Assembly: GCA_027622195.1 (NCBI GenBank)
Contig: JAQBZO010000006.1
Span: 1-64,000, forward strand
Source of the DNA: Planctomycetota bacterium
Lineage (GTDB): Bacteria; Planctomycetota; Phycisphaerae; Phycisphaerales; SM1A02
Length of the DNA stretch: 64,000 bases
Reading direction: 5' to 3'
The notes beneath the pieces are model-generated. The model worked only from the letters and a program-made list of their open reading frames with translations. It ran no database searches and was not told the origin of the DNA. Of the stretch, positions 1 through 64,000 are shown piece after piece. The number at the start of each line of letters is the position of its first letter. Position 1 is the first letter of the stretch. Both the position numbers and the translations under genes were made by a program.

Positions 1-325
<325 letters not shown>

Positions 326-988
326 ATTTTACAGGCCGAAGCCCGTTGTCTTCTAAAGAAGCTTTGCCTGGCGATCCACCGTAAAACGATGGATCGGTCG
401 ACTATTTCCACCATATCGAATGGTGCGAGCCGAAGCTCGTTTTGCAAACATTCTCGCCAATCACCCTTTTACAGATGACTGAACGATTTCGAATTGACCG
501 TCACTTGGCGTCGCTCGAGAATGTCCGCACCGGATGCTGTCATCCGGGGGATGTCCACTTCATGGTCGGAGCGATCCGGATCCATAAAGCGGTCACATTC
601 TCGTAGCGCTTATCCAACGGCTCGGTTGTCAGAGATCGTCCCGCGGCTGACCAAGGTCAGGCAACAAGACGCCCGCCAAAAATATGGCGAGATCGAGCAG
701 TCTACAGAAATCAGCGCGAATGTCAAGGGGGCGCAAAGATCTCGAGGGGAGAGTCGTTTCGGGTGGCCCAAGGTTCCTTCCACCCGGATCCAGGAAGCGC
801 GTGCACAATCCTTGCATTTACAGAGCGTTACGTCTCATCTTGAAGGTGTTTTTGGCGTGACGAACTCGAAACGGATCTCGTTGGATGCCTGTCACTTGCG
901 TGGACCGATTGGTTCGCTGACCTGTTGTCAACACATCATCCACCACGAAAAACCCGTTGCGAGAGCGCGCAAAGCGGTCTGGGGGGGG
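326..988 (-). other. rRNA leader and upstream intergenic region
   Basis: This 660-base stretch between the 16S gene and the methyltransferase stop contains no ORF with recognisable protein character; the 371-codon plus-strand ORF across it is antisense to the methyltransferase. I see a short inverted repeat at 372-396 (CGATCCA...TGGATCG) in the 16S leader, a 5-bp hairpin at 426-439, and a good promoter match at 699-726. No tRNA-like fold or other RNA gene was recognised. Confidence 0.6.
699..726 (-). promoter_or_regulatory. Probable sigma-70-type promoter of the rRNA gene
   Basis: Read on the minus strand this is TTGACA, a 16-bp spacer and TAGACT: a perfect -35 and a 4/6 -10 with the TANNNT shape seen elsewhere in the window. 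Transcription would start near 692 and give a leader of roughly 365 nt before 16S. It is the only full -35/-10 pair I found upstream of the 16S gene. No AT-rich UP element is obvious. Confidence 0.5.
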
Positions 989-1702
989 TCAACTGCCCTT
1001 GCGCGCCAGAATGATCATCGATTTCCAGAGCCACGGCAACCGACCACCGCCCCTGAAATGGGTCACGGTCAAACCCTCTTCTCGCAGGAGCGCTGTGATC
1101 GACGCACGACTCCAAAACTTGATGTGTCCGCCGGCGCGTTCAGGGTGCCAGTGACGATCCATTTTGCCCGACACGGCGAGGACGACATTCTTCAACCAGC
1201 CGTGGTACGGCGTGCTCAAAACGAGCGTTCCACCAGGCCGCAGCGATGCGGCGATGTTGGCAGCGAATGCCTTTGCATCGTAGAGGTGCTCGATGACTTC
1301 GAGTGTCACGATGGCATCGAAGCCATCCGATTTCACATCTCGAAAACTGTCGTACAGAGACTTCTGGAAAAACAGCGCTTTCGAGTTCCGTGCTTTCGCC
1401 AAAGCGATTCCCGAATCAGAGAGATCGACTCCAGTGACTTTGTATGTGCCTGTCGCGAGGTGCGCGCAAAACGCTCCGTTTCCGCATCCTGCATCGAGAA
1501 TGGATGCGCCCTCTGGCAAACAATGAAGCAGCTCAACGACAACTGGCCAAACATATGCGGCGGTAATCGCTGGTGCTTCAGTCCACTCGCGAAACTGATA
1601 TCCCTCTGACGCAGTCGAAGGGGCAACTGTGGGGAAATCGTTCACGAAAGAATCGTAATCAAGATCGAAGAAGCCGCGCCTGTTCTGTCGCGGCAATCGC
1701 AT
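989..1702 (-). CDS. Class I SAM-dependent methyltransferase (UbiG/type 11-like)
   Basis: The SAM-binding motif I is clear (ILDAGCGNGAF), followed by the acidic VTGVDLS strand end, an FDAIVTLEVIEHL motif II/post-II segment and the LRPGGTLVLSTPYHG loop, which together resemble the UbiG/methyltransferase type 11 fold. Substrate is not evident. The longest ORF begins at 1732 and overlaps comF by 74 bp; ATG at 1702 or GTG at 1645 (just after the comF stop at 1659) are more economical starts, and conservation only becomes obvious around YQFREWTEAP. It lies directly downstream of comF on the same strand and is probably co-transcribed with it. Family is confident, substrate and start are not. Confidence 0.85.
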   Translation of the reverse strand: MRLPRQNRRGFFDLDYDSFVNDFPTVAPSTASEGYQFREWTEAPAITAAYVWPVVVELLHCLPEGASILDAGCGNGAFCAHLATGTYKVTGVDLSDSGIALAKARNSKALFFQKSLYDSFRDVKSDGFDAIVTLEVIEHLYDAKAFAANIAASLRPGGTLVLSTPYHGWLKNVVLAVSGKMDRHWHPERAGGHIKFWSRASITALLREEGLTVTHFRGGGRLPWLWKSMIILARKGS

Positions 1703-2393
1703 GGATTCCACCCGGACAAGGTCGCATTCCATCGATCTGCATGGCCGCAGACCGCAGCGTCGCGCCCGTGGTCAGGACATCATCGACCAGAAGCACACTG
1801 GTCATGTGGACCGGCACCGCGATACCACGCGTTGCAAACCGATTCTCAACATCATTGAGACGATCGACACGCCCCCTTCCGAGTTGCCCCTGGCTGGAAA
1901 TCGGCGTCAGAATCGGAAGGTACACCGATCCAGTTTCGCGAGCGATGTGCCGTGCCCAGTATTGGGTGTGCGATCCACCGCGAGAAAGTGTGCGAAGAAT
2001 GCGTGACGGGATCGGCACAATGCCGCAGTTCGATCCGAGTGGGATCGTTGGATGGACCAAGAGCATTGCAACCATTTGATCGAGAAACCAGTTGATCGCT
2101 TCGGAATCTTGCCGATGCTTTGCTTCAAGAAGGAGACGCCTCGCATCTCCCTCATGGGAAGCGGCGCACAGGACCGTTGCAATCGGACTCAGTGATCTTT
2201 GGCAGACATGTCCCGGAGCAAGACTCGCTTCGCAGAGCGTTCCGCAGCGAGTGCATCGTTGTTTCGGTTCGACGATGGGCTCGTTGCGCCGAGTGTTTCG
2301 TTCAATGCCCGTCACACCAAAAATCGAGTCGATGAGCGCGCGCCCAGTATGGCGGACGCCCGACAAAATCGCTCGCTTGCTCAACTGATCCAC
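1659..2393 (-). CDS. comF: ComF-family phosphoribosyltransferase-like protein
   Basis: The C-terminal half carries the PRPP-binding signature VLLVDDVLTTGATL, and the middle has the ComF-type segment IVPIPSRILRTLSRGGSHTQ. The N-terminal part keeps four cysteines (CTRCGTLC...C) of the usual ComF zinc-binding region. ComF proteins are linked to DNA uptake and recombination in competent bacteria, but are widespread in species not known to be competent. The start is GTG at 2393, preceded by GATAAT 8 nt upstream and no Shine-Dalgarno, so translation may be leaderless. At 244 aa it has normal family length. Confidence 0.88.
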   Translation of the reverse strand: MDQLSKRAILSGVRHTGRALIDSIFGVTGIERNTRRNEPIVEPKQRCTRCGTLCEASLAPGHVCQRSLSPIATVLCAASHEGDARRLLLEAKHRQDSEAINWFLDQMVAMLLVHPTIPLGSNCGIVPIPSRILRTLSRGGSHTQYWARHIARETGSVYLPILTPISSQGQLGRGRVDRLNDVENRFATRGIAVPVHMTSVLLVDDVLTTGATLRSAAMQIDGMRPCPGGIHAIAATEQARLLRS

Positions 2394-2401
2394 TCACCCG
2401 C

Positions 2402-2407
2402 ATTATC
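2402..2407 (-). promoter_or_regulatory. -10-like element of comF (start-proximal)
   Basis: GATAAT on the minus strand ends 8 nt before the comF GTG. A transcript would begin at or within a few nucleotides of the start codon. No convincing -35. Confidence 0.45.
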
Positions 2408-2454
2408 GCTTCGTGCGATCTCCCATCGAAAACACAAGCGAAAAGGCGCGCGAA

Positions 2455-5109
2455 TCAGCGCCCGCTGGCCATGCGTCGCAGCACCGTTTGCAGGATGCCG
2501 CCGTTTCGCATGTAGTTGATCTCGACGGGGGTATCGATGCGGCAGAGTGCTTGGAAGACCGTTGCGGACTGGTCCGTTCGATGCGCCGTCACCGTGAGCA
2601 TCTGGCGAGGCTTGAGATCCGCGGGAACTTCGATGTCAAAGGATTCATCTCCGCGAAGTCCAAGTGATTGACGAGATTGTCCGACTTGGAAAGTCAACGG
2701 CAAGACACCCATGCCAACGAGATTCGAGCGGTGAATGCGTTCAAAACTCTCTGCGATGACGGCTTTGACTCCGAGCAGGAGTGTTCCCTTGGCAGCCCAA
2801 TCGCGACTCGATCCCATGCCGTAATCCTTCCCTGCGATGACAATGAGAGGAATGGACTGCGCCTGATAGCGAACACTTGCGTCGTAGATTGGTTTCACAA
2901 CGCCATCGGTGAAGTCGGTGGTCACTCCGCCGGTCGTTCCTGGAGCGAGTTCATTCTTGATTCGGATATTGGCGAATGTGCCGCGCGTCATCACACGGTC
3001 ATTGCCACGTCTTGAACCATACGAATTGAAGAGCGAAACAGGAACACCATGCTCTTGCAAGTAACTCCCCGCAGGAGAATTGGTCTTGATATTGCCAGCG
3101 GGCGAGATGTGATCCGTCGTGACCGAATCGCCCAGCATGGCGAGAACGCGTGCCGCTCGAATGGATGCGATCTCGGTCGGCGCGTCCACTGTCATCATCT
3201 TGAAAAACGGAGGCTCTTGAATGTAGGTACTGGATGCATTCCACGAATACATCTCGCCTCCGTGGACCACGATATCGCGCCACTCCTTGCTGCCTTCGAG
3301 GACATTGGAGTACTCACGCTCGAACTGCGAACGCAGCACGCTCTTGGTGACCACTGCCTGCACTTCGCTCTGGCTTGGCCAAATATCCCGCAAAAAGACG
3401 GGGTTTCCAGCGCGGTCTGTTCCGAGCGGCTCTTGGGTCATATCGATGTCGACTGTTCCTGCGATCGCATACGCCACAACAAGCGCGGGGCTCGCGAGGA
3501 AATTCGCTCTGACATCCTGATGAATACGCGCCTCGAAATTTCGGTTGCCAGAGAGCACACTCGCGACCGAGAGTTCTCCTTGCGCAATGGCGGCACCGAT
3601 GTAATCTGGAAGCGGTCCAGAATTGCCGATGCAGGTCGTGCAGCCGTAACCAACAACATAGAAGCCGAGTGCTTCGAGCGCGGGCATGCAACCAGCATCG
3701 GTGAGATATTCGGTGACCACCTTTGATCCTGGGGCGAGTGAACTCTTGACCCAAGGCTTCCGTGTGAGTCCGCGCTCAACTGCCTTGCGCGCGAGGAGTC
3801 CTGCGCCCAGCATCACTTCTGGATTGCTTGTGTTCGTGCAGCTCGTGATGGCAGCGATGACGACCGATCCATCTTTGAGTTCGGACTGTTGTCCATCGTG
3901 ATGAATGGACACGCTCTTCGCATTCGGATACGCCTTCGTCCACGCTGACTTCATCGACTTCAATGCGACTCGATCCTGTGGGCGGCTTGGTCCTGCAAGA
4001 GATGGCTCAATCGTGGCGAGGTCGAGATCAATCGTTGCTGAGAACTCAATCTCATGGCTGTCATCACGCCACAAACCTTGAGCGCGGCAATACTGTTCCA
4101 CCGTCTTCACGAGTCCTTCGCTCCGCCCAGTGAGTCGCATATACGCGAGAGTCTGTTCATCGACAGGGAAGAAACCAATCGTGGCTCCGTATTCGGGAGC
4201 CATGTTCGCGATGGTCGCACGATTCGCAAGACTGAGTGCGGCAAGTCCAGGCCCGTAAAACTCGACGAACTTGTTGACGACGCCGTACGCGCGCAACACT
4301 TGTGTCACACGCAAAACAAGATCCGTTGCCGTTGTCCCCTCTGGAAGTACACCGGTGAGTCGCATGCCGACGACTTCCGGAAGAAGCATCGAGATCGGTT
4401 GTCCGAGCATGACTGCTTCGGCTTCGATTCCGCCAACGCCCCATCCAACAATGCCAAGTCCGTTCACCATCGTCGTGTGACTGTCGGTTCCAACGAGACT
4501 ATCTGGATAGAGGACTCCATCCTTTTCCCACACCACTTTGGCAAGGTGTTCAAGGTTGACTTGGTGCACGATTCCGGTGGCCGGAGGCACCACGCTGAAA
4601 TTGCGGAAGGCGCCCTGCCCCCACTTCAAGAACTCATACCGCTCGGAGTTCCGCTCGAATTCGTGCCGGCTATTGATCGTGAGTGCGGCGGCGGATCCGA
4701 ACGCATCGACCTGGACTGAATGGTCAATGACGAGATCGCATGGGACGAGCGGATTGACACGGTTTGGATCTCCGCCAAGTCGGCTCATCGCCGTTCGCAT
4801 CGCTGCGAGATCGACGACACATGGAACTCCGGTGAAGTCTTGCAAGACAACGCGCCCAGGCATGAATGGGATTTCAACCTCGCCGACATTCTTCGCGTCG
4901 TACTCGCAGATCGCTCGGACATGCGCTTCTGTGACGAGGTGTCCATCGCAGTGGCGAAGACACGCTTCGAGAAGAACTTTGATGGAATACGGCAACCGAT
5001 CGAGGTTCGTGAACTCGCGCAGCGACTCCAGACTCGCGTATTTCTTCGAGCCGAGTGGCGTGGCGAGTGTGGCGATTGAATCGAACGGGCACGAGATGGA
5101 CGTAGACAT
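2455..5109 (-). CDS. acnA: Aconitate hydratase A
   Basis: This 884-aa protein is a full-length aconitase of the AcnA/IRP1 type, catalysing citrate-isocitrate interconversion in the TCA cycle. The [4Fe-4S] ligands are in [11 protein letters not shown] (about residue 424) and [12 protein letters not shown] (about residue 490). Other hallmarks are [17 protein letters not shown], the C-terminal swivel segment [16 protein letters not shown] and the [18 protein letters not shown] motif. The ATG at 5109 is preceded by GAGGAG at a 7-nt spacing, inside a small hairpin. It is encoded upstream of comF on the same strand, 61 bp away, but comF seems to have its own promoter. No frame damage is seen. Confidence 0.97.
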
Positions 5110-5114
5110 AATGC

Positions 5115-5139
5115 GGCTCCTCAGGAGCCACGGAGTCTA
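5115..5139 (-). promoter_or_regulatory. acnA leader: -10 TAGACT plus hairpin holding the Shine-Dalgarno
   Basis: On the minus strand TAGACT (5134-5139) is followed by the palindromic GGCTCCTGAGGAGCC (5129-5115), whose 3' arm includes the GAGGAG ribosome binding site. A 5-bp stem with a 5-nt loop could partly mask it. Confidence 0.4.
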
Positions 5140-5176
5140 TCGAAAACAGTGCGCTTCCGAACCGTTCACTCGCCAC

Positions 5177-6994
5177 TCACGCTTGTCCAGCGAGGCGACG
5201 CACCGTGAACATGAACTGCTTTCGAAGAGCGAGATGCATCGACCATGTCACTCCGATGTATGCCGCCACCGCGACAGTGGTCCCGATCGCGAGTGACCAT
5301 CTCGCACTCTGGATGTGGGATTGATCAGTCGCTGTTTGGAGGAGGAATTGCTCGGGGCGTACCGATGCCAAGAGCAGTGTGACCGGAGTGAACGGCGCGG
5401 CGAATCCTCCGACGAGTGATGAAAGGCTGGACATTCCGCTTCCGCACAAACCAAGAAGTGATCCGAGTCCGACCACGATGAATCCTGCGAAAAGTACTGA
5501 GGCAATGGTTCCGCGACTGCGCACGCTCATCGTGAGTCCCGTCATCACCGTCACCGAAAGGAATGCAAGAAGCACGAGTGGGAATTCAATCATCGATTCA
5601 GGAAGAATGGCTGGCACCACGAGCACGCCTTGCGCTGTGGTCGCCATCGTGACAGACACCGCACCCGATCCCTCACCGAGTCCGTCGACGAGCACATAGA
5701 GCGCAGAGATGGCGAGCGTGAGAGTTGGCACGAGCGCGAGGGGAATCAGATAGCGGATGAGCCCGACGAGTTTGCCGCCGAGATACGCGCCCGGCTGAAT
5801 GGGTGTGGTGAGAAGGATGTCCAGTGATCCATCTTCTCGTTCGCTCGTCACCGCTGTTCCTGCAGTATTCAGCGCAATCAGCACGACAATGACCGTCTCG
5901 GCTCCAACGATCGCTGCGACCGCCAACTGCAATGTGGCCGCGTCGATGGATCCACGAAGATGCAAGATGGGCGGAATGAGTGCGACGATGCATCCAATCG
6001 AGACAAACGTCCATCGAGCGATGACGACGCCGAGCTGCTGTCCGCGCAAGTGCAACTCTCTCCATGCGATGGGGTTGGTGCCGACATGTCGCGCGGCTCG
6101 AATCTGTGCGGAGCGCGTGCGTCCGAGCGAACCAAGTTGCGACTGTCCCGCTGTACGAACCCACACGAGTGAGCAACCGATGAGTGTGACACTCGCAAGA
6201 ACGCAGAGCAATCCGTACATCATGGCGGGAGACTCAAGCCATGCGCGCACGATCCACACGGACTCGACGGCTTCGCGCGGCGAATACGACGACGATTGCA
6301 ACACACTTTCGAGGGCGAGGAGTGGATTGAGTGGTGTCAGGATTGTGGTTGCCGAAGCGCTCGATCCAACGCCAAGTGGAGTGCGAAGGACGAGGTCGGC
6401 CGCGTAGGTCAACACGAGCGATCCCACGACCGATGCGTAGAAGACGAGGACTGCTTTGCGTCCTGCGAATCGAGTCAAGCTCAGGGCGATCGCGATCGAA
6501 CCAAGAAGAAGTGCCGTCGCGAGCGCGATGCCATCGCATGCAATGATCGCGGACGGAGGAACGCCTCCGAGTGATTGCAGAACAGCGAAGAGTCCAAACG
6601 CGCTGATGACCAGTGCTGCAACGAAGAAAAGTCGCCCGAATAAATTGCCCAACACGATTTGCGTGCCGCTCAGCGGGGTCGAGAGCAAGATCTCCCATGT
6701 CTTGGGTTCGGCCTCTTGCGCGATGGCCCCCGCCATAAAAATCGGCGTGAGGAGGCAGATGAAAAGCACTTGCCCGTAGGCGACCACCGTGAATGCGTTC
6801 GCGCCGTTTTGTGCGATTTCACGAATGGATCCAGTGGGTCCCACCATGCCAAAAAGCAGCACCACGATCAATCCGCCCAGAAAACCGCCGCGAATAAGGA
6901 CATGCCGTTGGCGACGAGATCCCCCCTGCACGATTCGAAGAACGATGGGATTCGTCGGAAGTAGTCTAAGAATGGCCGTCAGGACGGGCGGCAT
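5177..6994 (-). CDS. ABC-2 type transporter permease, two tandem permease units
   Basis: A 605-aa integral membrane protein with about twelve hydrophobic segments in two similar halves. Each half begins with an NPI motif (TNPIVLRIVQGG near residue 14; TNPIAWRELHLRG near 307) and has an internal EPKTWEILLSTPLSG / EDGSLDILLTTPIQPG motif, typical of ABC-2 permease subunits, where a cytoplasmic loop follows the first membrane helix. It is therefore a head-to-tail duplicated permease that could form the membrane core alone. No ABC ATPase gene is next to it, so the partner and substrate are unknown. TATTCT lies 6 nt before the ATG, without a Shine-Dalgarno. Confidence 0.85.
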   Translation of the reverse strand: MPPVLTAILRLLPTNPIVLRIVQGGSRRQRHVLIRGGFLGGLIVVLLFGMVGPTGSIREIAQNGANAFTVVAYGQVLFICLLTPIFMAGAIAQEAEPKTWEILLSTPLSGTQIVLGNLFGRLFFVAALVISAFGLFAVLQSLGGVPPSAIIACDGIALATALLLGSIAIALSLTRFAGRKAVLVFYASVVGSLVLTYAADLVLRTPLGVGSSASATTILTPLNPLLALESVLQSSSYSPREAVESVWIVRAWLESPAMMYGLLCVLASVTLIGCSLVWVRTAGQSQLGSLGRTRSAQIRAARHVGTNPIAWRELHLRGQQLGVVIARWTFVSIGCIVALIPPILHLRGSIDAATLQLAVAAIVGAETVIVVLIALNTAGTAVTSEREDGSLDILLTTPIQPGAYLGGKLVGLIRYLIPLALVPTLTLAISALYVLVDGLGEGSGAVSVTMATTAQGVLVVPAILPESMIEFPLVLLAFLSVTVMTGLTMSVRSRGTIASVLFAGFIVVGLGSLLGLCGSGMSSLSSLVGGFAAPFTPVTLLLASVRPEQFLLQTATDQSHIQSARWSLAIGTTVAVAAYIGVTWSMHLALRKQFMFTVRRLAGQA

Positions 6995-7000
6995 GGTGCA

Positions 7001-7006
7001 AGAATA
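7001..7006 (-). promoter_or_regulatory. -10-like element of the ABC-2 permease gene
   Basis: TATTCT on the minus strand, 6 nt before the ATG at 6994, divergent from the rny promoter candidate 14 bp away. No -35 recognised. Confidence 0.4.
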
Positions 7007-7019
7007 GAAGAGGAAGGAC

Positions 7020-7025
7020 TAGTAT
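7020..7025 (+). promoter_or_regulatory. -10-like element of rny
   Basis: TAGTAT on the plus strand, giving a leader of about 100 nt before the rny ATG at 7133. That ATG has a GAGG sequence at a suitable distance, so this gene looks leadered. Confidence 0.3.
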
Positions 7026-7132
7026 GGGTGTGTTCGACCGAAAGGAAGAACTCAACCACTTATCGGACGCCCTGCGTCCTTCAACAAGTTTGTGCTGGGA
7101 CTGACTCCAGCCCTCATCGAGGACTTCTCGGT

Positions 7133-8785
7133 ATGGACTCTCTCGCCAATTCAACGGATTCGTGGACGACTGGATCGGTAGTCGGAATCGTCTTACTCGT
7201 CATTGGGGTCGCCGTCGCGATCGCATCGGGCATCATGGCTGCTCGAGCAGCGCAGCGAACGCGCAACGAAAGTGAGCGATCGATTGCCGAGGCGACTGCG
7301 CGGGCAGACGCTCTCTCGAAGGATGCGCTCCTCCGAGCTGAGGCTGCGGCGAAGGACATCCAACTCAAGGCGGAGCGCGCGGCCACCGAGCGCCGTGCCA
7401 AGACGGATAGTGATGTTGCTGAGGCGATGTCCACCTTCAAAGAGGTTCAGGCTCGCTCGCAACAACTTCAGACCACGCTTGATCAGAGACTCGAGCGGAT
7501 TTCGCAGAGAGAGACACGGCTCGACGAGCGCGAACAAACACTCGAGACGGCGAAGACGGCGACCGAGGCGGCTCGCGCCGAGGTGCGAAAGGCAGTCGAA
7601 GATGCAAAGAATGACGCACTGGCAGCGGCAGAACGAGCGCGTCTCCGTCTTGAACAAATCAGCGGACTGACGAGAGAGGCGGCGCGAGAGCAGCACCTCG
7701 CCGAAGTGCGCATCGCTTACGAACATGATGGACAAGAACTCGCTCGATCAATCATCGAAACCGCCAGCGCGCGCGCAGGCGACGAAGCACGGGAGATCAC
7801 ACTCGCCGCGATTCAACGATATTCGGGCGAGATCGTGGCGGAAAACACAGTTCGCGCCGTCAAGATTCAAAGTGAAGATCTCAAGGGGCGACTCATTGGG
7901 CGAGAAGGCCGCAACATCCGAGCCCTTGAGAAGGCGACAGGAGTGGATGTCCTCATCGATGACACGCCTGGCCTTATTACAGTGAGTTCATTCGACAAGG
8001 TGCGTCAGACCATCGCCGCCGAGGCGCTCCAAACGCTGCTCGCTGATGGTCGCATTCATCCAGGGCGCATCGAAGAAGTCGTCGAGTCCACGAAGCGCGA
8101 TATGGGCGCGCGCATCCTTCGAGCCGGAAACGAAGCGGCGATCGAGGCCGATGTGCGAGGACTCAACCAGCGCGTCATCGAAGCGCTCGGTCGACTCTCG
8201 TTTCGCACGAGCTATGGGCAAAATGTTTTGCGTCACTCCATCGAAGTCGCGTTCTTCTGCCAAATCATCGCTGATCAATTGGGACTCGATGGTGACCTTG
8301 CGCGTCGTTGCGGACTGCTCCACGATATCGGCAAGGCGATGGACCATGAAGTCACGGGGACGCATCCAGCGATCGGGGCGGAGTTCCTTCAGAACAACGG
8401 TGAACGTTCCGAGGCGGTTCTCAATGCTGTGGCAGGACACCACGCCGACATTCCATCCACCACTCCCTATACGCCAATCGTCATGGCCGCCGATGCACTC
8501 TCGGGTGCGCGACCAGGGGCGCGCAGAGACAGCATGGAGCAGTATGTCAAACGACTCAAGCAACTCGAGAGCATTGCTCTTGAGCAACCGCATGTGACCG
8601 AAGCGTTCGCCATCCAAGCGGGACGCGAAATCCGAGTCATTATCGACGCTGCACAAAGTGACGATGCGCTCGCCTTTGCCACGGCAACGCGCATCGCCAA
8701 ACGTGTCGGAGAGGAATTGACATTCCCCGGAGAAATCAAGGTCACTGTCCTTCGAGAAGTACGCGCCGAGGCGACTGCTCGGTAA
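7133..8785 (+). CDS. rny: Ribonuclease Y
   Basis: A 550-aa protein with the RNase Y order of domains: one N-terminal membrane helix (VVGIVLLVIGVAVAIASGIM, residues 14-33), a long charged coiled coil, a KH domain with the loop LIGREGRNIRALE, then an HD metal-dependent hydrolase domain with the motif LLHDIGKAMDHE. RNase Y is a membrane-bound endoribonuclease that starts mRNA decay in many bacteria lacking RNase E. The ORF extends up to a GTG at 7028, but the ATG at 7133 has GAGG 9-10 nt upstream and places the membrane helix correctly. It heads a rightward run with the TM2 gene and rsmA. Confidence 0.95.
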   Translation: MDSLANSTDSWTTGSVVGIVLLVIGVAVAIASGIMAARAAQRTRNESERSIAEATARADALSKDALLRAEAAAKDIQLKAERAATERRAKTDSDVAEAMSTFKEVQARSQQLQTTLDQRLERISQRETRLDEREQTLETAKTATEAARAEVRKAVEDAKNDALAAAERARLRLEQISGLTREAAREQHLAEVRIAYEHDGQELARSIIETASARAGDEAREITLAAIQRYSGEIVAENTVRAVKIQSEDLKGRLIGREGRNIRALEKATGVDVLIDDTPGLITVSSFDKVRQTIAAEALQTLLADGRIHPGRIEEVVESTKRDMGARILRAGNEAAIEADVRGLNQRVIEALGRLSFRTSYGQNVLRHSIEVAFFCQIIADQLGLDGDLARRCGLLHDIGKAMDHEVTGTHPAIGAEFLQNNGERSEAVLNAVAGHHADIPSTTPYTPIVMAADALSGARPGARRDSMEQYVKRLKQLESIALEQPHVTEAFAIQAGREIRVIIDAAQSDDALAFATATRIAKRVGEELTFPGEIKVTVLREVRAEATAR

Positions 8786-8811
8786 AGTGACTACACCAAG
8801 ATGAGATTCCA

Positions 8812-9120
8812 ATGGACATGGCACCAAGCAACAACATCGACCCAATCGACCCAAGGCGCGCTGAGGCATCTGGCAAGAAAATTGCAGCCGGTGTTCTTGG
8901 AATCATTCTTGGATTCCTCGGCATTCACAAGTTCATTCTTGGATACACGGGCGCTGGACTCACCATGATCCTCGTCTCGCTTCTTGCATGGATTCCAACC
9001 TGCGGACTCTCTGCAGGCGTGATGGCCATCATCGGACTCATCGAAGGCATCTTCTATCTGACGAAGACCGACGATCAGTTTTATGAAATGTACATGGTGC
9101 GCAAGCGCCCTTGGTTCTGA
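8812..9120 (+). CDS. TM2 domain-containing membrane protein
   Basis: A 102-aa protein of a short polar N-terminus followed by two hydrophobic segments (GVLGIILGFLGIHKFILGY and a second near residues 60-85) joined by a short turn. This is the TM2 domain, with the characteristic GIHKFILGYTGAGL motif. TM2 proteins are small membrane proteins found across bacteria and eukaryotes, and their bacterial function is poorly defined. It lies 26 bp after rny and abuts rsmA, so it is probably co-transcribed. An ATG two codons downstream (8818) is an alternative start. Confidence 0.88.
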   Translation: MDMAPSNNIDPIDPRRAEASGKKIAAGVLGIILGFLGIHKFILGYTGAGLTMILVSLLAWIPTCGLSAGVMAIIGLIEGIFYLTKTDDQFYEMYMVRKRPWF

Positions 9121-9131
9121 TCGCATCGCCC

Positions 9132-9947
9132 GTGCAATCGCTCACTGAGATCAAAGCACTCCTTGCTGAGCGAGGACTCCGTCCGCGGCATCGATTCGGG
9201 CAGAACTTTTTGCACGACCACAATCTGCTGAATCGACTCATTGATCGAAGCGGTGTTCAACGCGGAGACCTTGTCCTCGAGATCGGACCAGGCACAGGTG
9301 CGCTGACCGAACCGCTTGTGGAACGCGGATGTCGAGTCATCGCCTGCGAGATCGACCGAGACATGTGTGCCATTGTCCGCCAACGACTCGGGGATCGTGT
9401 GACACTCATCGAGGGCGATTGCCTCGATGGAAAGCATGCGATGTCACCGGCCATTGTTGCGGCAATCGGTGACGAACCAGTCACACTCGTCGCGAATCTT
9501 CCCTATCAAGTGGCGACTTCGGTCATGGCGAACTTGCTCTGCGACTATCCCTCGTGCAGGGGTCAGTATGTCACGATTCAACGCGAAGTCGGTGACCGCC
9601 TCGCTGCGCTCCCGGGAGGCGATGCGTGGGGACCAATCTCTGTCACGATGTCGATTCTGGCGCGTGTCGAAATGGTCGCGTCATTGCCGCCCAGTTGCTT
9701 TTGGCCTGCGCCTGAAGTGCGAAGTGCGATGGTCGCGATCGAACCCATTCAACCACGCCCAGAGGTGGACATGGCTGCGCTCTCGCCCTTTCTTCACACA
9801 CTCTTTTGTAAGCGAAGAAAACAAATTGGATCCATCCTCGGAAGAAGTTTCCCATTTCCGAGTGGCATCGATCCCATGTTGCGACCTGAAGTCCTCACGC
9901 CCGCACAGATTCTTCAGTTGCTCGCCGCGGCGGGGACCATGGAATGA
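9132..9947 (+). CDS. rsmA: 16S rRNA (adenine1518/1519-N6)-dimethyltransferase
   Basis: RsmA/KsgA methylates two adjacent adenosines in helix 45 of 16S rRNA late in small-subunit assembly. The sequence has the N-terminal HRFGQNFLHD signature, SAM motif I LEIGPGTGALT, the acidic ACEIDRD, the catalytic NLPYQVAT motif and the C-terminal KRRKQIGSIL segment. The ORF can be extended to a TTG at 9111, overlapping the TM2 gene, but GTG at 9132 gives MQSLTEIKALL, which fits the family better (271 aa). The stop overlaps the next ATG at 9944 by 4 nt, suggesting coupled translation. Confidence 0.95.
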   Translation: MQSLTEIKALLAERGLRPRHRFGQNFLHDHNLLNRLIDRSGVQRGDLVLEIGPGTGALTEPLVERGCRVIACEIDRDMCAIVRQRLGDRVTLIEGDCLDGKHAMSPAIVAAIGDEPVTLVANLPYQVATSVMANLLCDYPSCRGQYVTIQREVGDRLAALPGGDAWGPISVTMSILARVEMVASLPPSCFWPAPEVRSAMVAIEPIQPRPEVDMAALSPFLHTLFCKRRKQIGSILGRSFPFPSGIDPMLRPEVLTPAQILQLLAAAGTME

Positions 9948-10159
9948 ACCGCTCGCTTCCGAGTGCGCTGCGGTGCATCTCCTGCGGATATCCACGCACA
10001 GGCATTGATCCATCTGCACCGTGCCCAGAGTGCGGACAGAGTCACAGACGATCGATCAAGGAATCACATTTTGCCCAACCATCTGAAATGCCACCCATGC
10101 AGTGTGGTGGTTGTCTGTGCGGTTGTGGATCGGATTCGTCTCCGCCTCTGCGGCCATAG
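9944..10159 (+). CDS. N-terminal zinc ribbon (CISCGY...CPECG), probable first part of a split gene
   Basis: The 71-codon ORF begins with a two-knuckle zinc ribbon, CISCGYPRTGIDPSAPCPECG, of a kind that in planctomycetes usually sits at the N-terminus of a multi-pass membrane protein. Here the frame continues only to about QPSEMPPMQ as plausible protein, then runs into a cysteine-rich stretch with no membrane character and a stop. The expected membrane part is present one frame away, starting at 10102. The ATG overlaps the rsmA stop. It is either the broken 5' half of one gene or a small protein translationally coupled to the next. Confidence 0.6.
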   Translation: MNRSLPSALRCISCGYPRTGIDPSAPCPECGQSHRRSIKESHFAQPSEMPPMQCGGCLCGCGSDSSPPLRP

Positions 10160-10800
10160 TGTGCGTCGCCATAACACTCTCGATCGACACTTCACTTGCT
10201 GCAATGATCTTTTTTGTGGCGGCGGCACTGTGCGTGGGCTCCATGCACTGGTTTCTTGGAGAGTGCATTCCTGCGGCGGCGAGTGAAGAGCCTCGGTTGT
10301 CTTCTTCGAATGCAATCCGACGCTTCGCGCGCCTGGGTGGTTTCGTGTGGATTGCTGTCGTGCCCGTGTTGTTGCTCTCGAAAACACTTCCACCCAATAC
10401 ATCCACGCCGTGGGCCGTCATCGAGATCGTGGTCAGCGTGGTGGGCGCGGTGTTGCTCATGGTCGCGATGCTCTCGATGGCTGCTCTCTCGCTCGTTCTC
10501 GCCTCGTATGCAAGGTGGCTGCAATTCGATGCGCTTGGACAATCACTTCGCTGTGCGGCGTTGTGTGGCATCGGAGCGACCGCATTGGCCTTCCTGCAAT
10601 GTTTCTTCGCCCTCGTCAATCGCCAACCAGTCGGCATCGATGGAGTCACATGCTCTGCACTTCTCGCGTTGGCGACTTTCGCGACGATTGTCATTACCGC
10701 GGGATTCCTCGCTTGGAACTCGGGAACCATCGTGCTCATCCACTACCAGATTCTGGATCGGCAGAAGCGGCTCGAGGATGAAGTCCGTCACAGAAACTGA
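10102..10800 (+). CDS. Multi-pass membrane protein, probable second part of the split zinc-ribbon gene
   Basis: This frame opens after a TGA at 10084-10086; the first start-like codon is GTG at 10102, inside the zinc-ribbon ORF. The 232 aa include about six hydrophobic segments, the first beginning WWLSVRLWIGFVSASAAIV. The usual order in this planctomycete family is zinc ribbon, short linker, then such a helix, so the two ORFs together look like one protein with a frame change near 10087-10101. I see no classical slippery heptamer. Function is unknown. Confidence 0.6.
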   Translation: MWWLSVRLWIGFVSASAAIVCVAITLSIDTSLAAMIFFVAAALCVGSMHWFLGECIPAAASEEPRLSSSNAIRRFARLGGFVWIAVVPVLLLSKTLPPNTSTPWAVIEIVVSVVGAVLLMVAMLSMAALSLVLASYARWLQFDALGQSLRCAALCGIGATALAFLQCFFALVNRQPVGIDGVTCSALLALATFATIVITAGFLAWNSGTIVLIHYQILDRQKRLEDEVRHRN

Positions 10801-10818
10801 CTCGCGGGAGTCAGTTTC
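10793..10818. terminator. Bidirectional hairpin terminator between convergent genes
   Basis: GAAACTGACTC, a 4-base loop GCGG, then GAGTCAGTTTC form a perfect 11-bp stem between the rightward membrane-protein gene and leftward purQ. The TGA stops of both genes lie within the hairpin (10798-10800 and, reversed, 10811-10813). There is no long T run on either side. Confidence 0.65.
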
Positions 10819-11623
10819 CAACACACGCACCGCGAACATGATTCAGTGCGGCTTGGAACATGCGTCGACCGAGTGGTTCTCGAGCACTTCGCACTCTTGG
10901 GTCCACGCGAGTCCACCAAGGATGTTGCATCCAGTGCAATGAACGTTCAGGGTGTGGCATCAATCCGAAGATCAATCCCGTTGAATCGCAAATCCCCGCC
11001 ACAGCGCCCATCGACCCGTTGAAATTGTCGTCACTGCTATAGCGCAGTGCGATCTGTCCATTCGCATCGAGTCGATCGAGTACCGCTTGGCTCGTGACGA
11101 ATCGTCCTTCGCCGTGCGCCGACGGCAAGAGTGCATCATCACCAGAGCAATCGAGTCCAGCGGTCCACACGCAACGAGTATTGGATGGAACCTCAATGCG
11201 CGTCCACCCATCGAAAAAACGCGCCTTCTCGTTTTGGGCGAGCGCGATGGTTGAATCAGCGGGCTGGACTGGCCATCCTTCGCCCTGATGGGGACCCGGA
11301 AGAAGTCCTGCTTGCACAGCAATCTGGAAACCATTGCAAGGACAGATCATCGGAACGCCGCGTGCGATGGCTTCACGAAGAGCGGGATACACCTCACGGC
11401 GCATGAGTGCTGCCATGATTCGCCCCGCGGCGATGTCGTCTCCATACGAGAATCCGCCTGGAAGTCCAATCAACTGATACTGATCAATGCGGGATGGTTC
11501 GCGCCGCAGTGTTTCAAGTAAGACGCTGTCGGTGCGCGCTCCCACACCCTCGAACGCTTCGGCGAGTTCGCGGTCGCAGTTGATCCCTGGTGCGGTGATC
11601 ACGAGAGCGCGCATCATGACCAC
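10811..11623 (-). CDS. purQ: Phosphoribosylformylglycinamidine synthase, glutaminase subunit
   Basis: A class I glutamine amidotransferase that supplies ammonia to PurL in the fourth step of purine synthesis. The catalytic cysteine is in PMICPCNGFQI and the His-Glu pair in MPHPERSLHW; GLPGGFSYGDDIAAG is the PurQ-typical glycine-rich region. It is 270 aa, slightly longer than short PurQ subunits, with an inserted acidic/polar segment around residues 160-200. It follows purL with a 10-nt overlap; ATGs at 11623, 11617 and 11614 are possible starts. The gene ends in the shared hairpin terminator. Confidence 0.93.
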   Translation of the reverse strand: MVMMRALVITAPGINCDRELAEAFEGVGARTDSVLLETLRREPSRIDQYQLIGLPGGFSYGDDIAAGRIMAALMRREVYPALREAIARGVPMICPCNGFQIAVQAGLLPGPHQGEGWPVQPADSTIALAQNEKARFFDGWTRIEVPSNTRCVWTAGLDCSGDDALLPSAHGEGRFVTSQAVLDRLDANGQIALRYSSDDNFNGSMGAVAGICDSTGLIFGLMPHPERSLHWMQHPWWTRVDPRVRSAREPLGRRMFQAALNHVRGACVGN

Positions 11624-14600
11624 GCCTCTGACTGGCTATCCCATGCCCGCTGAAGTGTTACGATCGAAACCACCGAGCCTTGACACTCAAACGCTGGTTC
11701 TGCGGTCAGTGTGCCGATGACAGCGTGAGCGACGGACTTGAGCGCGTCACGCACTTCCGCGAGGTCACTCTCACGCACTTCGAGCAGGTATCGAGATGGA
11801 GACTCTCCAAAGGCGCATGCTTCGACGGATGCTCCCGATTCGTGCGGAATGAGGGAAAGGTCGATGCATGCTCCAAGTCCTCCAGAGAAGGCCATCTCTG
11901 CCGCGGCCACGAGCACTCCTCCCTCACTGCAGTCATGGGCGCTTCGGACGAGTCCACGCGCAATGAGTGATGCAACCGCCTGAGCATTCGCAGGACCATG
12001 CACGAGATCGCACACGGGCAACTGTTCATCCAGAGCACTTCCGCCAACCAGTGTGGCGCGGATGCTTCCGCCCATTCCCGCTTGAGTCATACCCACGAGG
12101 ATGAGTTTCGATCCCGCCTCCTTCGCATCCATCGTGCAGGCGTGTTCGATGTCGTGAACAATTCCAAAACCAGAAATCAGCAATGTCGGCGGGATCTGAA
12201 TCAATTCACCAGACTCGGTTCGGAATTGATTCTTGAGACTGTCCTTGCCGCTGATGAATGGTGTGCGGTACGCGATGGCTCCATCGAAACATGCTTCTGC
12301 CGCGCGCACAAGTCCTCCGAGATTTCTTGGGTCATCACAACTCGCCCAACAGAAATTATCGAGTATGGCAATGCGCGATGGATCAGTGCCCACACAGACG
12401 AGGTTGCGCACACATTCATCGATCGCTGCAAGAGTCATGATGTACGGATCCGCAGCGAGTCCAGTGGCGAGTCCGTTGCCGATCGCTAGTCCGCGCGTTG
12501 AAGATGGAACCGGACGCACCACCGCCGCATCGCCAGGCCCAGCTTGCGGTCCATGGAGTGGCTTGATCATCGTGCCACCCTGCACTTCATGGTCGTATTG
12601 ACGAATGATCCACCCCTTGCTTGCCACATTGGGATGGGCGAGCAGTGTGCGAAGTGTTCCGAGAATTCCTGGTCCTGCCTCTTGATGCGAACCTGCCTGC
12701 GCGAACTGGGCGTTGTAGACGGGATCCCACACTGCCTTGCGCGATGGGTCGGGTACTCCGTCATGCAAGAAGGCGATGTCGAGCGCACCGACCTCGGTAC
12801 CGTGCCAGAGCAATCGGATTGATCCGTTGTCGGATCCAAAGGTGCCCAGGTTAGACATCTCACAGCCATGTGATTCGCAAATCGTGCGCAGAGCCGACAG
12901 TGACGACGTGCTCACCGAGAGCACCATGCGCTCTTGCGCCTCGCTGATCCACACTTCGGTGGGAGAGAGCCCCGCGTACTTCAATGGTGCTCGATCAAGA
13001 TGAACAGTCGCGCCGAGTGTCTTTCCCATTTCGCCAACCGCGCTTGAGAATCCACCCGCACCGCAATCGGTAATCGCGTTGTAGAGAGGACCACTCGGTT
13101 GATCGCGCGCCTCAAGGATCGCATCAAGCATGCGTTTTTCCGTGATGGCATTGCCAATCTGCACCGCATGCGAAAACTCACTCGCATGACCATGCTCAAC
13201 CTCTGCGCTCGAGAATGTGGCGCCGTGAATGCCGTCGCGACCAGTACGACCACCGAGTGCCACAATCGAATCGCCCGCGCGCGGGTCTCCATGAACGAGA
13301 TGCCGTGGAAGGACACCCACGACGCCGCAGTAGACGAGTGGATTTCCAACATGTCTTTCATCGAATGAAACGCCACCGTTCACCGTGGGAATACCCATGC
13401 GGTTTCCATAGTCGCGCACCCCCGCCACAATTTGCGACAACACACGCTTGGGATGAAGACATCCGCGAGGCACAGCGTGTTCGGGCATATCGGAAGGCGC
13501 GACGCAGAACACATCGGTCGATGCAATGGGCTTTGCGGCCATGCCGGTTCCCATGACATCACGAATGCATCCACCAATCCCTGTCGCCGCTCCGCCGTAG
13601 GGCTCAATCGCGCTTGGACGATTGTGCGTTTCAACCTTGAAGCAGACGGCATTGTCGTCATCAAAGGCAATGACTCCTGCATTGTCAACGAACACGCTCA
13701 AGCACCAATCGATGGGAGGATTCTCGCGCGTCCACCCTGCACTACGCGGAGGATCAATTCGTCCAATGAGCGAATTCGTCGCCGCAGCAATCGTCGACTT
13801 CAACAAGTTGTCGATGTGGAGTTCGTTCCCTCGCATCGAATGACCGACTCGCCCCTTGGTATTCGTGAGCAGGGACGGCCCCTGACCTGCGCCGCTCGGT
13901 TCGGAATAAGCGATTTGCGCCTTCAGTGTCTTGTGGACACAGTGCTCGCTCCACGTTTGTGCAAGCGTCTCGAGTTCGATCTCGCGGGGCTCCCGACCAA
14001 GCCGCCGATACTCATCTTGGATCGCCTTCATCTCATCGAGCGACAGGAAGAGATGCGCTTCGCGAGAGAGTCGCTCAAGGGAAGCGCTGTCCAAGTCACG
14101 AAGTGGTACTTCCAGAATCTGAAGCGCGTATGAATGACCGTGCGGAAACGAAGTGGGGCAGAATGGTCCTTCGTGCACTGCCTGAATCACTGTATTCGCC
14201 ACAAAGCGTTCGACGAATCGCTTCGCCGTGGATAGATCGACTCCGGCAAAATCAAGTCGGACACCCGTGCGCACCGAGACGCGCTTGCCGATCAAGACGG
14301 CGATCGCTTCTTGCACACTCTCAGCCGCTGGATCGGTCACGCCCGAGAGTGGATGCACTTCCAACACCACACCAGGCGTGCTTCGTGCCGTACTCGGATT
14401 CCAAATCACGGCGCATTGGCTCACCGAGTCAGCAAGGAGGTTCTTCGCAGCACGCGAAAGTTCTGCATCATCCAGTTCGCCTTCGATCAAGTAGACCGCG
14501 GCGGTGGTGATGGATCCCGCCGTTCCTGTGGAATTCAATTGACGAGTGAGTGCCCTGCCGCGCGGGTCGGGCAATCCTTCCAAGACGCGCACCTCCACGC

Positions 14601-14694
14601 GATGCACCGCCATGTTCAACGAGTCGACGCATACGGCACCCGACCCCTCTGCAACGCGAGGAGACCGGAACATCGAGCCGCATGGATGCCTCAT
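11614..14694 (-). CDS. purL: Phosphoribosylformylglycinamidine synthase, large subunit with N-terminal PurS-like region
   Basis: FGAM synthase, which uses ATP and PurQ-derived ammonia to convert FGAR to FGAM. The catalytic core is recognised by TWSEHCVHKT, FKVETHNRPSAIEPYGGAATGIGG and later HDCSEGG. The first 200 or so residues resemble PurS twice: VHRVEVRVLEGLPDPRGRAL...NLLADSVSQCAVI, then VVLEVHPLSGVTDPAAESV...FVANTVIQAVHEG. This would make a separate purS gene unnecessary. The start is uncertain: ATG at 14694 lies 11 nt after TAGGAT (leaderless reading), whereas ATG at 14613 (MAVHRVEV) begins exactly at the conserved region. Confidence 0.93.
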   Translation of the reverse strand: MRHPCGSMFRSPRVAEGSGAVCVDSLNMAVHRVEVRVLEGLPDPRGRALTRQLNSTGTAGSITTAAVYLIEGELDDAELSRAAKNLLADSVSQCAVIWNPSTARSTPGVVLEVHPLSGVTDPAAESVQEAIAVLIGKRVSVRTGVRLDFAGVDLSTAKRFVERFVANTVIQAVHEGPFCPTSFPHGHSYALQILEVPLRDLDSASLERLSREAHLFLSLDEMKAIQDEYRRLGREPREIELETLAQTWSEHCVHKTLKAQIAYSEPSGAGQGPSLLTNTKGRVGHSMRGNELHIDNLLKSTIAAATNSLIGRIDPPRSAGWTRENPPIDWCLSVFVDNAGVIAFDDDNAVCFKVETHNRPSAIEPYGGAATGIGGCIRDVMGTGMAAKPIASTDVFCVAPSDMPEHAVPRGCLHPKRVLSQIVAGVRDYGNRMGIPTVNGGVSFDERHVGNPLVYCGVVGVLPRHLVHGDPRAGDSIVALGGRTGRDGIHGATFSSAEVEHGHASEFSHAVQIGNAITEKRMLDAILEARDQPSGPLYNAITDCGAGGFSSAVGEMGKTLGATVHLDRAPLKYAGLSPTEVWISEAQERMVLSVSTSSLSALRTICESHGCEMSNLGTFGSDNGSIRLLWHGTEVGALDIAFLHDGVPDPSRKAVWDPVYNAQFAQAGSHQEAGPGILGTLRTLLAHPNVASKGWIIRQYDHEVQGGTMIKPLHGPQAGPGDAAVVRPVPSSTRGLAIGNGLATGLAADPYIMTLAAIDECVRNLVCVGTDPSRIAILDNFCWASCDDPRNLGGLVRAAEACFDGAIAYRTPFISGKDSLKNQFRTESGELIQIPPTLLISGFGIVHDIEHACTMDAKEAGSKLILVGMTQAGMGGSIRATLVGGSALDEQLPVCDLVHGPANAQAVASLIARGLVRSAHDCSEGGVLVAAAEMAFSGGLGACIDLSLIPHESGASVEACAFGESPSRYLLEVRESDLAEVRDALKSVAHAVIGTLTAEPAFECQGSVVSIVTLQRAWDSQSEAWS

Positions 14695-14705
14695 AGAAAC
14701 GGCGC

Positions 14706-14711
14706 ATCCTA
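14706..14711 (-). promoter_or_regulatory. -10-like element of purL-purQ
   Basis: TAGGAT on the minus strand, 11 nt before the ATG at 14694. Confidence 0.35.
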
Positions 14712-14727
14712 GCGTTTTTCCGCTGAT

Positions 14728-16167
14728 TTAGAACAACATCTGCACTGCAGCGCGAATCACGACCTGCGTTTCGTCACTGCTGTCTGGAACCCAGTCGGTG
14801 CTGACGGTCGAGTCGCCGTACACGCCATTCGTGAAGAGGATTGCGCCATTCGACCAGCCTCCATCGACCTGAAACTTCAAGTTGTTCTTGTCGAGGTAGT
14901 AGTTCACGCCGAGTGTGGCGATCCAGAACTCTTGGTCTGCAAAGGTGGTCTCACTCGACGAACCGTTCGAATCAACGTTGACGAACTGCCAGTTGGCAAC
15001 GGCTTCGACATCATCACAGACGAAGTATCCGCCCTGAACAAGGATGCCCGTGGCTGCTGGTGTCACCCCTGCGCCAAAGTCAGCTTGACTCAAGTAGAAC
15101 GCGCCAAGAACACTCGCGCCTCCGAAACGAAGATTGAGGTCGGCAGTAAAGAGGAAGTTGTTCGCCGTACCATTCACTCCTGCGGTGGATAGCTTGTAGG
15201 TGCGATTCCACTCGTAGTGAGCTGCCGCACCAACGGCCGCCGTAAACTCACTGCCGCGGAAACTCATCAATGAGTTGAGGTCATTCCAGGAACCCGCGAG
15301 CTTCCAGTCCGCTCGTCCGCTGAATGCGCCATCCGAAGGAGTCGTCGACGAAGTGGCTGGACTCGTACCGTTGCTATTTCCACCGTTGTTGAACGATGCG
15401 TAGCCTCGGAATGAATCTCCCGTGTATCCGGTCGCCAGTCCGAGGACTCGCTTCGTATCAAAGTAATGCGTCACCACCGAACGGCTAACAAACTGCTGCT
15501 TGGTATCCGAGGTGAACTCTTCAAAGACAACGCGATCCTTCCACTGGCCCGCGGTCACGGTGAGTCCATTGCCGAGATCCTTGCGCACATACGCTGTCTC
15601 GAGCTTCAAATTGGCAGATGACTGCGAAAAGGCCTGCGAAAGTTCGTACTGCCAAGTGGGATCAAACATATGTCCCCTTTGGTAGAACTTGGCATATCCA
15701 ACTTGGAATCCGCTCTCCGTCCCGAGTCCCGGGTTGTTGCCCGTGTATCCAGGAACATCTCGATAGGCGTATCGATACTGGAATTTGCCGCTGAGCTTGA
15801 GCATGAAGTTGCCGTCAGCACTCGCGATGAAGAAACCATTCTTCGAGTCATACCCCGAGGTTGCCTCAGCTCCTTGAAAACTGCGCCGCGTGTCGCTGTC
15901 GGCGAGCACATCGTGCACAACGCCGCGAATCTCTGCGGCGCGTTCTTCGCTGAGCCACTGCGCACCGAGTTGATCGCGGAGCCCAGCGACTTCGGCATCA
16001 TGATCCAACTTCTCTTGCGCCATTGCACCGCGCATCGCCTGCACTTCATCAGCGAGTGAACGAAACTCAGCTGCAGTGGGCGGTATGTTCGACGCTTGAC
16101 CCAAACTCGAAGCGAGAACGAGAGTGTGAGTGACGATCAGAGACGATGCGACTTGTGCGAGATTCAT
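14728..16167 (-). CDS. Outer-membrane porin, OprP/OprO-like (porin 1)
   Basis: A 479-aa exported beta-rich protein. ATG at 16167 follows AAAGGA and starts a signal peptide (MNLAQVASSLIVTHTLVLASSLGQAS). Next come a helical region and a block shared with the two neighbouring porins, QWLSEERAAEIRGVVHDVLADSDTRRSFQGAEATSGYD in sense, then FFIASADGNFMLKLSGKFQYRYAY, which is like the start of the barrel in phosphate-selective porins. Alternating aromatic strands continue to a C-terminal phenylalanine (RAAVQMLF), the usual outer-membrane insertion signal. Substrate is not proven; a PhoR-like remnant next door hints at phosphate. The ORF extends upstream to 16218 without signal character. Confidence 0.8.
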   Translation of the reverse strand: MNLAQVASSLIVTHTLVLASSLGQASNIPPTAAEFRSLADEVQAMRGAMAQEKLDHDAEVAGLRDQLGAQWLSEERAAEIRGVVHDVLADSDTRRSFQGAEATSGYDSKNGFFIASADGNFMLKLSGKFQYRYAYRDVPGYTGNNPGLGTESGFQVGYAKFYQRGHMFDPTWQYELSQAFSQSSANLKLETAYVRKDLGNGLTVTAGQWKDRVVFEEFTSDTKQQFVSRSVVTHYFDTKRVLGLATGYTGDSFRGYASFNNGGNSNGTSPATSSTTPSDGAFSGRADWKLAGSWNDLNSLMSFRGSEFTAAVGAAAHYEWNRTYKLSTAGVNGTANNFLFTADLNLRFGGASVLGAFYLSQADFGAGVTPAATGILVQGGYFVCDDVEAVANWQFVNVDSNGSSSETTFADQEFWIATLGVNYYLDKNNLKFQVDGGWSNGAILFTNGVYGDSTVSTDWVPDSSDETQVVIRAAVQMLF

Positions 16168-16299
16168 GAACCGAGTCCTTTCTAGTGAGGAGCGAAACTG
16201 AACGGGGGGCATCCTCATCGACCCATGTTTACATTGTGTTCAGAATCCATGAAGTTGCGGAGAGGATTGGAACGGTCCGTGCTTTGGACTCAAGAACGG

Positions 16300-16466
16300 C
16301 TACAAACCTCGTGGATTTCCGGCAGGAAGTTGCAGAAAGAAGGTTGAACCTTTCCCGACGGTGCTCTCGACTCCGGCATCACCACCATCGACGCGAGCGA
16401 TGTGCTTCACGATGGCGAGGCCGAGTCCAGTGCCTCCGCCATCGCGCCTATACATCACTCTCACCA
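16300..16466 (-). pseudogene. C-terminal remnant of a PhoR-type sensor histidine kinase
   Basis: Directly after the porin 2 stop, an open frame reads [19 protein letters not shown], then [15 protein letters not shown] and a TAG. This is the G2 box and last strands of a histidine-kinase HATPase domain, closest in wording to PhoR-type kinases (FYR...[12 protein letters not shown]...VGKGSTF). Everything upstream (sensor, DHp and N, G1 and F boxes) is missing. The roughly 50 codons are undamaged, so truncation may be recent. It cannot act as a kinase. It lies between two porin genes of the OprP type. Confidence 0.75.
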
Positions 16467-16472
16467 CTCGCG

Positions 16473-18020
16473 TTAGAACATCAATTGGAACTTGGTTCGG
16501 AAGACGAACTCGTTCATTCCAGAGGCTCTCCATCCCGCTGGATAAGTCTGCCAAACGGGATCAACGTTAGTCAGAGCGTAACCAAGATCGGTCGTGATCT
16601 TTGCATCCTGACCATCGATGTACCAGTTCGCCCCAACCGTAACAATGCCGAGCCAATTGCTCGGAGTCAAAACCTGACCCCATTGCGCGGGCGCCGATGG
16701 CACTTGCCCAACGGTGTAATTCCCCCACTCAAAGCGTGCAAATCCCTCAACATCGGTGTCGAAATAATATGCACCTTGCACCACCGCTCCGTACATTCCA
16801 ACAGTGCCGAGGTCCGCAGTTGGATCACTGCTCAATCCGATTGAGTTATTCAGAATCGCAGTCTCCGAATCAATGCTGTTGTAGTAGAACGAACCAAAGA
16901 GCGATGCGCCGCCCATCATGTAGGTTGCATCAACCGTAACAGCCATCCAGGTGTTGTAGTTCAATCCATCAGTCGGCGGATCGACATTTGGATAGAGGTA
17001 CGGCTGCGCCTGTTGCCAATGCGCACCCACTCCAAGCAACAGTCCACTCTCATCGCCGATTGGACTTGTGAACGACTTGAATTGATCCCACCCTCCCCAC
17101 GGCTTCACTTCATAACGCGCCGCAAATGAGAGAGCACCGCCGTCGTAGTTCCATGGTTTACCGAGCGGATCAAGTCCACCTGCAAAACTAACGAGTCCGC
17201 CGCCTGTAAAGTCTTGTGCGCCATCGTTGATTGAGCAGCGAAAACGCGACTCTGCGTCGGCGTACTCAAGTTCAACTCCCTGCGTGAAACCCATGCCGAG
17301 GTGGTAATCGATCACACTGCGATCGACCGCGGTGTAGTACTGCTCTTGCACGAGAAATTCTCTGCTGTAGGCCATTCGAAACTGCCCTGCTCGAATGCTC
17401 CACGCATCATCGAGAGCAAGTCGCACCCACGCTTCTAAGACTTGCAGCGCGCCGCTCGAACTGCCGCCTGAGACATTGGCGTTCTGATCGAGCAGATAGA
17501 CCGAGTTTGTATTGGCGACTTGAATGCGAGAACCGAATGTCACATCGGGACTGAAGACATGACCGCTGAACCACAACTCAGATTGCCCGAGATCAAAACC
17601 GCTGACATTCTTGTCGCTATCCAAGAACAAGTTGGTTCCGCTCCTCCCATCATTGGGGATGTAGCTATAAATGAATCGAGTCTGAAGCATGCCGCCGAGC
17701 TTCAGCAAGAATCGTCCATCTGGACTCGCGAGGAAAAACCCATCGTTCCATCCTGCAGTCATCGCATCGGATTGCAAACTCATGCGCGAGTCGGCATCCG
17801 CGACGACATCAGCGACGATGGTTCGTATCTCACTCGCGCGTTCTTCGGTAAGCCATCGCTCGCCTGATTCCGATTGCAGATCGCTGACTTGTTGTTCGAG
17901 TTGGATATTGCGGCGCTCAAGCGAATCGAGTCGCTTGACCAATTCATCCACAGCAGAAGTCGACCGCGCAGAATCTTGTGGTGTCTGTCCCAGAGCGGCG
18001 AGAAGGCAGATCGCAAGCAT
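16473..18020 (-). CDS. Outer-membrane porin, OprP/OprO-like (porin 2)
   Basis: A 515-aa member of the same family as its neighbours. A short signal peptide ([14 protein letters not shown]) is followed by a coiled-coil segment ([25 protein letters not shown]), the shared [25 protein letters not shown] block, then [23 protein letters not shown] and a long series of beta-strand-like stretches. It ends in phenylalanine (RTKFQLMF). TAAACT lies 6 nt before the ATG, and no Shine-Dalgarno is at a usable distance. The coiled coil may span the periplasm towards peptidoglycan. Solute specificity is unknown. Confidence 0.78.
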
Positions 18021-18026
18021 GGCGAA

Positions 18027-18032
18027 AGTTTA
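18027..18032 (-). promoter_or_regulatory. -10-like element of porin 2
   Basis: TAAACT on the minus strand, 6 nt before the ATG at 18020. It lies just downstream of the porin 3 terminator, so porin 2 appears to be transcribed independently. Confidence 0.45.
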
Positions 18033-18059
18033 GTCCTCTTCGCCAAGCGGTGCAGGACA

Positions 18060-18095
18060 AAAGAAAAGGGGCGGCTCCTTGAGAGAGCCGCCCCA
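18060..18095 (-). terminator. Rho-independent terminator of porin 3
   Basis: On the minus strand GGGGCGGCTC, a 7-nt loop and GAGCCGCCCC form a perfect 10-bp GC-rich stem (18069-18078 with 18086-18095), followed by TTTTCTTTT. It lies 62 bp after the porin 3 stop. Confidence 0.93.
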
Positions 18096-18157
18096 TCGAG
18101 TCATTGTGGATGTGCCATCAAACGCAGTGGCAGAGCATCAGATCAGAATCAGATCAC

Positions 18158-19336
18158 TTAGAACGAGATCTGGAGCTGGGTGGAGAACACGAAATCCGTG
18201 TCGTCGCTTTCAACTGGCATCGCAACCTGGTTGGTCCAACGAGTTGCGGTCTTGTTGAAGTACCAGTTGGTACCGAATTCAAGGTCGTTATCCTCGGTCA
18301 CGAGAACGTCGCTGCCGAAGTCATCCCAGTTGATGTAGAGGTCCATGTCTTCGGAGATCATGTAGTCGCCGAAGACTGAGAGACCCGTAACGTCGGTGTC
18401 GTTGTACACGTACGCGCCGCCGACGGAGAATCCGCCGAACATTGCAGTGACATCGACGGTCCAGTTGCTGGTGTCGTCGTCAGTGTTGTAGCTGTACGCG
18501 CCGCCGACCAAGAGACCGAAGCTCTCGCCACGGAAGCTGACATCCTTATCAAACTGAGCCCAGTCGCCAGCGGCGAGGAATTCACCGCGCGCGAAGACGT
18601 CGCCGGGGTTGGTTCCGGTGTCTGAATTCGCGAAGGCAACATTGACTGAGAACTTGTCAGCCTGGTAACCAAGATTCGCGCCCATCACGTAGCCCTTCGA
18701 GAATTCGTCATCGACTACGCTGTAGCCGACGCCAAGTTGGTTGGCATCGCCGAGCAACGAACTGCGCAGGAACGGAGCGCGGAAGTTTCCGCCCGTGACT
18801 GAGAAGCCGCTTCCAAAATCCTTGCTCATAGTGAGCTGACGGAAGCCCGTTGAAGCACCGTCAAGTGGGGCGTAGTTGGTGTTTTCATCGCGAGCAATTT
18901 CAGCAACATAGCTCCACGTCTGATCGACGACGTTGCCCGAGAAGGTCACGACGAAGTCAGGTGTAGAGAAATCCGAATCCGCGGGGTCGTCGCCATTGTC
19001 CGAGATCTCCCAGTTGAACTGGCCGAGGAAACCGATGTTGAGGCGGAAGTTGCCATCAGCGCTGCTGATGAAGAAACCATTGTCGTAGCCCGAGGTCGCG
19101 TTTGCGCCTTGGAAGCTGCTGCGGGTGTCCGCATCAGCAAGGACATCTTGAACAACGCCACGAATTTCGTTGGCGCGCTCTTCGGTCAGCCACTGGTCGT
19201 TATTGCTCGCCTTGAGGGTTGCAATTTCAGCCCGCAGCTCAGCGATCTGTGCGAGGGCATCGTTGGTGCTCGCTTGAGCGACGCCCGTGAGAGCAGCGCT
19301 TCCTGCGAGGAGGCCAACAAACTTGGTCAGATTCAT
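18158..19336 (-). CDS. Outer-membrane porin (porin 3)
   Basis: A 392-aa exported porin-like protein, the shortest of the three. ATG at 19336 is preferred over 19342 because AGGAG then sits 9 nt upstream; it opens a clean signal peptide (MNLTKFVGLLAGSAALTGVAQAS). The shared block QWLTEERANEIRGVVQDVLADADTR and GFFISSADGNFRLNIGFLGQF follow a short helical stretch, then acidic, aromatic beta strands rich in Asp (many DD pairs), ending TQLQISF. Good Shine-Dalgarno and a strong terminator suggest high expression. The acidic composition would suit cation passage, but that is inference. Confidence 0.8.
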   Translation of the reverse strand: MNLTKFVGLLAGSAALTGVAQASTNDALAQIAELRAEIATLKASNNDQWLTEERANEIRGVVQDVLADADTRSSFQGANATSGYDNGFFISSADGNFRLNIGFLGQFNWEISDNGDDPADSDFSTPDFVVTFSGNVVDQTWSYVAEIARDENTNYAPLDGASTGFRQLTMSKDFGSGFSVTGGNFRAPFLRSSLLGDANQLGVGYSVVDDEFSKGYVMGANLGYQADKFSVNVAFANSDTGTNPGDVFARGEFLAAGDWAQFDKDVSFRGESFGLLVGGAYSYNTDDDTSNWTVDVTAMFGGFSVGGAYVYNDTDVTGLSVFGDYMISEDMDLYINWDDFGSDVLVTEDNDLEFGTNWYFNKTATRWTNQVAMPVESDDTDFVFSTQLQISF

Positions 19337-19579
19337 GATCATGTGCTCCTATTGTGAAACGAACCAAAACAAAATGGTCCGGGTCTGGATCATCCACCCG
19401 ACCGGGAAAGCCCTCGCCACCTTGACGCGGGACCGGTACTTCGGGAGGTATCGGTCCACTCAAGACCGAAACTTGAAGGCGGAACTCTACAACCAGGTCG
19501 ACGATCTGTCCAGTTCTGCATTCTTTACGCCCAAAGCCTGTTGATAGTTAGTTATAGGACTATGAACAATTTTCACTTG
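19337..19579 (-). other. Porin 3 leader and intergenic region
   Basis: Between holA and porin 3. It contains the porin 3 ribosome binding site (AGGAG), a 10-bp near-perfect inverted repeat with one mismatch (GGACCGGTAC at 19430 / GTATCGGTCC at 19448), and near 19540-19570 an AT-rich stretch where TTGTTC-17-TATCAA on the minus strand is a weak promoter match. A long structured leader is possible. No gene is seen. Confidence 0.4.
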
Positions 19580-20614
19580 CTAGGCGAAAGTCCGAGCCAA
19601 CTGCTCTGCGATGCACTCGAGGGCTCTTTGTCCATCGGGTGCTTTCCCTGTCTTCATGTCTCGATCAAGGCGGATGCAGCTTCGCAAGGATTGGCGAAGG
19701 CGCGGTTGCGAAAGATGCCTTGCGGCGCGCAGAAAACTCGGCGCACTCGGCCCCCAGAGCCGCAGAACCGAAGCAATCTCGCGGTCGGATTGCCCTGATC
19801 CAGCGAGGGCGCTGGCTTCGACGAGTTTTCTCGACAGTTCGGTCATGCTCCACATCACCATGACCTCGGGTACGCGTGCGATTTGGATCAATTCGCCCAC
19901 CATCCGAACCGCGACGGCTGGTTGTCCAGCCAAAACAGGCTCTTGAATCGCCCAAGCTTGCTCTTCGCGGCTGAGTCCAATGAGTTGAACCACAAGCGAT
20001 CGTGTGATCGCGCCGCCCTCTTGTGTTCCTGCGAGTGTGTTCGCAGCAATGCCAAGTTTGGCGAGTTCGCTATCGAGTCTTCCAAGGTCGGGTCCAACGC
20101 GGTCCACGAGCAGTGCGGCGGCATCTGCTTCAAGTACGGCGGCGTGTCTCTTTGAAGTACGGGCAATCGCCCAGCGCGTGGCATCGGCGGTACTCGTTAT
20201 TTCGCAGGGAAAAACAAGCCCAATCTCGCTGACGAACTTGTCGAAGTTGCCTGGACGCCACGAATCGGATCGAAGAATGAGCGTGGCACTGTCGACCGGC
20301 GCTTGGGCATAACGCTCCATCGATCGTCGGCGCTCTTCTCCTTGCATGAACTGATCCGCGTCGTCCACGATGATCACCTTGTGCTGGCAAATGAGTCCAA
20401 AACTGCGCACTTCATCGAGGACATCCGCGATCGATGCCGTAGGCGCAAAACGAACCTCATCGATCGCACCGTGTCGCTCGCGCAGCGCAGCAACGATCCG
20501 CCGAGTCCACTCAGTGCGAAGAAAAAGCTCTTTCCCATGCAGCACAATGATCTTGTGGTCGGCGCTCGGAGTCGCTGATTTCGTCGATTGTTGACCTTTT
20601 TGACTGGCAGCCAC
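19580..20614 (-). CDS. holA: DNA polymerase III delta subunit
   Basis: The clamp-loader delta subunit, which opens the sliding clamp at primer ends. The 344-aa product has the typical pattern: IIVLHGKELFLRTEWTRRI at the N-terminus, a Rossmann-like AAA+ fold without Walker ATP-binding motifs, KVIIVDDADQFM, and a helical collar domain (SELAKLGIAANT...) near the C-terminus. The ORF track shows 615 codons, but the first 270 overlap the FHA kinase gene on the other strand; GTG at 20614 (VAASQKGQQ) gives the normal family length. The two genes' 5' ends lie 48 bp apart and are divergent. Confidence 0.88.
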   Translation of the reverse strand: MAASQKGQQSTKSATPSADHKIIVLHGKELFLRTEWTRRIVAALRERHGAIDEVRFAPTASIADVLDEVRSFGLICQHKVIIVDDADQFMQGEERRRSMERYAQAPVDSATLILRSDSWRPGNFDKFVSEIGLVFPCEITSTADATRWAIARTSKRHAAVLEADAAALLVDRVGPDLGRLDSELAKLGIAANTLAGTQEGGAITRSLVVQLIGLSREEQAWAIQEPVLAGQPAVAVRMVGELIQIARVPEVMVMWSMTELSRKLVEASALAGSGQSDREIASVLRLWGPSAPSFLRAARHLSQPRLRQSLRSCIRLDRDMKTGKAPDGQRALECIAEQLARTFA

Positions 20615-20662
20615 TATGGGGGCATAGTGACGACTTGGCGCGTTTTGGGCAAACTGTGCGTT

Positions 20663-21745
20663 ATGGCGTCTTTGTCGATCATCCACGGACCTGACCTCGG
20701 CAAGCGCATTGTGCTTCCACTGGGTGATGGACAATTGCTTGGTCGCAGTTCGGAAGCGCTTCCGAGCAGCGACCGGATGATGAGTCGCCGTCACGCTGAA
20801 CTCACTCCGGAGCGCGACGGCGGATGGGCGATTCGCGATCTCGCGAGTCGGCACGGCACACGCGTGAATGGAGAACGCATCGAGAGTCCGCGACGACTTC
20901 GCGATGGAGATCAAGTGCGATGCGGTGAGACGCTCTTCCTCTATGAAGATGGAACCGCGACTGATGGATCCCGCAACCATCCGCCGACTGCGGCTCCCGA
21001 AGCCACAGAGGCGATGGCTCTGCTCGCGCACAGCATCAAGAACATGCTGCAGGGACTCCGAGGCGGCGCGGATGCCATCGAACTCGCCCTCGCTCGCAGC
21101 GACCTCGAACTCGCACGCAAGGGATGGCCGCTCGTTGCACGAAACCTCGATCGCATCTTCGCCCTCTCGCTCAACATGCTCGCGGTCGCGCGTCCTCGTC
21201 CCATCGATCGAGAGGAGCACGCCATCGGCGAAGTGGTCCGAGATGCCGCCGAGATGGTGCGCCCATTCGCCAATCGACGAGCCGTCACGCTCAGCGTCGA
21301 TGTGGTGTCTACGCCCGGACCTGTGTGGCTCGACGGCGCCGCGTTGCACCACGCCTTGCTCAATCTCTTCATGAATGCGGTCGAAGCTGCCGCCCCAAAG
21401 TCGGGAAGAGTCGTGGCGCGCGTGCACGCTGAGGTCGATTCCACCGGATCACCGTGGGTAGTCATCGAAGTCGAGGACAACGGACCCGGCATTGATTCGG
21501 CCATTACATCTCGACTCTTCGAGCCGTTCGTCTCGTCCAAGGGGCAGCGTGGATCTGGTCTCGGACTCATCGTCAGCCGCAATCTCATCCGCGCCCATCA
21601 AGGAGATGTCGTGTGGGATCAATCATTCTCGGAAGGATGTCGGATGACCGTCCGCATTCCCGCTGGACCCATGCACGACGACCCCGACGAAACGAGAGGT
21701 CCAGAGCCGACCGATCCCGCTCCGATCGCCGCGCGTTTCGACTGA
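20663..21745 (+). CDS. FHA domain-containing sensor histidine kinase
   Basis: A 360-aa soluble protein. Residues 1-95 are a forkhead-associated phosphothreonine-binding domain (GQLLGRSSEALPSSDRMMSRRHAEL, then SRHGTRVNGERI). A short linker leads to a DHp-like helix with the candidate phospho-acceptor histidine in LLAHSIKNMLQG, then a full HATPase domain: N box NLFMNAVEAA, G1 VEDNGPGID, F box LFEPFVSSK, G2 GSGLGLIVSRNLI. No membrane segment is present, so input probably comes from phosphoproteins read by the FHA domain. No response regulator is adjacent. Confidence 0.9.
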   Translation: MASLSIIHGPDLGKRIVLPLGDGQLLGRSSEALPSSDRMMSRRHAELTPERDGGWAIRDLASRHGTRVNGERIESPRRLRDGDQVRCGETLFLYEDGTATDGSRNHPPTAAPEATEAMALLAHSIKNMLQGLRGGADAIELALARSDLELARKGWPLVARNLDRIFALSLNMLAVARPRPIDREEHAIGEVVRDAAEMVRPFANRRAVTLSVDVVSTPGPVWLDGAALHHALLNLFMNAVEAAAPKSGRVVARVHAEVDSTGSPWVVIEVEDNGPGIDSAITSRLFEPFVSSKGQRGSGLGLIVSRNLIRAHQGDVVWDQSFSEGCRMTVRIPAGPMHDDPDETRGPEPTDPAPIAARFD

Positions 21746-21769
21746 CGCACACGGGGCGCCGCTTCGCGC

Positions 21770-21775
21770 TACGCT
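21770..21775 (+). promoter_or_regulatory. -10-like element of clpP1
   Basis: TACGCT in the context GCTACGCT, 10 nt before the clpP1 ATG at 21786. No Shine-Dalgarno between them. Confidence 0.45.
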
Positions 21776-21785
21776 CCTGCCCCTC

Positions 21786-22463
21786 ATGAGCATGAGCTTG
21801 TCGAATCCACACGGTTTAGGAGGCATCGGAATGATGCCTGCAACTTCTGACAACTTGATCGCTGCGGGACTGCCACGCCCGATCCTCAATTCGGTGGCGT
21901 ACCAACGCACACGCGAGATGACGATCGACGAGTTGCTCCTTGAAAACAGGGTGATCTTCTTGATTGGAGAGATTCATCCTGGAAGTGCATCGCGCGTGAT
22001 GATGCAGATGCTGTACCTCGAAAATCAAAAGCGAGGACAAGAGATCAACCTCTACATCAACTCGCCGGGCGGCACGGTGGATGACACGCTCGCTGTCTAT
22101 GACACGATGCAGTTCATCTCGAGCGAAGTCTCGACCTATTGCATTGGACGCGCGTACTCAGGCGGCGCAGTCCTCATGTGCGCTGGCCAAAAAGGCAAGC
22201 GCATCATCCTTCCCCATGCGAAGATCATGATTCACCAGCCGCTCGGAGGAGTGACTGGACAGACCACTGACATCCAGATTCAGGCGGATCAGATCATCAA
22301 GGCGAAGCGTCTTCTCAACGAGATCCTCGCGCGTCACACGGGGCAACCTGTCGATCAAGTTGCTCTGGACGGCGAGCGTGACAAATTTTTCAACGCCGAA
22401 GAGGCAAAGGCATACGGACTGGTCGACGAAATCGCCCAGTTTCCAGACAAGGCCAAGCGTTAA
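21786..22463 (+). CDS. clpP: ATP-dependent Clp protease proteolytic subunit, first paralogue
   Basis: A 225-aa ClpP. The catalytic triad is present: Ser in CIGRAYSGGAVLM, His in KIMIHQPLGG and Asp in GERDKFF. The oxyanion loop NSPGGTVDD is conserved. The usual ASMG around the serine is YSGG here, so the highly conserved methionine after Ser is Gly. It is followed 33 bp later by a second clpP on the same strand, suggesting a mixed ClpP1-ClpP2 barrel working with ClpX or ClpC/A. The N-terminal 28 residues include a Met/Gly-rich extension that may be a propeptide. Confidence 0.93.
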   Translation: MSMSLSNPHGLGGIGMMPATSDNLIAAGLPRPILNSVAYQRTREMTIDELLLENRVIFLIGEIHPGSASRVMMQMLYLENQKRGQEINLYINSPGGTVDDTLAVYDTMQFISSEVSTYCIGRAYSGGAVLMCAGQKGKRIILPHAKIMIHQPLGGVTGQTTDIQIQADQIIKAKRLLNEILARHTGQPVDQVALDGERDKFFNAEEAKAYGLVDEIAQFPDKAKR

Positions 22464-22496
22464 CGCGCCGCGGCTTTGTTCCACACGAGGTACCCC

Positions 22497-23159
22497 ATGG
22501 CATCGACAGGCACCGTGCCGACGGACCATGATGATGAAGATGATGACGAGGATGGCATGACTCTCATTCCGATTGTGATTGAAAAGACGGGTCGAGGCGA
22601 GCGTGCTTTCGACATCTACAGTCGCCTTTTGGCGGACCGCATCATCTTCGTCACAGGCGGAGTGTCCGACCGCATGGCGAGCGTGGTCGTCGCGCAGTTG
22701 CTCTTCCTTGCGAATGAAGATGCGAAGGCTTCGATCAGCATCTATGTGAACTCCCCTGGCGGAAGCGTCACGGCTGGACTCGCCATCGTCGACACGATGA
22801 ACTTCGTCCCGTGCACCGTCTCCACGCACATCATTGGACAAGCAGCATCGATGGGCAGCGTGATCGCGTGCAGCGGCACGAAGGGCCATCGCTTTGCGCT
22901 GCCGCATTCCGAGAACCTGATGCACCAACCACTTCTTGGTGGAGTGCTTGAAGGACAGGCCACAGACCTTGAGATCGAGGCGAGGCACATCCTTCGCATG
23001 AGAGAGCAGCTCTACAACATCTATGCGAGGCAGACTGGCAAGTCATTCGATGCCATCTCGAAAACGTGTGAGCGCAATACATGGCTCACCGCGGAAGAGA
23101 TGCTTGGATACGGTCTCATCGACAAAGTGGTCGATCGGCTGCCCCTGCGCGTCGGCTGA
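22497..23159 (+). CDS. clpP: ATP-dependent Clp protease proteolytic subunit, second paralogue with Asn in the triad
   Basis: A 220-aa ClpP starting at ATG 22497, six bases after a GAGG. The serine context is canonical ([15 protein letters not shown]) and the histidine is present ([10 protein letters not shown]), but the third triad position, usually ERD, reads CERNTW, so Asp is replaced by Asn. A Ser-His-Asn triad is known from Listeria ClpP1, which gains activity in complex with the partner ClpP. The N-terminus carries an unusual acidic run ([11 protein letters not shown]). Its position just after clpP1 fits a hetero-oligomer. Confidence 0.93.
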
Positions 23160-23167
23160 TTCCGTGC

Positions 23168-23689
23168 TCACCGGCGGCGGCGAGCGGTGAATCCTGCGGC
23201 AAAGAATGCAACGAGCACGCTCGGTGTTGGTACCGATTGCGGCATCGCGGGGATTCCGAAGACCCAACCGTCTCTGGATCCATCGAGCGCAATGCGATCC
23301 GATGCGCCGATCCACGAACTCGCCCATCCTGCTCCATCATCGGTCCAGTAGTGCCAGTAATTTTCGACCACTGGCCATTGATCGCCCGTGCCGTACTCGT
23401 AGTCGGTTCCAACGCCGAGTCCAGAGACGAATGCACCCCAACCGAAGTCGTCTGTGGTGACGGCGAATCCATTCACTGAGAGAAGGATGGATTCGAGCAA
23501 GGCTACGCCCGTGGTGGTGCCGCTCCATGCGACATCGAATACATATCCATTGCCATTCGAGAAGTCGATCTGAACGGTTGAACTGAAATCACCCGTTCCC
23601 ACCGAATAGGTACCCAGGATGCCGCCGAACGAGGACGATGTGACAACGACAGACAACGCCGATGCAGAAGCAAAGCGAGAGACGCACAT
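23168..23689 (-). CDS. Small exported protein with PEP-CTERM-like C-terminus
   Basis: A 173-aa protein. ATG at 23689 opens a signal-peptide-like segment (MCVSRFASASALSVVVTSSS). The body is rich in Gly, Trp and Tyr with no recognised domain. The end reads VPTPSVLVAFFAAGFTARRRR: a proline motif, a hydrophobic stretch and a basic tail, the layout of PEP-CTERM sorting signals, which in planctomycetes often end in ARRRR. Such proteins are thought to be processed and exported by an exosortase; none is seen here. The ORF extends upstream to 23878 without signal or conservation. Stops of this gene and clpP2 lie 9 bp apart, convergent. Confidence 0.65.
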   Translation of the reverse strand: MCVSRFASASALSVVVTSSSFGGILGTYSVGTGDFSSTVQIDFSNGNGYVFDVAWSGTTTGVALLESILLSVNGFAVTTDDFGWGAFVSGLGVGTDYEYGTGDQWPVVENYWHYWTDDGAGWASSWIGASDRIALDGSRDGWVFGIPAMPQSVPTPSVLVAFFAAGFTARRRR

Positions 23690-23885
23690 GAATTGTTCCA
23701 ATCGAAAAGACCTATACGCGAAGCCAAAGTGACCTTCTTCGGACGGTCGACCCGACTCGCTGCCAGAGCAGCTCACGGTGACGCGTTCGTCGTGGATTCT
23801 CACCACGTTCCTCCGAACCGAGGAAGGGTCGGCGCACGCCGACAGGAGGGACAATAGCACAATGTCAGTTCGTCGCAAATCGAAC

Positions 23886-23891
23886 TACGCT
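23886..23891 (+). promoter_or_regulatory. -10-like element of moxR
   Basis: TACGCT, 7 nt before the moxR ATG at 23899. No Shine-Dalgarno. Confidence 0.45.
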
Positions 23892-23898
23892 ATGAACC

Positions 23899-24891
23899 AT
23901 GTCCACTCAAAGTGCTGAAATGCTCGCCGCGCAGTTTCCACGCGACTTTGAAAAAGTGCGCACGGAAATTGCGAAAGCCGTCGTCGGACATAAGGACACT
24001 GTCGATGGCGTCCTCATCTGCCTCTTCGCCAACGGGCACGCATTACTGGAAGGTGTGCCTGGACTTGGAAAGACCTTGCTGATTCGTTCATTGAGTCAGG
24101 CTCTTTCGCTGCAATTCAGTCGTATTCAATTCACACCCGACCTCATGCCCGCGGATGTCACCGGCACCACCATCGTCGTCGAAGGAGATCACGGACGCGA
24201 GTTTCAGTTTCGACGAGGACCCATCTTTAGCCAGATGGTTCTTGCCGATGAAATCAATCGTGCGACGCCGAAGACTCAATCGGCCCTCCTTGAGGCGATG
24301 CAAGAGCGAACTGTGACGGTCGGCGGAACGACGCACACTCTCGATAAACCATTCTTCGTGATGGCGACGCAGAATCCAATCGAGCAAGAAGGGACCTATC
24401 CACTTCCTGAGGCACAGCTCGATCGATTCTTTTTCAAACTTGAGGTTGGATATTCAACGCGCGAAGAATTGCAAGAGATCTTGACTCGCACCACGACGGG
24501 TTACACTCCTGCGATTGAGTGTGTGATGGATGGTCCAACGATCATGACCTATCAGCGTCTTGTGCGCGCCGTACGTATCGATGCGGCAACACAGGATTAT
24601 GCAGTGCGCATGGTGCTCGCCACCCATCCGCGCGGACCCTTTGCAACACCGCAAGTGAATCGGTTTCTCCGCTTCGGGGCGAGTCCACGCGCTGCACAGG
24701 CCATCGTGCTCGCGGGCAAAGTGAAAGCGCTGCTCGCAGGACGTACACAAGTGGTTCCAGAAGATCTCAAGAGCTCAGCGCTTCCAGCCCTTCGCCATCG
24801 TTGCTTGCTCAATTTTGAGGGCGAGGCGGAAGGCATCTCGACCGACGCCATCGTGACGAATATCCTCGAAACATTGCCTCCGACCGCGTAG
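23899..24891 (+). CDS. MoxR-family AAA+ ATPase
   Basis: A 330-aa MoxR ATPase: Walker A GVPGLGKT, Walker B VLADEINR, the sensor region FFVMATQNPIEQEGTYPLPEAQLDRFF, and the C-terminal lid with SPRAAQAI. These ATPases act as chaperones for assembling or activating metal-containing or von Willebrand factor A-domain proteins. They nearly always sit beside a DUF58 gene and VWA membrane genes; here the following gene is a small degenerate HATPase protein, so this is an orphan MoxR. Length and motifs are normal. Confidence 0.93.
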   Translation: MSTQSAEMLAAQFPRDFEKVRTEIAKAVVGHKDTVDGVLICLFANGHALLEGVPGLGKTLLIRSLSQALSLQFSRIQFTPDLMPADVTGTTIVVEGDHGREFQFRRGPIFSQMVLADEINRATPKTQSALLEAMQERTVTVGGTTHTLDKPFFVMATQNPIEQEGTYPLPEAQLDRFFFKLEVGYSTREELQEILTRTTTGYTPAIECVMDGPTIMTYQRLVRAVRIDAATQDYAVRMVLATHPRGPFATPQVNRFLRFGASPRAAQAIVLAGKVKALLAGRTQVVPEDLKSSALPALRHRCLLNFEGEAEGISTDAIVTNILETLPPTA

Positions 24892-24955
24892 TCGATATTC
24901 GCTGGGAATCCTGCCATTTTTTTTGCACTGTCGCCGTCCCAATTGGACTGTGGTG

Positions 24956-25510
24956 ATGTCTTTGAGCAGGAGGCCGCTTTTGCGAGATCCAAACCCACAC
25001 CGACCAATCCCATCGTCCTTCATTCGGAACCACGCAGGCGTCGTACTGTCCACGGTGCCCGATTCGATCAATCGCGTTGTCCGTTTGATCGAACGAGAGC
25101 CGCAGACGGCGTGCTCGTTCCGAGTCGAACTTGATCACAGTGTTGGATCGCTACCAGGCGCACGCCTCGAGGCTCCGCTCATGCTGGCGATTCATGAATT
25201 GGTGGATGAGATGCAGGAGTATTGGACCGATTCGACTCCTCGCAGCGATCGGTCGATCGTGGTGTGTGCTCGGATGGATCACGGCACGCTGCACCTGCAT
25301 GTGCTCGGCGATGCGCCAGGATGTGACACCGAGCAGTCGTTCGATGGACCACCTACGACTGCGGGACTCGAGTCTTGCCGATCCATGGTGCAGTCGCTCG
25401 GTGGGCGATGTTCAGTCAGAAATGTGCCCTTTGGGCGGGGATTGATGGTTTCCATGCTCATTCCAGAAGGACACTTGGCGTGGCAAAGCGATGCCGTTCA
25501 TGATTCTTGA
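24956..25510 (+). CDS. Degenerate HATPase (histidine-kinase-like ATPase) protein
   Basis: A 184-aa protein whose second half follows the outline of a GHKL ATP-binding domain: an N-box-like LAIHELVDEMQEY, a D-x-PG segment (VLGDAPGCD) where G1 should be, and a G2-like end GLESCRSMVQSLGGRCSV...GRGLMVSMLIPEG. The N-box asparagine is replaced and the G1 glycine motif is incomplete, so ATP binding is doubtful. No DHp helix is present. The ORF can start at a TTG at 24923; ATG 24956 or GTG 24953 are likelier. Function is unknown. Confidence 0.6.
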   Translation: MSLSRRPLLRDPNPHRPIPSSFIRNHAGVVLSTVPDSINRVVRLIEREPQTACSFRVELDHSVGSLPGARLEAPLMLAIHELVDEMQEYWTDSTPRSDRSIVVCARMDHGTLHLHVLGDAPGCDTEQSFDGPPTTAGLESCRSMVQSLGGRCSVRNVPFGRGLMVSMLIPEGHLAWQSDAVHDS

Positions 25511-25516
25511 TGAATT

Positions 25517-25538
25517 GCCGCACGAGTGCGGCTACGCT
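25517..25538 (+). promoter_or_regulatory. Perfect inverted repeat abutting the -10 of the FG-GAP gene
   Basis: GCCGCAC-GA-GTGCGGC (25517-25532) is followed at once by TACGCT (25533-25538), 15 nt before the ATG at 25554. It sits in the promoter spacer, where a repressor could bind, or it could be the terminator hairpin of the upstream gene, although no T run follows. Confidence 0.4.
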
Positions 25539-25553
25539 TGAGTAGAGCCACTG

Positions 25554-28130
25554 ATGCCAAGACGCAACACGATGATTTCAGATGTTCTCATTGGAAGTTC
25601 CGCGCTCCTTTGCGCGGTTTCTGTTTTTGCACAATCTGCACCCGACGACGGCGTAGTGGGGTGGCAAGTGCCAGAGGTCACGATCAGCGCGACTCCTTCC
25701 ACGACTGGTGATGGATTCGGTCGATCACTCGCGATGAGTTCGGATGGTTCGACGCTCGTCATCGGTGCGCCTGACACGCGCGTGAATAGCACGAACGGTG
25801 TTGGTGCGATTCATGTGTATCAACGCGATGGATCCGGTTGGACTCACGAACAAATGATCGAGTGCCCTCCGACGGTCATCTTGCCCGATGGGACGCCGAT
25901 CACCGCAAGTTTCGCCCAGTTTGGCGCGTGCGTTGCGGTTGAGAACGACACGATCGTCGTCGGAGCATGGGGATACGCGGGACCGGTTGATCCGATTTTT
26001 TCTGGCCGTGCCTTTGTCTACACACGCGACGCCTTGGCGGAGAATCCTTGGGGAGTGACCGATGACACGACTGGCATCGTTCTTTCCAATGCCGAACTTC
26101 GCTCTGAAACACTCGAGTCGATTGATTTGCTCGGTCAATCGGTCGCGATTGATTTTTCATCAGGATCTGGCGTGATCGCCGTTGGACGACCGCTCGCTGG
26201 AAGTTCAAACATCGGCGCCATTCATATCTTCGAAGGCGAAGGCAGCACATGGACCGAGGTCGCACAACTCACCGCGGGCGACAATGGATCGCCGAACGAT
26301 CAACTCGGAACGCAAGTCGCCATCGATAGTGGAGTCCTCATTGCGGGGGTGCAGTCCGCCGACAATGCGAATGGATCGAATGCAGGCGAGGTGTACACCT
26401 TTGTGAAGTCGAAGGCTGGATGGCCAACGATTCCTTCGCAGGTACTGCGTGCCACCTCGGGCGCATCGAATGATGGTTACGGATCAAGTGTCTCGATCTT
26501 GGGCGATGCGTTGATCATCGGTTCGTCGGGATTCGACCAAGATGCCGCCGATGTCACCACTCCCGGATGCGGCACGGCATATACCTATCGCAAGTCGGCT
26601 GGAAACTTCACTCTCGAAAACCAACTGCACGGACGCGAAAGCTTTCAGAATGATGCATTCGGATTCGATGTGTGGCTCGCCTCCGAGAGTACGGCCCTCG
26701 TCGGCGCCCCAGGATTCGACGGCGGCGAAATCGGAAGCGGCGCTGGGTTCTGGTTCATTCGCTCTTCGGGCGGCGTGTGGGAATTGAGCCGCGCCGATCT
26801 CTGGAGCCAACGTTCTGGCGTGAACGAAGCACTCGGTAGACAAGTCGCGGCATCCATTCCAGTTGCGCTCGGCACTCCCCTTGGAGTTCTCTCAAGTGAG
26901 TTTCCTGCGGTGACGGGGGCTGCCGCAATCTCTTTTGGATTTGCTTATTCATCTGCTGCGACCCCTGCAGAAGGTGGGCCTGATCTGCAAATTGGTGCTC
27001 CTGCGACTCCCGATGCGCCAGGCGCAAATGGCGCTGAGTTCGAAGGATCTGAAACAGGCGGCGCGCCCACAGGTGGCGGCGTGCCAACAGGTGGCATCGG
27101 GAGTGGCGGTGTTCCGAGCTTCACGATTCCGTTGACTCCCATCGTGGAAGATTGGGGCCTGATTCGTGGCACGCTGATCATTACTTCGGGTGGTTCGATC
27201 TACGGTATCCAAACAGATGGACTGCACTATCGACACGATCCCGCGCCGCAGTTCATCACAACGATCCCAACGAACTACCAGTTCCTTGGTGCGGCTGACC
27301 TCAACGGAGATCAGTCCGGCGACCTTCTCTTTCTCGATACCGTGACTCGCCGTCTCAAGGCGATGGCTCGCGACGGATTCGTCATCGTTGAGACTGTCAA
27401 TATGGAAGATTTGCCCGCGGACTCTTCTGTTTGCGCCACCGGAGATTTCAACGGCAATGGCACCGATGACATCATCTTGAAGAATGGTCGCGCGCTGAGC
27501 GTCTGGTTCATCAGCGCATTCGGACGAGATGGAGAAGCTACAGCGTTGCTGCCAGAACAGGCGGCGGACCTCGCCGCGGAACACTGGTCATTCGCACCTG
27601 TGAACTTTGAAATGTCGTTCACTGATTCTGATGAGGGCGACACCGACGACAACGACGGAAGCGATGCGGGACTCGAACTCATCGCACACAATTCCGCGAG
27701 TGGCGTCACGGTGCGCGTCGACTTTGGTGACTCAGACGGTAACGACGCGGTGCATTCACTGAATCGTGGTCCTGGCATTTTCCGCGGCGCGGGAGACTGG
27801 GACAACGACGGGACGACCGACCTCCTGTGGCAAGAAGGTGATCACCTCGTGTTCAACTTCCACAATGCGGGTGGCACGATTCGGCAATCCCGCTCATGGG
27901 CATTCGATATGTCGGGGTTCAGATTGGCAGCGATCGCCGACATCGACTCGAATGGTGCTCCTGATCTCTTCCTTCAGAGCGGTGACGATGTCTACGTGAT
28001 GCGGTTGGCGACGAGTGCCATTGCATCAGACCGCGAATCTGGAGATGGCCGAGTCAAGATCGATGTGGCAGGACGTCGAAAACTCGGTTCGAGTGCTGGC
28101 GGTTCTGTTCAAGCTTTCACAGAACGGTAA
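25554..28130 (+). CDS. Large secreted FG-GAP repeat (integrin-alpha-like beta-propeller) protein
   Basis: An 858-aa exported protein with signal peptide (MISDVLIGSSALLCAVSVFAQS, from the Met at residue 7). Residues about 40-450 hold repeated FG-GAP blades: FGRSLAMSSDGSTLVIGAP, LGTQVAIDSGVLIAG, YGSSVSILGDALIIGS, FGFDVWLASESTALVGAPGF. A Gly/Pro/Thr-rich linker near residue 490 leads to a second set of Ca-binding repeats of the VCBS type (DLNGDQSGDLLFLD, DFNGNGTDDIILKN, DWDNDGTTDLLWQ, DIDSNGAPDLFLQS). Two propellers joined by a flexible linker fit a surface or extracellular binding role. Its stop abuts the convergent DegT stop. Confidence 0.85.
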   Translation: MPRRNTMISDVLIGSSALLCAVSVFAQSAPDDGVVGWQVPEVTISATPSTTGDGFGRSLAMSSDGSTLVIGAPDTRVNSTNGVGAIHVYQRDGSGWTHEQMIECPPTVILPDGTPITASFAQFGACVAVENDTIVVGAWGYAGPVDPIFSGRAFVYTRDALAENPWGVTDDTTGIVLSNAELRSETLESIDLLGQSVAIDFSSGSGVIAVGRPLAGSSNIGAIHIFEGEGSTWTEVAQLTAGDNGSPNDQLGTQVAIDSGVLIAGVQSADNANGSNAGEVYTFVKSKAGWPTIPSQVLRATSGASNDGYGSSVSILGDALIIGSSGFDQDAADVTTPGCGTAYTYRKSAGNFTLENQLHGRESFQNDAFGFDVWLASESTALVGAPGFDGGEIGSGAGFWFIRSSGGVWELSRADLWSQRSGVNEALGRQVAASIPVALGTPLGVLSSEFPAVTGAAAISFGFAYSSAATPAEGGPDLQIGAPATPDAPGANGAEFEGSETGGAPTGGGVPTGGIGSGGVPSFTIPLTPIVEDWGLIRGTLIITSGGSIYGIQTDGLHYRHDPAPQFITTIPTNYQFLGAADLNGDQSGDLLFLDTVTRRLKAMARDGFVIVETVNMEDLPADSSVCATGDFNGNGTDDIILKNGRALSVWFISAFGRDGEATALLPEQAADLAAEHWSFAPVNFEMSFTDSDEGDTDDNDGSDAGLELIAHNSASGVTVRVDFGDSDGNDAVHSLNRGPGIFRGAGDWDNDGTTDLLWQEGDHLVFNFHNAGGTIRQSRSWAFDMSGFRLAAIADIDSNGAPDLFLQSGDDVYVMRLATSAIASDRESGDGRVKIDVAGRRKLGSSAGGSVQAFTER

Positions 28131-29330
28131 TCAGCGCGCGCCAACGGCAGCAGGACGCTTCGATTCAACGAAGGCGATGATTTCGCTTGCGACATGTTCA
28201 ACCTGCGCTGCGGTCAGTTCTGGGAAAATCGGCAGCGCGATTGTTTCATGCGTCGCTCGCTCTGTTTCAGGAAGTGATCCGACTCCCTGTTGGCAGTATG
28301 CGAAGCAGGTCTGCAAGTGCAGCGGGACTGGGTAATAGATTTCAGATCCAATCCCCTGCGCCGCAAGATGGGCGCGTGTCTCGTCGCGAAGTCCTTCTCC
28401 AACACGAATCACATACTGGTTGTACACGTGGCGGGCAGGCGATGGTGGACACCATGGATAGCGCACGGCGAGCCCTCCGGTGGACCATGAAACATCGGTC
28501 GAGTGGGCACCTGCAGCGGCAAAGGCTGCGTCGTAGATCGAAGCATTGCGCGCGCGCGCGGCGTGCCAACTCTCGAGGTGAGGAAGTTTGACGCGCAGAA
28601 CGGCTGCCTGCATCGCATCGAGACGTGCGTTGACTCCGACGAACTCGTGGTAGTAGCGCACCTTGCTTCCGTGAACGCGTGCCATCTTGAGGTAGTCGTC
28701 GATGGTGGGCGAATTCGTCGTCAAGATTCCGCCGTCTCCCATGCATCCGAGATTCTTCGTGGGGAAGAAGCTGAACGTACCGATGTCGCATCGGCTCCCC
28801 ACTGGATGACCCGATGCGTCCCTTGCGCCGATGGCTTGAGCGCAGTCATCGATGATCGGAATGCCGTGCTTTTTGCCAATGGCGACGAAGGCATCGACAT
28901 CGCAGGCGAGTCCATACAAGTGGACTGGAATGATCGCCTTCACGCGCTTGTGCTGCGCGAGCGCCTTCTCGGTGGCGATGGGGCACATGTTGTAGGTGGC
29001 TGGTTCGATGTCGACGAAGATGGGCTGGATGCCGAGGCGGGCGATCGCGCCGGCGGTGGCAAAGAAAGTGAAGCTTGGGCAGAGGACCTCGTCTCCTGCC
29101 TTCAGTCCCAGCGCCATCAAGGCGAGCATCAACGCGTCGGATCCACTCGTGCATCCCACCGAGAACTTCGCCTGGCAGTATGCCGCGATTTCCTTCTCGA
29201 GTTCGTCCACCTCTGGGCCAAGGATGAACCGCTGACTTTCGGCGACCCGAAGGAGCACCGGTTCAATCTCTTTGCGGATGGATTCGTATTGCTGACGAAG
29301 ATCAAGGAATGGAACGGGCATCTTTGGCAT
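28131..29330 (-). CDS. DegT/DnrJ/EryC1/StrS-family PLP aminotransferase
   Basis: A 399-aa sugar aminotransferase-like protein. PLP-binding features are GCTSGSDALMLALMALG near the start, IIDDCAQAIGA and the Schiff-base lysine in FFPTKNLGCMGDGG (about residue 191). The family transaminates keto-sugar nucleotides for surface polysaccharides or glycans. The start MPKMPVPFLDLRQQYESIR is typical, and ATG at 29330 has GAGAGGA five bases upstream. No sugar-nucleotide partner genes are adjacent, so the exact substrate is unknown. It is divergent from a GH57 gene with which it shares a compact promoter region. Confidence 0.93.
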   Translation of the reverse strand: MPKMPVPFLDLRQQYESIRKEIEPVLLRVAESQRFILGPEVDELEKEIAAYCQAKFSVGCTSGSDALMLALMALGLKAGDEVLCPSFTFFATAGAIARLGIQPIFVDIEPATYNMCPIATEKALAQHKRVKAIIPVHLYGLACDVDAFVAIGKKHGIPIIDDCAQAIGARDASGHPVGSRCDIGTFSFFPTKNLGCMGDGGILTTNSPTIDDYLKMARVHGSKVRYYHEFVGVNARLDAMQAAVLRVKLPHLESWHAARARNASIYDAAFAAAGAHSTDVSWSTGGLAVRYPWCPPSPARHVYNQYVIRVGEGLRDETRAHLAAQGIGSEIYYPVPLHLQTCFAYCQQGVGSLPETERATHETIALPIFPELTAAQVEHVASEIIAFVESKRPAAVGAR

Positions 29331-29351
29331 AGGGGTCCTCTCGAGCCGCCT

Positions 29352-29370
29352 GAGTGTACGAGATACACTC
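29352..29370. promoter_or_regulatory. Divergent promoter with dyad symmetry (DegT gene / GH57 gene)
   Basis: GAGTGTA-CGAGA-TACACTC is a perfect 7-bp inverted repeat. Each arm contains a TACACT -10-like hexamer, one reading leftwards (29353-29358) and one rightwards (29364-29369). The rightward one lies 11 nt before the GH57 ATG; the leftward one gives a 22-nt leader with a Shine-Dalgarno. Confidence 0.5.
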
Positions 29371-29380
29371 CTCCGCGCTT

Positions 29381-30592
29381 ATGGCAGAGATCTGCTTCTA
29401 TTTTCAGGTGCACCAACCATTCCGATTGCGGCGGTATTCCGTTTTTGATTCGGATCCGTTCTATTTTGACAATCAGGCGAATGAAGCGATTCTGAAAAAG
29501 GTCGCCGACAAGTGCTATCGACCAACAACACGCATGTTGTTGGAATTGGTGGAACGCCACCAAGGTCGTTTCAAGTGCGCGTTCAGCATCACAGGCACGG
29601 TGCTCGATCAATTGGCGCAGTGGGCTCCTGATGTGTTGGATCTGTTTCGCGAATTATCAAAACACGATTGTGTTGAGTTTCTTGGAGAGACCACCCATCA
29701 TTCATTAGCGTTTCTTTTTTCGCGTGACGAGTTTGATGCGCAGGTCAGCGCCCATGCGGCGCGCATGCAATCGCTGTTCGGGCGCAGTCCAACGACCTTT
29801 CGCAACACCGAATTGATTTATCTCAACGAGCTCGCGGGTCACATGGCGTGGCGCGGGAATCACTCGGCAATTCTGTGCGAGGGAGTCGATCGACTACTCG
29901 CTGGACGAAGTCCGAACTTTGTGTGGTCACCTCCACCGCGCGCGATACCTGCGGGGGCGAGGGCGATCAAACTCTTGCTCAAGAATCATCGACTGAGCGA
30001 TGACATCGCCTTTCGATTCGGCAATCGATCGTGGTCAGACTGGCCGCTCGATGCAGACAAGTTCGCTCGGTGGGTGGACCAGATCAACGGGAATGGGTTC
30101 CTTTGCAACCTCTTCATGGATTACGAGACATTCGGCGAGCATCAGTGGTCCGAAACTGGGATCTTCGAGTTCTTGCGCGCCCTCCCCGACGCGGTCTTTC
30201 GAAATAATCCTGGAAAGAATGGATTCATTCTTCCACGCGAGGCGGCGGCTCGTTACGAACCGATGGGTGAGTACGACATTGAGAAGCCGATTTCATGGGC
30301 GGACAGCGAACGGGATCTCAGTGCGTGGCTCGGCAATCCTCTGCAAGACAATGCTGTGCAAGAGTTGTACGCGCTCGAGGCACCCGTCAAGGAACGCGCC
30401 GCTGCGGGAGATCAGTTCGTCCTCGAGGATTGGCGCAAGTTGACGACGAGCGATCACATTTATTACATGTGCACGAAGCACTGGGCAGACGGTGATGTCC
30501 ACAAGTACTTCTCGCCGTACGACAGTCCTTACGACGCGTACATCAACTTCATGAATGTGCTCGACAACCTGCGTCAACGCGCTGGTGTGTGA
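29381..30592 (+). CDS. Glycoside hydrolase family 57 protein (alpha-amylase-like)
   Basis: A 403-aa GH57 enzyme, cytoplasmic (no signal peptide). Family motifs in order: VHQPFRL (motif 1), CVEFLGETTHHSLAFL (motif 2), TFRNTELIY with the candidate nucleophile Glu (motif 3), LFMDYETFGEHQW with the acid/base Asp (motif 4), and a C-terminal helical region with KHWADGDVHKYFSPYDSPYDAYINF. Members act on alpha-1,4 glucans, often in glycogen metabolism. The ORF starts at 29354, but the ATG at 29381 begins at the conserved MAEICFYFQVHQPF and lies 11 nt after TACACT. Precise activity is open. Confidence 0.92.
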   Translation: MAEICFYFQVHQPFRLRRYSVFDSDPFYFDNQANEAILKKVADKCYRPTTRMLLELVERHQGRFKCAFSITGTVLDQLAQWAPDVLDLFRELSKHDCVEFLGETTHHSLAFLFSRDEFDAQVSAHAARMQSLFGRSPTTFRNTELIYLNELAGHMAWRGNHSAILCEGVDRLLAGRSPNFVWSPPPRAIPAGARAIKLLLKNHRLSDDIAFRFGNRSWSDWPLDADKFARWVDQINGNGFLCNLFMDYETFGEHQWSETGIFEFLRALPDAVFRNNPGKNGFILPREAAARYEPMGEYDIEKPISWADSERDLSAWLGNPLQDNAVQELYALEAPVKERAAAGDQFVLEDWRKLTTSDHIYYMCTKHWADGDVHKYFSPYDSPYDAYINFMNVLDNLRQRAGV

Positions 30593-30593
30593 G

Positions 30594-31136
30594 TCAGGGC
30601 AACACGCCGAGATCGCGGACAGTAAAGAGGGCGTCGAAGGCGATGCCAGCGGCCTCGATGTTTTCGCGCGCTCCTTCCATCCGATCGATCGTGCAAATGA
30701 TCGTGGTCACGATCGCACCTTGTGCTTGCAAAACGGACACCGCTTCGAGTGCTTGCCCTCCCGTCGTGGCGACATCTTCGACGAAGACGACGCGGTCGCC
30801 CTTCTCGATTTTCCCTTCGAGTTGTTTTGCCGTGCCATAATCCTTTTTCTGATTACGTACGAAGAGGCATGGAAGTCCTGTCGCGATGCTCGCTGCGCTC
30901 ACGAGTGGAATGCCGCCGAGTTCTGCTCCTGCGAGGCGGACTGTGTCGGATCCAATGCGCTCGGCGAAGAGTCGACCAAGTCCCTCAAGAACATCAGGCT
31001 GCGTGCTAAAGAGATACTTGTCGAGGTAATAGTTGCTTTGGCGACCGCTCCGAAGTGTGAATGTGCCTCGAAGCAGAGAAACCTCGGCGATGCGTTTGGC
31101 GATTTCGTCTCGTGTTAGTGGAGTAGTCATAGTCAT
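30594..31136 (-). CDS. pyrE: Orotate phosphoribosyltransferase
   Basis: Converts orotate and PRPP to orotidine monophosphate in pyrimidine synthesis. The 180-aa sequence has LRSGRQSNYYLDKYL, GAELGGIPLVSA, the flexible-loop FVRNQKKDYGTAKQLEG and the PRPP motif VVFVEDVATTGGQAL. Two close ATGs (31136, 31130) could start it; 31136 is 5 bases after the stop of the flippase-like gene, so it is the last gene of a TPR-flippase-pyrE operon. The longer ORF to 31232 would overlap that gene. Its stop nearly touches the convergent GH57 stop. Confidence 0.95.
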   Translation of the reverse strand: MTMTTPLTRDEIAKRIAEVSLLRGTFTLRSGRQSNYYLDKYLFSTQPDVLEGLGRLFAERIGSDTVRLAGAELGGIPLVSAASIATGLPCLFVRNQKKDYGTAKQLEGKIEKGDRVVFVEDVATTGGQALEAVSVLQAQGAIVTTIICTIDRMEGARENIEAAGIAFDALFTVRDLGVLP

Positions 31137-31141
31137 TTCAT

Positions 31142-32062
31142 TCACGTGGAAAGAGTAGACGGGGTTGGATGGTTCCGTGCCGTTGCTGATGCGAGATGAT
31201 GAGTGAGGCGTCGAGAGGCGGCGAGGGCGCACATCGAACCAACGGGGATGATGATGATGAGATCAACCGCACGGTTGAGTAGATCGGCAGCGAGTCCGAT
31301 GTCTTGTGTCCAACCTGCGATCGGTCCGAGGAGTCCAATCGCCCACTCACGAACTCCGATGCCGTTTCCGCCGACGGGGAAGAGTCCTGCAACCATCGCA
31401 ACCGCGGCGGCCATCGCGGCACTGCGGGCGTCGATGGTGACGCCGAGAAGAGCGAAGACAAGGATGTAACGAATGACCCACACCGACAGATCGAGTTGTC
31501 GAATGGCAATCGATTGAATGAATGCGGTGTGGGAGGGACGCAGTCGAAGAAGGATTGGTCCTGTCCAGAAAAAGACACATCCGACCATGAGCCAAGTCGC
31601 GATGGCATGTCGTGATCCGAAGAAGTAGATCGCCACGATCAATCCACTTGAACAGACGAGGGTGCCGAGGACACTGAGCACAATGAGGCGCACACTCGTG
31701 CCGATCGGAACACCGTGGACTGCGCGGTGGTAAAGGGCTCGACCTGCAAGCCCTGCCTTGGCGGGAAGGTAGTTCAGCAGACTTGAGCCGCTGACGAGCA
31801 TCTGCATCTCGCCAAAACCAATCGATGCGATGGGGCGATACAGTCGATGGAAGAGCCATCCACTCAGCACGAGGTTGGCTCCGACACACAAGGCGAGCAA
31901 CGAGAGTTTTGTCGGATCACGCAGCGCGTTCGTGAGTCGATCGATTGCAGTTCCGTCGCGAAGAACAGTCCAGATCGCGGTGGAAATGAGGAGTAATCCG
32001 ACGAAGAATCCGATGCGGCGAATCGACGGTCGCCAAAGTCGCGCAAGGAGAAGCGCGCTCAC
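31142..32062 (-). CDS. Flippase-like integral membrane protein (UPF0104 / LPG synthase membrane-domain type)
   Basis: A 306-aa protein with about eight membrane helices. The pattern ALCVGANLVLSGWLFHRLYRPI, then LLNYLPAKAGLAGRALYHRAVHGV, and AAVAMVAGLFPVGGNGIGVREWAIG resembles the membrane domain of lysylphosphatidylglycerol synthases and related UPF0104 proteins, often implicated in lipid-linked glycan or phospholipid movement. There is no C-terminal aminoacyl-transfer domain. Its ATG overlaps the stop of the preceding TPR gene by 4 nt, and pyrE follows at once. Function in this operon is not clear. Confidence 0.65.
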   Translation of the reverse strand: MSALLLARLWRPSIRRIGFFVGLLLISTAIWTVLRDGTAIDRLTNALRDPTKLSLLALCVGANLVLSGWLFHRLYRPIASIGFGEMQMLVSGSSLLNYLPAKAGLAGRALYHRAVHGVPIGTSVRLIVLSVLGTLVCSSGLIVAIYFFGSRHAIATWLMVGCVFFWTGPILLRLRPSHTAFIQSIAIRQLDLSVWVIRYILVFALLGVTIDARSAAMAAAVAMVAGLFPVGGNGIGVREWAIGLLGPIAGWTQDIGLAADLLNRAVDLIIIIPVGSMCALAASRRLTHHLASATARNHPTPSTLST

Positions 32063-34602
32063 CTTGGCGAATCCTCGTCGGTGGTTGTGGCACCCTTCTG
32101 AATCGCAACACGAATGAGGAGCGAGAGTTGCCCTTGCGCCACACTTCGCAAAAGAGGATCCTCAGATTCGACGGATTCCTGGAGGAATGGATCTTGCGGA
32201 TCGTCGATGCGGCGAAGAACGTAGGCGGTGCGCACAATCGGGCTTGGATCCTGTGTCGAACGGGCGTACACCTCTTCCAGCATCGGTGAGCGGCCCGACG
32301 ACACCAACATCAAGTAGGCACGACCCATCGGCGTCATCCTCGCCCAAGCGGTGGCGAATGCTTCAGTGAGAACTCGCGCCACGGCAGAGTCTGCAATGGA
32401 TGGCGCAACCTTGGCAGTCAAGCCAGGATCGAGTGAACCGATGTACGCCCCGAGCATCGCTGTGCGAGCGAGATCATTCGGCGCATCGGGATACCGAATT
32501 GCGGTGAGACACTCTTCGATCCATGCGGGAGTGACTGCGAAGGCTCCACATTGAAGCGCGTGGCTTTCCCCCTCGGCGCCAGTCGGTCCAGGAGGAAGGC
32601 TCAATCGAGAAAATGTTCCGTCCGCTCGACGAGTGGGTGGAGCAAGGGCGGGATTCATGACGGCGCGAAGTCGAAGTGTCATTCCATTCAATGCAGCTGC
32701 ATTCGTGGCGAACAGAAGCGGCACGGTCAGGCGTCCATCGACCTGAACAATGATCGAACCATACGGAGGAAGGACGAGTGCTGAGGAAACGGGCACAACG
32801 AGCGGCGCATCGCTTGTCACTCGGGTGCTGCCGAAAGGGACTCCAAGCCACGTGACGGCGACGAAACGCTCGAGTGGACCATCGTCGCTGAACGCCAATT
32901 CGATCGGAGTTCGATTGGTGATTTTGAGTGTGAGATCTGGAAGTTGAAATGGAGCGAAGACAGCACTCACTGGAGTCAGCACGAGATCAATCGGCGCCTC
33001 ACCTTGCACCGTGATCTTCTCGACCCATGGAGACATCTGCGCCATCACCGCATCCAAGTCGTTCGCCGTCTTGCTTTGCGGGAGTGGTTGCTGGGCGAGT
33101 TCTCGCAGTTGATGGAGGGCAATTGCGCCGAGAAGAGTTCCCCGACCTACTTCACTTGCGGCATGCAGTGCCCGACCTGCCTCAGGTCGTCGTGAAAGTT
33201 TTTGGAGGACCATCGCGCGAGCAATGTTGGTGGCAGGAGCAGCTCCTGCCTTCTCGAATGAAGTGAGTGCCTCATCCCAGCGCTCGTCGGACATGGCGTA
33301 ATAGCCAGCGAAGAACGCAGTCGATTCGTCGGACACAAGACCAATGATGGGCGTGAGGACCTTTTCGATCGTGGCGCGGGGCGCGCCGAGTCCAGCGAGT
33401 GCTTGCGCTGTTTCAAGATGCGCAATATGGCGGAGCGCATCGGTGAATGACTCGTTCGCGTCGATCCCCTTCAATGCTGCGATGAGCCCTGCGATCGCTG
33501 CGTCTTGCGCAAGTGTGGCGTCTGGGAATCCGCCCGCCCTTGCGAGAAGTCCATCCATCGTTCCGAGCAGTTCGGCGGTTGGCGCCTTGGCGCTGCGCAC
33601 TCGATCATGAGACTCTCCTCGTTCATGAACGAGATAATCTTGATAAATATTGTCAAGCCGACGCTGGAAAACTCGCATGACCTCGCGCGCGCCCGAAAGA
33701 TTGCCTGTGCCTGCCATCGCCACCGCCGTGTCGGCGACGATGACTTGCATGTCGTCTCCGACAGATGGACTTCTTCTATCGAGTGCCACGAGCATAGAGA
33801 GCACGCGTGTCGCCGAGGTGTATGCGCCTTCGCGAAGCAAGAGTGCGGCGAGATGTTTGAGGATCGCCCGATCACCAGGATTCGAGTCGATGGCGGCCAC
33901 CATCCACTCTGCTTGCTCGACTGGATTGGCGAGTCGCTCGAGTGCCATCCCAGCTGCAGCAGCGGATGCTGGTGCAAAACTTGGATCCAAATTGAGTGCG
34001 TCTCCAAGCGCGGCATCGGCTCCCTTGGCGTCTCCTCTTTGACGAAGGAGGAGTGAAAGGTCCCACGCGAGATGGGCTGCAACAGGCTTGCCGATTTGAT
34101 CCACGACGGCAGGAACGAGGAGTCCGCGGGTGCGCGTGATTCGCTCTTCTGCAGTCGAGGCACTTTCGATCCACATGGTCAACCGCGCGAGCCGATACAC
34201 ATCGCTTGTCGGGTCAAGTCGAGCGAGTGCGGTGATGATCTCGGCAACCCATTCATCGGTGGCGCGGTTCGCGGGATCTTGAGTCGCAGCCACTAGGCTC
34301 GCAATACTCCAGAGCCCGATGTCGTTTGGCTTGAGAGTCAACGCAAGCCTGACGAGCATCCCCGACGATTCGAGTTGAACCGGCGCGGCGATCGGATCGC
34401 GCGCGTACAGAATCGCAAGTGCCGAGATGATGTCGGCGACTTCCTCACGCGCGTGTCGGTCGAACTCTTCTTGCCCCGGTGCAATGGATGGATTCAGAGG
34501 AATCGTGAGCGGTGTCGGCGTTTCCTGCAAAAAACCCGCCGCGGCGAGTGGCCCATTCCACCCCGCCAAGAGTCCCAACGAAAGTGACCAGCTTCGCACC
34601 AT
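32059..34602 (-). CDS. Large exported TPR-containing protein
   Basis: An 847-aa protein from ATG 34602, which opens a signal-peptide-like segment (MVRSWSLSLGLLAGWNGPLAAAG). Residues about 50-500 are helical with TPR-like pairs (AAHLAWDLSLLLRQRGDAKGADAALGDALNLDPSF; AILKHLAALLLREGAYTSATRVLSMLVALDRRSP). The part from about 540 to 690 looks like beta-sandwich (VSAVFAPFQLPDLTLKITNRTPIELAFSDDG), and the C-terminus is helical again. No enzymatic motif is seen. TAGAAT lies 7 nt before the ATG. It is first in an operon with the flippase-like gene (4-nt overlap) and pyrE. The ORF extends to 34659, overlapping the divergent gene. Confidence 0.7.
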   Translation of the reverse strand: MVRSWSLSLGLLAGWNGPLAAAGFLQETPTPLTIPLNPSIAPGQEEFDRHAREEVADIISALAILYARDPIAAPVQLESSGMLVRLALTLKPNDIGLWSIASLVAATQDPANRATDEWVAEIITALARLDPTSDVYRLARLTMWIESASTAEERITRTRGLLVPAVVDQIGKPVAAHLAWDLSLLLRQRGDAKGADAALGDALNLDPSFAPASAAAAGMALERLANPVEQAEWMVAAIDSNPGDRAILKHLAALLLREGAYTSATRVLSMLVALDRRSPSVGDDMQVIVADTAVAMAGTGNLSGAREVMRVFQRRLDNIYQDYLVHERGESHDRVRSAKAPTAELLGTMDGLLARAGGFPDATLAQDAAIAGLIAALKGIDANESFTDALRHIAHLETAQALAGLGAPRATIEKVLTPIIGLVSDESTAFFAGYYAMSDERWDEALTSFEKAGAAPATNIARAMVLQKLSRRPEAGRALHAASEVGRGTLLGAIALHQLRELAQQPLPQSKTANDLDAVMAQMSPWVEKITVQGEAPIDLVLTPVSAVFAPFQLPDLTLKITNRTPIELAFSDDGPLERFVAVTWLGVPFGSTRVTSDAPLVVPVSSALVLPPYGSIIVQVDGRLTVPLLFATNAAALNGMTLRLRAVMNPALAPPTRRADGTFSRLSLPPGPTGAEGESHALQCGAFAVTPAWIEECLTAIRYPDAPNDLARTAMLGAYIGSLDPGLTAKVAPSIADSAVARVLTEAFATAWARMTPMGRAYLMLVSSGRSPMLEEVYARSTQDPSPIVRTAYVLRRIDDPQDPFLQESVESEDPLLRSVAQGQLSLLIRVAIQKGATTTDEDSPR

Positions 34603-34609
34603 TGGGGGG

Positions 34610-34615
34610 ATTCTA
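34610..34615 (-). promoter_or_regulatory. -10-like element of the TPR-flippase-pyrE operon
   Basis: TAGAAT on the minus strand, 7 nt before the ATG at 34602. The intervening bases are cytosines, so no Shine-Dalgarno is possible. Confidence 0.5.
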
Positions 34616-34646
34616 GGGGCGGCTCCCGCAGTCGATCGGACCGTCA

Positions 34647-34652
34647 TACAAT
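34647..34652 (+). promoter_or_regulatory. -10-like element of the exported helical protein gene
   Basis: TACAAT, 10 nt before the ATG at 34663. It overlaps the upstream ATG at 34651, which argues for 34663 as the true start. Confidence 0.5.
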
Positions 34653-34662
34653 GTTTCACCCT

Positions 34663-35625
34663 ATGTTTCCACGGACACTTTTGACGACTTTGGTGGCGAG
34701 CGCGATATTGACCACGGTGACCACCGCGCAGTCGATCGCTCTCTCGTCAGACATCATCAAATCAAAGTCAGACCTCTCGACGGCTCAGCAGGAGACACTT
34801 CGCAGTGCCTTGCAAGGTCCCCTTTCGCGCCTCAATGATTCCGATGCGGCGACCGTGATGGCGGCTCGCCGAGACCTCGTGAAACTCGCTCGTACACGGG
34901 ACGCTTCCGTCGTGTTTCGGATGCAACTCGCCCGTGAGGCACTTCCAAGCATCGAGAAGACCACCGCATCGGGGACTCCTTTTCAATCGGTGAATGCGAT
35001 TGCTGTGGCGGGAGCCATTCGAACTTCAGACGCCGCCGAGGCGATTTCAAAGTTACTCAGCCCGGCCGCGCAGTCGTGTGCGGCAGTGCGCCTTGCCGCT
35101 GCGGGTGAGCTTGCAGCAAATATGACGGCGATGGAACTGACCGATGCCCAAGCCGCTTCGGTGAGCCGAGCGATCGCCAAGGCGGCAAGTGACGAGGTTG
35201 AGCCACTCATTCTGGCGGACGAGTTGAGCGCGCTCAGCACCCTGCTCGACCTCAAGGGTGAACAAACGCGACGAAATGAGTCGGTCCTTGCCGCAACGAG
35301 CCAAGTGCTGACCGCCGTGTCGGAACGGATGAGCAAGGATGTCGACAAGGCAAAGGTCGCTGATGGGTTGCTCGTGGGACTCCAGCAGTTGCGACGGAAG
35401 ACTTCTCGAGCGCCGAGCGGATTTCTGCGCTCCTGTGGACAGGCACTTGGAGCCAGTTTGCAGAAGGTTGAGTCCGCTGCGAACATCCCTCCAGCCGATG
35501 GCTCGAGTGAACTCAAAGAGACTTTTGCGCAACTCTCAAAGTTGACGCAGAGCATGCGCACGCTCCTCTTCAATCCAGGCGCTGCGGCTCCGAAGAAGAC
35601 CACGCCAGCTCGTCCGACAACCTAA
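34663..35625 (+). CDS. Exported alpha-helical protein of unknown function
   Basis: A 320-aa protein with a signal peptide (MFPRTLLTTLVASAILTTVTTAQS). The mature part is almost entirely helical, with alanine-rich pairs such as AEAISKLLSPAAQSCAAVRLAAAGELAANM that resemble HEAT-type repeats, and ends in a low-complexity KKTTPARPTT tail. I recognise no family. It is divergent from the TPR operon, their start codons 60 bp apart, and upstream of oppA on the same strand. A binding or scaffold role in the periplasm is possible but unsupported. Confidence 0.65.
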   Translation: MFPRTLLTTLVASAILTTVTTAQSIALSSDIIKSKSDLSTAQQETLRSALQGPLSRLNDSDAATVMAARRDLVKLARTRDASVVFRMQLAREALPSIEKTTASGTPFQSVNAIAVAGAIRTSDAAEAISKLLSPAAQSCAAVRLAAAGELAANMTAMELTDAQAASVSRAIAKAASDEVEPLILADELSALSTLLDLKGEQTRRNESVLAATSQVLTAVSERMSKDVDKAKVADGLLVGLQQLRRKTSRAPSGFLRSCGQALGASLQKVESAANIPPADGSSELKETFAQLSKLTQSMRTLLFNPGAAAPKKTTPARPTT

Positions 35626-35651
35626 CGGCGCGCGAATCGATCCGCGATCGC

Positions 35652-35657
35652 TACGCT
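35652..35657 (+). promoter_or_regulatory. -10-like element of oppA-oppB
   Basis: TACGCT in GCTACGCT, 7 nt before the GTG at 35665. No Shine-Dalgarno. Confidence 0.45.
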
Positions 35658-35664
35658 TCATGGT

Positions 35665-37449
35665 GTGAACACATGGCGATGGATCGCTGTTGCTCTGCTT
35701 CCGCTCGTTGCGTCGATTGCGCTCGCGCTTCGAGGAGGCATGACGAATCGTCCAGAGATCGTCATTGCTGCGGCAGATCCATTTACGCTTGATCCACAAA
35801 AGATGAGTTGGCAGCAAGAACTGCGACTCGCCCGCGCCCTCTTTGAACCGCTCGTCCGCCCTGACCCTGATACCGCAGAGTTGGTGGCGGGTGTCGCAGA
35901 TCGATGGGAACACAGCGAAGACGGAAAGAGTTGGAGATTCCATCTGCGCAGTGATGCTCGGTGGAGCGATGGATCGTCTGTCACCGCTGAAGATTTTCGC
36001 GTTGCCTGGATGCGCCTCCTGTTGCCCGACATGGCAGCGGACTATTCAGGATTCGCGCTCGAGATCGAAGGGGCTCAGTCGTTCTTTGATTGGAGAACCA
36101 AGGCGCTTGCGGAGTATGCGTCGCGTGCTGAACGATCCTCTGCATCAGCGCGCGCACTCTGGGACGAGACGCTTCGACAGTTCGATGCTCAGGTCGCGCT
36201 TCATGCGATTGATGATGCCACCCTTGAAATCGTGCTCGCTCGACCTGTGGCCTATTGGCTTGATCTGGTTGGATTTCCAACGATGAGTCCTGTGCACCGC
36301 GCGAGCCTTGATCGAGCGCTGTCGATTGACCCCGATTCGGCACAAGTCGAAGTCGATCCAAAGTGGACGAAGCCCGGCGTGTTGATCTCGAATGGTCCGA
36401 TGCAATTGACAGCGTGGGAGTACCAGCGACGCGTGCGGCTCGAACCCAATCCTTATTACTGGAATCCATCGCGTGTGGGATGCAAGTCCATCGAAACGCG
36501 TTCGTATGAGGACAACAACACCGCCGTGCTCGCCTTTGAGGCAGGAGCGATTGATTGGATCGCGGATGTCACTGTGGATTACCGCGCGGACATGGTGGCG
36601 CAGGTTCAACGAGGCGAACGACGCGACCTGCGCGTTTTGCCCGCCTTTGGAACGGACTATTTTCAATTCAACTGTCGCGAGGTCCTTCCTGACGGTCGCC
36701 ATAATCCATTCTTCGATGCGCGAGTGCGACGCGCGTTTGCGATGTCGGTCGACAAGCATGCGATTGTGGATTCGATCACACGCATGCACGAAGTGGTGGC
36801 GGATTCGCTCGTGCCCGAGGGATCGATTCCTGGATACGACCCTCCGCAAGGGCTTCCTTACAACGTGGACGCTGCTCGCGCACTTCTTGCAGAAGCTGGG
36901 TGGCGAGATCGCGACGGTGACGCGCGCATTGAGAACGAAGCGGGAGAGCCATTTCCAGTCGTCGACATTTTGTTTTCCAACTCAAGCACCAGATACGGAG
37001 CCATGGGGTTGGCGATGCGCGAAATGTGGCGCGATGCACTGGGCGTAGAGGTGGAAGTGCTCGGGAAGGACACGAAGTTTTTTCGAGATGACTTGAAGCG
37101 GGGACAATTCCTCGTGGCGCGTGGCGGATGGTTCGGCGACTTCGGTGACCCCGCGACGTTCCTCGACCTGCTTCGGTCGGGTGATGGGAACAACGATCGC
37201 AAATACAGCAGCGCACGGTTCGATGGACTGCTCGCTGAAGCGGCTGCAGAGACTGACCCAACAAAGCGATTGGCAATCTTGAATGAAGCAGAGCGACTCG
37301 TTGTGCAAGAAGATCTTCCCCTCTTGCCGATCTGCCGATTCGTGAATGTCTTCATGTACGACGATGCGAAACTCAAGGGCATCTCGACCCATCCTCGCAA
37401 TGACCAAGACATCGCTCGGTTGACGCTTCAACGCGAGGTGGCTCCGTGA
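35665..37449 (+). CDS. oppA: ABC transporter substrate-binding protein, peptide/oligopeptide type
   Basis: A 594-aa periplasmic binding protein of the DppA/OppA class (SBP family 5). It starts at GTG with a membrane anchor or signal (MNTWRWIAVALLPLVASIALALRGG; no lipobox cysteine). The family signature is clear in FEPLVRPDPDTAELVAGVADRWEHSEDGKSWRFHLRSDARWSDG and in YYWNPSRVGCKSIETRSYED. Downstream VRRAFAMSVDKHAIV and the late VARGGWFGDFGDPATFLDLL are also typical of OppA. It binds peptides in the periplasm and passes them to the permease. The GTG of oppB overlaps its stop by 4 nt. Confidence 0.92.
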   Translation: MNTWRWIAVALLPLVASIALALRGGMTNRPEIVIAAADPFTLDPQKMSWQQELRLARALFEPLVRPDPDTAELVAGVADRWEHSEDGKSWRFHLRSDARWSDGSSVTAEDFRVAWMRLLLPDMAADYSGFALEIEGAQSFFDWRTKALAEYASRAERSSASARALWDETLRQFDAQVALHAIDDATLEIVLARPVAYWLDLVGFPTMSPVHRASLDRALSIDPDSAQVEVDPKWTKPGVLISNGPMQLTAWEYQRRVRLEPNPYYWNPSRVGCKSIETRSYEDNNTAVLAFEAGAIDWIADVTVDYRADMVAQVQRGERRDLRVLPAFGTDYFQFNCREVLPDGRHNPFFDARVRRAFAMSVDKHAIVDSITRMHEVVADSLVPEGSIPGYDPPQGLPYNVDAARALLAEAGWRDRDGDARIENEAGEPFPVVDILFSNSSTRYGAMGLAMREMWRDALGVEVEVLGKDTKFFRDDLKRGQFLVARGGWFGDFGDPATFLDLLRSGDGNNDRKYSSARFDGLLAEAAAETDPTKRLAILNEAERLVVQEDLPLLPICRFVNVFMYDDAKLKGISTHPRNDQDIARLTLQREVAP

Positions 37450-38399
37450 CGCGTCTCATCTTCTTTCGGCTCTTGCAAGCACCTCTGATCGTCTTTGCCA
37501 TCATGACGATCGCGTTCACTTTGTCTTGGGTTGTGCCTGGCAATCCATTGGAGGATGAAGGTCGTGCGCCCCCTCCTGAAGTGCAAGCAGCGATGCTGAA
37601 ACAGTATGACCTTGACGATCCATTGGTCTTCTACGGCCAGTATCTCGCTCGTGCGAGTGGCGTGGCTTGGATCGCTGGACGATCTCCTGCTCCCTTCGAT
37701 CTTGGTCCGAGCCTTCGTCACCCAGACTGGACTGTGAACGAGATCATCGCATCTGGGTTTCCAATCAGCGCATCGCTCGGACTCCTTGCGATTGAGATCG
37801 CGCTTGTGATTGGAGTCGTCGTTGGTGTCGCAGGAGCACTCAAGCCGCGCGGCATCCTCGACCTTCTTGGACAACTCGTCACCATCGTTGGCATCAGCGT
37901 GCCGAGTTTTGTCACTGGCGCACTGCTTCTCGTTCTCTTCGCGGCGAAGTGGCATCTCTTCCCAATGGGTGGATGGGGATCGTGGAAGGACATCGTGCTC
38001 CCCGCCTTCGCGTTGAGCCTTCCCTTTGCCGCCTACATCGCACGACTCGTCCGATTCGGACTCATCGAACAGATGGCGAGCGATCACATTCGCACGGCTC
38101 GGGCCAAGGGGCTTTCGCGAAATCAATCCGCCTATCGGCATGCACTCAAGAACGCGTTCCTCCCCGTCTTGAGTTACCTCGGTCCAGCCATCGCCGCTGC
38201 GATGACAGGAAGTTTTGTGGTTGAAAAAGTCTTTGCTGTCCCTGGAATGGGCCGCCACTTTGTCAACGCAGTGCTTTCGAAGGACATCACCCTGATTCTT
38301 GGCATCGTTCTGGTCTACAGCTCGATCCTGGTGTTGATGAATCTCATCGTCGACATCTTGTATGCCGCCATCGACCCGCGTATTCAATTGGAGGGGTGA
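37446..38399 (+). CDS. oppB: ABC transporter permease, peptide type (OppB/DppB)
   Basis: A 317-aa inner-membrane permease with six helices. It opens with the OppB-type MTRLIFFRLLQAPLIVFAIMTIAFTLSWVVPGNP and ends with the EAA-loop region DHIRTARAKGLSRNQSAYRHALKNAFLPVLSYLGP, which docks the ATPase, followed by GSFVVEKVFAVPGMGRHFVNAVLSKD. Translation is coupled to oppA (GTGA overlap). The expected oppC, oppD and oppF do not follow; the next gene is a lipoprotein. The partner permease and ATPases must be elsewhere, or the locus is a remnant. Confidence 0.93.
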   Translation: MTRLIFFRLLQAPLIVFAIMTIAFTLSWVVPGNPLEDEGRAPPPEVQAAMLKQYDLDDPLVFYGQYLARASGVAWIAGRSPAPFDLGPSLRHPDWTVNEIIASGFPISASLGLLAIEIALVIGVVVGVAGALKPRGILDLLGQLVTIVGISVPSFVTGALLLVLFAAKWHLFPMGGWGSWKDIVLPAFALSLPFAAYIARLVRFGLIEQMASDHIRTARAKGLSRNQSAYRHALKNAFLPVLSYLGPAIAAAMTGSFVVEKVFAVPGMGRHFVNAVLSKDITLILGIVLVYSSILVLMNLIVDILYAAIDPRIQLEG

Positions 38400-38426
38400 A
38401 TCCTCCCCGCCCCTCTCTTGCATGGC

Positions 38427-38432
38427 TATGCT
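38427..38432 (+). promoter_or_regulatory. -10-like element before the lipoprotein gene
   Basis: TATGCT, 8 nt before an in-frame GTG at 38441 that would add six residues to the lipoprotein. Confidence 0.35.
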
Positions 38433-38458
38433 GCAACGCCGTGGAGACCGCATTGACC

Positions 38459-39130
38459 ATGAGTGGATTTCGCGCATTGCTCGTCCTCGCGGGTGCTGTA
38501 GTCGCCAGCGGCTGCACGTCGCGTCAGCTTTCGACTCAAACGATTTCAGCGCCTTCTTTCCATCTCGCGTGGACCTCGGCACTCGAACAACTGCACGAGG
38601 ATGGGTATCGCATCGCGATGGCCGACGAGGGGCAAGGGTTGATCGAGACGACTCCGAAGCGCGAGGGAAGTTGGCTCGACCCATGGGCTATTGATGAGCA
38701 TCAAACTCTTGGAGATGTTTCAGAGGCAACCGCCGCGCGTGAGCGGAGGGTGATCCGAGTACGTTTCACGAGTGTGGGGAAAGCAACGACGCAGTTATCG
38801 GACTCTACTGCACCACTCACAGGTTCCGCGCTTCCTGGCAGTTTGGGTGATATTCCTCCACTGACGGCGGATCCGAGCCAGCCCGTTGATATTTCGATCG
38901 TCGCCGTGATCGAACGGATGTCGCGGCCGTTCTCAAATCCGAGCGCTTGGAGCGGATCGCTGGAGTCCAGTTACCGAGTCGGGCCGTCGGAAGTGCCTGT
39001 CGAAGGAGTTCGTCCTCCACCAGCGGATTATGACAGGTGGATTCCCGTCCGATCGGATGCGAAGGAGGCGACTCGGCTTTCGACGGCGCTTGGAGTTCGT
39101 TGCGGATCCGCCACAATTCGTGGCTCTTAG
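38459..39130 (+). CDS. Putative lipoprotein of unknown function
   Basis: A 223-aa protein with a lipoprotein signal: MSGFRALLVLAGAVVASGCTSRQ, lipobox VASGC. The remaining sequence is polar, with a conserved-looking early segment LAWTSALEQLHEDGYRIAMADEGQGLIETTP that resembles small outer-membrane assembly-type lipoproteins only in composition. No family recognised. An in-frame GTG at 38441 lies 8 nt after TATGCT and may be the real start. It is 60 bp after oppB, so it could also be co-transcribed with oppAB. Confidence 0.7.
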   Translation: MSGFRALLVLAGAVVASGCTSRQLSTQTISAPSFHLAWTSALEQLHEDGYRIAMADEGQGLIETTPKREGSWLDPWAIDEHQTLGDVSEATAARERRVIRVRFTSVGKATTQLSDSTAPLTGSALPGSLGDIPPLTADPSQPVDISIVAVIERMSRPFSNPSAWSGSLESSYRVGPSEVPVEGVRPPPADYDRWIPVRSDAKEATRLSTALGVRCGSATIRGS

Positions 39131-39231
39131 ACAGGTTTCTGATCGGTTCTGCTTGACTTTCTTTTCGGATCCGCCACTCTTGTATTGAATCGGCATGCGT
39201 TTTGAGCCGACTTGGTTATCCCCACGATCTC

Positions 39232-41166
39232 ATGAAAACTCTCATCCCAGCATCCACGCGCGCTCGTGTCCTTTCGACCGTGGCGTTCACGTCGCTCATT
39301 GCTGGCGTGACGCTGTCTGCCCTTGGAGGCGGCGGAGGCGGACAGATCAAGTTGCCAACCACCGCCGCTGATTTTTATATGCCCGGCAGTCAGCCTGAGC
39401 CAGACCAAGCAATTTTCTTGCCTGTGTTTGAGTCGGCACAGTGCACTGGATGTCACGCCTACTACGACGCTCAAGATGCTCCATTCGATACGTGGGTTGG
39501 AAGCATGATGGCGCAATCGGCACGAAACCCTGTGTGGCACGCGTCGCTCGCCATTGCGAACCAAGACGCCAACACTGCTGGACAGTTTTGCATCCGATGT
39601 CATGCTCCAAGCGCATGGCTCGGCAATCGACACACGACCGGCACGCTCGCAGAGTTTGAGATCCCAAACGATTTCGATGGAGTGAACTGCGCGTTTTGTC
39701 ATCGACTGACCGACCCCGTGGTTGGTCCAGCAAGTGCTATTGGGTATCCAGACAATCCTTCGCAGGATTCCGATCCAGATCCTGAAGTCGTTGATCCACT
39801 CATCGCGGCTGGACATTGGCCCAGCGCAAGCCAGCGCAGCAACGGCGCGTATGTCGTTGATCCACACGATGTACGCCGCGGACCCTTCGATGATGTCCCC
39901 GTGAACTTTCACGGCGTTGACATGCACTATTCACCATTTCATACCTCGAGCAGTTTGTGCGGCACGTGCCATGACGTGAGCAACATCAATACAACCTTGC
40001 TCGCCGATGGCACCTACGGACCCGATCAACTTGGTGCTGCACATGGCACCGGCGCGACGAATGACATGTTCGCTGAACAGCGCACCTACAGCGAGTGGCT
40101 GAATAGTCAATTCGCTGTCTCGGGCGTCTCGTACCCAGACAATCGCTTCGGCGGGAACCATGCCACGGGTGTGATGAGTTCGTGCCAAGACTGTCATATG
40201 CCTCGGCAAGAGGGAGGCGGCTGCGTCTTCTTTACAGAGCCTCCGTACTCACGTCCCGATGTGCCGCAGCACTCATTCGCGGGATCGAACTCGTGGGCGG
40301 TCCGTGCCGTCAGGCAGGAACTCGGCATTGAAGCGGACGACTTCGGACTCACTCAGGCTAATGTCGATGCAGCCATTGCGCGCAATGTGCAGATGCTGCG
40401 CGACGCGAGCGATGTTGAACTCACGCAGACTGGTTCGACACTCACCGTGCGCGTCATCAACCAGAGCGGACACAAGTTGCCCACTGGTATCGCCGAAGGT
40501 CGTCGGATGTGGATCAATGTTCGATTCCTGAATGGAGCGGGCGCGACCATCCAAGAGAGCGGCGCGTACAACTTCGCGACGGGAACTCTGATTGACCACA
40601 CTGCGAAGGAATACGGCGCGCACATGGTGACCGCTGGATCGGTGGCCGCTGCGGCGAACCTGCCCAATCCAACCGACTTCCACATTGCACTGCTGAATAA
40701 GACTTCGAAGGACAACCGCATTCCACCGCGCGGCTTCACGAATGCTGCATACGCCGCATTTGGAGGCGCTCCTGTTGGCGCGGTCTATGTCGATGGTCAA
40801 TACTGGGACGACACCGCCTACGCCATTCCTGCCGGAGCAACAGACACAGTCGTCACCGTCTATCACCAGACCAGCACGCGTGAATACATGGAATTCCTGC
40901 GCGACGCGAATACCACAGATGGAACTGGACTCACCGCGTACAACCTTTGGGTCACGCTTGGAATGAGTGCGCCCGTCGACATGGACAGCGTTCAGCTCGC
41001 TCTTACACCTGGTTGTGTGCCAACGGATCTCAACTGCGACGGAAGCGTGAACGGGCAAGATCTCGCTCTCCTTCTGAGTGGTTGGGGTACTGCTGCGGGC
41101 GACGTGAACAACGATGGAATCACGAACGGCGCGGATCTCACGCTGCTCTTGAGTTCATGGGGTTGA
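39232..41166 (+). CDS. Secreted multihaem c-type cytochrome with C-terminal dockerin
   Basis: A 644-aa exported protein. Signal peptide from ATG 39232 (MKTLIPASTRARVLSTVAFTSLIAGVTLSALG). Five CxxCH haem sites: CTGCH, CIRCH, CAFCH, CGTCH, CQDCH, within about the first 320 residues, with further His residues able to be distal ligands. A beta-rich region follows (VELTQTGSTLTVRVINQSGHKLPTGIAEGRRMWINVRF). The C-terminus, after CVPT, is a type I dockerin-like pair: DLNCDGSVNGQDLALLLSGWG and DVNNDGITNGADLTLLLSSWG, each a Ca-binding loop. Electron transfer outside the cytoplasm is likely; the dockerin suggests attachment to a cohesin-bearing partner. Confidence 0.88.
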   Translation: MKTLIPASTRARVLSTVAFTSLIAGVTLSALGGGGGGQIKLPTTAADFYMPGSQPEPDQAIFLPVFESAQCTGCHAYYDAQDAPFDTWVGSMMAQSARNPVWHASLAIANQDANTAGQFCIRCHAPSAWLGNRHTTGTLAEFEIPNDFDGVNCAFCHRLTDPVVGPASAIGYPDNPSQDSDPDPEVVDPLIAAGHWPSASQRSNGAYVVDPHDVRRGPFDDVPVNFHGVDMHYSPFHTSSSLCGTCHDVSNINTTLLADGTYGPDQLGAAHGTGATNDMFAEQRTYSEWLNSQFAVSGVSYPDNRFGGNHATGVMSSCQDCHMPRQEGGGCVFFTEPPYSRPDVPQHSFAGSNSWAVRAVRQELGIEADDFGLTQANVDAAIARNVQMLRDASDVELTQTGSTLTVRVINQSGHKLPTGIAEGRRMWINVRFLNGAGATIQESGAYNFATGTLIDHTAKEYGAHMVTAGSVAAAANLPNPTDFHIALLNKTSKDNRIPPRGFTNAAYAAFGGAPVGAVYVDGQYWDDTAYAIPAGATDTVVTVYHQTSTREYMEFLRDANTTDGTGLTAYNLWVTLGMSAPVDMDSVQLALTPGCVPTDLNCDGSVNGQDLALLLSGWGTAAGDVNNDGITNGADLTLLLSSWG

Positions 41167-41177
41167 TTGACGGCGCG

Positions 41178-41405
41178 ATGAATGATCACCCGCACAACCC
41201 TCTCCAGGGAGTCACGCTGGAAGCAATTCTCACCGCGCTCGTCGACCGCTACGGTTGGGAGACGCTCGCGGCGCGCATTCGCATTCGTTGCTTCACTCAG
41301 GATCCAAGCATCAAGTCAAGCCTGACATTTTTGCGCAAGAACCAATGGGCCCGCACGAAGGTGGAGGGGTGGTACATCGACGATTTGCGGCGCGAGAAGC
41401 AGTGA
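41178..41405 (+). CDS. VF530-family (DUF2132) small DNA-binding protein
   Basis: A 75-aa protein. The sequence NPLQGVTLEAILTALVDRYGWETLAARIRIRCFTQDPSIKSSLTFLRKNQWARTKVE matches the compact helical VF530 family almost end to end. The family has a solved structure and is thought to bind DNA. ATG at 41178 is chosen because the upstream codons belong to the end of the cytochrome gene in another frame; an ATG at 41157 is possible. The gene is convergent with the S4 gene, 28 bp apart. Confidence 0.85.
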   Translation: MNDHPHNPLQGVTLEAILTALVDRYGWETLAARIRIRCFTQDPSIKSSLTFLRKNQWARTKVEGWYIDDLRREKQ

Positions 41406-41433
41406 CGGTGAGTGGAATCGTCAGCGAAAGCAC

Positions 41434-41661
41434 TCAAGGGGCATTGAGTACGCGAATCACTTTCCCAACCACACGGACCTCTTGCCCCACGCGGATTTTT
41501 GCAGCCTTGCGAAGTTCGAGTTGACCGTCCACCTTCACTTTCCCCGACGAAACCATTTCCTTCCCCTGCCCACCGCTCTCGGCGATTCCGGTTGCTTTCA
41601 GAAGGTCGCAGACGGCGATGTATTCGCTCTTGAGTTCGAAGTTGATGTTGGGATTGGTCAT
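41434..41661 (-). CDS. S4-domain RNA-binding protein (YbcJ-like)
   Basis: A 75-aa single S4 domain: INFELKSEYIAVCDLLKATGIAESGGQGKEMVSSGKVKVDGQLELRKAAKIRVGQEV. YbcJ-type proteins are free-standing S4 domains linked to ribosomal or tRNA binding. Its ATG overlaps the stop of the tricorn-like gene by 4 nt, so the two are translationally coupled and on one transcript. That pairing has no obvious functional logic. Confidence 0.9.
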   Translation of the reverse strand: MTNPNINFELKSEYIAVCDLLKATGIAESGGQGKEMVSSGKVKVDGQLELRKAAKIRVGQEVRVVGKVIRVLNAP

Positions 41662-44600
41662 TGGTGCGGGATCCGTCCCATGAGGTCTTGGACTGCAGCA
41701 TCGAGCTGAGCGTCGGTCCGAGTCGATTCATCTTGCGGGGTCTGAGGTATGCGAAGATTCGGCATGGCGCCATTGTTTTCCATGTCGCGTCCATCATTGA
41801 GGAACCAGCCTCGTCCTGGAAGTCGCACCGAGGCACCGTCCGATGTCGTGGCTGCACCGGTCGAGATCACACCGCCATACGTCTGTTCTCCGACCAGTGT
41901 GCCCCGCCCAAGTGTCTTGAATGCATGAGCGATGATTTCTGCATTGGAGAAACTCTTTTCGTTGCACAACATGTTTATCGGAAGCATGTACCGCTGGATG
42001 AAGAGCCGATCCTGCGGATAACCCGTTGCGTCCTGTGCCGATTGCCCGCGCGAACGAGTCGTTGCATGAGGCTTCACCATGATCGAAGCGAGAAGGTAAT
42101 CCGCAGTGTGACCTCCACCGTTGTTGCGAACATCGACCACAATCCCATCTTTACCCTCTGCCGCGGCGTACAAGTCTCTCTCAAAGTCCTCGAGCGCGGG
42201 CATTCCCATACTGGGAACGTGCAAGTATCCGATGCGTCCACTGGAGAGTTCCGCGACGCGCGCGCGCATGGTGTCCACCGCTGCGGCATAGGCGAGATCG
42301 CGCATGAACTCGGAGGACGATGGAATCACAAGCGACTGGAATGCGATGACCCGCCCGTCGGCGAGAGTGCGATCGACATCGAGAATGATCTCTTTTCCTG
42401 TTGTTCCGGCGAGCATCTCATCGAGCGACACGGTTGGCGAAACTGTTTCTCCATCCACCTTGCGAATGCGATCTTCTGTTTGCAGCGGCGGAGTCGCTGC
42501 GAGAGCGGGCGCATCTTCGACGAGCGCGCTGATGCAGAGCGCGCCATCATGGAACCATGCGGTCACTCCGAGTTGCCCCGCTGGACGCGTCGTGTTGCTG
42601 CGCCCTTGTGGAGAACGCACTCCCGTGTGACTCGCGTTGAGTTCTCCTAGAAGTCGATTCGCTTGGATGTCGAACTCGTCTGCAGTGCGAGCCCGTGCAG
42701 CGAGATCTCCATACGCGGCGGCGAGTGCGTCCCAGTCCACTCCCTTCATCGTTGGGTCATAGAACCACTCAGTGAACATGCTTATGAACTCATCCCAGCG
42801 TGTGGTGTTGATCGCCCTGCGACTCTGCTCAATCGTGACGGGGAGTTCAATCGTCTTTGTGTCCCCACCGAGGCTGACCGTGACGGCCTTATTGCCGAGT
42901 CTGCCGACGAGAAGTTCTCCATTAGCCGACAACCCTTCGACACTGAATGTTGCGGCAAATTTTTTCGCCTCACTGCCATTCCACTTCGATTTCGCCATGC
43001 CGCCGAGAGAGGGAGACTGAAAGACCAACGAGTCTCCTGCGGGAAGCAGTTCGAGCGACGACTCGTTATCCTTCGTCCTTGTGGCGCGATGTGTTCTCTC
43101 AAACGCATCGTCGAGCGACCACCCCTTCGACATCACCGCTGCATCAGCCTTTGGAAGTAGATCGATCTTTCGATTCTTCAAGGATTCTGCCGTTTCCTTG
43201 AAGTAGGCGTCGAGTTCGTGGCTCGCCAGTTTCTCAAGCGACTTGTCGAGGAAGACTGTGTAGACATCGGCCTGTTCATTCGATCGTTCTGAGAGGAAAG
43301 CGAATACTTTTCCGTCTGCGCTCAGTCGCGGAGAACTTTCGTTGTCGGGTGTGCGCGTGAGGTTCACCGCCGACGCCGATCCATCTGCTGGTGCGAGCCA
43401 GATGTCTGCATTGTTATTGCGATCCTCGGTGACGTAGAGAAGGAATGAACCATCTGCACTCCACCGCCACTCGAGCGATCGAGACCATCCATCCACGATG
43501 GTGAGATCAGCACCTGTTTCAAGTGTTCGAACGACGAGCGCGCCCGCGCCGAGTTGATAGGCCAATCGTGTTCCATCGGGAGAAGGTGACGCTCCGCGCA
43601 CATGCAAGTCTCGCTGCACCATTGGCGTGAGTGTGAAGGAGATCGACTTTTGCCATCGATCGCCTGGCTTTGGTTTTTCATCCTTCTTCGCCTTGGGCTT
43701 CTCGTCCTTCGCCTCACTTTTCTCTGTTGTGACTTCTTCGACGGCAGGATCGACAACCACTGGAGGCTCAACGACCGCTGGAGGTTCAACGACAGCTGGA
43801 GGTTCAACGACCGCTGGAGGTTCAACGACCGCCGCTGGCTCACTGACCACGGCTGGTTCCACCGCCACGACCACTGGCTTTGATGCCTCGTCCAAACTCT
43901 TCTTGACTTCATCGCGCGTGGTCGCGACCTCAGCTTTCCAGATCTCTTCTCTCTTGTTCACAACGGTCGTAAAGTAGAGCGATGTTCCATCCGGAGACCA
44001 CGCGATGTCGTGCTCCGCGACGGGCGACTCGGTCACTCTGCGAGGTGGAAGCGATTGGTCCACGGGGCGAACAAACAACTCTCCCTTCGCCACGATCGCC
44101 ATTGTTTTTCCATCGGGACTGAGTGCGGCGTCACTCGCGCCAGAGGCAACACTTGTCAGCACGGTGTCGTTGGTGTCGTCGTCGGCCGCGAAGAACTCAC
44201 TCGCCACAGGTTTCGCCGAAGCGTCTGTCAAATCGAGTGTGTAAATCGTGTCCCAGTGGGTGAACGCTGCCGTTTTTCCATCGGCACTGACAGCAAGGTC
44301 TCGGATATCGCGTCCGTTGAACTGCGTCAGTGGTCGAGGCGCAGCGAGATCGCCCGATGACGTGACGCGAGCGCGCCACAGATTGACCGTGTTGTTCTCT
44401 CGATCGGACAAGAACACGATCTCCTCTCCTACCCACTGTGCATGACCATCATTGCCAGCCCAATTCGTGAGCCGGGTGAACGCGCCCGTTGTGCGGTTGT
44501 AGAGATAGAGGTCGCGTTGGTCGGGACCGCGATAGTGGCGTCGCCCCCATGAATTACTGCCCCGTTCAAAGACGACCAAGTTTCCATTCGCATTCGAGCG

Positions 44601-45131
44601 CGGCGAGCTTCCGAATGCGTCGTGGAGACGCTTTGGTTGTCCCCCTTCGAGGGGAACGCTGTACGGACGATCCTCGCGGTAGAAATCTCCTTCCGTCGAA
44701 GCATCAAACTCGACCGTCGACTTGCCATCTGGTGTGGTGCAAAAACCGCCGAGCGAAGTAGAAGCGTCGATGAAAATCAGTCGGCGCACATTCGTGGCTG
44801 AAAGATCGGCGACATAGATCGACCGCGGACCATCACGGTCACTCTCAAAGGCGATCGTCTTGCCATCACGGCTGAAGGCTGAGCGGGATTCATCCGCGTC
44901 GTTCGATGTCAAACGGGATGCGCTGCCTCCAGAGGACGGGGCGCTCCAGAGATCTCCATGCCACGAAAACATGATGGTCTTTCCATCGGGACTCAATGAA
45001 GGCAGTCGAGGCAGATCGACGCGGGCGCCAGCAGGGTCTGTTCTCAATACGAGCGATGCGGTTGAGGATGCGCCAGGCACTGAACATGCAGCGCAGAGAG
45101 CGCCAAGCACGATGGCAGAATGGAGGTTCAT
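41658..45131 (-). CDS. Tricorn-like S41 peptidase with N-terminal beta-propellers
   Basis: A 1157-aa exported protease. ATG at 45131 starts a signal peptide (MNLHSAIVLGALCAACSVPGASS); the ORF continues upstream to 45422 only by overlapping the divergent M42 gene. Residues about 40-330 are a TolB/WD-like propeller (LSPDGKTIMFSWHGDLW, FSRDGKTIAFESDRDGPRSIY), followed by a Pro-Val-Glu linker of near-identical repeats and a second propeller (ASPSPDGTRLAYQLGAGALVV, LSADGKVFAFLSER). Then a tricorn C1-like helical part, a PDZ-like domain and the S41 core with VDVRNNGGGHTADYLL and NEKSFSNAEIIAHAF, containing the candidate nucleophile serine. Tricorn-type proteases degrade peptides. Confidence 0.9.
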   Translation of the reverse strand: MNLHSAIVLGALCAACSVPGASSTASLVLRTDPAGARVDLPRLPSLSPDGKTIMFSWHGDLWSAPSSGGSASRLTSNDADESRSAFSRDGKTIAFESDRDGPRSIYVADLSATNVRRLIFIDASTSLGGFCTTPDGKSTVEFDASTEGDFYREDRPYSVPLEGGQPKRLHDAFGSSPRSNANGNLVVFERGSNSWGRRHYRGPDQRDLYLYNRTTGAFTRLTNWAGNDGHAQWVGEEIVFLSDRENNTVNLWRARVTSSGDLAAPRPLTQFNGRDIRDLAVSADGKTAAFTHWDTIYTLDLTDASAKPVASEFFAADDDTNDTVLTSVASGASDAALSPDGKTMAIVAKGELFVRPVDQSLPPRRVTESPVAEHDIAWSPDGTSLYFTTVVNKREEIWKAEVATTRDEVKKSLDEASKPVVVAVEPAVVSEPAAVVEPPAVVEPPAVVEPPAVVEPPVVVDPAVEEVTTEKSEAKDEKPKAKKDEKPKPGDRWQKSISFTLTPMVQRDLHVRGASPSPDGTRLAYQLGAGALVVRTLETGADLTIVDGWSRSLEWRWSADGSFLLYVTEDRNNNADIWLAPADGSASAVNLTRTPDNESSPRLSADGKVFAFLSERSNEQADVYTVFLDKSLEKLASHELDAYFKETAESLKNRKIDLLPKADAAVMSKGWSLDDAFERTHRATRTKDNESSLELLPAGDSLVFQSPSLGGMAKSKWNGSEAKKFAATFSVEGLSANGELLVGRLGNKAVTVSLGGDTKTIELPVTIEQSRRAINTTRWDEFISMFTEWFYDPTMKGVDWDALAAAYGDLAARARTADEFDIQANRLLGELNASHTGVRSPQGRSNTTRPAGQLGVTAWFHDGALCISALVEDAPALAATPPLQTEDRIRKVDGETVSPTVSLDEMLAGTTGKEIILDVDRTLADGRVIAFQSLVIPSSSEFMRDLAYAAAVDTMRARVAELSSGRIGYLHVPSMGMPALEDFERDLYAAAEGKDGIVVDVRNNGGGHTADYLLASIMVKPHATTRSRGQSAQDATGYPQDRLFIQRYMLPINMLCNEKSFSNAEIIAHAFKTLGRGTLVGEQTYGGVISTGAATTSDGASVRLPGRGWFLNDGRDMENNGAMPNLRIPQTPQDESTRTDAQLDAAVQDLMGRIPHQ
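43747..43833 (-). repeat. Five tandem 18-bp units in the tricorn linker
   Basis: About five copies of an 18-bp unit like GGTTCAACGACCGCTGGA (plus-strand reading), the last partial and the first degenerate. Each copy encodes PPAVVE in the linker between the two propellers. Being in-frame multiples of 18, copy-number change would only alter linker length. Confidence 0.85.
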
Positions 45132-45140
45132 ATCTGGTTC

Positions 45141-45146
45141 AGCATA
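45141..45146 (-). promoter_or_regulatory. -10-like element of the tricorn-like gene
   Basis: TATGCT on the minus strand, 9 nt before the ATG at 45131. Confidence 0.45.
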
Positions 45147-45182
45147 GCCCTGCTTGCGCAGACGAATGGCGGGAGAGTGGCG

Positions 45183-45188
45183 TACTAT
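45183..45188 (+). promoter_or_regulatory. -10-like element of the M42 gene
   Basis: TACTAT, 10 nt before the ATG at 45199. It diverges from the tricorn element 36 bp away. Confidence 0.45.
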
Positions 45189-45198
45189 TCGACGCTCT

Positions 45199-46290
45199 AT
45201 GCGCCCTGAAAGTCTGTCATTTCTTCGAACGCTCCTCGATACGCCCACCCCTTCAGGGTTCGAGCAGGATGGACAGCGACTTTGGCTGTCGTATTTGAAA
45301 CCGTTTGCAGAGTCCTGCTGGAGCGATTCGTACGGAAACTGCATGGCGGCGATCGGGCCTAAGGACGCGAAAGTCACGCTCGCCATTTTCGGCCACTGCG
45401 ATGAGATTGGACTCGCGGTCAATCACATCGATTCTGCTGGATTCCTGTACTGCCGATCACTGGGCGGCATCGACGCGGGGAGCATCGTCGGAAAACGAGT
45501 GCGCTTCCGCAGTTCAGTGGCTGGTGTGGGCGAGGTCATCGGACTGATTGGCGCCACCGCCATTCACTTGCAAGACAAGATGAGTGACGCCAAGGTTCGC
45601 AAACTGCACGAACTCTTCATCGATATTGGATGCAAGGACCAATCGTCCGCCCTCACGACGATCAACATCGGAGATACAGGCGTGTTCCTCGATTCATCGA
45701 TGATGATGAGTGACGATTACCTTGTCGCGCGAGCACTTGATAATCGTGCGGGGATCTTTGCTGCCGCTGAAACACTTCGGATGCTCGCTCCGAATGCCGC
45801 GCAACTGCGCGTGCGAGTCGTTGCCGTAAGCACGGTGCAGGAAGAGATTGGACTCCACGGAGCGGCGATGGTGGCGTCCAGTTTGAAACCCACCGTTGCC
45901 TTCGTCACCGATGTTGGCCACGCCACCGATAGTCCTGGCATCAATCATCCTCAGCACGGACTCTTCAAGCTCGGCGCTGGTCCCAAGATCGCCATCGGTC
46001 CCCCAACGCATCCGACCGTGACTGGAATGCTTGCTGCGGCGGCGACGGCGAAGGGCATCGCGCTTCAGCGATCCGCAACGGGCGGGCGAAGCGGCACGGA
46101 CACCGATGCGATTTTCAGAGCAGGCGGTGGCATTCCGTGTGGATTGCTCAGCATCCCGCTGCGGTACATGCATACGACCGTCGAGATGGCGTCGATGCGC
46201 GACCTGACGCAGGTAAGTGAAGTGTTTGCGTCGGCGGCATCACACATGCGCGGAGATGAGTGTTTCGATCTCGTCCGAGGTCACGCCTAG
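45199..46290 (+). CDS. M42-family metallo-aminopeptidase
   Basis: A 363-aa cytoplasmic dimetal aminopeptidase of the glutamyl-aminopeptidase/TET type. Metal ligands and catalytic residues are visible: FGHCDEIG (His), ARALDNRAG (bridging Asp), STVQEEIGLHG (catalytic and metal Glu), VTDVGHATDS (Asp) and the final His in IPLRYMHTTVE. TET peptidases degrade peptides released by larger proteases, so its divergent placement next to a tricorn-like protease fits a peptide-degradation pair, although the tricorn here is exported. ATG 45199 is chosen over 45154 because of the start-proximal TACTAT and homology. Confidence 0.93.
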   Translation: MRPESLSFLRTLLDTPTPSGFEQDGQRLWLSYLKPFAESCWSDSYGNCMAAIGPKDAKVTLAIFGHCDEIGLAVNHIDSAGFLYCRSLGGIDAGSIVGKRVRFRSSVAGVGEVIGLIGATAIHLQDKMSDAKVRKLHELFIDIGCKDQSSALTTINIGDTGVFLDSSMMMSDDYLVARALDNRAGIFAAAETLRMLAPNAAQLRVRVVAVSTVQEEIGLHGAAMVASSLKPTVAFVTDVGHATDSPGINHPQHGLFKLGAGPKIAIGPPTHPTVTGMLAAAATAKGIALQRSATGGRSGTDTDAIFRAGGGIPCGLLSIPLRYMHTTVEMASMRDLTQVSEVFASAASHMRGDECFDLVRGHA

Positions 46291-46302
46291 GAGAATGACT
46301 CG

Positions 46303-46992
46303 GTGCTTCGATTTGTTCGACACGCCCTTCGAGATTTTCAGCGCACCGGTGCGATCGCACCGAGTTCTACCGCGCTCGCATCAAAGATGGTCGCTCCACT
46401 CGCTGACAAAGTTGGTGTCCGTTCGATTCTCGAAGTGGGAGCAGGCACTGGTGCGGTGACCCGTTGCATTGTGCCGCAATTGCGCGCAGGTGATCAACTT
46501 GATCTTTGTGAATTCAATGATGAGTTCTGTGATGTGCTCGAAAGAGACATCCTTGCCGAACATCGCCGCACTGGATCCGCAGGAACGATCCGATTGCTTC
46601 GCGGCGATGTCCGCGCCGCTCCGCTCGCGGGACCGTACGACGTGATCGTGTGCGGGTTGCCATTCACCAATTTCCCGACGCCGCTCGTTCACGAGATCTT
46701 CGATCTCCTCATGCGTTCGCTTCGACCAGGGGGAGACCTCACTTTCTTTCGATACCTTGCACTTCGGCGTGTGCAAGCTCCGTTCGTCGGATCCACGGGG
46801 CGCAGGCGATTGCGTGCGCTTCAAGCGATCGAACGCGAACTCTCGCGCCACCACACTCTCCGAACCGATGTAGTGCTTCCCAATATCCCACCCGCCGTCG
46901 CGGTTCGCGTCACTCGCTCACTCCTTGACTCTTCACATGGCACGGATCAATCACCACTTCCTCAAACTCGCATCGGGTTACCTCTTTCCTGA
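46303..46992 (+). CDS. SAM-dependent methyltransferase, PmtA-like (phospholipid N-methyltransferase type)
   Basis: A 229-aa class I methyltransferase starting at GTG. The N-terminus LRDFQRTGAIAPSSTALASKMV, motif I ILEVGAGTGAVT and the motif VCGLPFTNFPTPLV match the soluble phosphatidylethanolamine N-methyltransferase (PmtA) group, in which that last motif replaces NLPY of rRNA dimethylases. It may methylate phosphatidylethanolamine or an ornithine-type lipid; the substrate is not proven. Its end overlaps the start of dapL by 56 nt if dapL starts at 46937. Confidence 0.75.
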   Translation: MLRFVRHALRDFQRTGAIAPSSTALASKMVAPLADKVGVRSILEVGAGTGAVTRCIVPQLRAGDQLDLCEFNDEFCDVLERDILAEHRRTGSAGTIRLLRGDVRAAPLAGPYDVIVCGLPFTNFPTPLVHEIFDLLMRSLRPGGDLTFFRYLALRRVQAPFVGSTGRRRLRALQAIERELSRHHTLRTDVVLPNIPPAVAVRVTRSLLDSSHGTDQSPLPQTRIGLPLS

Positions 46993-48196
46993 GATCGCTC
47001 GCCGCGTGCGCGCATTCGAGCAGGACAATCCAACCCTCGCGCCGCGCGTGATTCGGTGCGGCATTGGCGATGTCACCGAACCGCTTCCAGATGCCGCCAT
47101 CAAGGCACTGCATGCGGGAGTGGATGACCTTGCGAAGCGCGAGACTTTCAAGGGATACGGTCCTCCTACGGGATACGCGTTCGTGCGAGAAGCGATCGCC
47201 CAAGGTGATTTCGCGACGCGTGGTGTGACGATTGATCCCGACGAAATCTTTCTCTCCGATGGATCGAAGCCCGATGCCAATGGATTCTTATCGATGCTGG
47301 GTGAGGGCAATGTGATCGCCGTGTCCGATCCTGTGTATCCCGTCTATGTCGATACGAATGTGATGGCGGGCAACACCGGTGAAGCTGGTCATGGACTGAA
47401 CTCTGTCCGCTATGACGATCTCGTCTATCTCGAAACAGGTCCGTCGAATGGATTCGTTGCTGCGCCTCCTCATCATCGTGTGGATGTGGCTTATCTCTGT
47501 TTCCCAAACAACCCAACGGGTGCCGTTGCCACACGCGCGCAACTCGAAGCGTGGGTTCGATACGCGCATGACAACGACACGTTGCTCCTCTTCGATGCGG
47601 CCTACGAAGCATTCATTCAGGATCCATCGATTCCACATTCAATCTACGAAATCGACGGCGCGAAGGACGTTGCCGTGGAGTTCCGCTCATTCAGCAAGGT
47701 CGGTGGATTCACCGGCGTTCGCGCGGGTTACACCGTTGTCCCGACCACGGTCACCGGACTCACACCCGAGGGATTGCGTCAACCATTTCATCCTCTCTGG
47801 CACCGACGATGGGCAACCTGCTCGAACGGAGTGTCGTGGCCGGTCCAACGTGCTGTGGCAGCGCTCTATTCAGATGAGGGACGCGCACAAACGGGCGAAC
47901 TCGTTCGCTTCTACATTGAAAACGCGCGACTTCTCCGCGCCGCAGTGAAGTCCATCGGTCTTAATGTGTTTGGGGGAGAGAATGCTCCGTATGTGTGGGC
48001 GCAGTGTCCACAAGGGCTCTCATCATGGGATGCATTCGACCTCTTGCTTCGCGAAGCACAAGTCGTCATCACCCCCGGCGCAGGATTCGGTCGATGCGGC
48101 GAGGGATACTTTCGCATCAGCGCGTTCAATAGCCGCGCGAATGTGGTGGAGGTCGGTCATCGACTCTCCGCGCTCACGGCGATGCGGTCAGTGTGA
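46937..48196 (+). CDS. dapL: LL-diaminopimelate aminotransferase
   Basis: A 419-aa class I PLP aminotransferase that makes LL-diaminopimelate directly from tetrahydrodipicolinate, bypassing the DapD/C/E steps, for lysine and peptidoglycan. The N-terminus MARINHHFLKLASGYLFPEIARRV and the block RCGIGDVTEPLPDAAIKAL are characteristic of DapL. PLP features are DGSKPD, CFPNNPTGAVA, and the Schiff-base lysine in RSFSKVGGFTGVRAGY. The ATG at 46937 is chosen from homology; the track's TTG/CTG-type start at 46925 adds only four residues. The stop overlaps the convergent rlmE stop by 9 nt. Confidence 0.95.
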   Translation: MARINHHFLKLASGYLFPEIARRVRAFEQDNPTLAPRVIRCGIGDVTEPLPDAAIKALHAGVDDLAKRETFKGYGPPTGYAFVREAIAQGDFATRGVTIDPDEIFLSDGSKPDANGFLSMLGEGNVIAVSDPVYPVYVDTNVMAGNTGEAGHGLNSVRYDDLVYLETGPSNGFVAAPPHHRVDVAYLCFPNNPTGAVATRAQLEAWVRYAHDNDTLLLFDAAYEAFIQDPSIPHSIYEIDGAKDVAVEFRSFSKVGGFTGVRAGYTVVPTTVTGLTPEGLRQPFHPLWHRRWATCSNGVSWPVQRAVAALYSDEGRAQTGELVRFYIENARLLRAAVKSIGLNVFGGENAPYVWAQCPQGLSSWDAFDLLLREAQVVITPGAGFGRCGEGYFRISAFNSRANVVEVGHRLSALTAMRSV

Positions 48197-48835
48197 TTCT
48201 GTACCCCAGCCACGCTTGATCACTGGTTTTTCTTCGCGCGGAGGTTCTGCATCACCGCCCTTGTATCCCTTGCACACGAGAAACATCTCAACACTTTCTG
48301 CACGGGATGATCGAGGCTTGAACCCCTTCGCCTCATCGAAGAGCACCTGAGCGCGACGCAACAGGGCTGGATAATCAACACCCTCGAATACTTTCATCGT
48401 GCAGTGTCCACCACGACGCAACCAATGGGGGAATCGGTCGAGCAATTCCTGACAAAGAAGGCACGACCGAACGCTGTCGCCGAACGGATCACCTGTCGTG
48501 TCAGGAGCCATGTCGCTGATGACGACATTGAATCGAAGTCCACCGAAGGCGGTTGCGTCCAGATCGCGCAGATCAGCCCGTAGCAGCGTGACTTGCTTTG
48601 GAAGTCCTTGCGGATCGATGGGCTTCAAGTCGACGCTGAACACAATGCCCTTCTCGCCCACCCGTTCGGCAGCGACTTGTGTCCATGATCCTGGAGCGGC
48701 TCCCACATCGAGTACGCGATCGCCGCGTCGAATGAGTTTGCTTCGCTCTTCAATCTCAATGAGCTTGTACGCGCTTCGAGCGCGGTAGCCATCGGCTTTC
48801 GCCTTCCGAAACCAACTGTCCTGAACTTCCTTCAT
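48188..48835 (-). CDS. rlmE: 23S rRNA (uridine-2'-O)-methyltransferase (RlmE/FtsJ)
   Basis: A 215-aa RlmE, which methylates U2552 in the A-loop of 23S rRNA during large-subunit maturation. The catalytic K-D-K-E tetrad is complete: RARSAYKL, SDMAPDTTG, CTMKVFEG and ESVEMFLVC. SAM motif I is LDVGAAPGSWTQ. A short charged tail (PPREEKPVIKRGWGTESH) extends beyond the usual end. It lies just downstream of the esterase-like gene on the same strand (4 bp gap), so it is probably co-transcribed. Confidence 0.95.
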   Translation of the reverse strand: MKEVQDSWFRKAKADGYRARSAYKLIEIEERSKLIRRGDRVLDVGAAPGSWTQVAAERVGEKGIVFSVDLKPIDPQGLPKQVTLLRADLRDLDATAFGGLRFNVVISDMAPDTTGDPFGDSVRSCLLCQELLDRFPHWLRRGGHCTMKVFEGVDYPALLRRAQVLFDEAKGFKPRSSRAESVEMFLVCKGYKGGDAEPPREEKPVIKRGWGTESH

Positions 48836-48839
48836 CGAA

Positions 48840-50510
48840 TCATGGCTCGTTCTTGAGACTTGCTCGAAAGTGATCTCGAATCTTCGGACCCAACACGGCG
48901 AGTGTCACAGACACGACCTGCGACGGCGCAATGGCTTGAAGGTACACACAACCACCGCGTCCCGACGGAGGCGCATGGCCGCGCTCGGCTTGGAGTGCGC
49001 AGCGTCGATTGAACCAATCGAACAATTCTCTCGCGTTGTTCGATGCTCCACGCTCATCGCGTTCTGGAAGGACGGCCCACGAGCGCGAGAACCCCTCTGC
49101 GCCAGTATTCCATCGCTCGTCGAGAATATGTTCGAGATCCCACCGCGCCCACCCGGCTGCTGAACGTGCCGAGATCCGTCCACTTGCATCAATGATGGGA
49201 TCGGGCCGTCTCGTGGCGGAATCGAAGGGCGAGAGCATCGCGCTCCACATGTCGAGCCATCGCCCTGAGCGCCCCGTGGGAGAAATCAACGCCCCCATTT
49301 TGAATTCATCTTCGATCGAACAATGCACTCGGAATGAATGTGATCCAATCCATTGTCCAAACGCGGAACGAGTGACTCCATCGGTGGTCGTGAATGGATC
49401 CGACTCGGGTTGGAGAGGAAGTTCGCCAAGCGAGCGATGTGATGGGAACACCGGCGCGGTGACGAACGCTGCAGAGACAAGGTCTGGTCGCTGCGCGACA
49501 AGTCGAAGTGCTGCGAATCCACCCACACCAAGACCAACCACAACACGATCTTCTGCGCGAGTCGATGCTCCGTACTGCGCATGAAGCAATGGAAGAAGGT
49601 CGGCTTCGAGCACTCGCTCCCACGCGCCTGCAAGGGGCGAGTTCATCCAGCCGTGATTTCCCCAGTCGCCACGCGAATCGAGGACAACCCAGACCGCTTG
49701 AGGAAGGAAACCGACATCCGTTGCTGCTTCAATGACAGGAGCGAGATCTTGTGCCATGAGCCAACTGCCATCACCATCTGGGACCACGAGAATGATTGGC
49801 CATCGCAGCGGGGCTGAGTCGTCTCGAGGATGGTGCGCCGGCAAGATCACCGCTGCGCGAAGATGCCCTGCACTCGAAAGTCCAATCTCGACGTGGCGAT
49901 CAATGAGTTCAATGTTGTCGCCTTTCGGAACTGCATCGTCCACGACACGCTTCACGAGTGGCAACGAAATGCGGTCGGCTTCTTGTCCCCGAAGCGAAAT
50001 AAGGATGGGCTCACTCATCGGAGCGCCCGCGTCTGGGATTCCTGCGGGTGATCCAACAGGATCGAGGATCGCTTGCACGACATACTCGCCTTCGAGCGCT
50101 CCCGGAGCAACGGGCCACCACGCTGCATCCTCATCCAATGCGATCTCGAGGTCACCAACATTCGCATTGATGGCTCCAAGGATCGGCGGATCGAAGTGGA
50201 ACGCATTCCAATCGATTTCTCCTGTCGATGTCGCGAGGTGCGCGGGCTGAATGGCGACGATGACCCGCCCCGCTTCCATTGCCGCGCCGAGGATCGGATC
50301 CCATGCAACGAGAACCTCATCGTTCACAATCGCCTCGGCGAAACTCGCCGTTGGACGCGGTGACACGAACCGCGCAGGCGGCGGGTTTTCGCTGAGCGGA
50401 AGGCCATCCGCGGTCGTCCGTGGTGCGGCGGCTGGTTCAACAGGCGCTCGCGGAACGCTCTGTCGCGCGAGCACTATGGCCGCGATAGCGATGGCGTTCG
50501 AAACGAACAT
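48840..50510 (-). CDS. Exported esterase-like alpha/beta-hydrolase fold protein without nucleophile serine
   Basis: A 556-aa protein with an N-terminal signal or anchor (MFVSNAIAIAAIVLARQSVP) and a beta-rich N-terminal domain of about 200 residues. The second half resembles the putative-esterase (esterase D/enterochelin esterase) family: WPIILVVPDGDGSWLM, WVVLDSRGDWGNHGW and VVVGLGVGGFAALRLVAQRPDLVSAAFV. The last is the nucleophile elbow, normally GHSxGG, but here GLGVGG with Gly where Ser should be. Unless another residue takes over, it is non-catalytic. TACGAT lies 6 nt before the ATG. rlmE follows. Confidence 0.7.
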   Translation of the reverse strand: MFVSNAIAIAAIVLARQSVPRAPVEPAAAPRTTADGLPLSENPPPARFVSPRPTASFAEAIVNDEVLVAWDPILGAAMEAGRVIVAIQPAHLATSTGEIDWNAFHFDPPILGAINANVGDLEIALDEDAAWWPVAPGALEGEYVVQAILDPVGSPAGIPDAGAPMSEPILISLRGQEADRISLPLVKRVVDDAVPKGDNIELIDRHVEIGLSSAGHLRAAVILPAHHPRDDSAPLRWPIILVVPDGDGSWLMAQDLAPVIEAATDVGFLPQAVWVVLDSRGDWGNHGWMNSPLAGAWERVLEADLLPLLHAQYGASTRAEDRVVVGLGVGGFAALRLVAQRPDLVSAAFVTAPVFPSHRSLGELPLQPESDPFTTTDGVTRSAFGQWIGSHSFRVHCSIEDEFKMGALISPTGRSGRWLDMWSAMLSPFDSATRRPDPIIDASGRISARSAAGWARWDLEHILDERWNTGAEGFSRSWAVLPERDERGASNNARELFDWFNRRCALQAERGHAPPSGRGGCVYLQAIAPSQVVSVTLAVLGPKIRDHFRASLKNEP

Positions 50511-50516
50511 CCATGC

Positions 50517-50522
50517 ATCGTA
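50517..50522 (-). promoter_or_regulatory. -10-like element of the esterase-like gene
   Basis: TACGAT on the minus strand, 6 nt before the ATG at 50510. It diverges from the TACACT of the next gene 23 bp away. Confidence 0.45.
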
Positions 50523-50545
50523 GGGCGTTTCGATCCATCAGCGCA

Positions 50546-50551
50546 TACACT
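50546..50551 (+). promoter_or_regulatory. -10-like element of the DUF4097-like lipoprotein gene
   Basis: TACACT, 9 nt before the ATG at 50561. Confidence 0.45.
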
Positions 50552-50560
50552 CGCCATTCG

Positions 50561-51427
50561 ATGCCATTGCGATTCGATTCATCTGCACTTCGATTGTGTC
50601 TCGCGCTCGCGATGGGAGCATGCTGCGCCGTTGGATGCAGCACTCTCGATCATCCAGGTCCTGGCATGGTCAAGGACGCGATGTCACCAATCCAGAGTGC
50701 ATTCTTGCACCATCGAAGCGCGGAAGAGCGGCAGACGATTGACATTTTTGAGCCGATTGATGTCGATATTCGGAACTTCGCCGGCGATGTGGTCATCACA
50801 GGTCACCACGGCGAACAGGGAGCACGGCAAGGATCACTCACACTCGTCCGCCGCGCGGTTCACGGCATTGGACGCGCTGACGATTCAGAGGCATCCCTCA
50901 GCGACATCGCGCTGCGCACTGACTTGACCGAAATCGAGCCTGGTCATTTCTTGCTCACCGTTGAATCCACGACGAGCCATTCAGAACCCTGGTTTCAACG
51001 ACTCGATATCGAAATCGATATTGCCCAACTTGGAGCGGTGCGCGTCCATACGGCACGAGGACACGTCGTCGTGCGCGGGGCGGACCGAGGCTGCGATATT
51101 GAAACGACGGATGGCGACTGTCGATTCATCACAAGGCGCGTCATCCATGATCCGATGACCATCGCGACGAGTGCAGGAGATATCGAAGTGCGATTGCCCA
51201 CGGGCTCGACAGGATCATTCGATGCAGAGACTGTTGGTGGACAAGTCTTCAGTTCGATCAAGACTGGCCGCTGGCTCTTGCGCGATCAACGCAATGATGG
51301 CAACAGTATGGTCGCGACGCTCAATGCGGGCACCAACAGGATCCTCCTTCGGACGACCGATGAGAGCATCTATATCAGTGTGTCGGACCGCCCCGACACG
51401 TCGTTCAGCATTATCAGCGATCTCTAA
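50561..51427 (+). CDS. Lipoprotein with DUF4097/adhesin-like beta-helix repeats
   Basis: A 288-aa lipoprotein: signal LCLALAMGACCAVGCSTLDH with lipobox AVGC. The mature part has the pattern of DUF4097-type proteins, short strands with repeated V/I-x-V and G-D turns: IDVDIRNFAGDVVITGH, LGAVRVHTARGHVVVRGADRGCDIETTDGDCRF, TSAGDIEVRLPTGSTGSFDAETVGGQVFSSI. This suggests a right-handed beta-helix on the periplasmic face or outer membrane. It lies between, and may work with, the two hydrolase-like genes. Function is not known. Confidence 0.72.
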   Translation: MPLRFDSSALRLCLALAMGACCAVGCSTLDHPGPGMVKDAMSPIQSAFLHHRSAEERQTIDIFEPIDVDIRNFAGDVVITGHHGEQGARQGSLTLVRRAVHGIGRADDSEASLSDIALRTDLTEIEPGHFLLTVESTTSHSEPWFQRLDIEIDIAQLGAVRVHTARGHVVVRGADRGCDIETTDGDCRFITRRVIHDPMTIATSAGDIEVRLPTGSTGSFDAETVGGQVFSSIKTGRWLLRDQRNDGNSMVATLNAGTNRILLRTTDESIYISVSDRPDTSFSIISDL

Positions 51428-51437
51428 CTCTCACTCG

Positions 51438-51455
51438 TTGTGATCACAATAGAAT
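51438..51455 (+). promoter_or_regulatory. 12-bp perfect palindrome overlapping the promoter of the PqaA-like gene
   Basis: TTGTGATCACAA (51438-51449) is a perfect palindrome that runs directly into TAGAAT (51450-51455), 6 nt before the GTG start at 51462. It resembles CRP/FNR-type half-sites and is well placed to block or recruit RNA polymerase. Confidence 0.5.
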
Positions 51456-51461
51456 GGACGA

Positions 51462-52889
51462 GTGGTTCGATCCATCCTATTGTTGCCATGCTTCATTGCG
51501 ATCGCAGTCAGTTCTGCGCCGCCGATCCCTGAATCGGCTTCGGTCAATGGTGTTTTTGACGCGTATCTCCTGCGCGAGCGCGCCAATGCGTTTTCATTGA
51601 TCTCGCGCGATGGTCCGATTGAATCTCTGACGCCGAATCATCCTCCAGACCGCGTCGTCATCTGGACGATGACGAGCCAGATCGTGGGCGGCACTCCATG
51701 GACACACGATCTCGTACTCGTTGCCCCGCAGGGTGATGTCAACGCGGCGATTCCACAAAGTCTTGCGCTGTTGTGGCTCGTCGGAGAAGTGCCCTCTACA
51801 GATCTCATCAAGCCACTGCAAGAAGCGGCGACGACGCTTGGCATTCCTTGCGCCGCGGTGACCAACACGATGGGCAGAGCCGCTGCGGAGAAGGGAATGC
51901 TCGAGGAAGATCGGCTTGCTGCGTCGATGCGCGGATTTCTCGACAGTGGAGATCCTGATCAGCCGCTCCTCCTTGCGATGGTGCGTACCGTGACTGCCTC
52001 GATGGACATTCTCGAGTCGTGGTCCACAGAGCAGTCCACCCAGTGGAACGCTGCCACTCTCTCTCGTTTCGTCGTCGTTGGTGCACAACACCGGGGATGG
52101 GCAGCATGGCTTTCAGCCGCGATGGACAGCCGCGTCGGCGCAATCGGATCGCTTGCGTTCGATTACGCAGCCATTCCCATTCAGATCGCAAGGCAGCGCG
52201 AAGAGTTTGGCGGACCGAGTGCATCACTGGCGTCATTCGCATCGCGTGGTGTGTTTGACGCATTGGATACTCCGCGCGGACGACAACTCGTAGCCCTCAT
52301 TGATCCTGCTGCGTACATCTCGCGCGTGCGCGTGCCCATCTGGTTCGTCATCGGGTCCAACGATGAGTGTTTCCCTCTCTCTGCTCTCGAACAATTCGCG
52401 TGGGATCTCAAGAATCCATTTCGAGTGTCGTACCGAATGAACAAGACGAGCGATGTTGGAAGTGCGCTACCGCTCGATGAATTGAGACTCCTTCGAGACT
52501 GGGCGGACGATCCATCACTCATTCTTCCTGGAGCATCACTCACCGTCAGCAATGCTTCGGTGGGACTCATCCCTGAACTCGACAATGAGTCGATCTACCG
52601 CGTGCGACTGTGGAGCGCGAGTGGAGCGACAGGAGACTTGCGATCGGCAGTATGGAAGTCAGAGCCGATGGCTCGGGATGCAGGCCGTTGGATTTCTGCT
52701 CGTCCTGAATTACCCGAAGGACACAAGGTGCAGGCTTTGATGGGCGAACTCGAACTTCGTGACTCGCTCGGTCGTCGGTCATCCGTATCGACCCTTCCCA
52801 TCATTATGGACAGCGCGGACACACCCAAAGTGCCAAAACCAAGGCTGTTTTTGCCACCTCCACAGAGATCGCCGTCCCACGACCACTAG
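51462..52889 (+). CDS. Exported PqaA-like protein (PhoPQ-activated pathogenicity-related family) lacking the nucleophile serine
   Basis: A 475-aa protein starting at GTG with a signal peptide (MVRSILLLPCFIAIAVSSAPP). The order of motifs follows the PqaA family: WTMTSQIVGGTPWTHDLVLVAP near the start, RFVVVGAQHRGWAAWLSAAMDSRVGAIG in the middle and VPIWFVIGSNDECFPL later. In the family the nucleophile elbow is GxSKRGW; here it is GAQHRGW, so Ser is replaced by Gln. The protein is therefore probably non-catalytic. The C-terminus is proline-rich (PKVPKPRLFLPPPQRSP). Confidence 0.82.
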   Translation: MVRSILLLPCFIAIAVSSAPPIPESASVNGVFDAYLLRERANAFSLISRDGPIESLTPNHPPDRVVIWTMTSQIVGGTPWTHDLVLVAPQGDVNAAIPQSLALLWLVGEVPSTDLIKPLQEAATTLGIPCAAVTNTMGRAAAEKGMLEEDRLAASMRGFLDSGDPDQPLLLAMVRTVTASMDILESWSTEQSTQWNAATLSRFVVVGAQHRGWAAWLSAAMDSRVGAIGSLAFDYAAIPIQIARQREEFGGPSASLASFASRGVFDALDTPRGRQLVALIDPAAYISRVRVPIWFVIGSNDECFPLSALEQFAWDLKNPFRVSYRMNKTSDVGSALPLDELRLLRDWADDPSLILPGASLTVSNASVGLIPELDNESIYRVRLWSASGATGDLRSAVWKSEPMARDAGRWISARPELPEGHKVQALMGELELRDSLGRRSSVSTLPIIMDSADTPKVPKPRLFLPPPQRSPSHDH

Positions 52890-52946
52890 ACTGTCACGCA
52901 GGGTCTGTGGGTCGCTCGTCTCTCGCTCATCTCTAGGAACCATCAC

Positions 52947-55430
52947 ATGAGCAATCAATTCAGAATTCTTGGGTGTGCTGTTGTGTTCGCCGCTGCTCTC
53001 TTCATTGGCCGAATCGCACATGGACAACACATCAAACTGCTCGGCAGTCACGCGCTAGACGCCAGACTCGTCGCCGCGGGATTCGACGAAGCACAGCGTG
53101 GCCTGGTGCTCGACGAGTTTGCTCAGTCCATCGAGTCCTTCAAGACGGCTGCGAATGGTCCGATCGCGATGTGGTTTATCCAATGTGAGGTACGACACCC
53201 CACGAAGGAGCTTGCCCTCGAGGCAGTCAAGTCTGGACGCGTCGCGGCGCAGGCTTGGGGTGATGCAGAATCAGGTCTCAGCACATTGATCATTGCGACA
53301 GCGCGGGCGGATCAGAAGTCTGCTGCGGATGCCGTGGTGAAGTGGATGCAGGTTCGCCGTGATCTCGCCATTCTCCCAACGAGCGGGTTCCATTTCTATC
53401 GGGAGGGGCATTTCGATGCCCGAGATGCGGCGACCGATTTGTCACTCGATGCCGCAACGACCGCGGCGATCGCCCCCGCTCTCGAGGCGTACTCGATTGA
53501 ACACGCGAGCCTTGCCCGTTCGTATCGCGATGCGGTCATCGAACGTCCACTGCGCGTTTTCGAGGCAGGTGAATTGTTTCCAGAACCGATTCTTGGGGAA
53601 GAGGAGGACAATGATGGCGAGGTCGATCCATCCGCTGCAGACGGCGGGGATGACGATTTTTTTAGTCGGCGGGTCCGGAGTGCAAAACAGCGCCGCGCTC
53701 ACTCCAATAGCGAACGAACCGAAGCACGGTTGCGATTGATTGTCCTCGATATTCGAACTCTTGAATCACTCTTCCCCTCGCTGACAAGTCACCAGAAGGC
53801 ATTGATCGCGTCGGACTGGTGGGAACAACTCCGCCTTGGCGATATCACTCGGCAACAGTTCACGATGGGACAGAGATGGAAGTCCACGGGCAACAAGAGC
53901 TCCTCTGACACCGCGGAGATCAATGACTTGTGCGAGGCATGGCTCACCGAATTCTGGCCACTCGCGAAGAGACTGGCGAGTGACCGCAAGGAAATCGACG
54001 CCGATCGCTTCGGTCAAATGCCACAGTTCGAAGAAACCAGCACTGCGAATTCATCCGAGTCTGTATGGGCACAACTTGCCGAAGCGAATCAGAGTACGAG
54101 CGATGGTCTTCGAGAGCAGTCCCCAGAAACGCGCGGGATCGCCTCGAAACTGCTGCAGTCTTTGACGTCAGTGTTTGCTACTGAGGAACCAGTCTCGATT
54201 TCCATCGTGGTGGGGCCTGACGGATTCGTCGGCGACGAGAACATGGTGTTCGAGAGTTCTGAAATGATCATCGTCAGCGATGACGGTCAAGTCACCATGA
54301 CGAGGGACCTAGGAAGTCCTGGAATACTTCCCAAATCCATCACGATGAATGATCTCCGCACGACGCTGGAATCATCTGAGGTTCCCGAATCGCTGATGGT
54401 GGTCGCCGAGACCGTGCTCGACGATCTGCACACTGCTTCGAAAGAGATCACCGATGCTGCGGCTTTGCATGACGAGCAACCCCTTGCGCTCATGCATGCC
54501 ATGTCGATGGGCCCAGACGGACAAGTGAAGGTTCTCGATCCTTCCGAGAGAAATCAGTTGGCGGCGGATCGTCAGTCGCTTCGCGATCGCTTACTCACGC
54601 TCGAATCGCAAGCACTCCTGCAGTTGGCATCAGCCACTGTGCCAACGGACAATGAACCATCGGTCACTTGGCTTGTTCCTTGGCGAATATATGAGTCAGC
54701 ACGAGCGTCCTCTTCCACAGGACCAAGGACCAATTCGACTCCATCGACACTGAATGCCGTTCGTTTCATCGATGATGCCGAACTCTCGACCGACGATCTT
54801 CGCATCGTTGGGCCCAACCTTGCAACGGCCCTTGCCACCCTCACTACCTTCACCCGCTCGGCACAGACTGCCCAAGCGAGCGTGGGGCAGGCTGACCTCG
54901 CGTTCCATCAGGAATTCAGTTCAGGTCGCAACGACCAGGCGAGGATTCAGGCCGCTCAAGAATCGATCAGGTCGGCGCGGCAGAGTGTGGCCCACGCCAA
55001 CGCCCGACTCGCTGACGCACTGACCTCCGTCGAGTCGGTGCTCACATCGCAACTCGGGGATGCGTCTGCGCAGCGCGTTCGTGACGCTCTCATCAATCAG
55101 AGGTATGCCGGAGTGCTCCGTGACCACACGAATCTCTCGACTCGGTTTGATGCGGCACTTCGAGGCGACCTGACAGAGTCCACTCGTGCGTCGGTCGTCG
55201 CTCTTGCGCACTCATGGAAGAGTGCATCACGCGCGATGCGTGACAAGATCGTGCAGAATGAACTCTCCGTCACGACAGGGGACGAGATGGCAGCAGAAAA
55301 CACTCGTCGCCAACGGTGTGACTCGCTCCAATTCGAGCGGGACGAACTCAATCGAAGGGTCGACCGCGCTCTTCGTGCACTCATTGGGGTTGACGGATCG
55401 AAAAAGATTACACCGCTCCCCGAATGGTGA
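52947..55430 (+). CDS. Large exported protein of unknown function
   Basis: An 827-aa protein with a signal peptide (MSNQFRILGCAVVFAAALFIGRIAHGQ) and AGGAA before the ATG. The first mature segment, LLGSHALDARLVAAGFDEAQRGLVLDEFAQSIESFKT, looks like a short helical repeat recurring as LDIRTLESLFPSLTSHQKALIASDWWEQL. An acidic stretch (EEEDNDGEVDPSAADGGDDDFF) lies near residue 220, and the last 300 residues are strongly helical. I recognise no domain. It follows the PqaA-like gene by 57 bp, on the same strand. Confidence 0.65.
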   Translation: MSNQFRILGCAVVFAAALFIGRIAHGQHIKLLGSHALDARLVAAGFDEAQRGLVLDEFAQSIESFKTAANGPIAMWFIQCEVRHPTKELALEAVKSGRVAAQAWGDAESGLSTLIIATARADQKSAADAVVKWMQVRRDLAILPTSGFHFYREGHFDARDAATDLSLDAATTAAIAPALEAYSIEHASLARSYRDAVIERPLRVFEAGELFPEPILGEEEDNDGEVDPSAADGGDDDFFSRRVRSAKQRRAHSNSERTEARLRLIVLDIRTLESLFPSLTSHQKALIASDWWEQLRLGDITRQQFTMGQRWKSTGNKSSSDTAEINDLCEAWLTEFWPLAKRLASDRKEIDADRFGQMPQFEETSTANSSESVWAQLAEANQSTSDGLREQSPETRGIASKLLQSLTSVFATEEPVSISIVVGPDGFVGDENMVFESSEMIIVSDDGQVTMTRDLGSPGILPKSITMNDLRTTLESSEVPESLMVVAETVLDDLHTASKEITDAAALHDEQPLALMHAMSMGPDGQVKVLDPSERNQLAADRQSLRDRLLTLESQALLQLASATVPTDNEPSVTWLVPWRIYESARASSSTGPRTNSTPSTLNAVRFIDDAELSTDDLRIVGPNLATALATLTTFTRSAQTAQASVGQADLAFHQEFSSGRNDQARIQAAQESIRSARQSVAHANARLADALTSVESVLTSQLGDASAQRVRDALINQRYAGVLRDHTNLSTRFDAALRGDLTESTRASVVALAHSWKSASRAMRDKIVQNELSVTTGDEMAAENTRRQRCDSLQFERDELNRRVDRALRALIGVDGSKKITPLPEW

Positions 55431-55458
55431 TGACCTCATCCAATCGGCTGAGACGCTG

Positions 55459-55842
55459 TTATCCCCTCGACCACTCGTGCGGCACCGATCCGTGCGTCGC
55501 GATGATGCGCGATCGAAATCCGCCGCGACCTTTCCATTCGGTCACGATTTGTAACCAGCGAGGACTCATCGAACGAGCGAGGTCATCGCGGATGGCGTTG
55601 GTGACCGCTTCGTAGTAAATGCCTCTGTTCCTGAAGTCTTGAAAGTACATCTTCAGGCTCTTGAGTTCGACGCATACCGCTTCAGGCACATATCGCACCG
55701 TCACCGTTCCAAAATCAGGATGGCCAGTCTTCGGACACACACTCGTGAATTCATCGTGCACGTGCTCGATGACGAATGGAGCACTCGATGGCGAATCAAA
55801 GAACTCGAGCAGATCAGCGTTGGGGCGCGTGGTGGCGGTCAT
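55459..55842 (-). CDS. queF: NADPH-dependent 7-cyano-7-deazaguanine reductase (preQ0 reductase)
   Basis: A 127-aa type I QueF, which reduces preQ0 to preQ1 in queuosine synthesis. The catalytic cysteine and following aspartate are in FTSVCPKTGHPDFGT, and ELKSLKMYFQDFRNRGIYYEAVTN carries the family's substrate and NADPH-binding region. Length is normal for the short bacterial type. Its ATG overlaps the stop of the Nfo-TPR gene by 4 nt, making it the last gene of the secretin operon. No other queuosine gene is nearby. Confidence 0.96.
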   Translation of the reverse strand: MTATTRPNADLLEFFDSPSSAPFVIEHVHDEFTSVCPKTGHPDFGTVTVRYVPEAVCVELKSLKMYFQDFRNRGIYYEAVTNAIRDDLARSMSPRWLQIVTEWKGRGGFRSRIIATHGSVPHEWSRG

Positions 55843-57788
55843 AGGTCGTATTGTCCCATCAACCGCATGATGCGCCGTTGGTCAGGATTGATTTCAAGGC
55901 TATGTTGGATTGCGTTCCGCGCTCGTGTGGCGGCATCAGCGTCACCCTTCTTGCTGCGAATCCACTCATTGATCGCGTTGATCGCGATGCCATTCCAACA
56001 AGGGTAATAGCGGGAGTCGAGGACGGTCCCTTCTCGGTACGCCGCTTCGGATGCGTCCCAATCGCCAGCCTTGAAGCGCACCCAGCCGAGTCGTTCCCAA
56101 CTCTCTGCGCGAGGAGAGATGCGGACGAGTTCTTCGGCAGTCAACACCGCCTCGCTCGTTCGATTGTCCGCCGTCAGGGCGTTGATGAGATTGATGAGGA
56201 GTCGAGAAGAAGGTTCCGCCAATTCGAGAGCAGCGTTGTACTGCGCAACCGCTTCACTAGGACGCTGACAACGCTCGTAGGCGACTCCGAGATTTGTGCG
56301 CGCACTCGCCGACTTTGGATCAATGCGAACGGCTCTCTCTCCATACGCCACAGCCGCGCGTGGCTCGCCCATATTGAGGTACACAATCGTCATGCTGATG
56401 TTTGCATTCACATCGTTGGGACGAAGGCTGATCGCGCGGTGATATGCGCGCACGGCATCGACATACTGACCAAGCATGTGGAGCGACATGCCGTATCCGT
56501 AAAATGCATCGTAATTGTTCACATCCAACTTTGTCGCCCGTTGGTACGCAGGAGCGGACTCTTTCCACTGCTGCTGCGCAACATGCACATCGCCTACGCC
56601 AATCCACGCCGTGGGCAGGAGCGGATTCTCTCGGAGCACTTCTCGAAACTGCGCCAACGCGCGCGCATAGTCGCCGCCTGCCAAGTCTTTCGATGCGTCC
56701 TCCAACTTGATGTGCTGCGATGGGGTGGGCTGTGCCACTTCGCCTGGAGCAAGATCAGATCGATTGACCTGCATCGACTGCCCCTTTTGTTTCCACGTTC
56801 TTCTGCAGCCAGAACTCGCCGATACACCGGCGAGGAGGGCGCACACGATGACGGCGCGCACCAATCGCTGTGCCCGACTCGCGTACGAACGAAGTTGAGC
56901 TGCGTTGATCTCATCCATCGGGCGACCATCGGTAGACATCGTCTTTGGAGTTTCGAGGATCACCGGTGCGTTGACCGCTGCTGCGGCACGAACCATCACG
57001 CGGAAGCAATGTTCTCCGCACGCTCCATCGCCGATGTGCTCATGGCGATCCTTGCGGCTTCCGCGCTCGCCCACAGAATCATTCGCGTGAAGAACACGCA
57101 GCGCAGTGTCTCCACACGCCAATTGAAATGCATCGAGCACACCCTTGGCGCGCGGCGCGGTCGAAAAGTCGTATCCCGCGGCGACCATGTGACAGGTATC
57201 GAGGCACACTCCCACTCGTTCTGGATTCTTGACTGAATCCAACACAATGGCAAGATGCGCGAAGTCGTATCCAAGATTTGTTCCGCCCCCCGCCGTGGAT
57301 TCAAGGCAAGTCACCACCGATGCACCCGCCGTCCTTCGATGTGTGGCATCGAGAGATTTGACAATGCGTCGCAATCCAATGAGTTCGTCCTTCGTCGGTG
57401 GTGTGCCGAGCACCTTGTCGCGCGGAGCGGCCTCGCCCAGATGAGCGCCGGGATGCATGACGCAGTAACCGATTCCCAGAGATTCGCAGCGGTCTGTTTC
57501 GTCGCATTGCCTCTCGATGCTGCGTTGTCGCGATGCCTCGTCAGGAGATGCGAAATTGACGAGGTAACTGTTGTGGCTGACGAGGCGCGATGCACTGTCC
57601 TTCCAACCAGTGCGACCGAGCGCGACCTTCCACGCATCGATCGCCTCACTCGTGAGAGGTGGCGCAGTCCATTGCCGTTGGTTCCGCGTGAACACTTGCA
57701 ATGCGTCGAATCCAAGGGTGATTGCCTCGTCCACAGCATTGAACATCCCACCTGCGACCGAAAGATGTGACCCGATGCGGAGTGTCAT
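55839..57788 (-). CDS. nfo: Endonuclease IV fused in frame to a TPR lipoprotein
   Basis: One 649-codon frame encodes two unlike proteins. Residues 1 to about 307 are a full endonuclease IV, a zinc AP endonuclease for base-excision repair: RIGSHLSVAGG, VSHNSYLVN, MHPGAHLG, CLESTAGGG, VCLDTCHMVAAGYD, HANDSVGERGSRKDRHEHIG, ILETPK. Then, without a stop, follow RLVRAVIVCALLAGVSASSGC, a lipoprotein signal with lipobox, and five or more TPRs (NYDAFYGYGMSLHMLGQYVDAVRAYHRAISLRP). An internal TTG (56864) or GTG (56861) would start the lipoprotein on its own, 341 or 340 aa. Nfo start 57788 or 57803. Confidence 0.85.
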   Translation of the reverse strand: MTLRIGSHLSVAGGMFNAVDEAITLGFDALQVFTRNQRQWTAPPLTSEAIDAWKVALGRTGWKDSASRLVSHNSYLVNFASPDEASRQRSIERQCDETDRCESLGIGYCVMHPGAHLGEAAPRDKVLGTPPTKDELIGLRRIVKSLDATHRRTAGASVVTCLESTAGGGTNLGYDFAHLAIVLDSVKNPERVGVCLDTCHMVAAGYDFSTAPRAKGVLDAFQLACGDTALRVLHANDSVGERGSRKDRHEHIGDGACGEHCFRVMVRAAAAVNAPVILETPKTMSTDGRPMDEINAAQLRSYASRAQRLVRAVIVCALLAGVSASSGCRRTWKQKGQSMQVNRSDLAPGEVAQPTPSQHIKLEDASKDLAGGDYARALAQFREVLRENPLLPTAWIGVGDVHVAQQQWKESAPAYQRATKLDVNNYDAFYGYGMSLHMLGQYVDAVRAYHRAISLRPNDVNANISMTIVYLNMGEPRAAVAYGERAVRIDPKSASARTNLGVAYERCQRPSEAVAQYNAALELAEPSSRLLINLINALTADNRTSEAVLTAEELVRISPRAESWERLGWVRFKAGDWDASEAAYREGTVLDSRYYPCWNGIAINAINEWIRSKKGDADAATRARNAIQHSLEINPDQRRIMRLMGQYDL

Positions 57789-57831
57789 GGCACCCCAGCG
57801 CATCGTTGGTGTTGTGCGAGACTCTGCATGG

Positions 57832-58863
57832 TTAGATTTTTCGCGCTCCGGCGGCGCGAGCAGCGGCCACAATGCGCTCGGCGGTTCGCACGCTTGCGAA
57901 ACCAGTTTCGGCATCGACCTCTGGAGCGCGACCCATTCGCACGGCGCTGAGGAAGTCTTCGAGTTGAAGTTTCAGAGGTTCTCCATCCTTGACATCAAGC
58001 GGTTCGACGGCCACGAGGGACATGTAGTCGACTCCTGACAGATCAGCACCACTCGCCAGTTGCGCTCTGACCTCATCGAGCTGGGCGCGGTTTGCGGTCT
58101 TGCGCACCACCGAACCGGAACGCGCCACGAAGTCGGCACTGATGTACCCATCTTCGCTAATGATGCGTAGTTTTCGCTCGGTCTTGAGCGCGAGACGGCT
58201 CGCGGTCACATTGGCGACGGGACGGATGCCGTCCGCAGCCGCAGGGAATATGAGTCGTGCGTTGCACACATCTTCCGCATCACCAAGAACGCAGACTGCG
58301 TTGGCATGGATCTCTTCCGGTTCGCTCCCCATCAACATCATGAGCAAGTCCAGATCGTGAATCATCATGTCAAGCACAACGCCAACATCGACACTGCGAA
58401 AAGTCATCGGCGAAATGCGGTCCATCTCGATAAAGCGCGGGCGCACCCCCTGCACGGCGCGAACGGCGCGCATGACAGGGTCGTATCGAACCACGTGTCC
58501 AACTTGGAGGACGCAGCCACTCTTCTTCGCCGCATCCGCGATGGCGCGCGCCTCAACAACATCCCCAGCGAGTGGCTTCTCGACAAGGCAGTGCACTCCA
58601 CGCGCGAGGGCGGGCTCGCAGATGGCGAGGTGCGTCACCGTTGGAGTGGCGACGGTGAGGCAGTCGATCCCTGCATCCAAGAGTGATTCGATCGTTGCGA
58701 ATGGTTTGCCACCCTGCTGTTCACATATGGACTGCGCGCGTGATGAATCGGGATCACACACGCCGACGAACTCGACTCCGTCTGACTGGGCGTAGAGGCG
58801 AGAGTGGTGCTTTCCCATTCGACCAGCTCCAGCGACGGCACATCGAAGCACACGATCAGTCAT
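57832..58863 (-). CDS. Gfo/Idh/MocA-family oxidoreductase
   Basis: A 343-aa NAD(P)-dependent dehydrogenase-like protein. The Rossmann motif CAVAGAGRMGKHHSRLY, the ATPTVTHLAICEPALARGVHCLVEKPL segment with the family lysine, and the C-terminal DVGVVLDMMIHDLDLLMMLMG motif are all present. Members oxidise sugars, inositols or amino-sugar nucleotides; in planctomycetes they are very numerous. Its start overlaps the RsbW-like gene stop by 4 nt and it is followed 43 bp later by nfo. Substrate unknown. Confidence 0.92.
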   Translation of the reverse strand: MTDRVLRCAVAGAGRMGKHHSRLYAQSDGVEFVGVCDPDSSRAQSICEQQGGKPFATIESLLDAGIDCLTVATPTVTHLAICEPALARGVHCLVEKPLAGDVVEARAIADAAKKSGCVLQVGHVVRYDPVMRAVRAVQGVRPRFIEMDRISPMTFRSVDVGVVLDMMIHDLDLLMMLMGSEPEEIHANAVCVLGDAEDVCNARLIFPAAADGIRPVANVTASRLALKTERKLRIISEDGYISADFVARSGSVVRKTANRAQLDEVRAQLASGADLSGVDYMSLVAVEPLDVKDGEPLKLQLEDFLSAVRMGRAPEVDAETGFASVRTAERIVAAARAAGARKI

Positions 58864-59291
58864 TGAGTCTTTCTCCGCTTCACCATTTCGACACGGTTCC
58901 CGAGGTCATTGAACGACACTTCATCCATATAGGCGCGCATCAACACGATGCCTCGACCCGAGGGGACATCCAGGTTTTCGGCCATCGTCGGATCTGGGAC
59001 ACACTCGGGCTCGAATCCACCGCCCTCATCTTCAATCACAAGCCGAATGTCAGCCGTATCGATTGTCCATTCGATGCGAATCGAACTCGCATGATTGCGT
59101 TGGTTCCCATGGACGAACGAGTTCACAAGTGCTTCTTCCACGACAAGGCGCAGTGCGAATTGAGCCTCGGCGTCCCAACCAAACTGCGTCATCGCCGCAA
59201 CAATCGACGCCTGTACCGCATCTATCTCAGTCCGATGTCCATGGATGACTCCACTTCCTCGCACCGGCTCGGCTGGAGTGCCGCTGGACAT
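58860..59291 (-). CDS. RsbW-type anti-sigma factor / serine protein kinase (HATPase)
   Basis: A 143-aa stand-alone GHKL ATPase of the RsbW/SpoIIAB kind. N box LVVEEALVNSFVHGN, G1 LVIEDEGGGFEP and G2 SGRGIVLMRAYMDEVSF are all intact, so ATP binding is expected. Such proteins bind a sigma factor or another target and are released when a STAS partner competes, and they phosphorylate that partner on a serine. The STAS gene lies 9 bp upstream in the same operon. No sigma factor gene is adjacent. Confidence 0.9.
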   Translation of the reverse strand: MSSGTPAEPVRGSGVIHGHRTEIDAVQASIVAAMTQFGWDAEAQFALRLVVEEALVNSFVHGNQRNHASSIRIEWTIDTADIRLVIEDEGGGFEPECVPDPTMAENLDVPSGRGIVLMRAYMDEVSFNDLGNRVEMVKRRKTQ

Positions 59292-59300
59292 GTCAGGGTT

Positions 59301-59666
59301 TCACTTCTTGAGCGCGTCGATCGCCTCAGCGATGGTCGCGTCCAGATGGAGGTGCTTGTCCAACTTGGTGATCTTGAACACCGTCATGATGGACTGGTTG
59401 ATGCAAGCGAGACGAATGGCACCGCCCTTCGCGCGAGCTGCGTTGTCAACCTTGATGAGCATTCCAAGAGCAGCGGAACTGAGGTGCGACACCGCGTCGA
59501 ATCCAATCACAAGCTTGGGGGATGCATTCCTCACGATCACCTGCTCGAGTTCTTGCCCGATCGCACGAATCTGAATCTCATCGATGAGATCCCGAACGCA
59601 GATCTCTGCTTTCACGATCCCGTCATGGGTCGATACAGAAAGATTCTTTTGCGGCTGTGCCATCAA
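59301..59666 (-). CDS. STAS-domain anti-sigma factor antagonist (RsbV-like)
   Basis: A 121-aa single STAS domain. The characteristic segment FDAVSHLSSAALGMLIKV contains the serine pair in which one residue is phosphorylated by the RsbW-like partner. It starts at ATG 59666 or 59663, overlapping the secretin stop (TGATG), and is followed after 9 bp by its presumed kinase. The close linkage to a secretin suggests that this switch may respond to, or control, secretion or envelope state. Confidence 0.9.
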   Translation of the reverse strand: MMAQPQKNLSVSTHDGIVKAEICVRDLIDEIQIRAIGQELEQVIVRNASPKLVIGFDAVSHLSSAALGMLIKVDNAARAKGGAIRLACINQSIMTVFKITKLDKHLHLDATIAEAIDALKK

Positions 59667-62600
59667 AATCCACCCAACGCTGCGCCCCCCACCGAATCAC
59701 CCAAGTTTGGGAAGAGGTCACGCTCTGCCTCTTGTTGGATGATGATCTCTGGGCGAATCAGCAACAGTCCATTCTTCTCTGCCTTCGAGGAGAGTCTGTT
59801 CGTGAAGAATCGATTGATGAATGGCAACTTGGACAGGACAGGCACTCCGATTTCGAGGTCAAACTCATTGACGCGACGCGTGCCTCCCAGAAGAATTGTG
59901 CCCTTGTCTGGAACTGAGACGCTGGTCCGAATCGCCACGCCCGCAATGACGGGGAGTGTGATGGTGCCTCCGAATTGTCCACCGCCACCTGGCCGACCGT
60001 CTCCACCAGCGCCACCCACAGCACCGGTGACAACCGCTTGGTTCGTCATGCTCACGATTTCATTTTGTCCGAAGACGACATTCATCGTGACATAGCGGCG
60101 ATCAGACGAAATAACTGCCTCGATATCGAGAACGAATCCTTCGTACACCATGCCAATCGTCGGCTGCATCGCTCCCGAACTATCGCCCGTCACCGGAGTC
60201 AGGTTCGAAATGTAAGTCTGACCTTCCGCCACACTGATCCACGACTGTTGTCCATTGAACAGAGTCAATCGTGGAGCCGTGAGCACCGATGTTCGCTGAT
60301 CTGCTTGGCTTGCCTGCACGAGAAGATCGACTTGAATGTCATCGAGGTAAGTGAATCCAGAGGTCATCACTGGGTTATTCACAAACGCCTGTCCAAAGTT
60401 TCCAACCGCGGCACCCGCGAGGGTGTTCATGAGTGGCAAACTATTGTTCGTGACGCCGACCGGAGACCATCCGTTGGAAATCTGCCCGTTGGAGTATGCG
60501 GTTCCGTTTGGTCGAACACCCACAGGGTTGTACACACCGAATGGCGTGTACGTGATGTCAGAACTTCCAGGAGTACCTGTTCCGAGTTGTGATCCAGTCG
60601 CAGTCGTATTGACCCCGTCGGTGGTCTGTCCAAATCCACCGAACACGATCGGATTCTGGAGCTGTCCCGATCCGCTCTGTGATCCTCCTGCGTTATAAGG
60701 TCGGAAAAACTGTGAGAGCGAGAAGTTTGGATCTTGCCCCACTGCATCAGCGTTCATGGCGCTGTTGGTGTTGAAGTACAAATCGAGATCAACGCCGATC
60801 TGCTCGAACCAATCGGTTTGAACGTTGATGAGTCTCGTCTCGATGTTGATCTGCAGCGACCTCACCTGTCGCAGTTGATCGAGGATGCCCACGATCTGCC
60901 GATGCGCAGCAGGTGTTTGTGTGATGATGAGGTTGCCGTTGAATTCAGAAATGCCGCTTCGTGCGCCGCTGTCTCCATCATCGCCCCAAGTACCTTCGGC
61001 TCCGTCCATTGAACCGTGATAGGTGTTCACATGGTCACGAATAATCCTGACGAGGTCGTCGATGATTTCCTGTCGATCGCGGCGTTCCACATCGCCGGTG
61101 GGATCACCGAAGATGCCGCCACCACCACCGCCGCCACCACCGCCGCCCATTCCGCCACCACCGCCACCGCCACCGCCGCCGAATCCGCCGCCACCGCCGC
61201 CACCACCCTGACCGCCGCCACCGCCACCTTGACCGCCGCCTTGTCCTTGCTGGATCGATTGATTCAGGTTGAAGTCTGGCGCATCAGTGAACATCGGGAT
61301 TTCAAAAATGAGATCGCGAATGTCGTAGACCTCGGTGGCAACCACTTGCTGCAATCCTTGACGACTCGAGACGCGAACGACTCCGTCAACGACTGAGAAT
61401 CGTGGAGACTCATCCCCTTCAACTTGCGAAAGCACTAGGTTCAGCGCCTTGTTCAGCGGCATATTGGCGAGGTCGATCTCGTCAGGCAACTCGGAATCCT
61501 TTTTAATCGAAAGGTCGGTCTGCAAGTGATTCCAGTCGATTGAGAATTGGACTGGAGCACCCGCGCCGCCGGCTACTCCGCGCAGAAATGTCACTGCGTC
61601 TTGCAGCGTTGTCTTTTCTGGAAGGACTGCATCGGCAGGCGTTCTCGTCGTGGTCAGCATGCTGAGAACGCGCATATTCTCTGGAGTTTCGGTGTATCCA
61701 TCCGCACCAATGCGTCGTGCTGCAATTTGATCAAAGTTTTCTGGATAGGTCACCAACGCGTTGTTCGATCGAGGACCTGGGCCAACCAGATTCACGCGTG
61801 GCACAAGGAAGGCTTGTTCTGCTTCGAGATCGAGCGTCTGAAAAGCGAACTGCCTCTGTCGCAGCGTGTCGGAGAATTGGCGAAGTTGCCAAGTCTGTTG
61901 GATCGCGTCTCTCAATGCGAGCGCAGTAATACTGTTCGGATCGAGCGCGAGTGTTTCGTCGAGCACCTGGAGCGCCTTGTCATACTCCTGCTGCGCTTGA
62001 AGTTCACGCACCTTGATGATGTTGTTCTCAATCATCTCGGTGCGCCGTGAATTTTCAGCGGTCATTTGCGCGCTTGCTGCAATCTTGGCTTCGGAGTTTG
62101 CACTTGCAGCGGCGGAGATTTCAGCCTGAACCCGCGCCGCATCAATGTTGGCGCGCAACTGCGAAAGAATGGTCTGCGTCGACTTGTATTCGGCAGAGGA
62201 GAGTGATCCCCTCGCACGATCGAGCTCGACCAGGGCGCGGCTCACTGATTGATCAGCCTTGGCGAAGTTGCCCGCCTTGAACTGAGTCTGAGCCCGAACT
62301 TGCAAATCAGCAATCCGAGCGGTTGCCTGAGAAGCCGCAAGGTTCGTTGTTGTGATGACTTCTTCGATGTTGCTGCCTTGGTTGAGTGCCTTGTTACAGA
62401 TGTCGCGCTGCTCGATCGCTTCGCGGTCGCCGGGCACATCGACGAGGATGGCGTTCCACTTCTCGATCGCCTTCTCCCACTGGCGCTGCGTCATCAAATT
62501 TCGAGCGTCGGATCGCAACTCGTCAATGATCATCGAACTGATTGGCTTCGAGCCACTCGCAGGAGCGACATCCGCCCCCTCAGGAGGCGCGTTCTGGGCC

Positions 62601-62689
62601 AAGACCGTGGGCGCGCCAAGCAGGAGGGAAGCCGCCGTCAAAGCGGGAATCATGAATGGCGACCGAACAAGGACTAAGAGATTCGACAT
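59663..62689 (-). CDS. Secretin (GspD/PilQ-like outer-membrane channel) with N-terminal helical repeat region
   Basis: A 1008-aa exported protein. ATG at 62689 follows CGGAG and opens a signal peptide (LVLVRSPFMIPALTAASLLLGAPTVLAQ). Residues about 50-300 are helical with TPR-like motifs (QWEKAIEKWNAILVDVPGD; EYDKALQVLDETLALDPNS). A secretin N-domain-like region follows, interrupted by an extreme glycine tract near residue 500. Then LIITQTPAAHRQIVGILDQLRQVRSLQINIETRLINV, and the secretin core VLTAPRLTLFNGQQSWISVAEGQTYI to VSVPDKGTILLGGTRR and VPVLSKLPFINRFFTNR. It would form an outer-membrane pore for type II-like or pilus secretion. Confidence 0.88.
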   Translation of the reverse strand: MSNLLVLVRSPFMIPALTAASLLLGAPTVLAQNAPPEGADVAPASGSKPISSMIIDELRSDARNLMTQRQWEKAIEKWNAILVDVPGDREAIEQRDICNKALNQGSNIEEVITTTNLAASQATARIADLQVRAQTQFKAGNFAKADQSVSRALVELDRARGSLSSAEYKSTQTILSQLRANIDAARVQAEISAAASANSEAKIAASAQMTAENSRRTEMIENNIIKVRELQAQQEYDKALQVLDETLALDPNSITALALRDAIQQTWQLRQFSDTLRQRQFAFQTLDLEAEQAFLVPRVNLVGPGPRSNNALVTYPENFDQIAARRIGADGYTETPENMRVLSMLTTTRTPADAVLPEKTTLQDAVTFLRGVAGGAGAPVQFSIDWNHLQTDLSIKKDSELPDEIDLANMPLNKALNLVLSQVEGDESPRFSVVDGVVRVSSRQGLQQVVATEVYDIRDLIFEIPMFTDAPDFNLNQSIQQGQGGGQGGGGGGQGGGGGGGGFGGGGGGGGGGMGGGGGGGGGGGIFGDPTGDVERRDRQEIIDDLVRIIRDHVNTYHGSMDGAEGTWGDDGDSGARSGISEFNGNLIITQTPAAHRQIVGILDQLRQVRSLQINIETRLINVQTDWFEQIGVDLDLYFNTNSAMNADAVGQDPNFSLSQFFRPYNAGGSQSGSGQLQNPIVFGGFGQTTDGVNTTATGSQLGTGTPGSSDITYTPFGVYNPVGVRPNGTAYSNGQISNGWSPVGVTNNSLPLMNTLAGAAVGNFGQAFVNNPVMTSGFTYLDDIQVDLLVQASQADQRTSVLTAPRLTLFNGQQSWISVAEGQTYISNLTPVTGDSSGAMQPTIGMVYEGFVLDIEAVISSDRRYVTMNVVFGQNEIVSMTNQAVVTGAVGGAGGDGRPGGGGQFGGTITLPVIAGVAIRTSVSVPDKGTILLGGTRRVNEFDLEIGVPVLSKLPFINRFFTNRLSSKAEKNGLLLIRPEIIIQQEAERDLFPNLGDSVGGAALGGF

Positions 62690-62831
62690 CTGGAACTCCG
62701 TGGGGGGGGTCTGACCGAACTGGTCGAGTTCTGCGGACTGGACAATTGGATGTGCAACCGTAGCAGGTCGAGACAGACTAGTCGGGCGAGAATCAATCCG
62801 CAACAAGAAGGGACTCGGCGCGAATTTGCGG

Positions 62832-62837
62832 TAGAAT
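62832..62837 (+). promoter_or_regulatory. -10-like element of carA
   Basis: TAGAAT, 8 nt before the carA ATG at 62846. No Shine-Dalgarno in the gap. Confidence 0.45.
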
Positions 62838-62845
62838 CGACGCTC

Positions 62846-64000
62846 ATGCGAAGCTTGGAATCGGTCCCTGCCACCCTCGTTTTGTCGGACGGAACGGTTT
62901 TGAAGGGGTCTTCATTCGGTGCGACTGGTCAGAGCGCCGTTCGAACAGGCGAAGTGGTTTTCAATACGGCGATGTGCGGGTACCAGGAGGCGCTCACCGA
63001 TCCGAGTTATCGGGGGCAAATCTTGGTGCTGACTTCGACCCAGATCGGAAACTACGGCGTTGCCGAGGAAGACATTGAATCCGCGGTTCCGACGGTGGCC
63101 GGCTTCGTCGTGAAAGAAGTCTGTCGTCGATACTCAAATTATCGGGCGTTTGATTCGCTCTCTTCGTGGCTCAAGAAGCACGGAGTTGTTGCGCTGGAGG
63201 GAGTCGACACACGAGCCATCGTTCGGCAACTTCGGTTGAACGGGTCTGAAAATGGTGTCATTTGTGCCGATCCTTCTCGAACTAGTGGCGAACTTCTGAA
63301 TCTTTTACAAAATGCGCCGTCGATGTCTGGACTCAATCTGGCGTCCCAAGTGAGTCCCACCGAGTGTGGGACTTCGACCGAGGATCTTGGTGAGTGGACG
63401 CCGCGGGACGGATCGACCCTTCGAGTCGCAAAGCGCCGTCTTCGCATTGTGGCCATCGACTGCGGGGCGAAGCGGAACATCTATAGAAACCTCGCCTCGC
63501 GAAACTGCGAGGTCGTGTTCGTGCCCGTCGATGCCACGGCGAAACAGATTCGTGATCTTCGACCCGATGGACTTTTTGTTTCGAACGGACCTGGAGACCC
63601 CGCTGCGGTGACATCGGCGATCGCGACGCTTCGCGAACTCGTCCACGAGTTGCCCACATTTGGCATATGCCTTGGACACCAACTCCTCGCGCTCGCGCTT
63701 GGGGCGAAGACTTGGAAGTTGAAGTTTGGTCACCGAGGCAGCAATCAACCCGTGCGCAATGTGGTCACAGGCCAAGTGGAGATCACCAGTCAGAACCACG
63801 GATTCTGTGTTGATCCTGAGTCACTGGAGGCAGTCGGTGGCGAAGTCACGCATGTGCATCTGAACGATGGCACTTGTGCTGGATTTCGTCTGATCAATCG
63901 ACCTGTATTCAGTGTGCAGTATCACCCCGAGGCATCACCGGGACCGCATGACTCTGATTACCTCTTCGACTGTTTCGTCGCGATGATCGAATCTGGTGTG
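62846..64000 (+). CDS. carA: Carbamoyl-phosphate synthase small (glutaminase) subunit, 3' end beyond the window
   Basis: Not in the ORF track because the frame is still open at 64000. The 385 codons seen read MRSLESVPATLVLSDGTVLKG, GEVVFNTAMCGYQEALTDPSY, then the amidotransferase domain with FVSNGPGDP, the nucleophile in GICLGHQLLALALG, SQNHGF, and the His-Glu pair in VQYHPEASPGPHDSDYLFDCF. This is essentially the whole protein; only the last few residues are probably missing. CarA supplies ammonia to CarB for arginine and pyrimidine synthesis. Start chosen from homology and the close TAGAAT. It is divergent from the secretin operon. Confidence 0.95.
   Translation, partial: MRSLESVPATLVLSDGTVLKGSSFGATGQSAVRTGEVVFNTAMCGYQEALTDPSYRGQILVLTSTQIGNYGVAEEDIESAVPTVAGFVVKEVCRRYSNYRAFDSLSSWLKKHGVVALEGVDTRAIVRQLRLNGSENGVICADPSRTSGELLNLLQNAPSMSGLNLASQVSPTECGTSTEDLGEWTPRDGSTLRVAKRRLRIVAIDCGAKRNIYRNLASRNCEVVFVPVDATAKQIRDLRPDGLFVSNGPGDPAAVTSAIATLRELVHELPTFGICLGHQLLALALGAKTWKLKFGHRGSNQPVRNVVTGQVEITSQNHGFCVDPESLEAVGGEVTHVHLNDGTCAGFRLINRPVFSVQYHPEASPGPHDSDYLFDCFVAMIESGV

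Follow-up and report, generated by a model that had tools for sequence, protein, structure and literature searches.

The window, that is the whole stretch of 64,000 nucleotides analysed here, encodes a pentahaem cytochrome of the c552/ExtKL kind that is predicted to be exported and carries a dockerin at its C-terminus, and this dockerin probably docks the cytochrome, along with ~35 further exported proteins encoded by the genome, to one common receptor on the surface or in the matrix. A sequence-only reading had proposed that five CxxCH motifs and a two-loop dockerin occur in one exported polypeptide, and this proposal was confirmed to the base. Parts of the picture are already known, namely pentahaem cytochromes, planctomycete dockerins (NF041540), and the planctosome hypothesis (PMC6461901). 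The literature searched contained no account of a pentahaem cytochrome bearing a dockerin; as far as that search extends, the presence of the module on a conserved cytochrome of this type, its exchange with T9SS domains, and a genome-specific recognition code appear to be new.

In the proposed mechanism, the cytochrome would be exported by Sec and then loaded with five haems, after which its calcium-bound dockerin tail would dock it to a putative receptor that also holds many hydrolases. Electron transfer would thereby be fixed to the surface or the matrix, in the vicinity of degradative enzymes. The putative receptor may be a strongly diverged cohesin or another fold, with no recognisable cohesin in the window's genome. 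The surface placement itself is suggested by homology and by the type of module that the protein carries.

The cytochrome and its relatives

Table 1. Features of the cytochrome gene and of the gene upstream of it, in window coordinates.
Feature	Position	Strand	Details	Basis
Lipoprotein-like gene, upstream	38459..39130	+	lipobox VASGC; no Pfam match	locus comparison
Five-haem cytochrome gene with dockerin tail	39232..41166	+	ATG at 39232; stop ends at 41166; product of 644 aa	ORF, homologue alignment, AF2 model
Predicted signal peptide region	39232..39324	+	residues 1-31; basic start, then hydrophobic helix	sequence; model helix at residues 7-31
Haem motif 1	39442..39456	+	CTGCH, residues 71-75	sequence, conservation
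Haem motif 2	39589..39603	+	CIRCH, residues 120-124	sequence, conservation
Haem motif 3	39688..39702	+	CAFCH, residues 153-157	sequence, conservation
Haem motif 4	39958..39972	+	CGTCH, residues 243-247	sequence, conservation
Haem motif 5	40183..40197	+	CQDCH, residues 318-322	sequence, conservation
Beta-sandwich, C-terminal part of core	40408..41001	+	residues 393-590; conserved GHKLPTG motif at residues 413-419	model DSSP; conservation
Dockerin loop-helix 1	41026..41079	+	residues 599-616, DLNCDGSVNGQDLALLLS; recognition positions 10/11 are G608 and Q609	Pfam; tail comparisons
Dockerin loop-helix 2	41101..41154	+	residues 624-641, DVNNDGITNGADLTLLLS; recognition positions 10/11 are G633 and A634	Pfam; tail comparisons

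The N-terminus of the cytochrome resembles a Sec signal peptide, with basic residues followed by a hydrophobic helix, which points to export by Sec. The genome also contains a cytochrome c assembly gene (PF01578), and haem loading of the exported protein is presumed. At the other end of the polypeptide, the two-loop dockerin spans residues ~598-641, and both loop-helix units are present in the AF2 model (mean pLDDT 91.4, pTM 0.88), with helices at residues 608-616 and 633-641. The Pfam Dockerin_1 profile (PF00404) gives this tail 20.9 bits (E 4e-4) by hmmscan, just under the cut-off of 22.9, and 23.7 bits in the search of the genome, which is above it; the tail can be assigned to the family on a score that is borderline.

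All five CxxCH motifs are invariant across 74 aligned homologues, down to 38% identity, and a chance occurrence of the motifs was rejected on this ground. In the same alignment, the non-motif histidines H227, H237, H347, and H414 are invariant or nearly so, and are candidates for distal haem ligands. A single PDB entry, 5ze8, matches the fold of the model significantly (E 2.2e-14; TM 0.69, normalised to the target). This entry, the c552 pentahaem cytochrome from Thermochromatium tepidum, is also the top sequence-profile match (E 1.1e-5). The NCBIfam ExtKL profile matches the family weakly, with up to 42 bits among the homologues scanned (L244), and the window protein itself scores 13.8 bits against the ExtKL equivalog NF040886, below its cut-off of 250. 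Judged from alignment and model together, the core is a genuine and conserved cytochrome whose nearest relatives are pentahaem cytochromes of the ExtKL/c552 group.

ExtKL is a pentahaem cytochrome of Geobacter (PMC6148476), and it has been grouped with the pentahaem cytochromes (PHC) of cable bacteria, whose structural homology to c552 was noted in the same work (PMC11976967). The window protein has the five haem c sites and the c552 fold by which this family, comprising c552 (5ze8), ExtKL, Gsu2801, and the cable-bacteria PHC, is recognised, and shares with it the beta-sandwich domain behind the haem part as well as the weak match to the ExtKL profile. It differs from these proteins in being longer and dockerin-tailed, in falling far below the ExtKL cut-off, and in showing no ext-type porin cluster among those of its neighbours that were annotated.

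Homologues found by a scan of GTDB species genomes belong mainly to Planctomycetota, and further ones come from one MAG each of Zixibacteria (L231) and Gemmatimonadota (L240) and from Bacteroidota (L242-L244). A homologue is present in 37 of 61 genomes, a set that comprises the window's genome and those of 60 relatives. The window's genome has the gene in single copy; both congeners have tandem five-haem cytochrome copies (L145:5621-9555 and L146:4935-8873) that are 66-72% identical to the window's. The homologue in G037 (L137:2282-4311) is split over two frames by a frameshift in the gene or the assembly, with both the core part and the tail part retained.

The dockerin as a module and as a genome-wide tag

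Comparison of the homologues shows that the dockerin of the cytochrome is a detachable and exchangeable location module. Four homologues (L134, L135, L136, and L138) have no tail beyond the core. In five others (L231, L240, L242, L243, and L244), from Bacteroidota, Zixibacteria, and Gemmatimonadota, the protein ends in a T9SS type A sorting domain (TIGR04183) that scores above the NCBI cut-off; this domain takes the same C-terminal place on homologous cytochromes but is an unrelated module. No such tail was found in a search of the window's genome. In Phycisphaerales homologues, the place is held by dockerins with differing wording. One of these, in L206, is a GC-type dockerin (53.8 bits), whereas the window protein scores 14.9 bits against the GC-type profile NF041540, under its cut-off of 29. 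The window tail resembles the GC-type dockerin-anchored proteins in placing a two-loop dockerin at the C-terminus of an exported protein, and differs from them in its shorter spacer and in ending in WG, without the final GC. A further module of ~130 aa, ending like RNYQAFFRD...GLHVRF, replaces the dockerin in six homologues (L199, L207, L214, L219, L223, and L229); two of them were scanned, and in these neither Pfam nor NCBIfam gave the module a name.

Proteins with T9SS domains become secreted or attached to the surface, and because such domains hold the same place in homologues, the window's cytochrome would, by analogy, likewise be located outside. The pentahaem family spans Planctomycetota, Bacteroidota, and others, and the terminal module (T9SS domain, dockerin, or none) indicates how each lineage places this redox protein.

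The dockerin is a genome-wide tag, borne mostly by hydrolases and uncharacterised exoproteins, and is not special to the redox protein. A survey of the window's genome counted 37 dockerins, with the same module on ~35-36 proteins besides the cytochrome, and the possibility that the dockerin is confined to the cytochrome was rejected accordingly, with ~36 other proteins carrying it. The carriers include M12B peptidases (reprolysins; L105 and L125), an M14 peptidase (L112), S8 peptidases (subtilases), FG-GAP proteins, YHYH proteins, and others. Dockerins are common throughout the group, being present in 60 of the 61 genomes surveyed and often numbering 30-80.

The sequence-only reading had suggested looking for other dockerin-bearing redox proteins, and two were found in the genome, namely a di-haem oxidoreductase (DHOR) and a protein resembling MauG, both of which have two CxxCH motifs. 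Their genes (L107:4017-5804:- and L110:1866-4574:-, respectively) each adjoin another dockerin-tailed gene, for an FG-GAP protein in one case and a 482-aa protein in the other. That reading had also taken the tethering of an electron-transfer protein as suggestive of an extracellular or surface redox assembly. The part that stands is the genuine multihaem cytochrome, which appears to be exported; an assembly specific to redox proteins is possible but not indicated, because the dockerin is a genome-wide tag found mostly on hydrolases and exoproteins.

The position of the module within its carriers is also informative. Thirty-two of the 37 dockerins lie at the extreme C-terminus, ending 4-9 aa past the last helix core, and four are not C-terminal, three of them being near the N-terminus or just behind the signal peptide and one internal. 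The latter four (L113:1797-3242:+, L119:3-2036:-, L033, and L117) are worded like the C-terminal tails, and their carriers are an arylsulfotransferase, a PETase-like hydrolase, a formylglycine-type protein, and a protein without assignment. Because N-terminal and internal copies share the wording of the C-terminal ones, recognition of the dockerin by binding is more likely than processing of a protein end.

Tail wording and the putative receptor

Within a genome, the tails of unrelated proteins share residues at a small number of loop positions. This was seen in 124 tails from 20 genomes or loci, with homologous protein bodies excluded, the relatives' tails taken from best Pfam hits, and the loop aspartate numbered as position 1. 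Identity at position 10 is 0.75 within genomes and 0.18 between them (z 19), and at position 14 it is 0.56 and 0.22 (z 16), where the z-values come from label shuffles and the shared ancestry of tails within a genome is only partly removed. Positions 11 (z 8.5) and 18 (z 7.5) follow, a weaker signal is present at positions 13, 16, and 9, and the calcium-loop positions 2, 3, 4, 6, and 7 show a genome signal of about zero. Recent copying of tails is disfavoured, because it would make all positions alike, yet the calcium-loop positions carry no genome signal.

The same tendency is found at the cytochrome loci, where the tails of unrelated proteins are closer to one another within a genome than elsewhere (normalised score 0.49 versus 0.30; 0 of 300 shuffles). 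The cytochrome tail follows the local wording, with G in the window's genome, F in L195-L211, V in G031, and A in G017. In addition, the residues at positions 10/11 are the same in both loops of a single tail in 67% of cases, against 20% when shuffled, as expected of dual-mode dockerins.

Cellulosomal dockerins contact the cohesin via residues 11, 12, 18, and 19 (PMC4728124), which correspond to positions 10, 11, 17, and 18 when counted from the loop aspartate as above (a shift of one). The genome-specific positions match these contact residues, with the exception of position 14; positions 10, 14, and 18 are spaced as would be expected of one helix face. As in cellulosomal dockerins, the recognition residues are constrained and symmetric in both repeats. 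The pattern speaks for selection on the recognition of the tails by a shared, genome-wide partner, and the dockerin is probably not inert. Planctomycete genomes hold tens of dockerins and few or no cohesins, and the genome-specific wording makes the dockerin partner directly testable.

The sequence-only reading had assumed that the dockerin tethers its carrier to a cohesin. The docking half of this claim held up, in that the tail behaves as a docking module whose cohesin-reading face is under genome-specific constraint, whereas the cohesin half found no support: in the window's genome, whose assembly is 88% complete, neither the PF00963 cohesin profile nor a clade-derived profile built on the cohesin-like domains of relatives (A4) gave a match. 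Profile A4 is able to detect such domains, as it matched in 10 of 31 genomes with 1-3 copies each, including the congener G001. In the second congener, G002 (96% complete), neither profile gave a match. Across the 61 genomes, nine have any PF00963 match at E<=0.001, six of these above the cut-off. By a hand count, 21 of the 26 family genomes with a tailed orthologue and completeness of >=90% have no PF00963 match.

These counts bear on a classical cohesin-dockerin assembly, or planctosome, in which a cohesin-bearing anchor or adaptor would bind the dockerins and the cytochrome would be one cargo among several. The planctosome was proposed for freshwater Phycisphaerae, a related lineage, with dockerins on M12B and M14 peptidases (PMC6461901), and both kinds of peptidase are tagged in the window's genome. 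The recognition positions match those of cellulosomal dockerins, some relatives have cohesin-like domains, and the incompleteness of the window's assembly also leaves room for this explanation. However, the window's genome lacks a detectable LTD anchor as well as a detectable cohesin, and a congener of higher completeness has no cohesin either. Dockerin numbers stay high in the well-covered genomes that have a tailed cytochrome and no PF00963 match, and the cohesin-like domains of relatives are few and sit mostly in proteins that carry dockerin-like repeats themselves. A classical assembly is therefore considered unlikely. The cargo also differs from that of the planctosome, since here it includes haem proteins, and type I cellulosomal systems, which share the two calcium loops and symmetric recognition residues at the same positions, differ from the present case in that no cohesin or scaffoldin was found here, the cargo is mixed, and the inter-loop spacer is shorter.

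A comparison can also be made with ANME archaea and their bacterial partners, where, in the available text of the reports (PMC9012536, PMC5244752, PMC10553843), dockerins occur in organisms that rely on multihaem cytochromes and are suggested to aid surface assembly. Those systems differ in having cohesins and scaffoldin-like proteins, and the available text describes no fusion of a dockerin to a pentahaem cytochrome.

Docking to a common receptor, as favoured here for the cytochrome, may be extended to a Phycisphaerales surface-docking system, wherein dozens of unrelated exoproteins, redox proteins included, would share the dockerin tag, one receptor other than a cohesin would bind them, and a species-specific code would lie at loop positions 10, 11, 14, and 18. 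This wider proposal is put forward tentatively.

Role of the core and its surroundings

A different explanation concerns the core, which, instead of serving as an electron conduit, could chiefly be an enzyme displayed outside, such as a reductase of the nitrite or hydroxylamine type or an enzyme with peroxidase-like activity. Weak matches to the NrfH/NrfB and cytochrome c554 profiles point in this direction, but the scores of these models fall short of the cut-offs or barely exceed them. Among the co-tagged proteins in which a domain was recognised, most are enzymes, and around the haem part only ~four non-motif histidines are fully or almost invariant, which would leave room for an open haem site. 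Against this, the fold match is to a low-potential c552, the relatives of which are discussed as electron carriers (PMC11976967), and an enzymatic core is regarded as rather improbable.

The explanation that the dockerin is a mere calcium-stabilised C-terminal cap or a cleaved trafficking signal without a lasting receptor, leaving the cytochrome an ordinary periplasmic or secreted carrier, agrees with the extreme C-terminal position of most copies and with the replacement of a T9SS sorting domain in some homologues and absence of the tail from others, but is quite doubtful, as a cap gives no reason to expect that genome-specific wording gathers on the face contacting cohesin, and a cleaved signal fails to predict the same module at N-terminal and internal sites. 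The sequence-only reading had named two observations that together would speak against its own proposal, the lack of a cohesin in the genome and a repeat that acts only in sorting or stabilisation; the first was made, whereas the evidence on the second favours recognition over a mere stabilising tail.

A point against a docked electron carrier is that the neighbourhood of the gene, with its peptide ABC transporter genes and the lipoprotein-like gene, shows no redox partner or porin; no recurrent cytochrome or porin-like neighbour was seen among 80 loci that were clustered and had their neighbours annotated in part. A search of the window for tRNA found none. In ~25 related loci, homologues of the lipoprotein-like gene adjoin that of the cytochrome, in both orientations; by synteny the lipoprotein-like gene is probably a conserved neighbour, and any partnership with the cytochrome is putative. 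Genes of the peptide ABC transporter also recur around the cytochrome gene. In five loci (L203, L204, L206, L209, and L211) the cytochrome gene lies within runs of up to five adjoining dockerin-tailed genes, and these runs include a recurring protein of ~1010-1120 aa and another of ~258-294 aa.

Follow-up and report, generated by a model that had tools for sequence, protein, structure and literature searches.

Within the window (the whole stretch of 64,000 nucleotides of DNA that was analysed), nfo, the gene for endonuclease IV, and a gene for a TPR lipoprotein form a single frame on the minus strand. This frame occupies positions 55839–57788 and comprises 649 codons when counted from the ATG at 57788; the start codon of the fused gene is probably this ATG or the one at 57803, and no stop codon interrupts the frame anywhere between 55839 and 57914. 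The encoded protein of 649 residues is laid out as an Nfo domain, a basic linker, a hydrophobic stretch, a cysteine at position 328 and a TPR superhelix (Table 1). Downstream, the fused gene overlaps queF (55459–55842) by an ATGA, and on its other side lies a gene for a Gfo/Idh-type oxidoreductase (57832–58863); the three genes run in the same direction across 55459–58863. A scan of the region of the fused gene for promoters and terminators gave no more matches than did shuffled sequences. We note that a large ORF at 59663–62806 looks secretin-like, its predicted protein having long runs of glycine in the middle.

Table 1. Features of the fused nfo–TPR gene and its junctions, in order of translation (positions are those of the window)
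Feature	Position	Strand	Basis
Endonuclease IV (Nfo) domain, residues 1–298 from ATG 57788 (ATG 57803 also possible)	56895..57788	-	TIGR00587, Foldseek, metal ligands
Basic linker/signal n-region, residues 296–311 (AAQLRSYASRAQRLVR), continuous with the last Nfo helix	56856..56903	-	Junction listing, AF2
TTG and GTG codons, suggested earlier as an internal start; absent from both other members of the genus, and without a Shine–Dalgarno-like sequence	56859..56864	-	Junction listing, start-codon test
Hydrophobic h-region of the internal signal, residues 312–327 (AVIVCALLAGVSASSG)	56808..56855	-	Sequence, junction listing
Lipobox Cys328, where lipidation and cleavage by signal peptidase II are predicted	56805..56807	-	Invariant alignment column, 44/44
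TPR superhelix, residues 356–646	55851..56723	-	PF07719 and other TPR models, AF2, Foldseek
queF overlap (ATGA: stop of the fused gene and start of queF)	55839..55842	-	ORF list, profile search

In profile searches the window protein matched the nfo model TIGR00587 with 243.1 bits, above the cut-off of 129.65, and AP_endonuc_2 (PF01261) with 161.9 bits, while the NCBIfam equivalog NF002199, a narrower model than TIGR00587, was matched over nearly its full length with a score below its cut-off (239.7 versus 315 bits). Foldseek aligned the Nfo half with E. coli Nfo structures at 36% identity and with TM values of 0.92–0.94 of the target. The likeness to E. coli Nfo (TIGR00587; PDB 1QTW) extends to the TIM barrel and to all nine metal ligands (H72, H112, E163, D197, H200, H234, D247, H249 and E279 of the window protein), which were identified by alignment to the ligands of 1QTW and were invariant in 44 aligned fused proteins. 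The two proteins differ at the C-terminal helix, which ends in E. coli Nfo, whereas in the window protein it continues into a signal sequence and the TPR lipoprotein.

The C-terminal half was matched by many TPR models in the Pfam and NCBIfam search, including PF07719, and resembled consensus TPR superhelices in Foldseek; AF2 modelled most of this superhelix with a mean pLDDT of 92–98 per block of ten. PilW, Tgl and PrsT also combine a lipoprotein signal with TPRs, as the window protein does, and their models match it. However, the scores for PilW (TIGR02521, 62.8 of 154), Tgl (NF033762, 51.3 of 225) and PrsT (TIGR02917, 62.1 of 312.2) fall far under the curated cut-offs, and we therefore do not regard the TPR half as a member of any of these families.

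Relatives were sought in 61, 181 and 400 whole genomes, the genus and family designations used here being kinship codes of the genome search, and the junction was extracted only from loci with both halves. nfo and the TPR-lipoprotein gene are adjacent across much of the order. A stop-free junction in frame was found at 48 loci in 47 genomes, distributed over six genera of the window's family (three loci in g1, the genus of the window, 17 in g53, 12 in g61, one in g62, four in g16 and 11 in g25). No split gene pair at an intact junction occurred within these six genera; in three g61 genomes (G135, G137 and G144) neither half was found. All other genera examined, from the same and from other families, have a stop codon between the halves, often with a change of frame, and nearly always a start of the lipoprotein's own. 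Such split pairs encode the same two proteins in the same order as the fusion, but from two genes, the first closed by a stop and the second with its own start, some with an ATGA overlap, where the window has one frame. A scan of the genome contigs with the whole protein returned no relatives.

The preliminary description of this DNA had reported that endonuclease IV runs in frame and without a stop into a TPR lipoprotein, and this is confirmed by the frame itself and by the recurrence of the junction. It had also suggested that a lost nfo stop might have produced an awkward fusion, to be checked against related genomes. The fusion is real and conserved, whereas a lone lost stop is ruled out by the relatives, in which the check divided the order: the nfo stop is absent from the window's own genus and from the five other fused genera, and present in the other genera examined. 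That an error of assembly or sequencing deleted the stop codon might be entertained for a draft genome of 46 contigs, but the recurrence of the stop-free junction at 48 loci in 47 genomes, whose fused proteins are 40–63% identical to the window protein, makes the probability of such an error negligible.

No XthA scored over the cut-off in any of the three g1 genomes, nor in the remaining genomes of fused genera that were tested, and for this reason the fused Nfo probably serves as the chief class II AP endonuclease, needed in the cytoplasm. A second AP endonuclease that could relieve Nfo was considered and rejected for the window's genome, where the best match to the XthA model scored 20.9 bits against a cut-off of 99.05. 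XthA was present in genera g5 and g7, for which the searches listed only the TPR half; the genomes concerned (G006 and G008) have XthA and the TPR protein with no nfo match listed, which suggests that XthA replaces Nfo there.

The junction of the window protein carries a basic n-region, an h-region and a lipobox with its Cys, as expected of a lipoprotein, although these lie at residues 296–328 of the frame rather than at its beginning, and no internal start is shared consistently among the fused loci. The lipobox reads ASSGC, its Cys being preceded by AVIVCALLAGVSASSG; the −3 residue is Ser and not the usual Leu, and a broad PROSITE-type pattern fits. As coded here, this broad pattern fitted 29 of the 48 fused loci and 27 of 39 split relatives, so that the relaxed lipobox is a trait of the family and not of the fusion. 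The Cys328 column was invariant in all 44 aligned fused proteins, and every one of the 48 fused loci has a Cys that closes a hydrophobic stretch and follows Gly, Ala, Ser or Asn, the identity of the preceding residue being partly by construction as the junction listing sought a Cys after one of these four. Residue 329 of the window protein (56804–56802), just after this Cys, corresponds to a position that holds Arg or Lys in most of the fused loci, as it does in some of the split sisters. In the AF2 model of the window protein the last Nfo helix is unbroken from residue 291 to 325, up to the signal (Cys328), and in that of a g25 protein (L081) it passes from residue 281 to 303 straight into the signal (Cys308); confidence is low near the Cys and just past it. 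Both Lgt and LspA are encoded in the window's genome.

One explanation for a lipoprotein signal in this position is a second ribosome start in the linker, from which a separate lipoprotein would be made beside Nfo or the fusion. The TTG (56864–56862) and GTG (56861–56859) put forward earlier for this role do exist in the window, and sister genera begin the lipoprotein separately at an ATGA. Use of this TTG or GTG as a start is nevertheless disfavoured: both codons are absent from the two other g1 members (L007 and L008), no Shine–Dalgarno-like sequence accompanies them, and a start there would leave an n-region of 2–3 residues. When ATG, GTG and TTG were counted as candidate starts, the stretch from the Nfo motif to the h-region contained none in 21 of the 48 fused loci, including all 11 of g25 as well as L007 and L008, and the three codons were no commoner in fused loci than expected (31/48 versus 62% by chance). 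An ATG 16–30 codons before the Cys was found in 17 of 48 fused loci (about 23% being expected by chance from codon use) compared with 30 of 38 split loci, for which the Fisher P value of 7e-5 is too small because related loci were treated as independent; the absence of start codons in g25 and in L007 and L008 of g1 stands apart from this value. Nearly all split relatives have an ATG 14–36 codons before the Cys.

The linker itself also bears on this explanation. Measured between the conserved DxxN motif near the end of Nfo and the Cys, its length is 23–70 codons among the fused loci, always differing by whole codons, and the lengths within genera require at least about 20 changes, all in phase, a constraint to which a separate start would not be subject. 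The distance from the Nfo motif to the Cys is only 23 residues in g25, and synonymous and nonsynonymous changes in this short linker were few. A linker ATG is found in four of four g16 members and makes a separate start possible in that genus. From the in-phase linker, the start-codon counts and the spacing and AF2 helix of g25 we favour a translated fusion over two translation units, and regard an internal start as unlikely.

Several features can be read directly from the sequence: one conserved frame, a Cys that does not vary, an Nfo whose active site is intact, internal starts that are not consistent, and genes for Lgt and LspA. From these we propose that the gene would yield a single polypeptide with Nfo inside and the TPR part outside, to be separated by signal peptidase II at Cys328. 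Nfo would fold in the cytoplasm, and its last helix would continue into a lipoprotein-type signal that inserts into the inner membrane with its N-terminus inside and its C-terminus outside, so that the TPR part is exported. Lgt would then lipidate Cys328 and LspA would cut before it, so that a lipidated TPR protein would end up outside, and Nfo would presumably be left inside with a short hydrophobic tail. The in-phase linker, the continuous AF2 helices, the longer and more hydrophobic h-region of fused loci (see below) and the probable need for Nfo in the cytoplasm also speak for this model, which we consider reasonably probable. The earlier objection, that such a fusion could hardly be cytoplasmic and lipidated at once, carries little weight, because an internal signal in this orientation, cut at Cys328, would permit both. 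Export of a domain from behind a folded N-terminal domain of 300 residues is unusual, and this counts against the single-polypeptide reading, as do the fit of the broad lipobox pattern to only 29 of the 48 fused signals and the linker ATG of g16.

Another possibility is that the fusion is made but not cut, in which case the whole protein would tether Nfo to the membrane on its inner face and expose the TPR domain outside. The retention of a single frame also fits this, and the h-region of fused loci resembles a signal anchor in being longer than that of split loci (median 17 versus 14, P = 3e-6) and more hydrophobic (mean 2.69 versus 2.21, P = 0.003), comparisons in which related loci were counted as independent and in which the automatic choice of Cys was wrong in four g17 loci, slightly affecting the split set. 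However, a plain anchor has no need of the invariant Cys, the h-region, at about 17 residues, would make a short membrane span, and LspA is present; we think an uncut fusion unlikely. Still less can be said for the TPR half as a cytoplasmic add-on of Nfo that has lost export: the single frame is the one point in its favour, and no fused locus has lost the basic stretch, the hydrophobic stretch or the Cys while the surrounding linker varied, which makes it very improbable indeed.

If the single polypeptide is cut as proposed, the locus would encode a chromosomal polyprotein from which signal peptidase II parts a cytoplasmic DNA-repair enzyme and an exported lipoprotein, and the main AP endonuclease would be membrane-tailed and fixed in amount at 1:1 with an envelope lipoprotein, an extension of the model on which we are evenly divided. 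The nearest known precedent is FbcH of Bradyrhizobium japonicum, a polyprotein of cytochrome b and cytochrome c1 that is cut by signal peptidase. There, too, one bacterial frame encodes an N-terminal part, an internal signal sequence and a C-terminal part that is exported, as is predicted for the fusion in the window, and in 48 loci of six genera two complete proteins are likewise joined in one frame by a conserved signal. The products of FbcH, however, belong to one respiratory membrane complex, whereas the partners here, a soluble DNA-repair enzyme and a putative lipoprotein bearing a site for signal peptidase II, have no obvious complex in common. A literature search gave no usable report of an nfo–TPR fusion or of bacterial polyproteins cut by signal peptidase.

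As a rule, the parts joined in a bacterial fusion work in one and the same compartment. The present one would pair a cytoplasmic enzyme with an exported lipoprotein, and six genera have retained it with a guarded frame and an intact predicted cut site. Were it cut, it would provide a natural case of a lipoprotein signal lying internally, after a large folded domain, and a means of asking at what distance from the N-terminus Sec, Lgt and LspA still act; were it not, it would provide a membrane-tethered AP endonuclease.

In the split sisters g2, g17 and g26 the TGA of nfo overlaps the ATG of the lipoprotein gene by four bases in another frame, and in g28 the nfo stop and lipoprotein ATG, again in different frames, overlap by four bases or nearly so; the loci concerned are L028, L105, L091, L092, L095, L096 and L032, the overlap being mostly of four (ATGA). 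Pairs of this kind are the likely precursor state, and the fusion would most likely have arisen through a small indel that brought the adjacent, translationally coupled genes into register. The locus also illustrates how two genes that overlap and are coupled can become one. On a tree of the two domains the fused state needs at least four changes, two of them forced by well-supported branches. A topology with all fused loci in one clade gave a borderline result in the AU test (P = 0.052), and without g16 it was not rejected (P = 0.575). There may have been one fusion event or a few, gains being indistinguishable from losses on this tree. One g25 genome, G026, has two fused copies on separate contigs, C4:59443-61338 (L013) and C11:2888-4813 (L085), which may reflect a duplication or a mixed bin.
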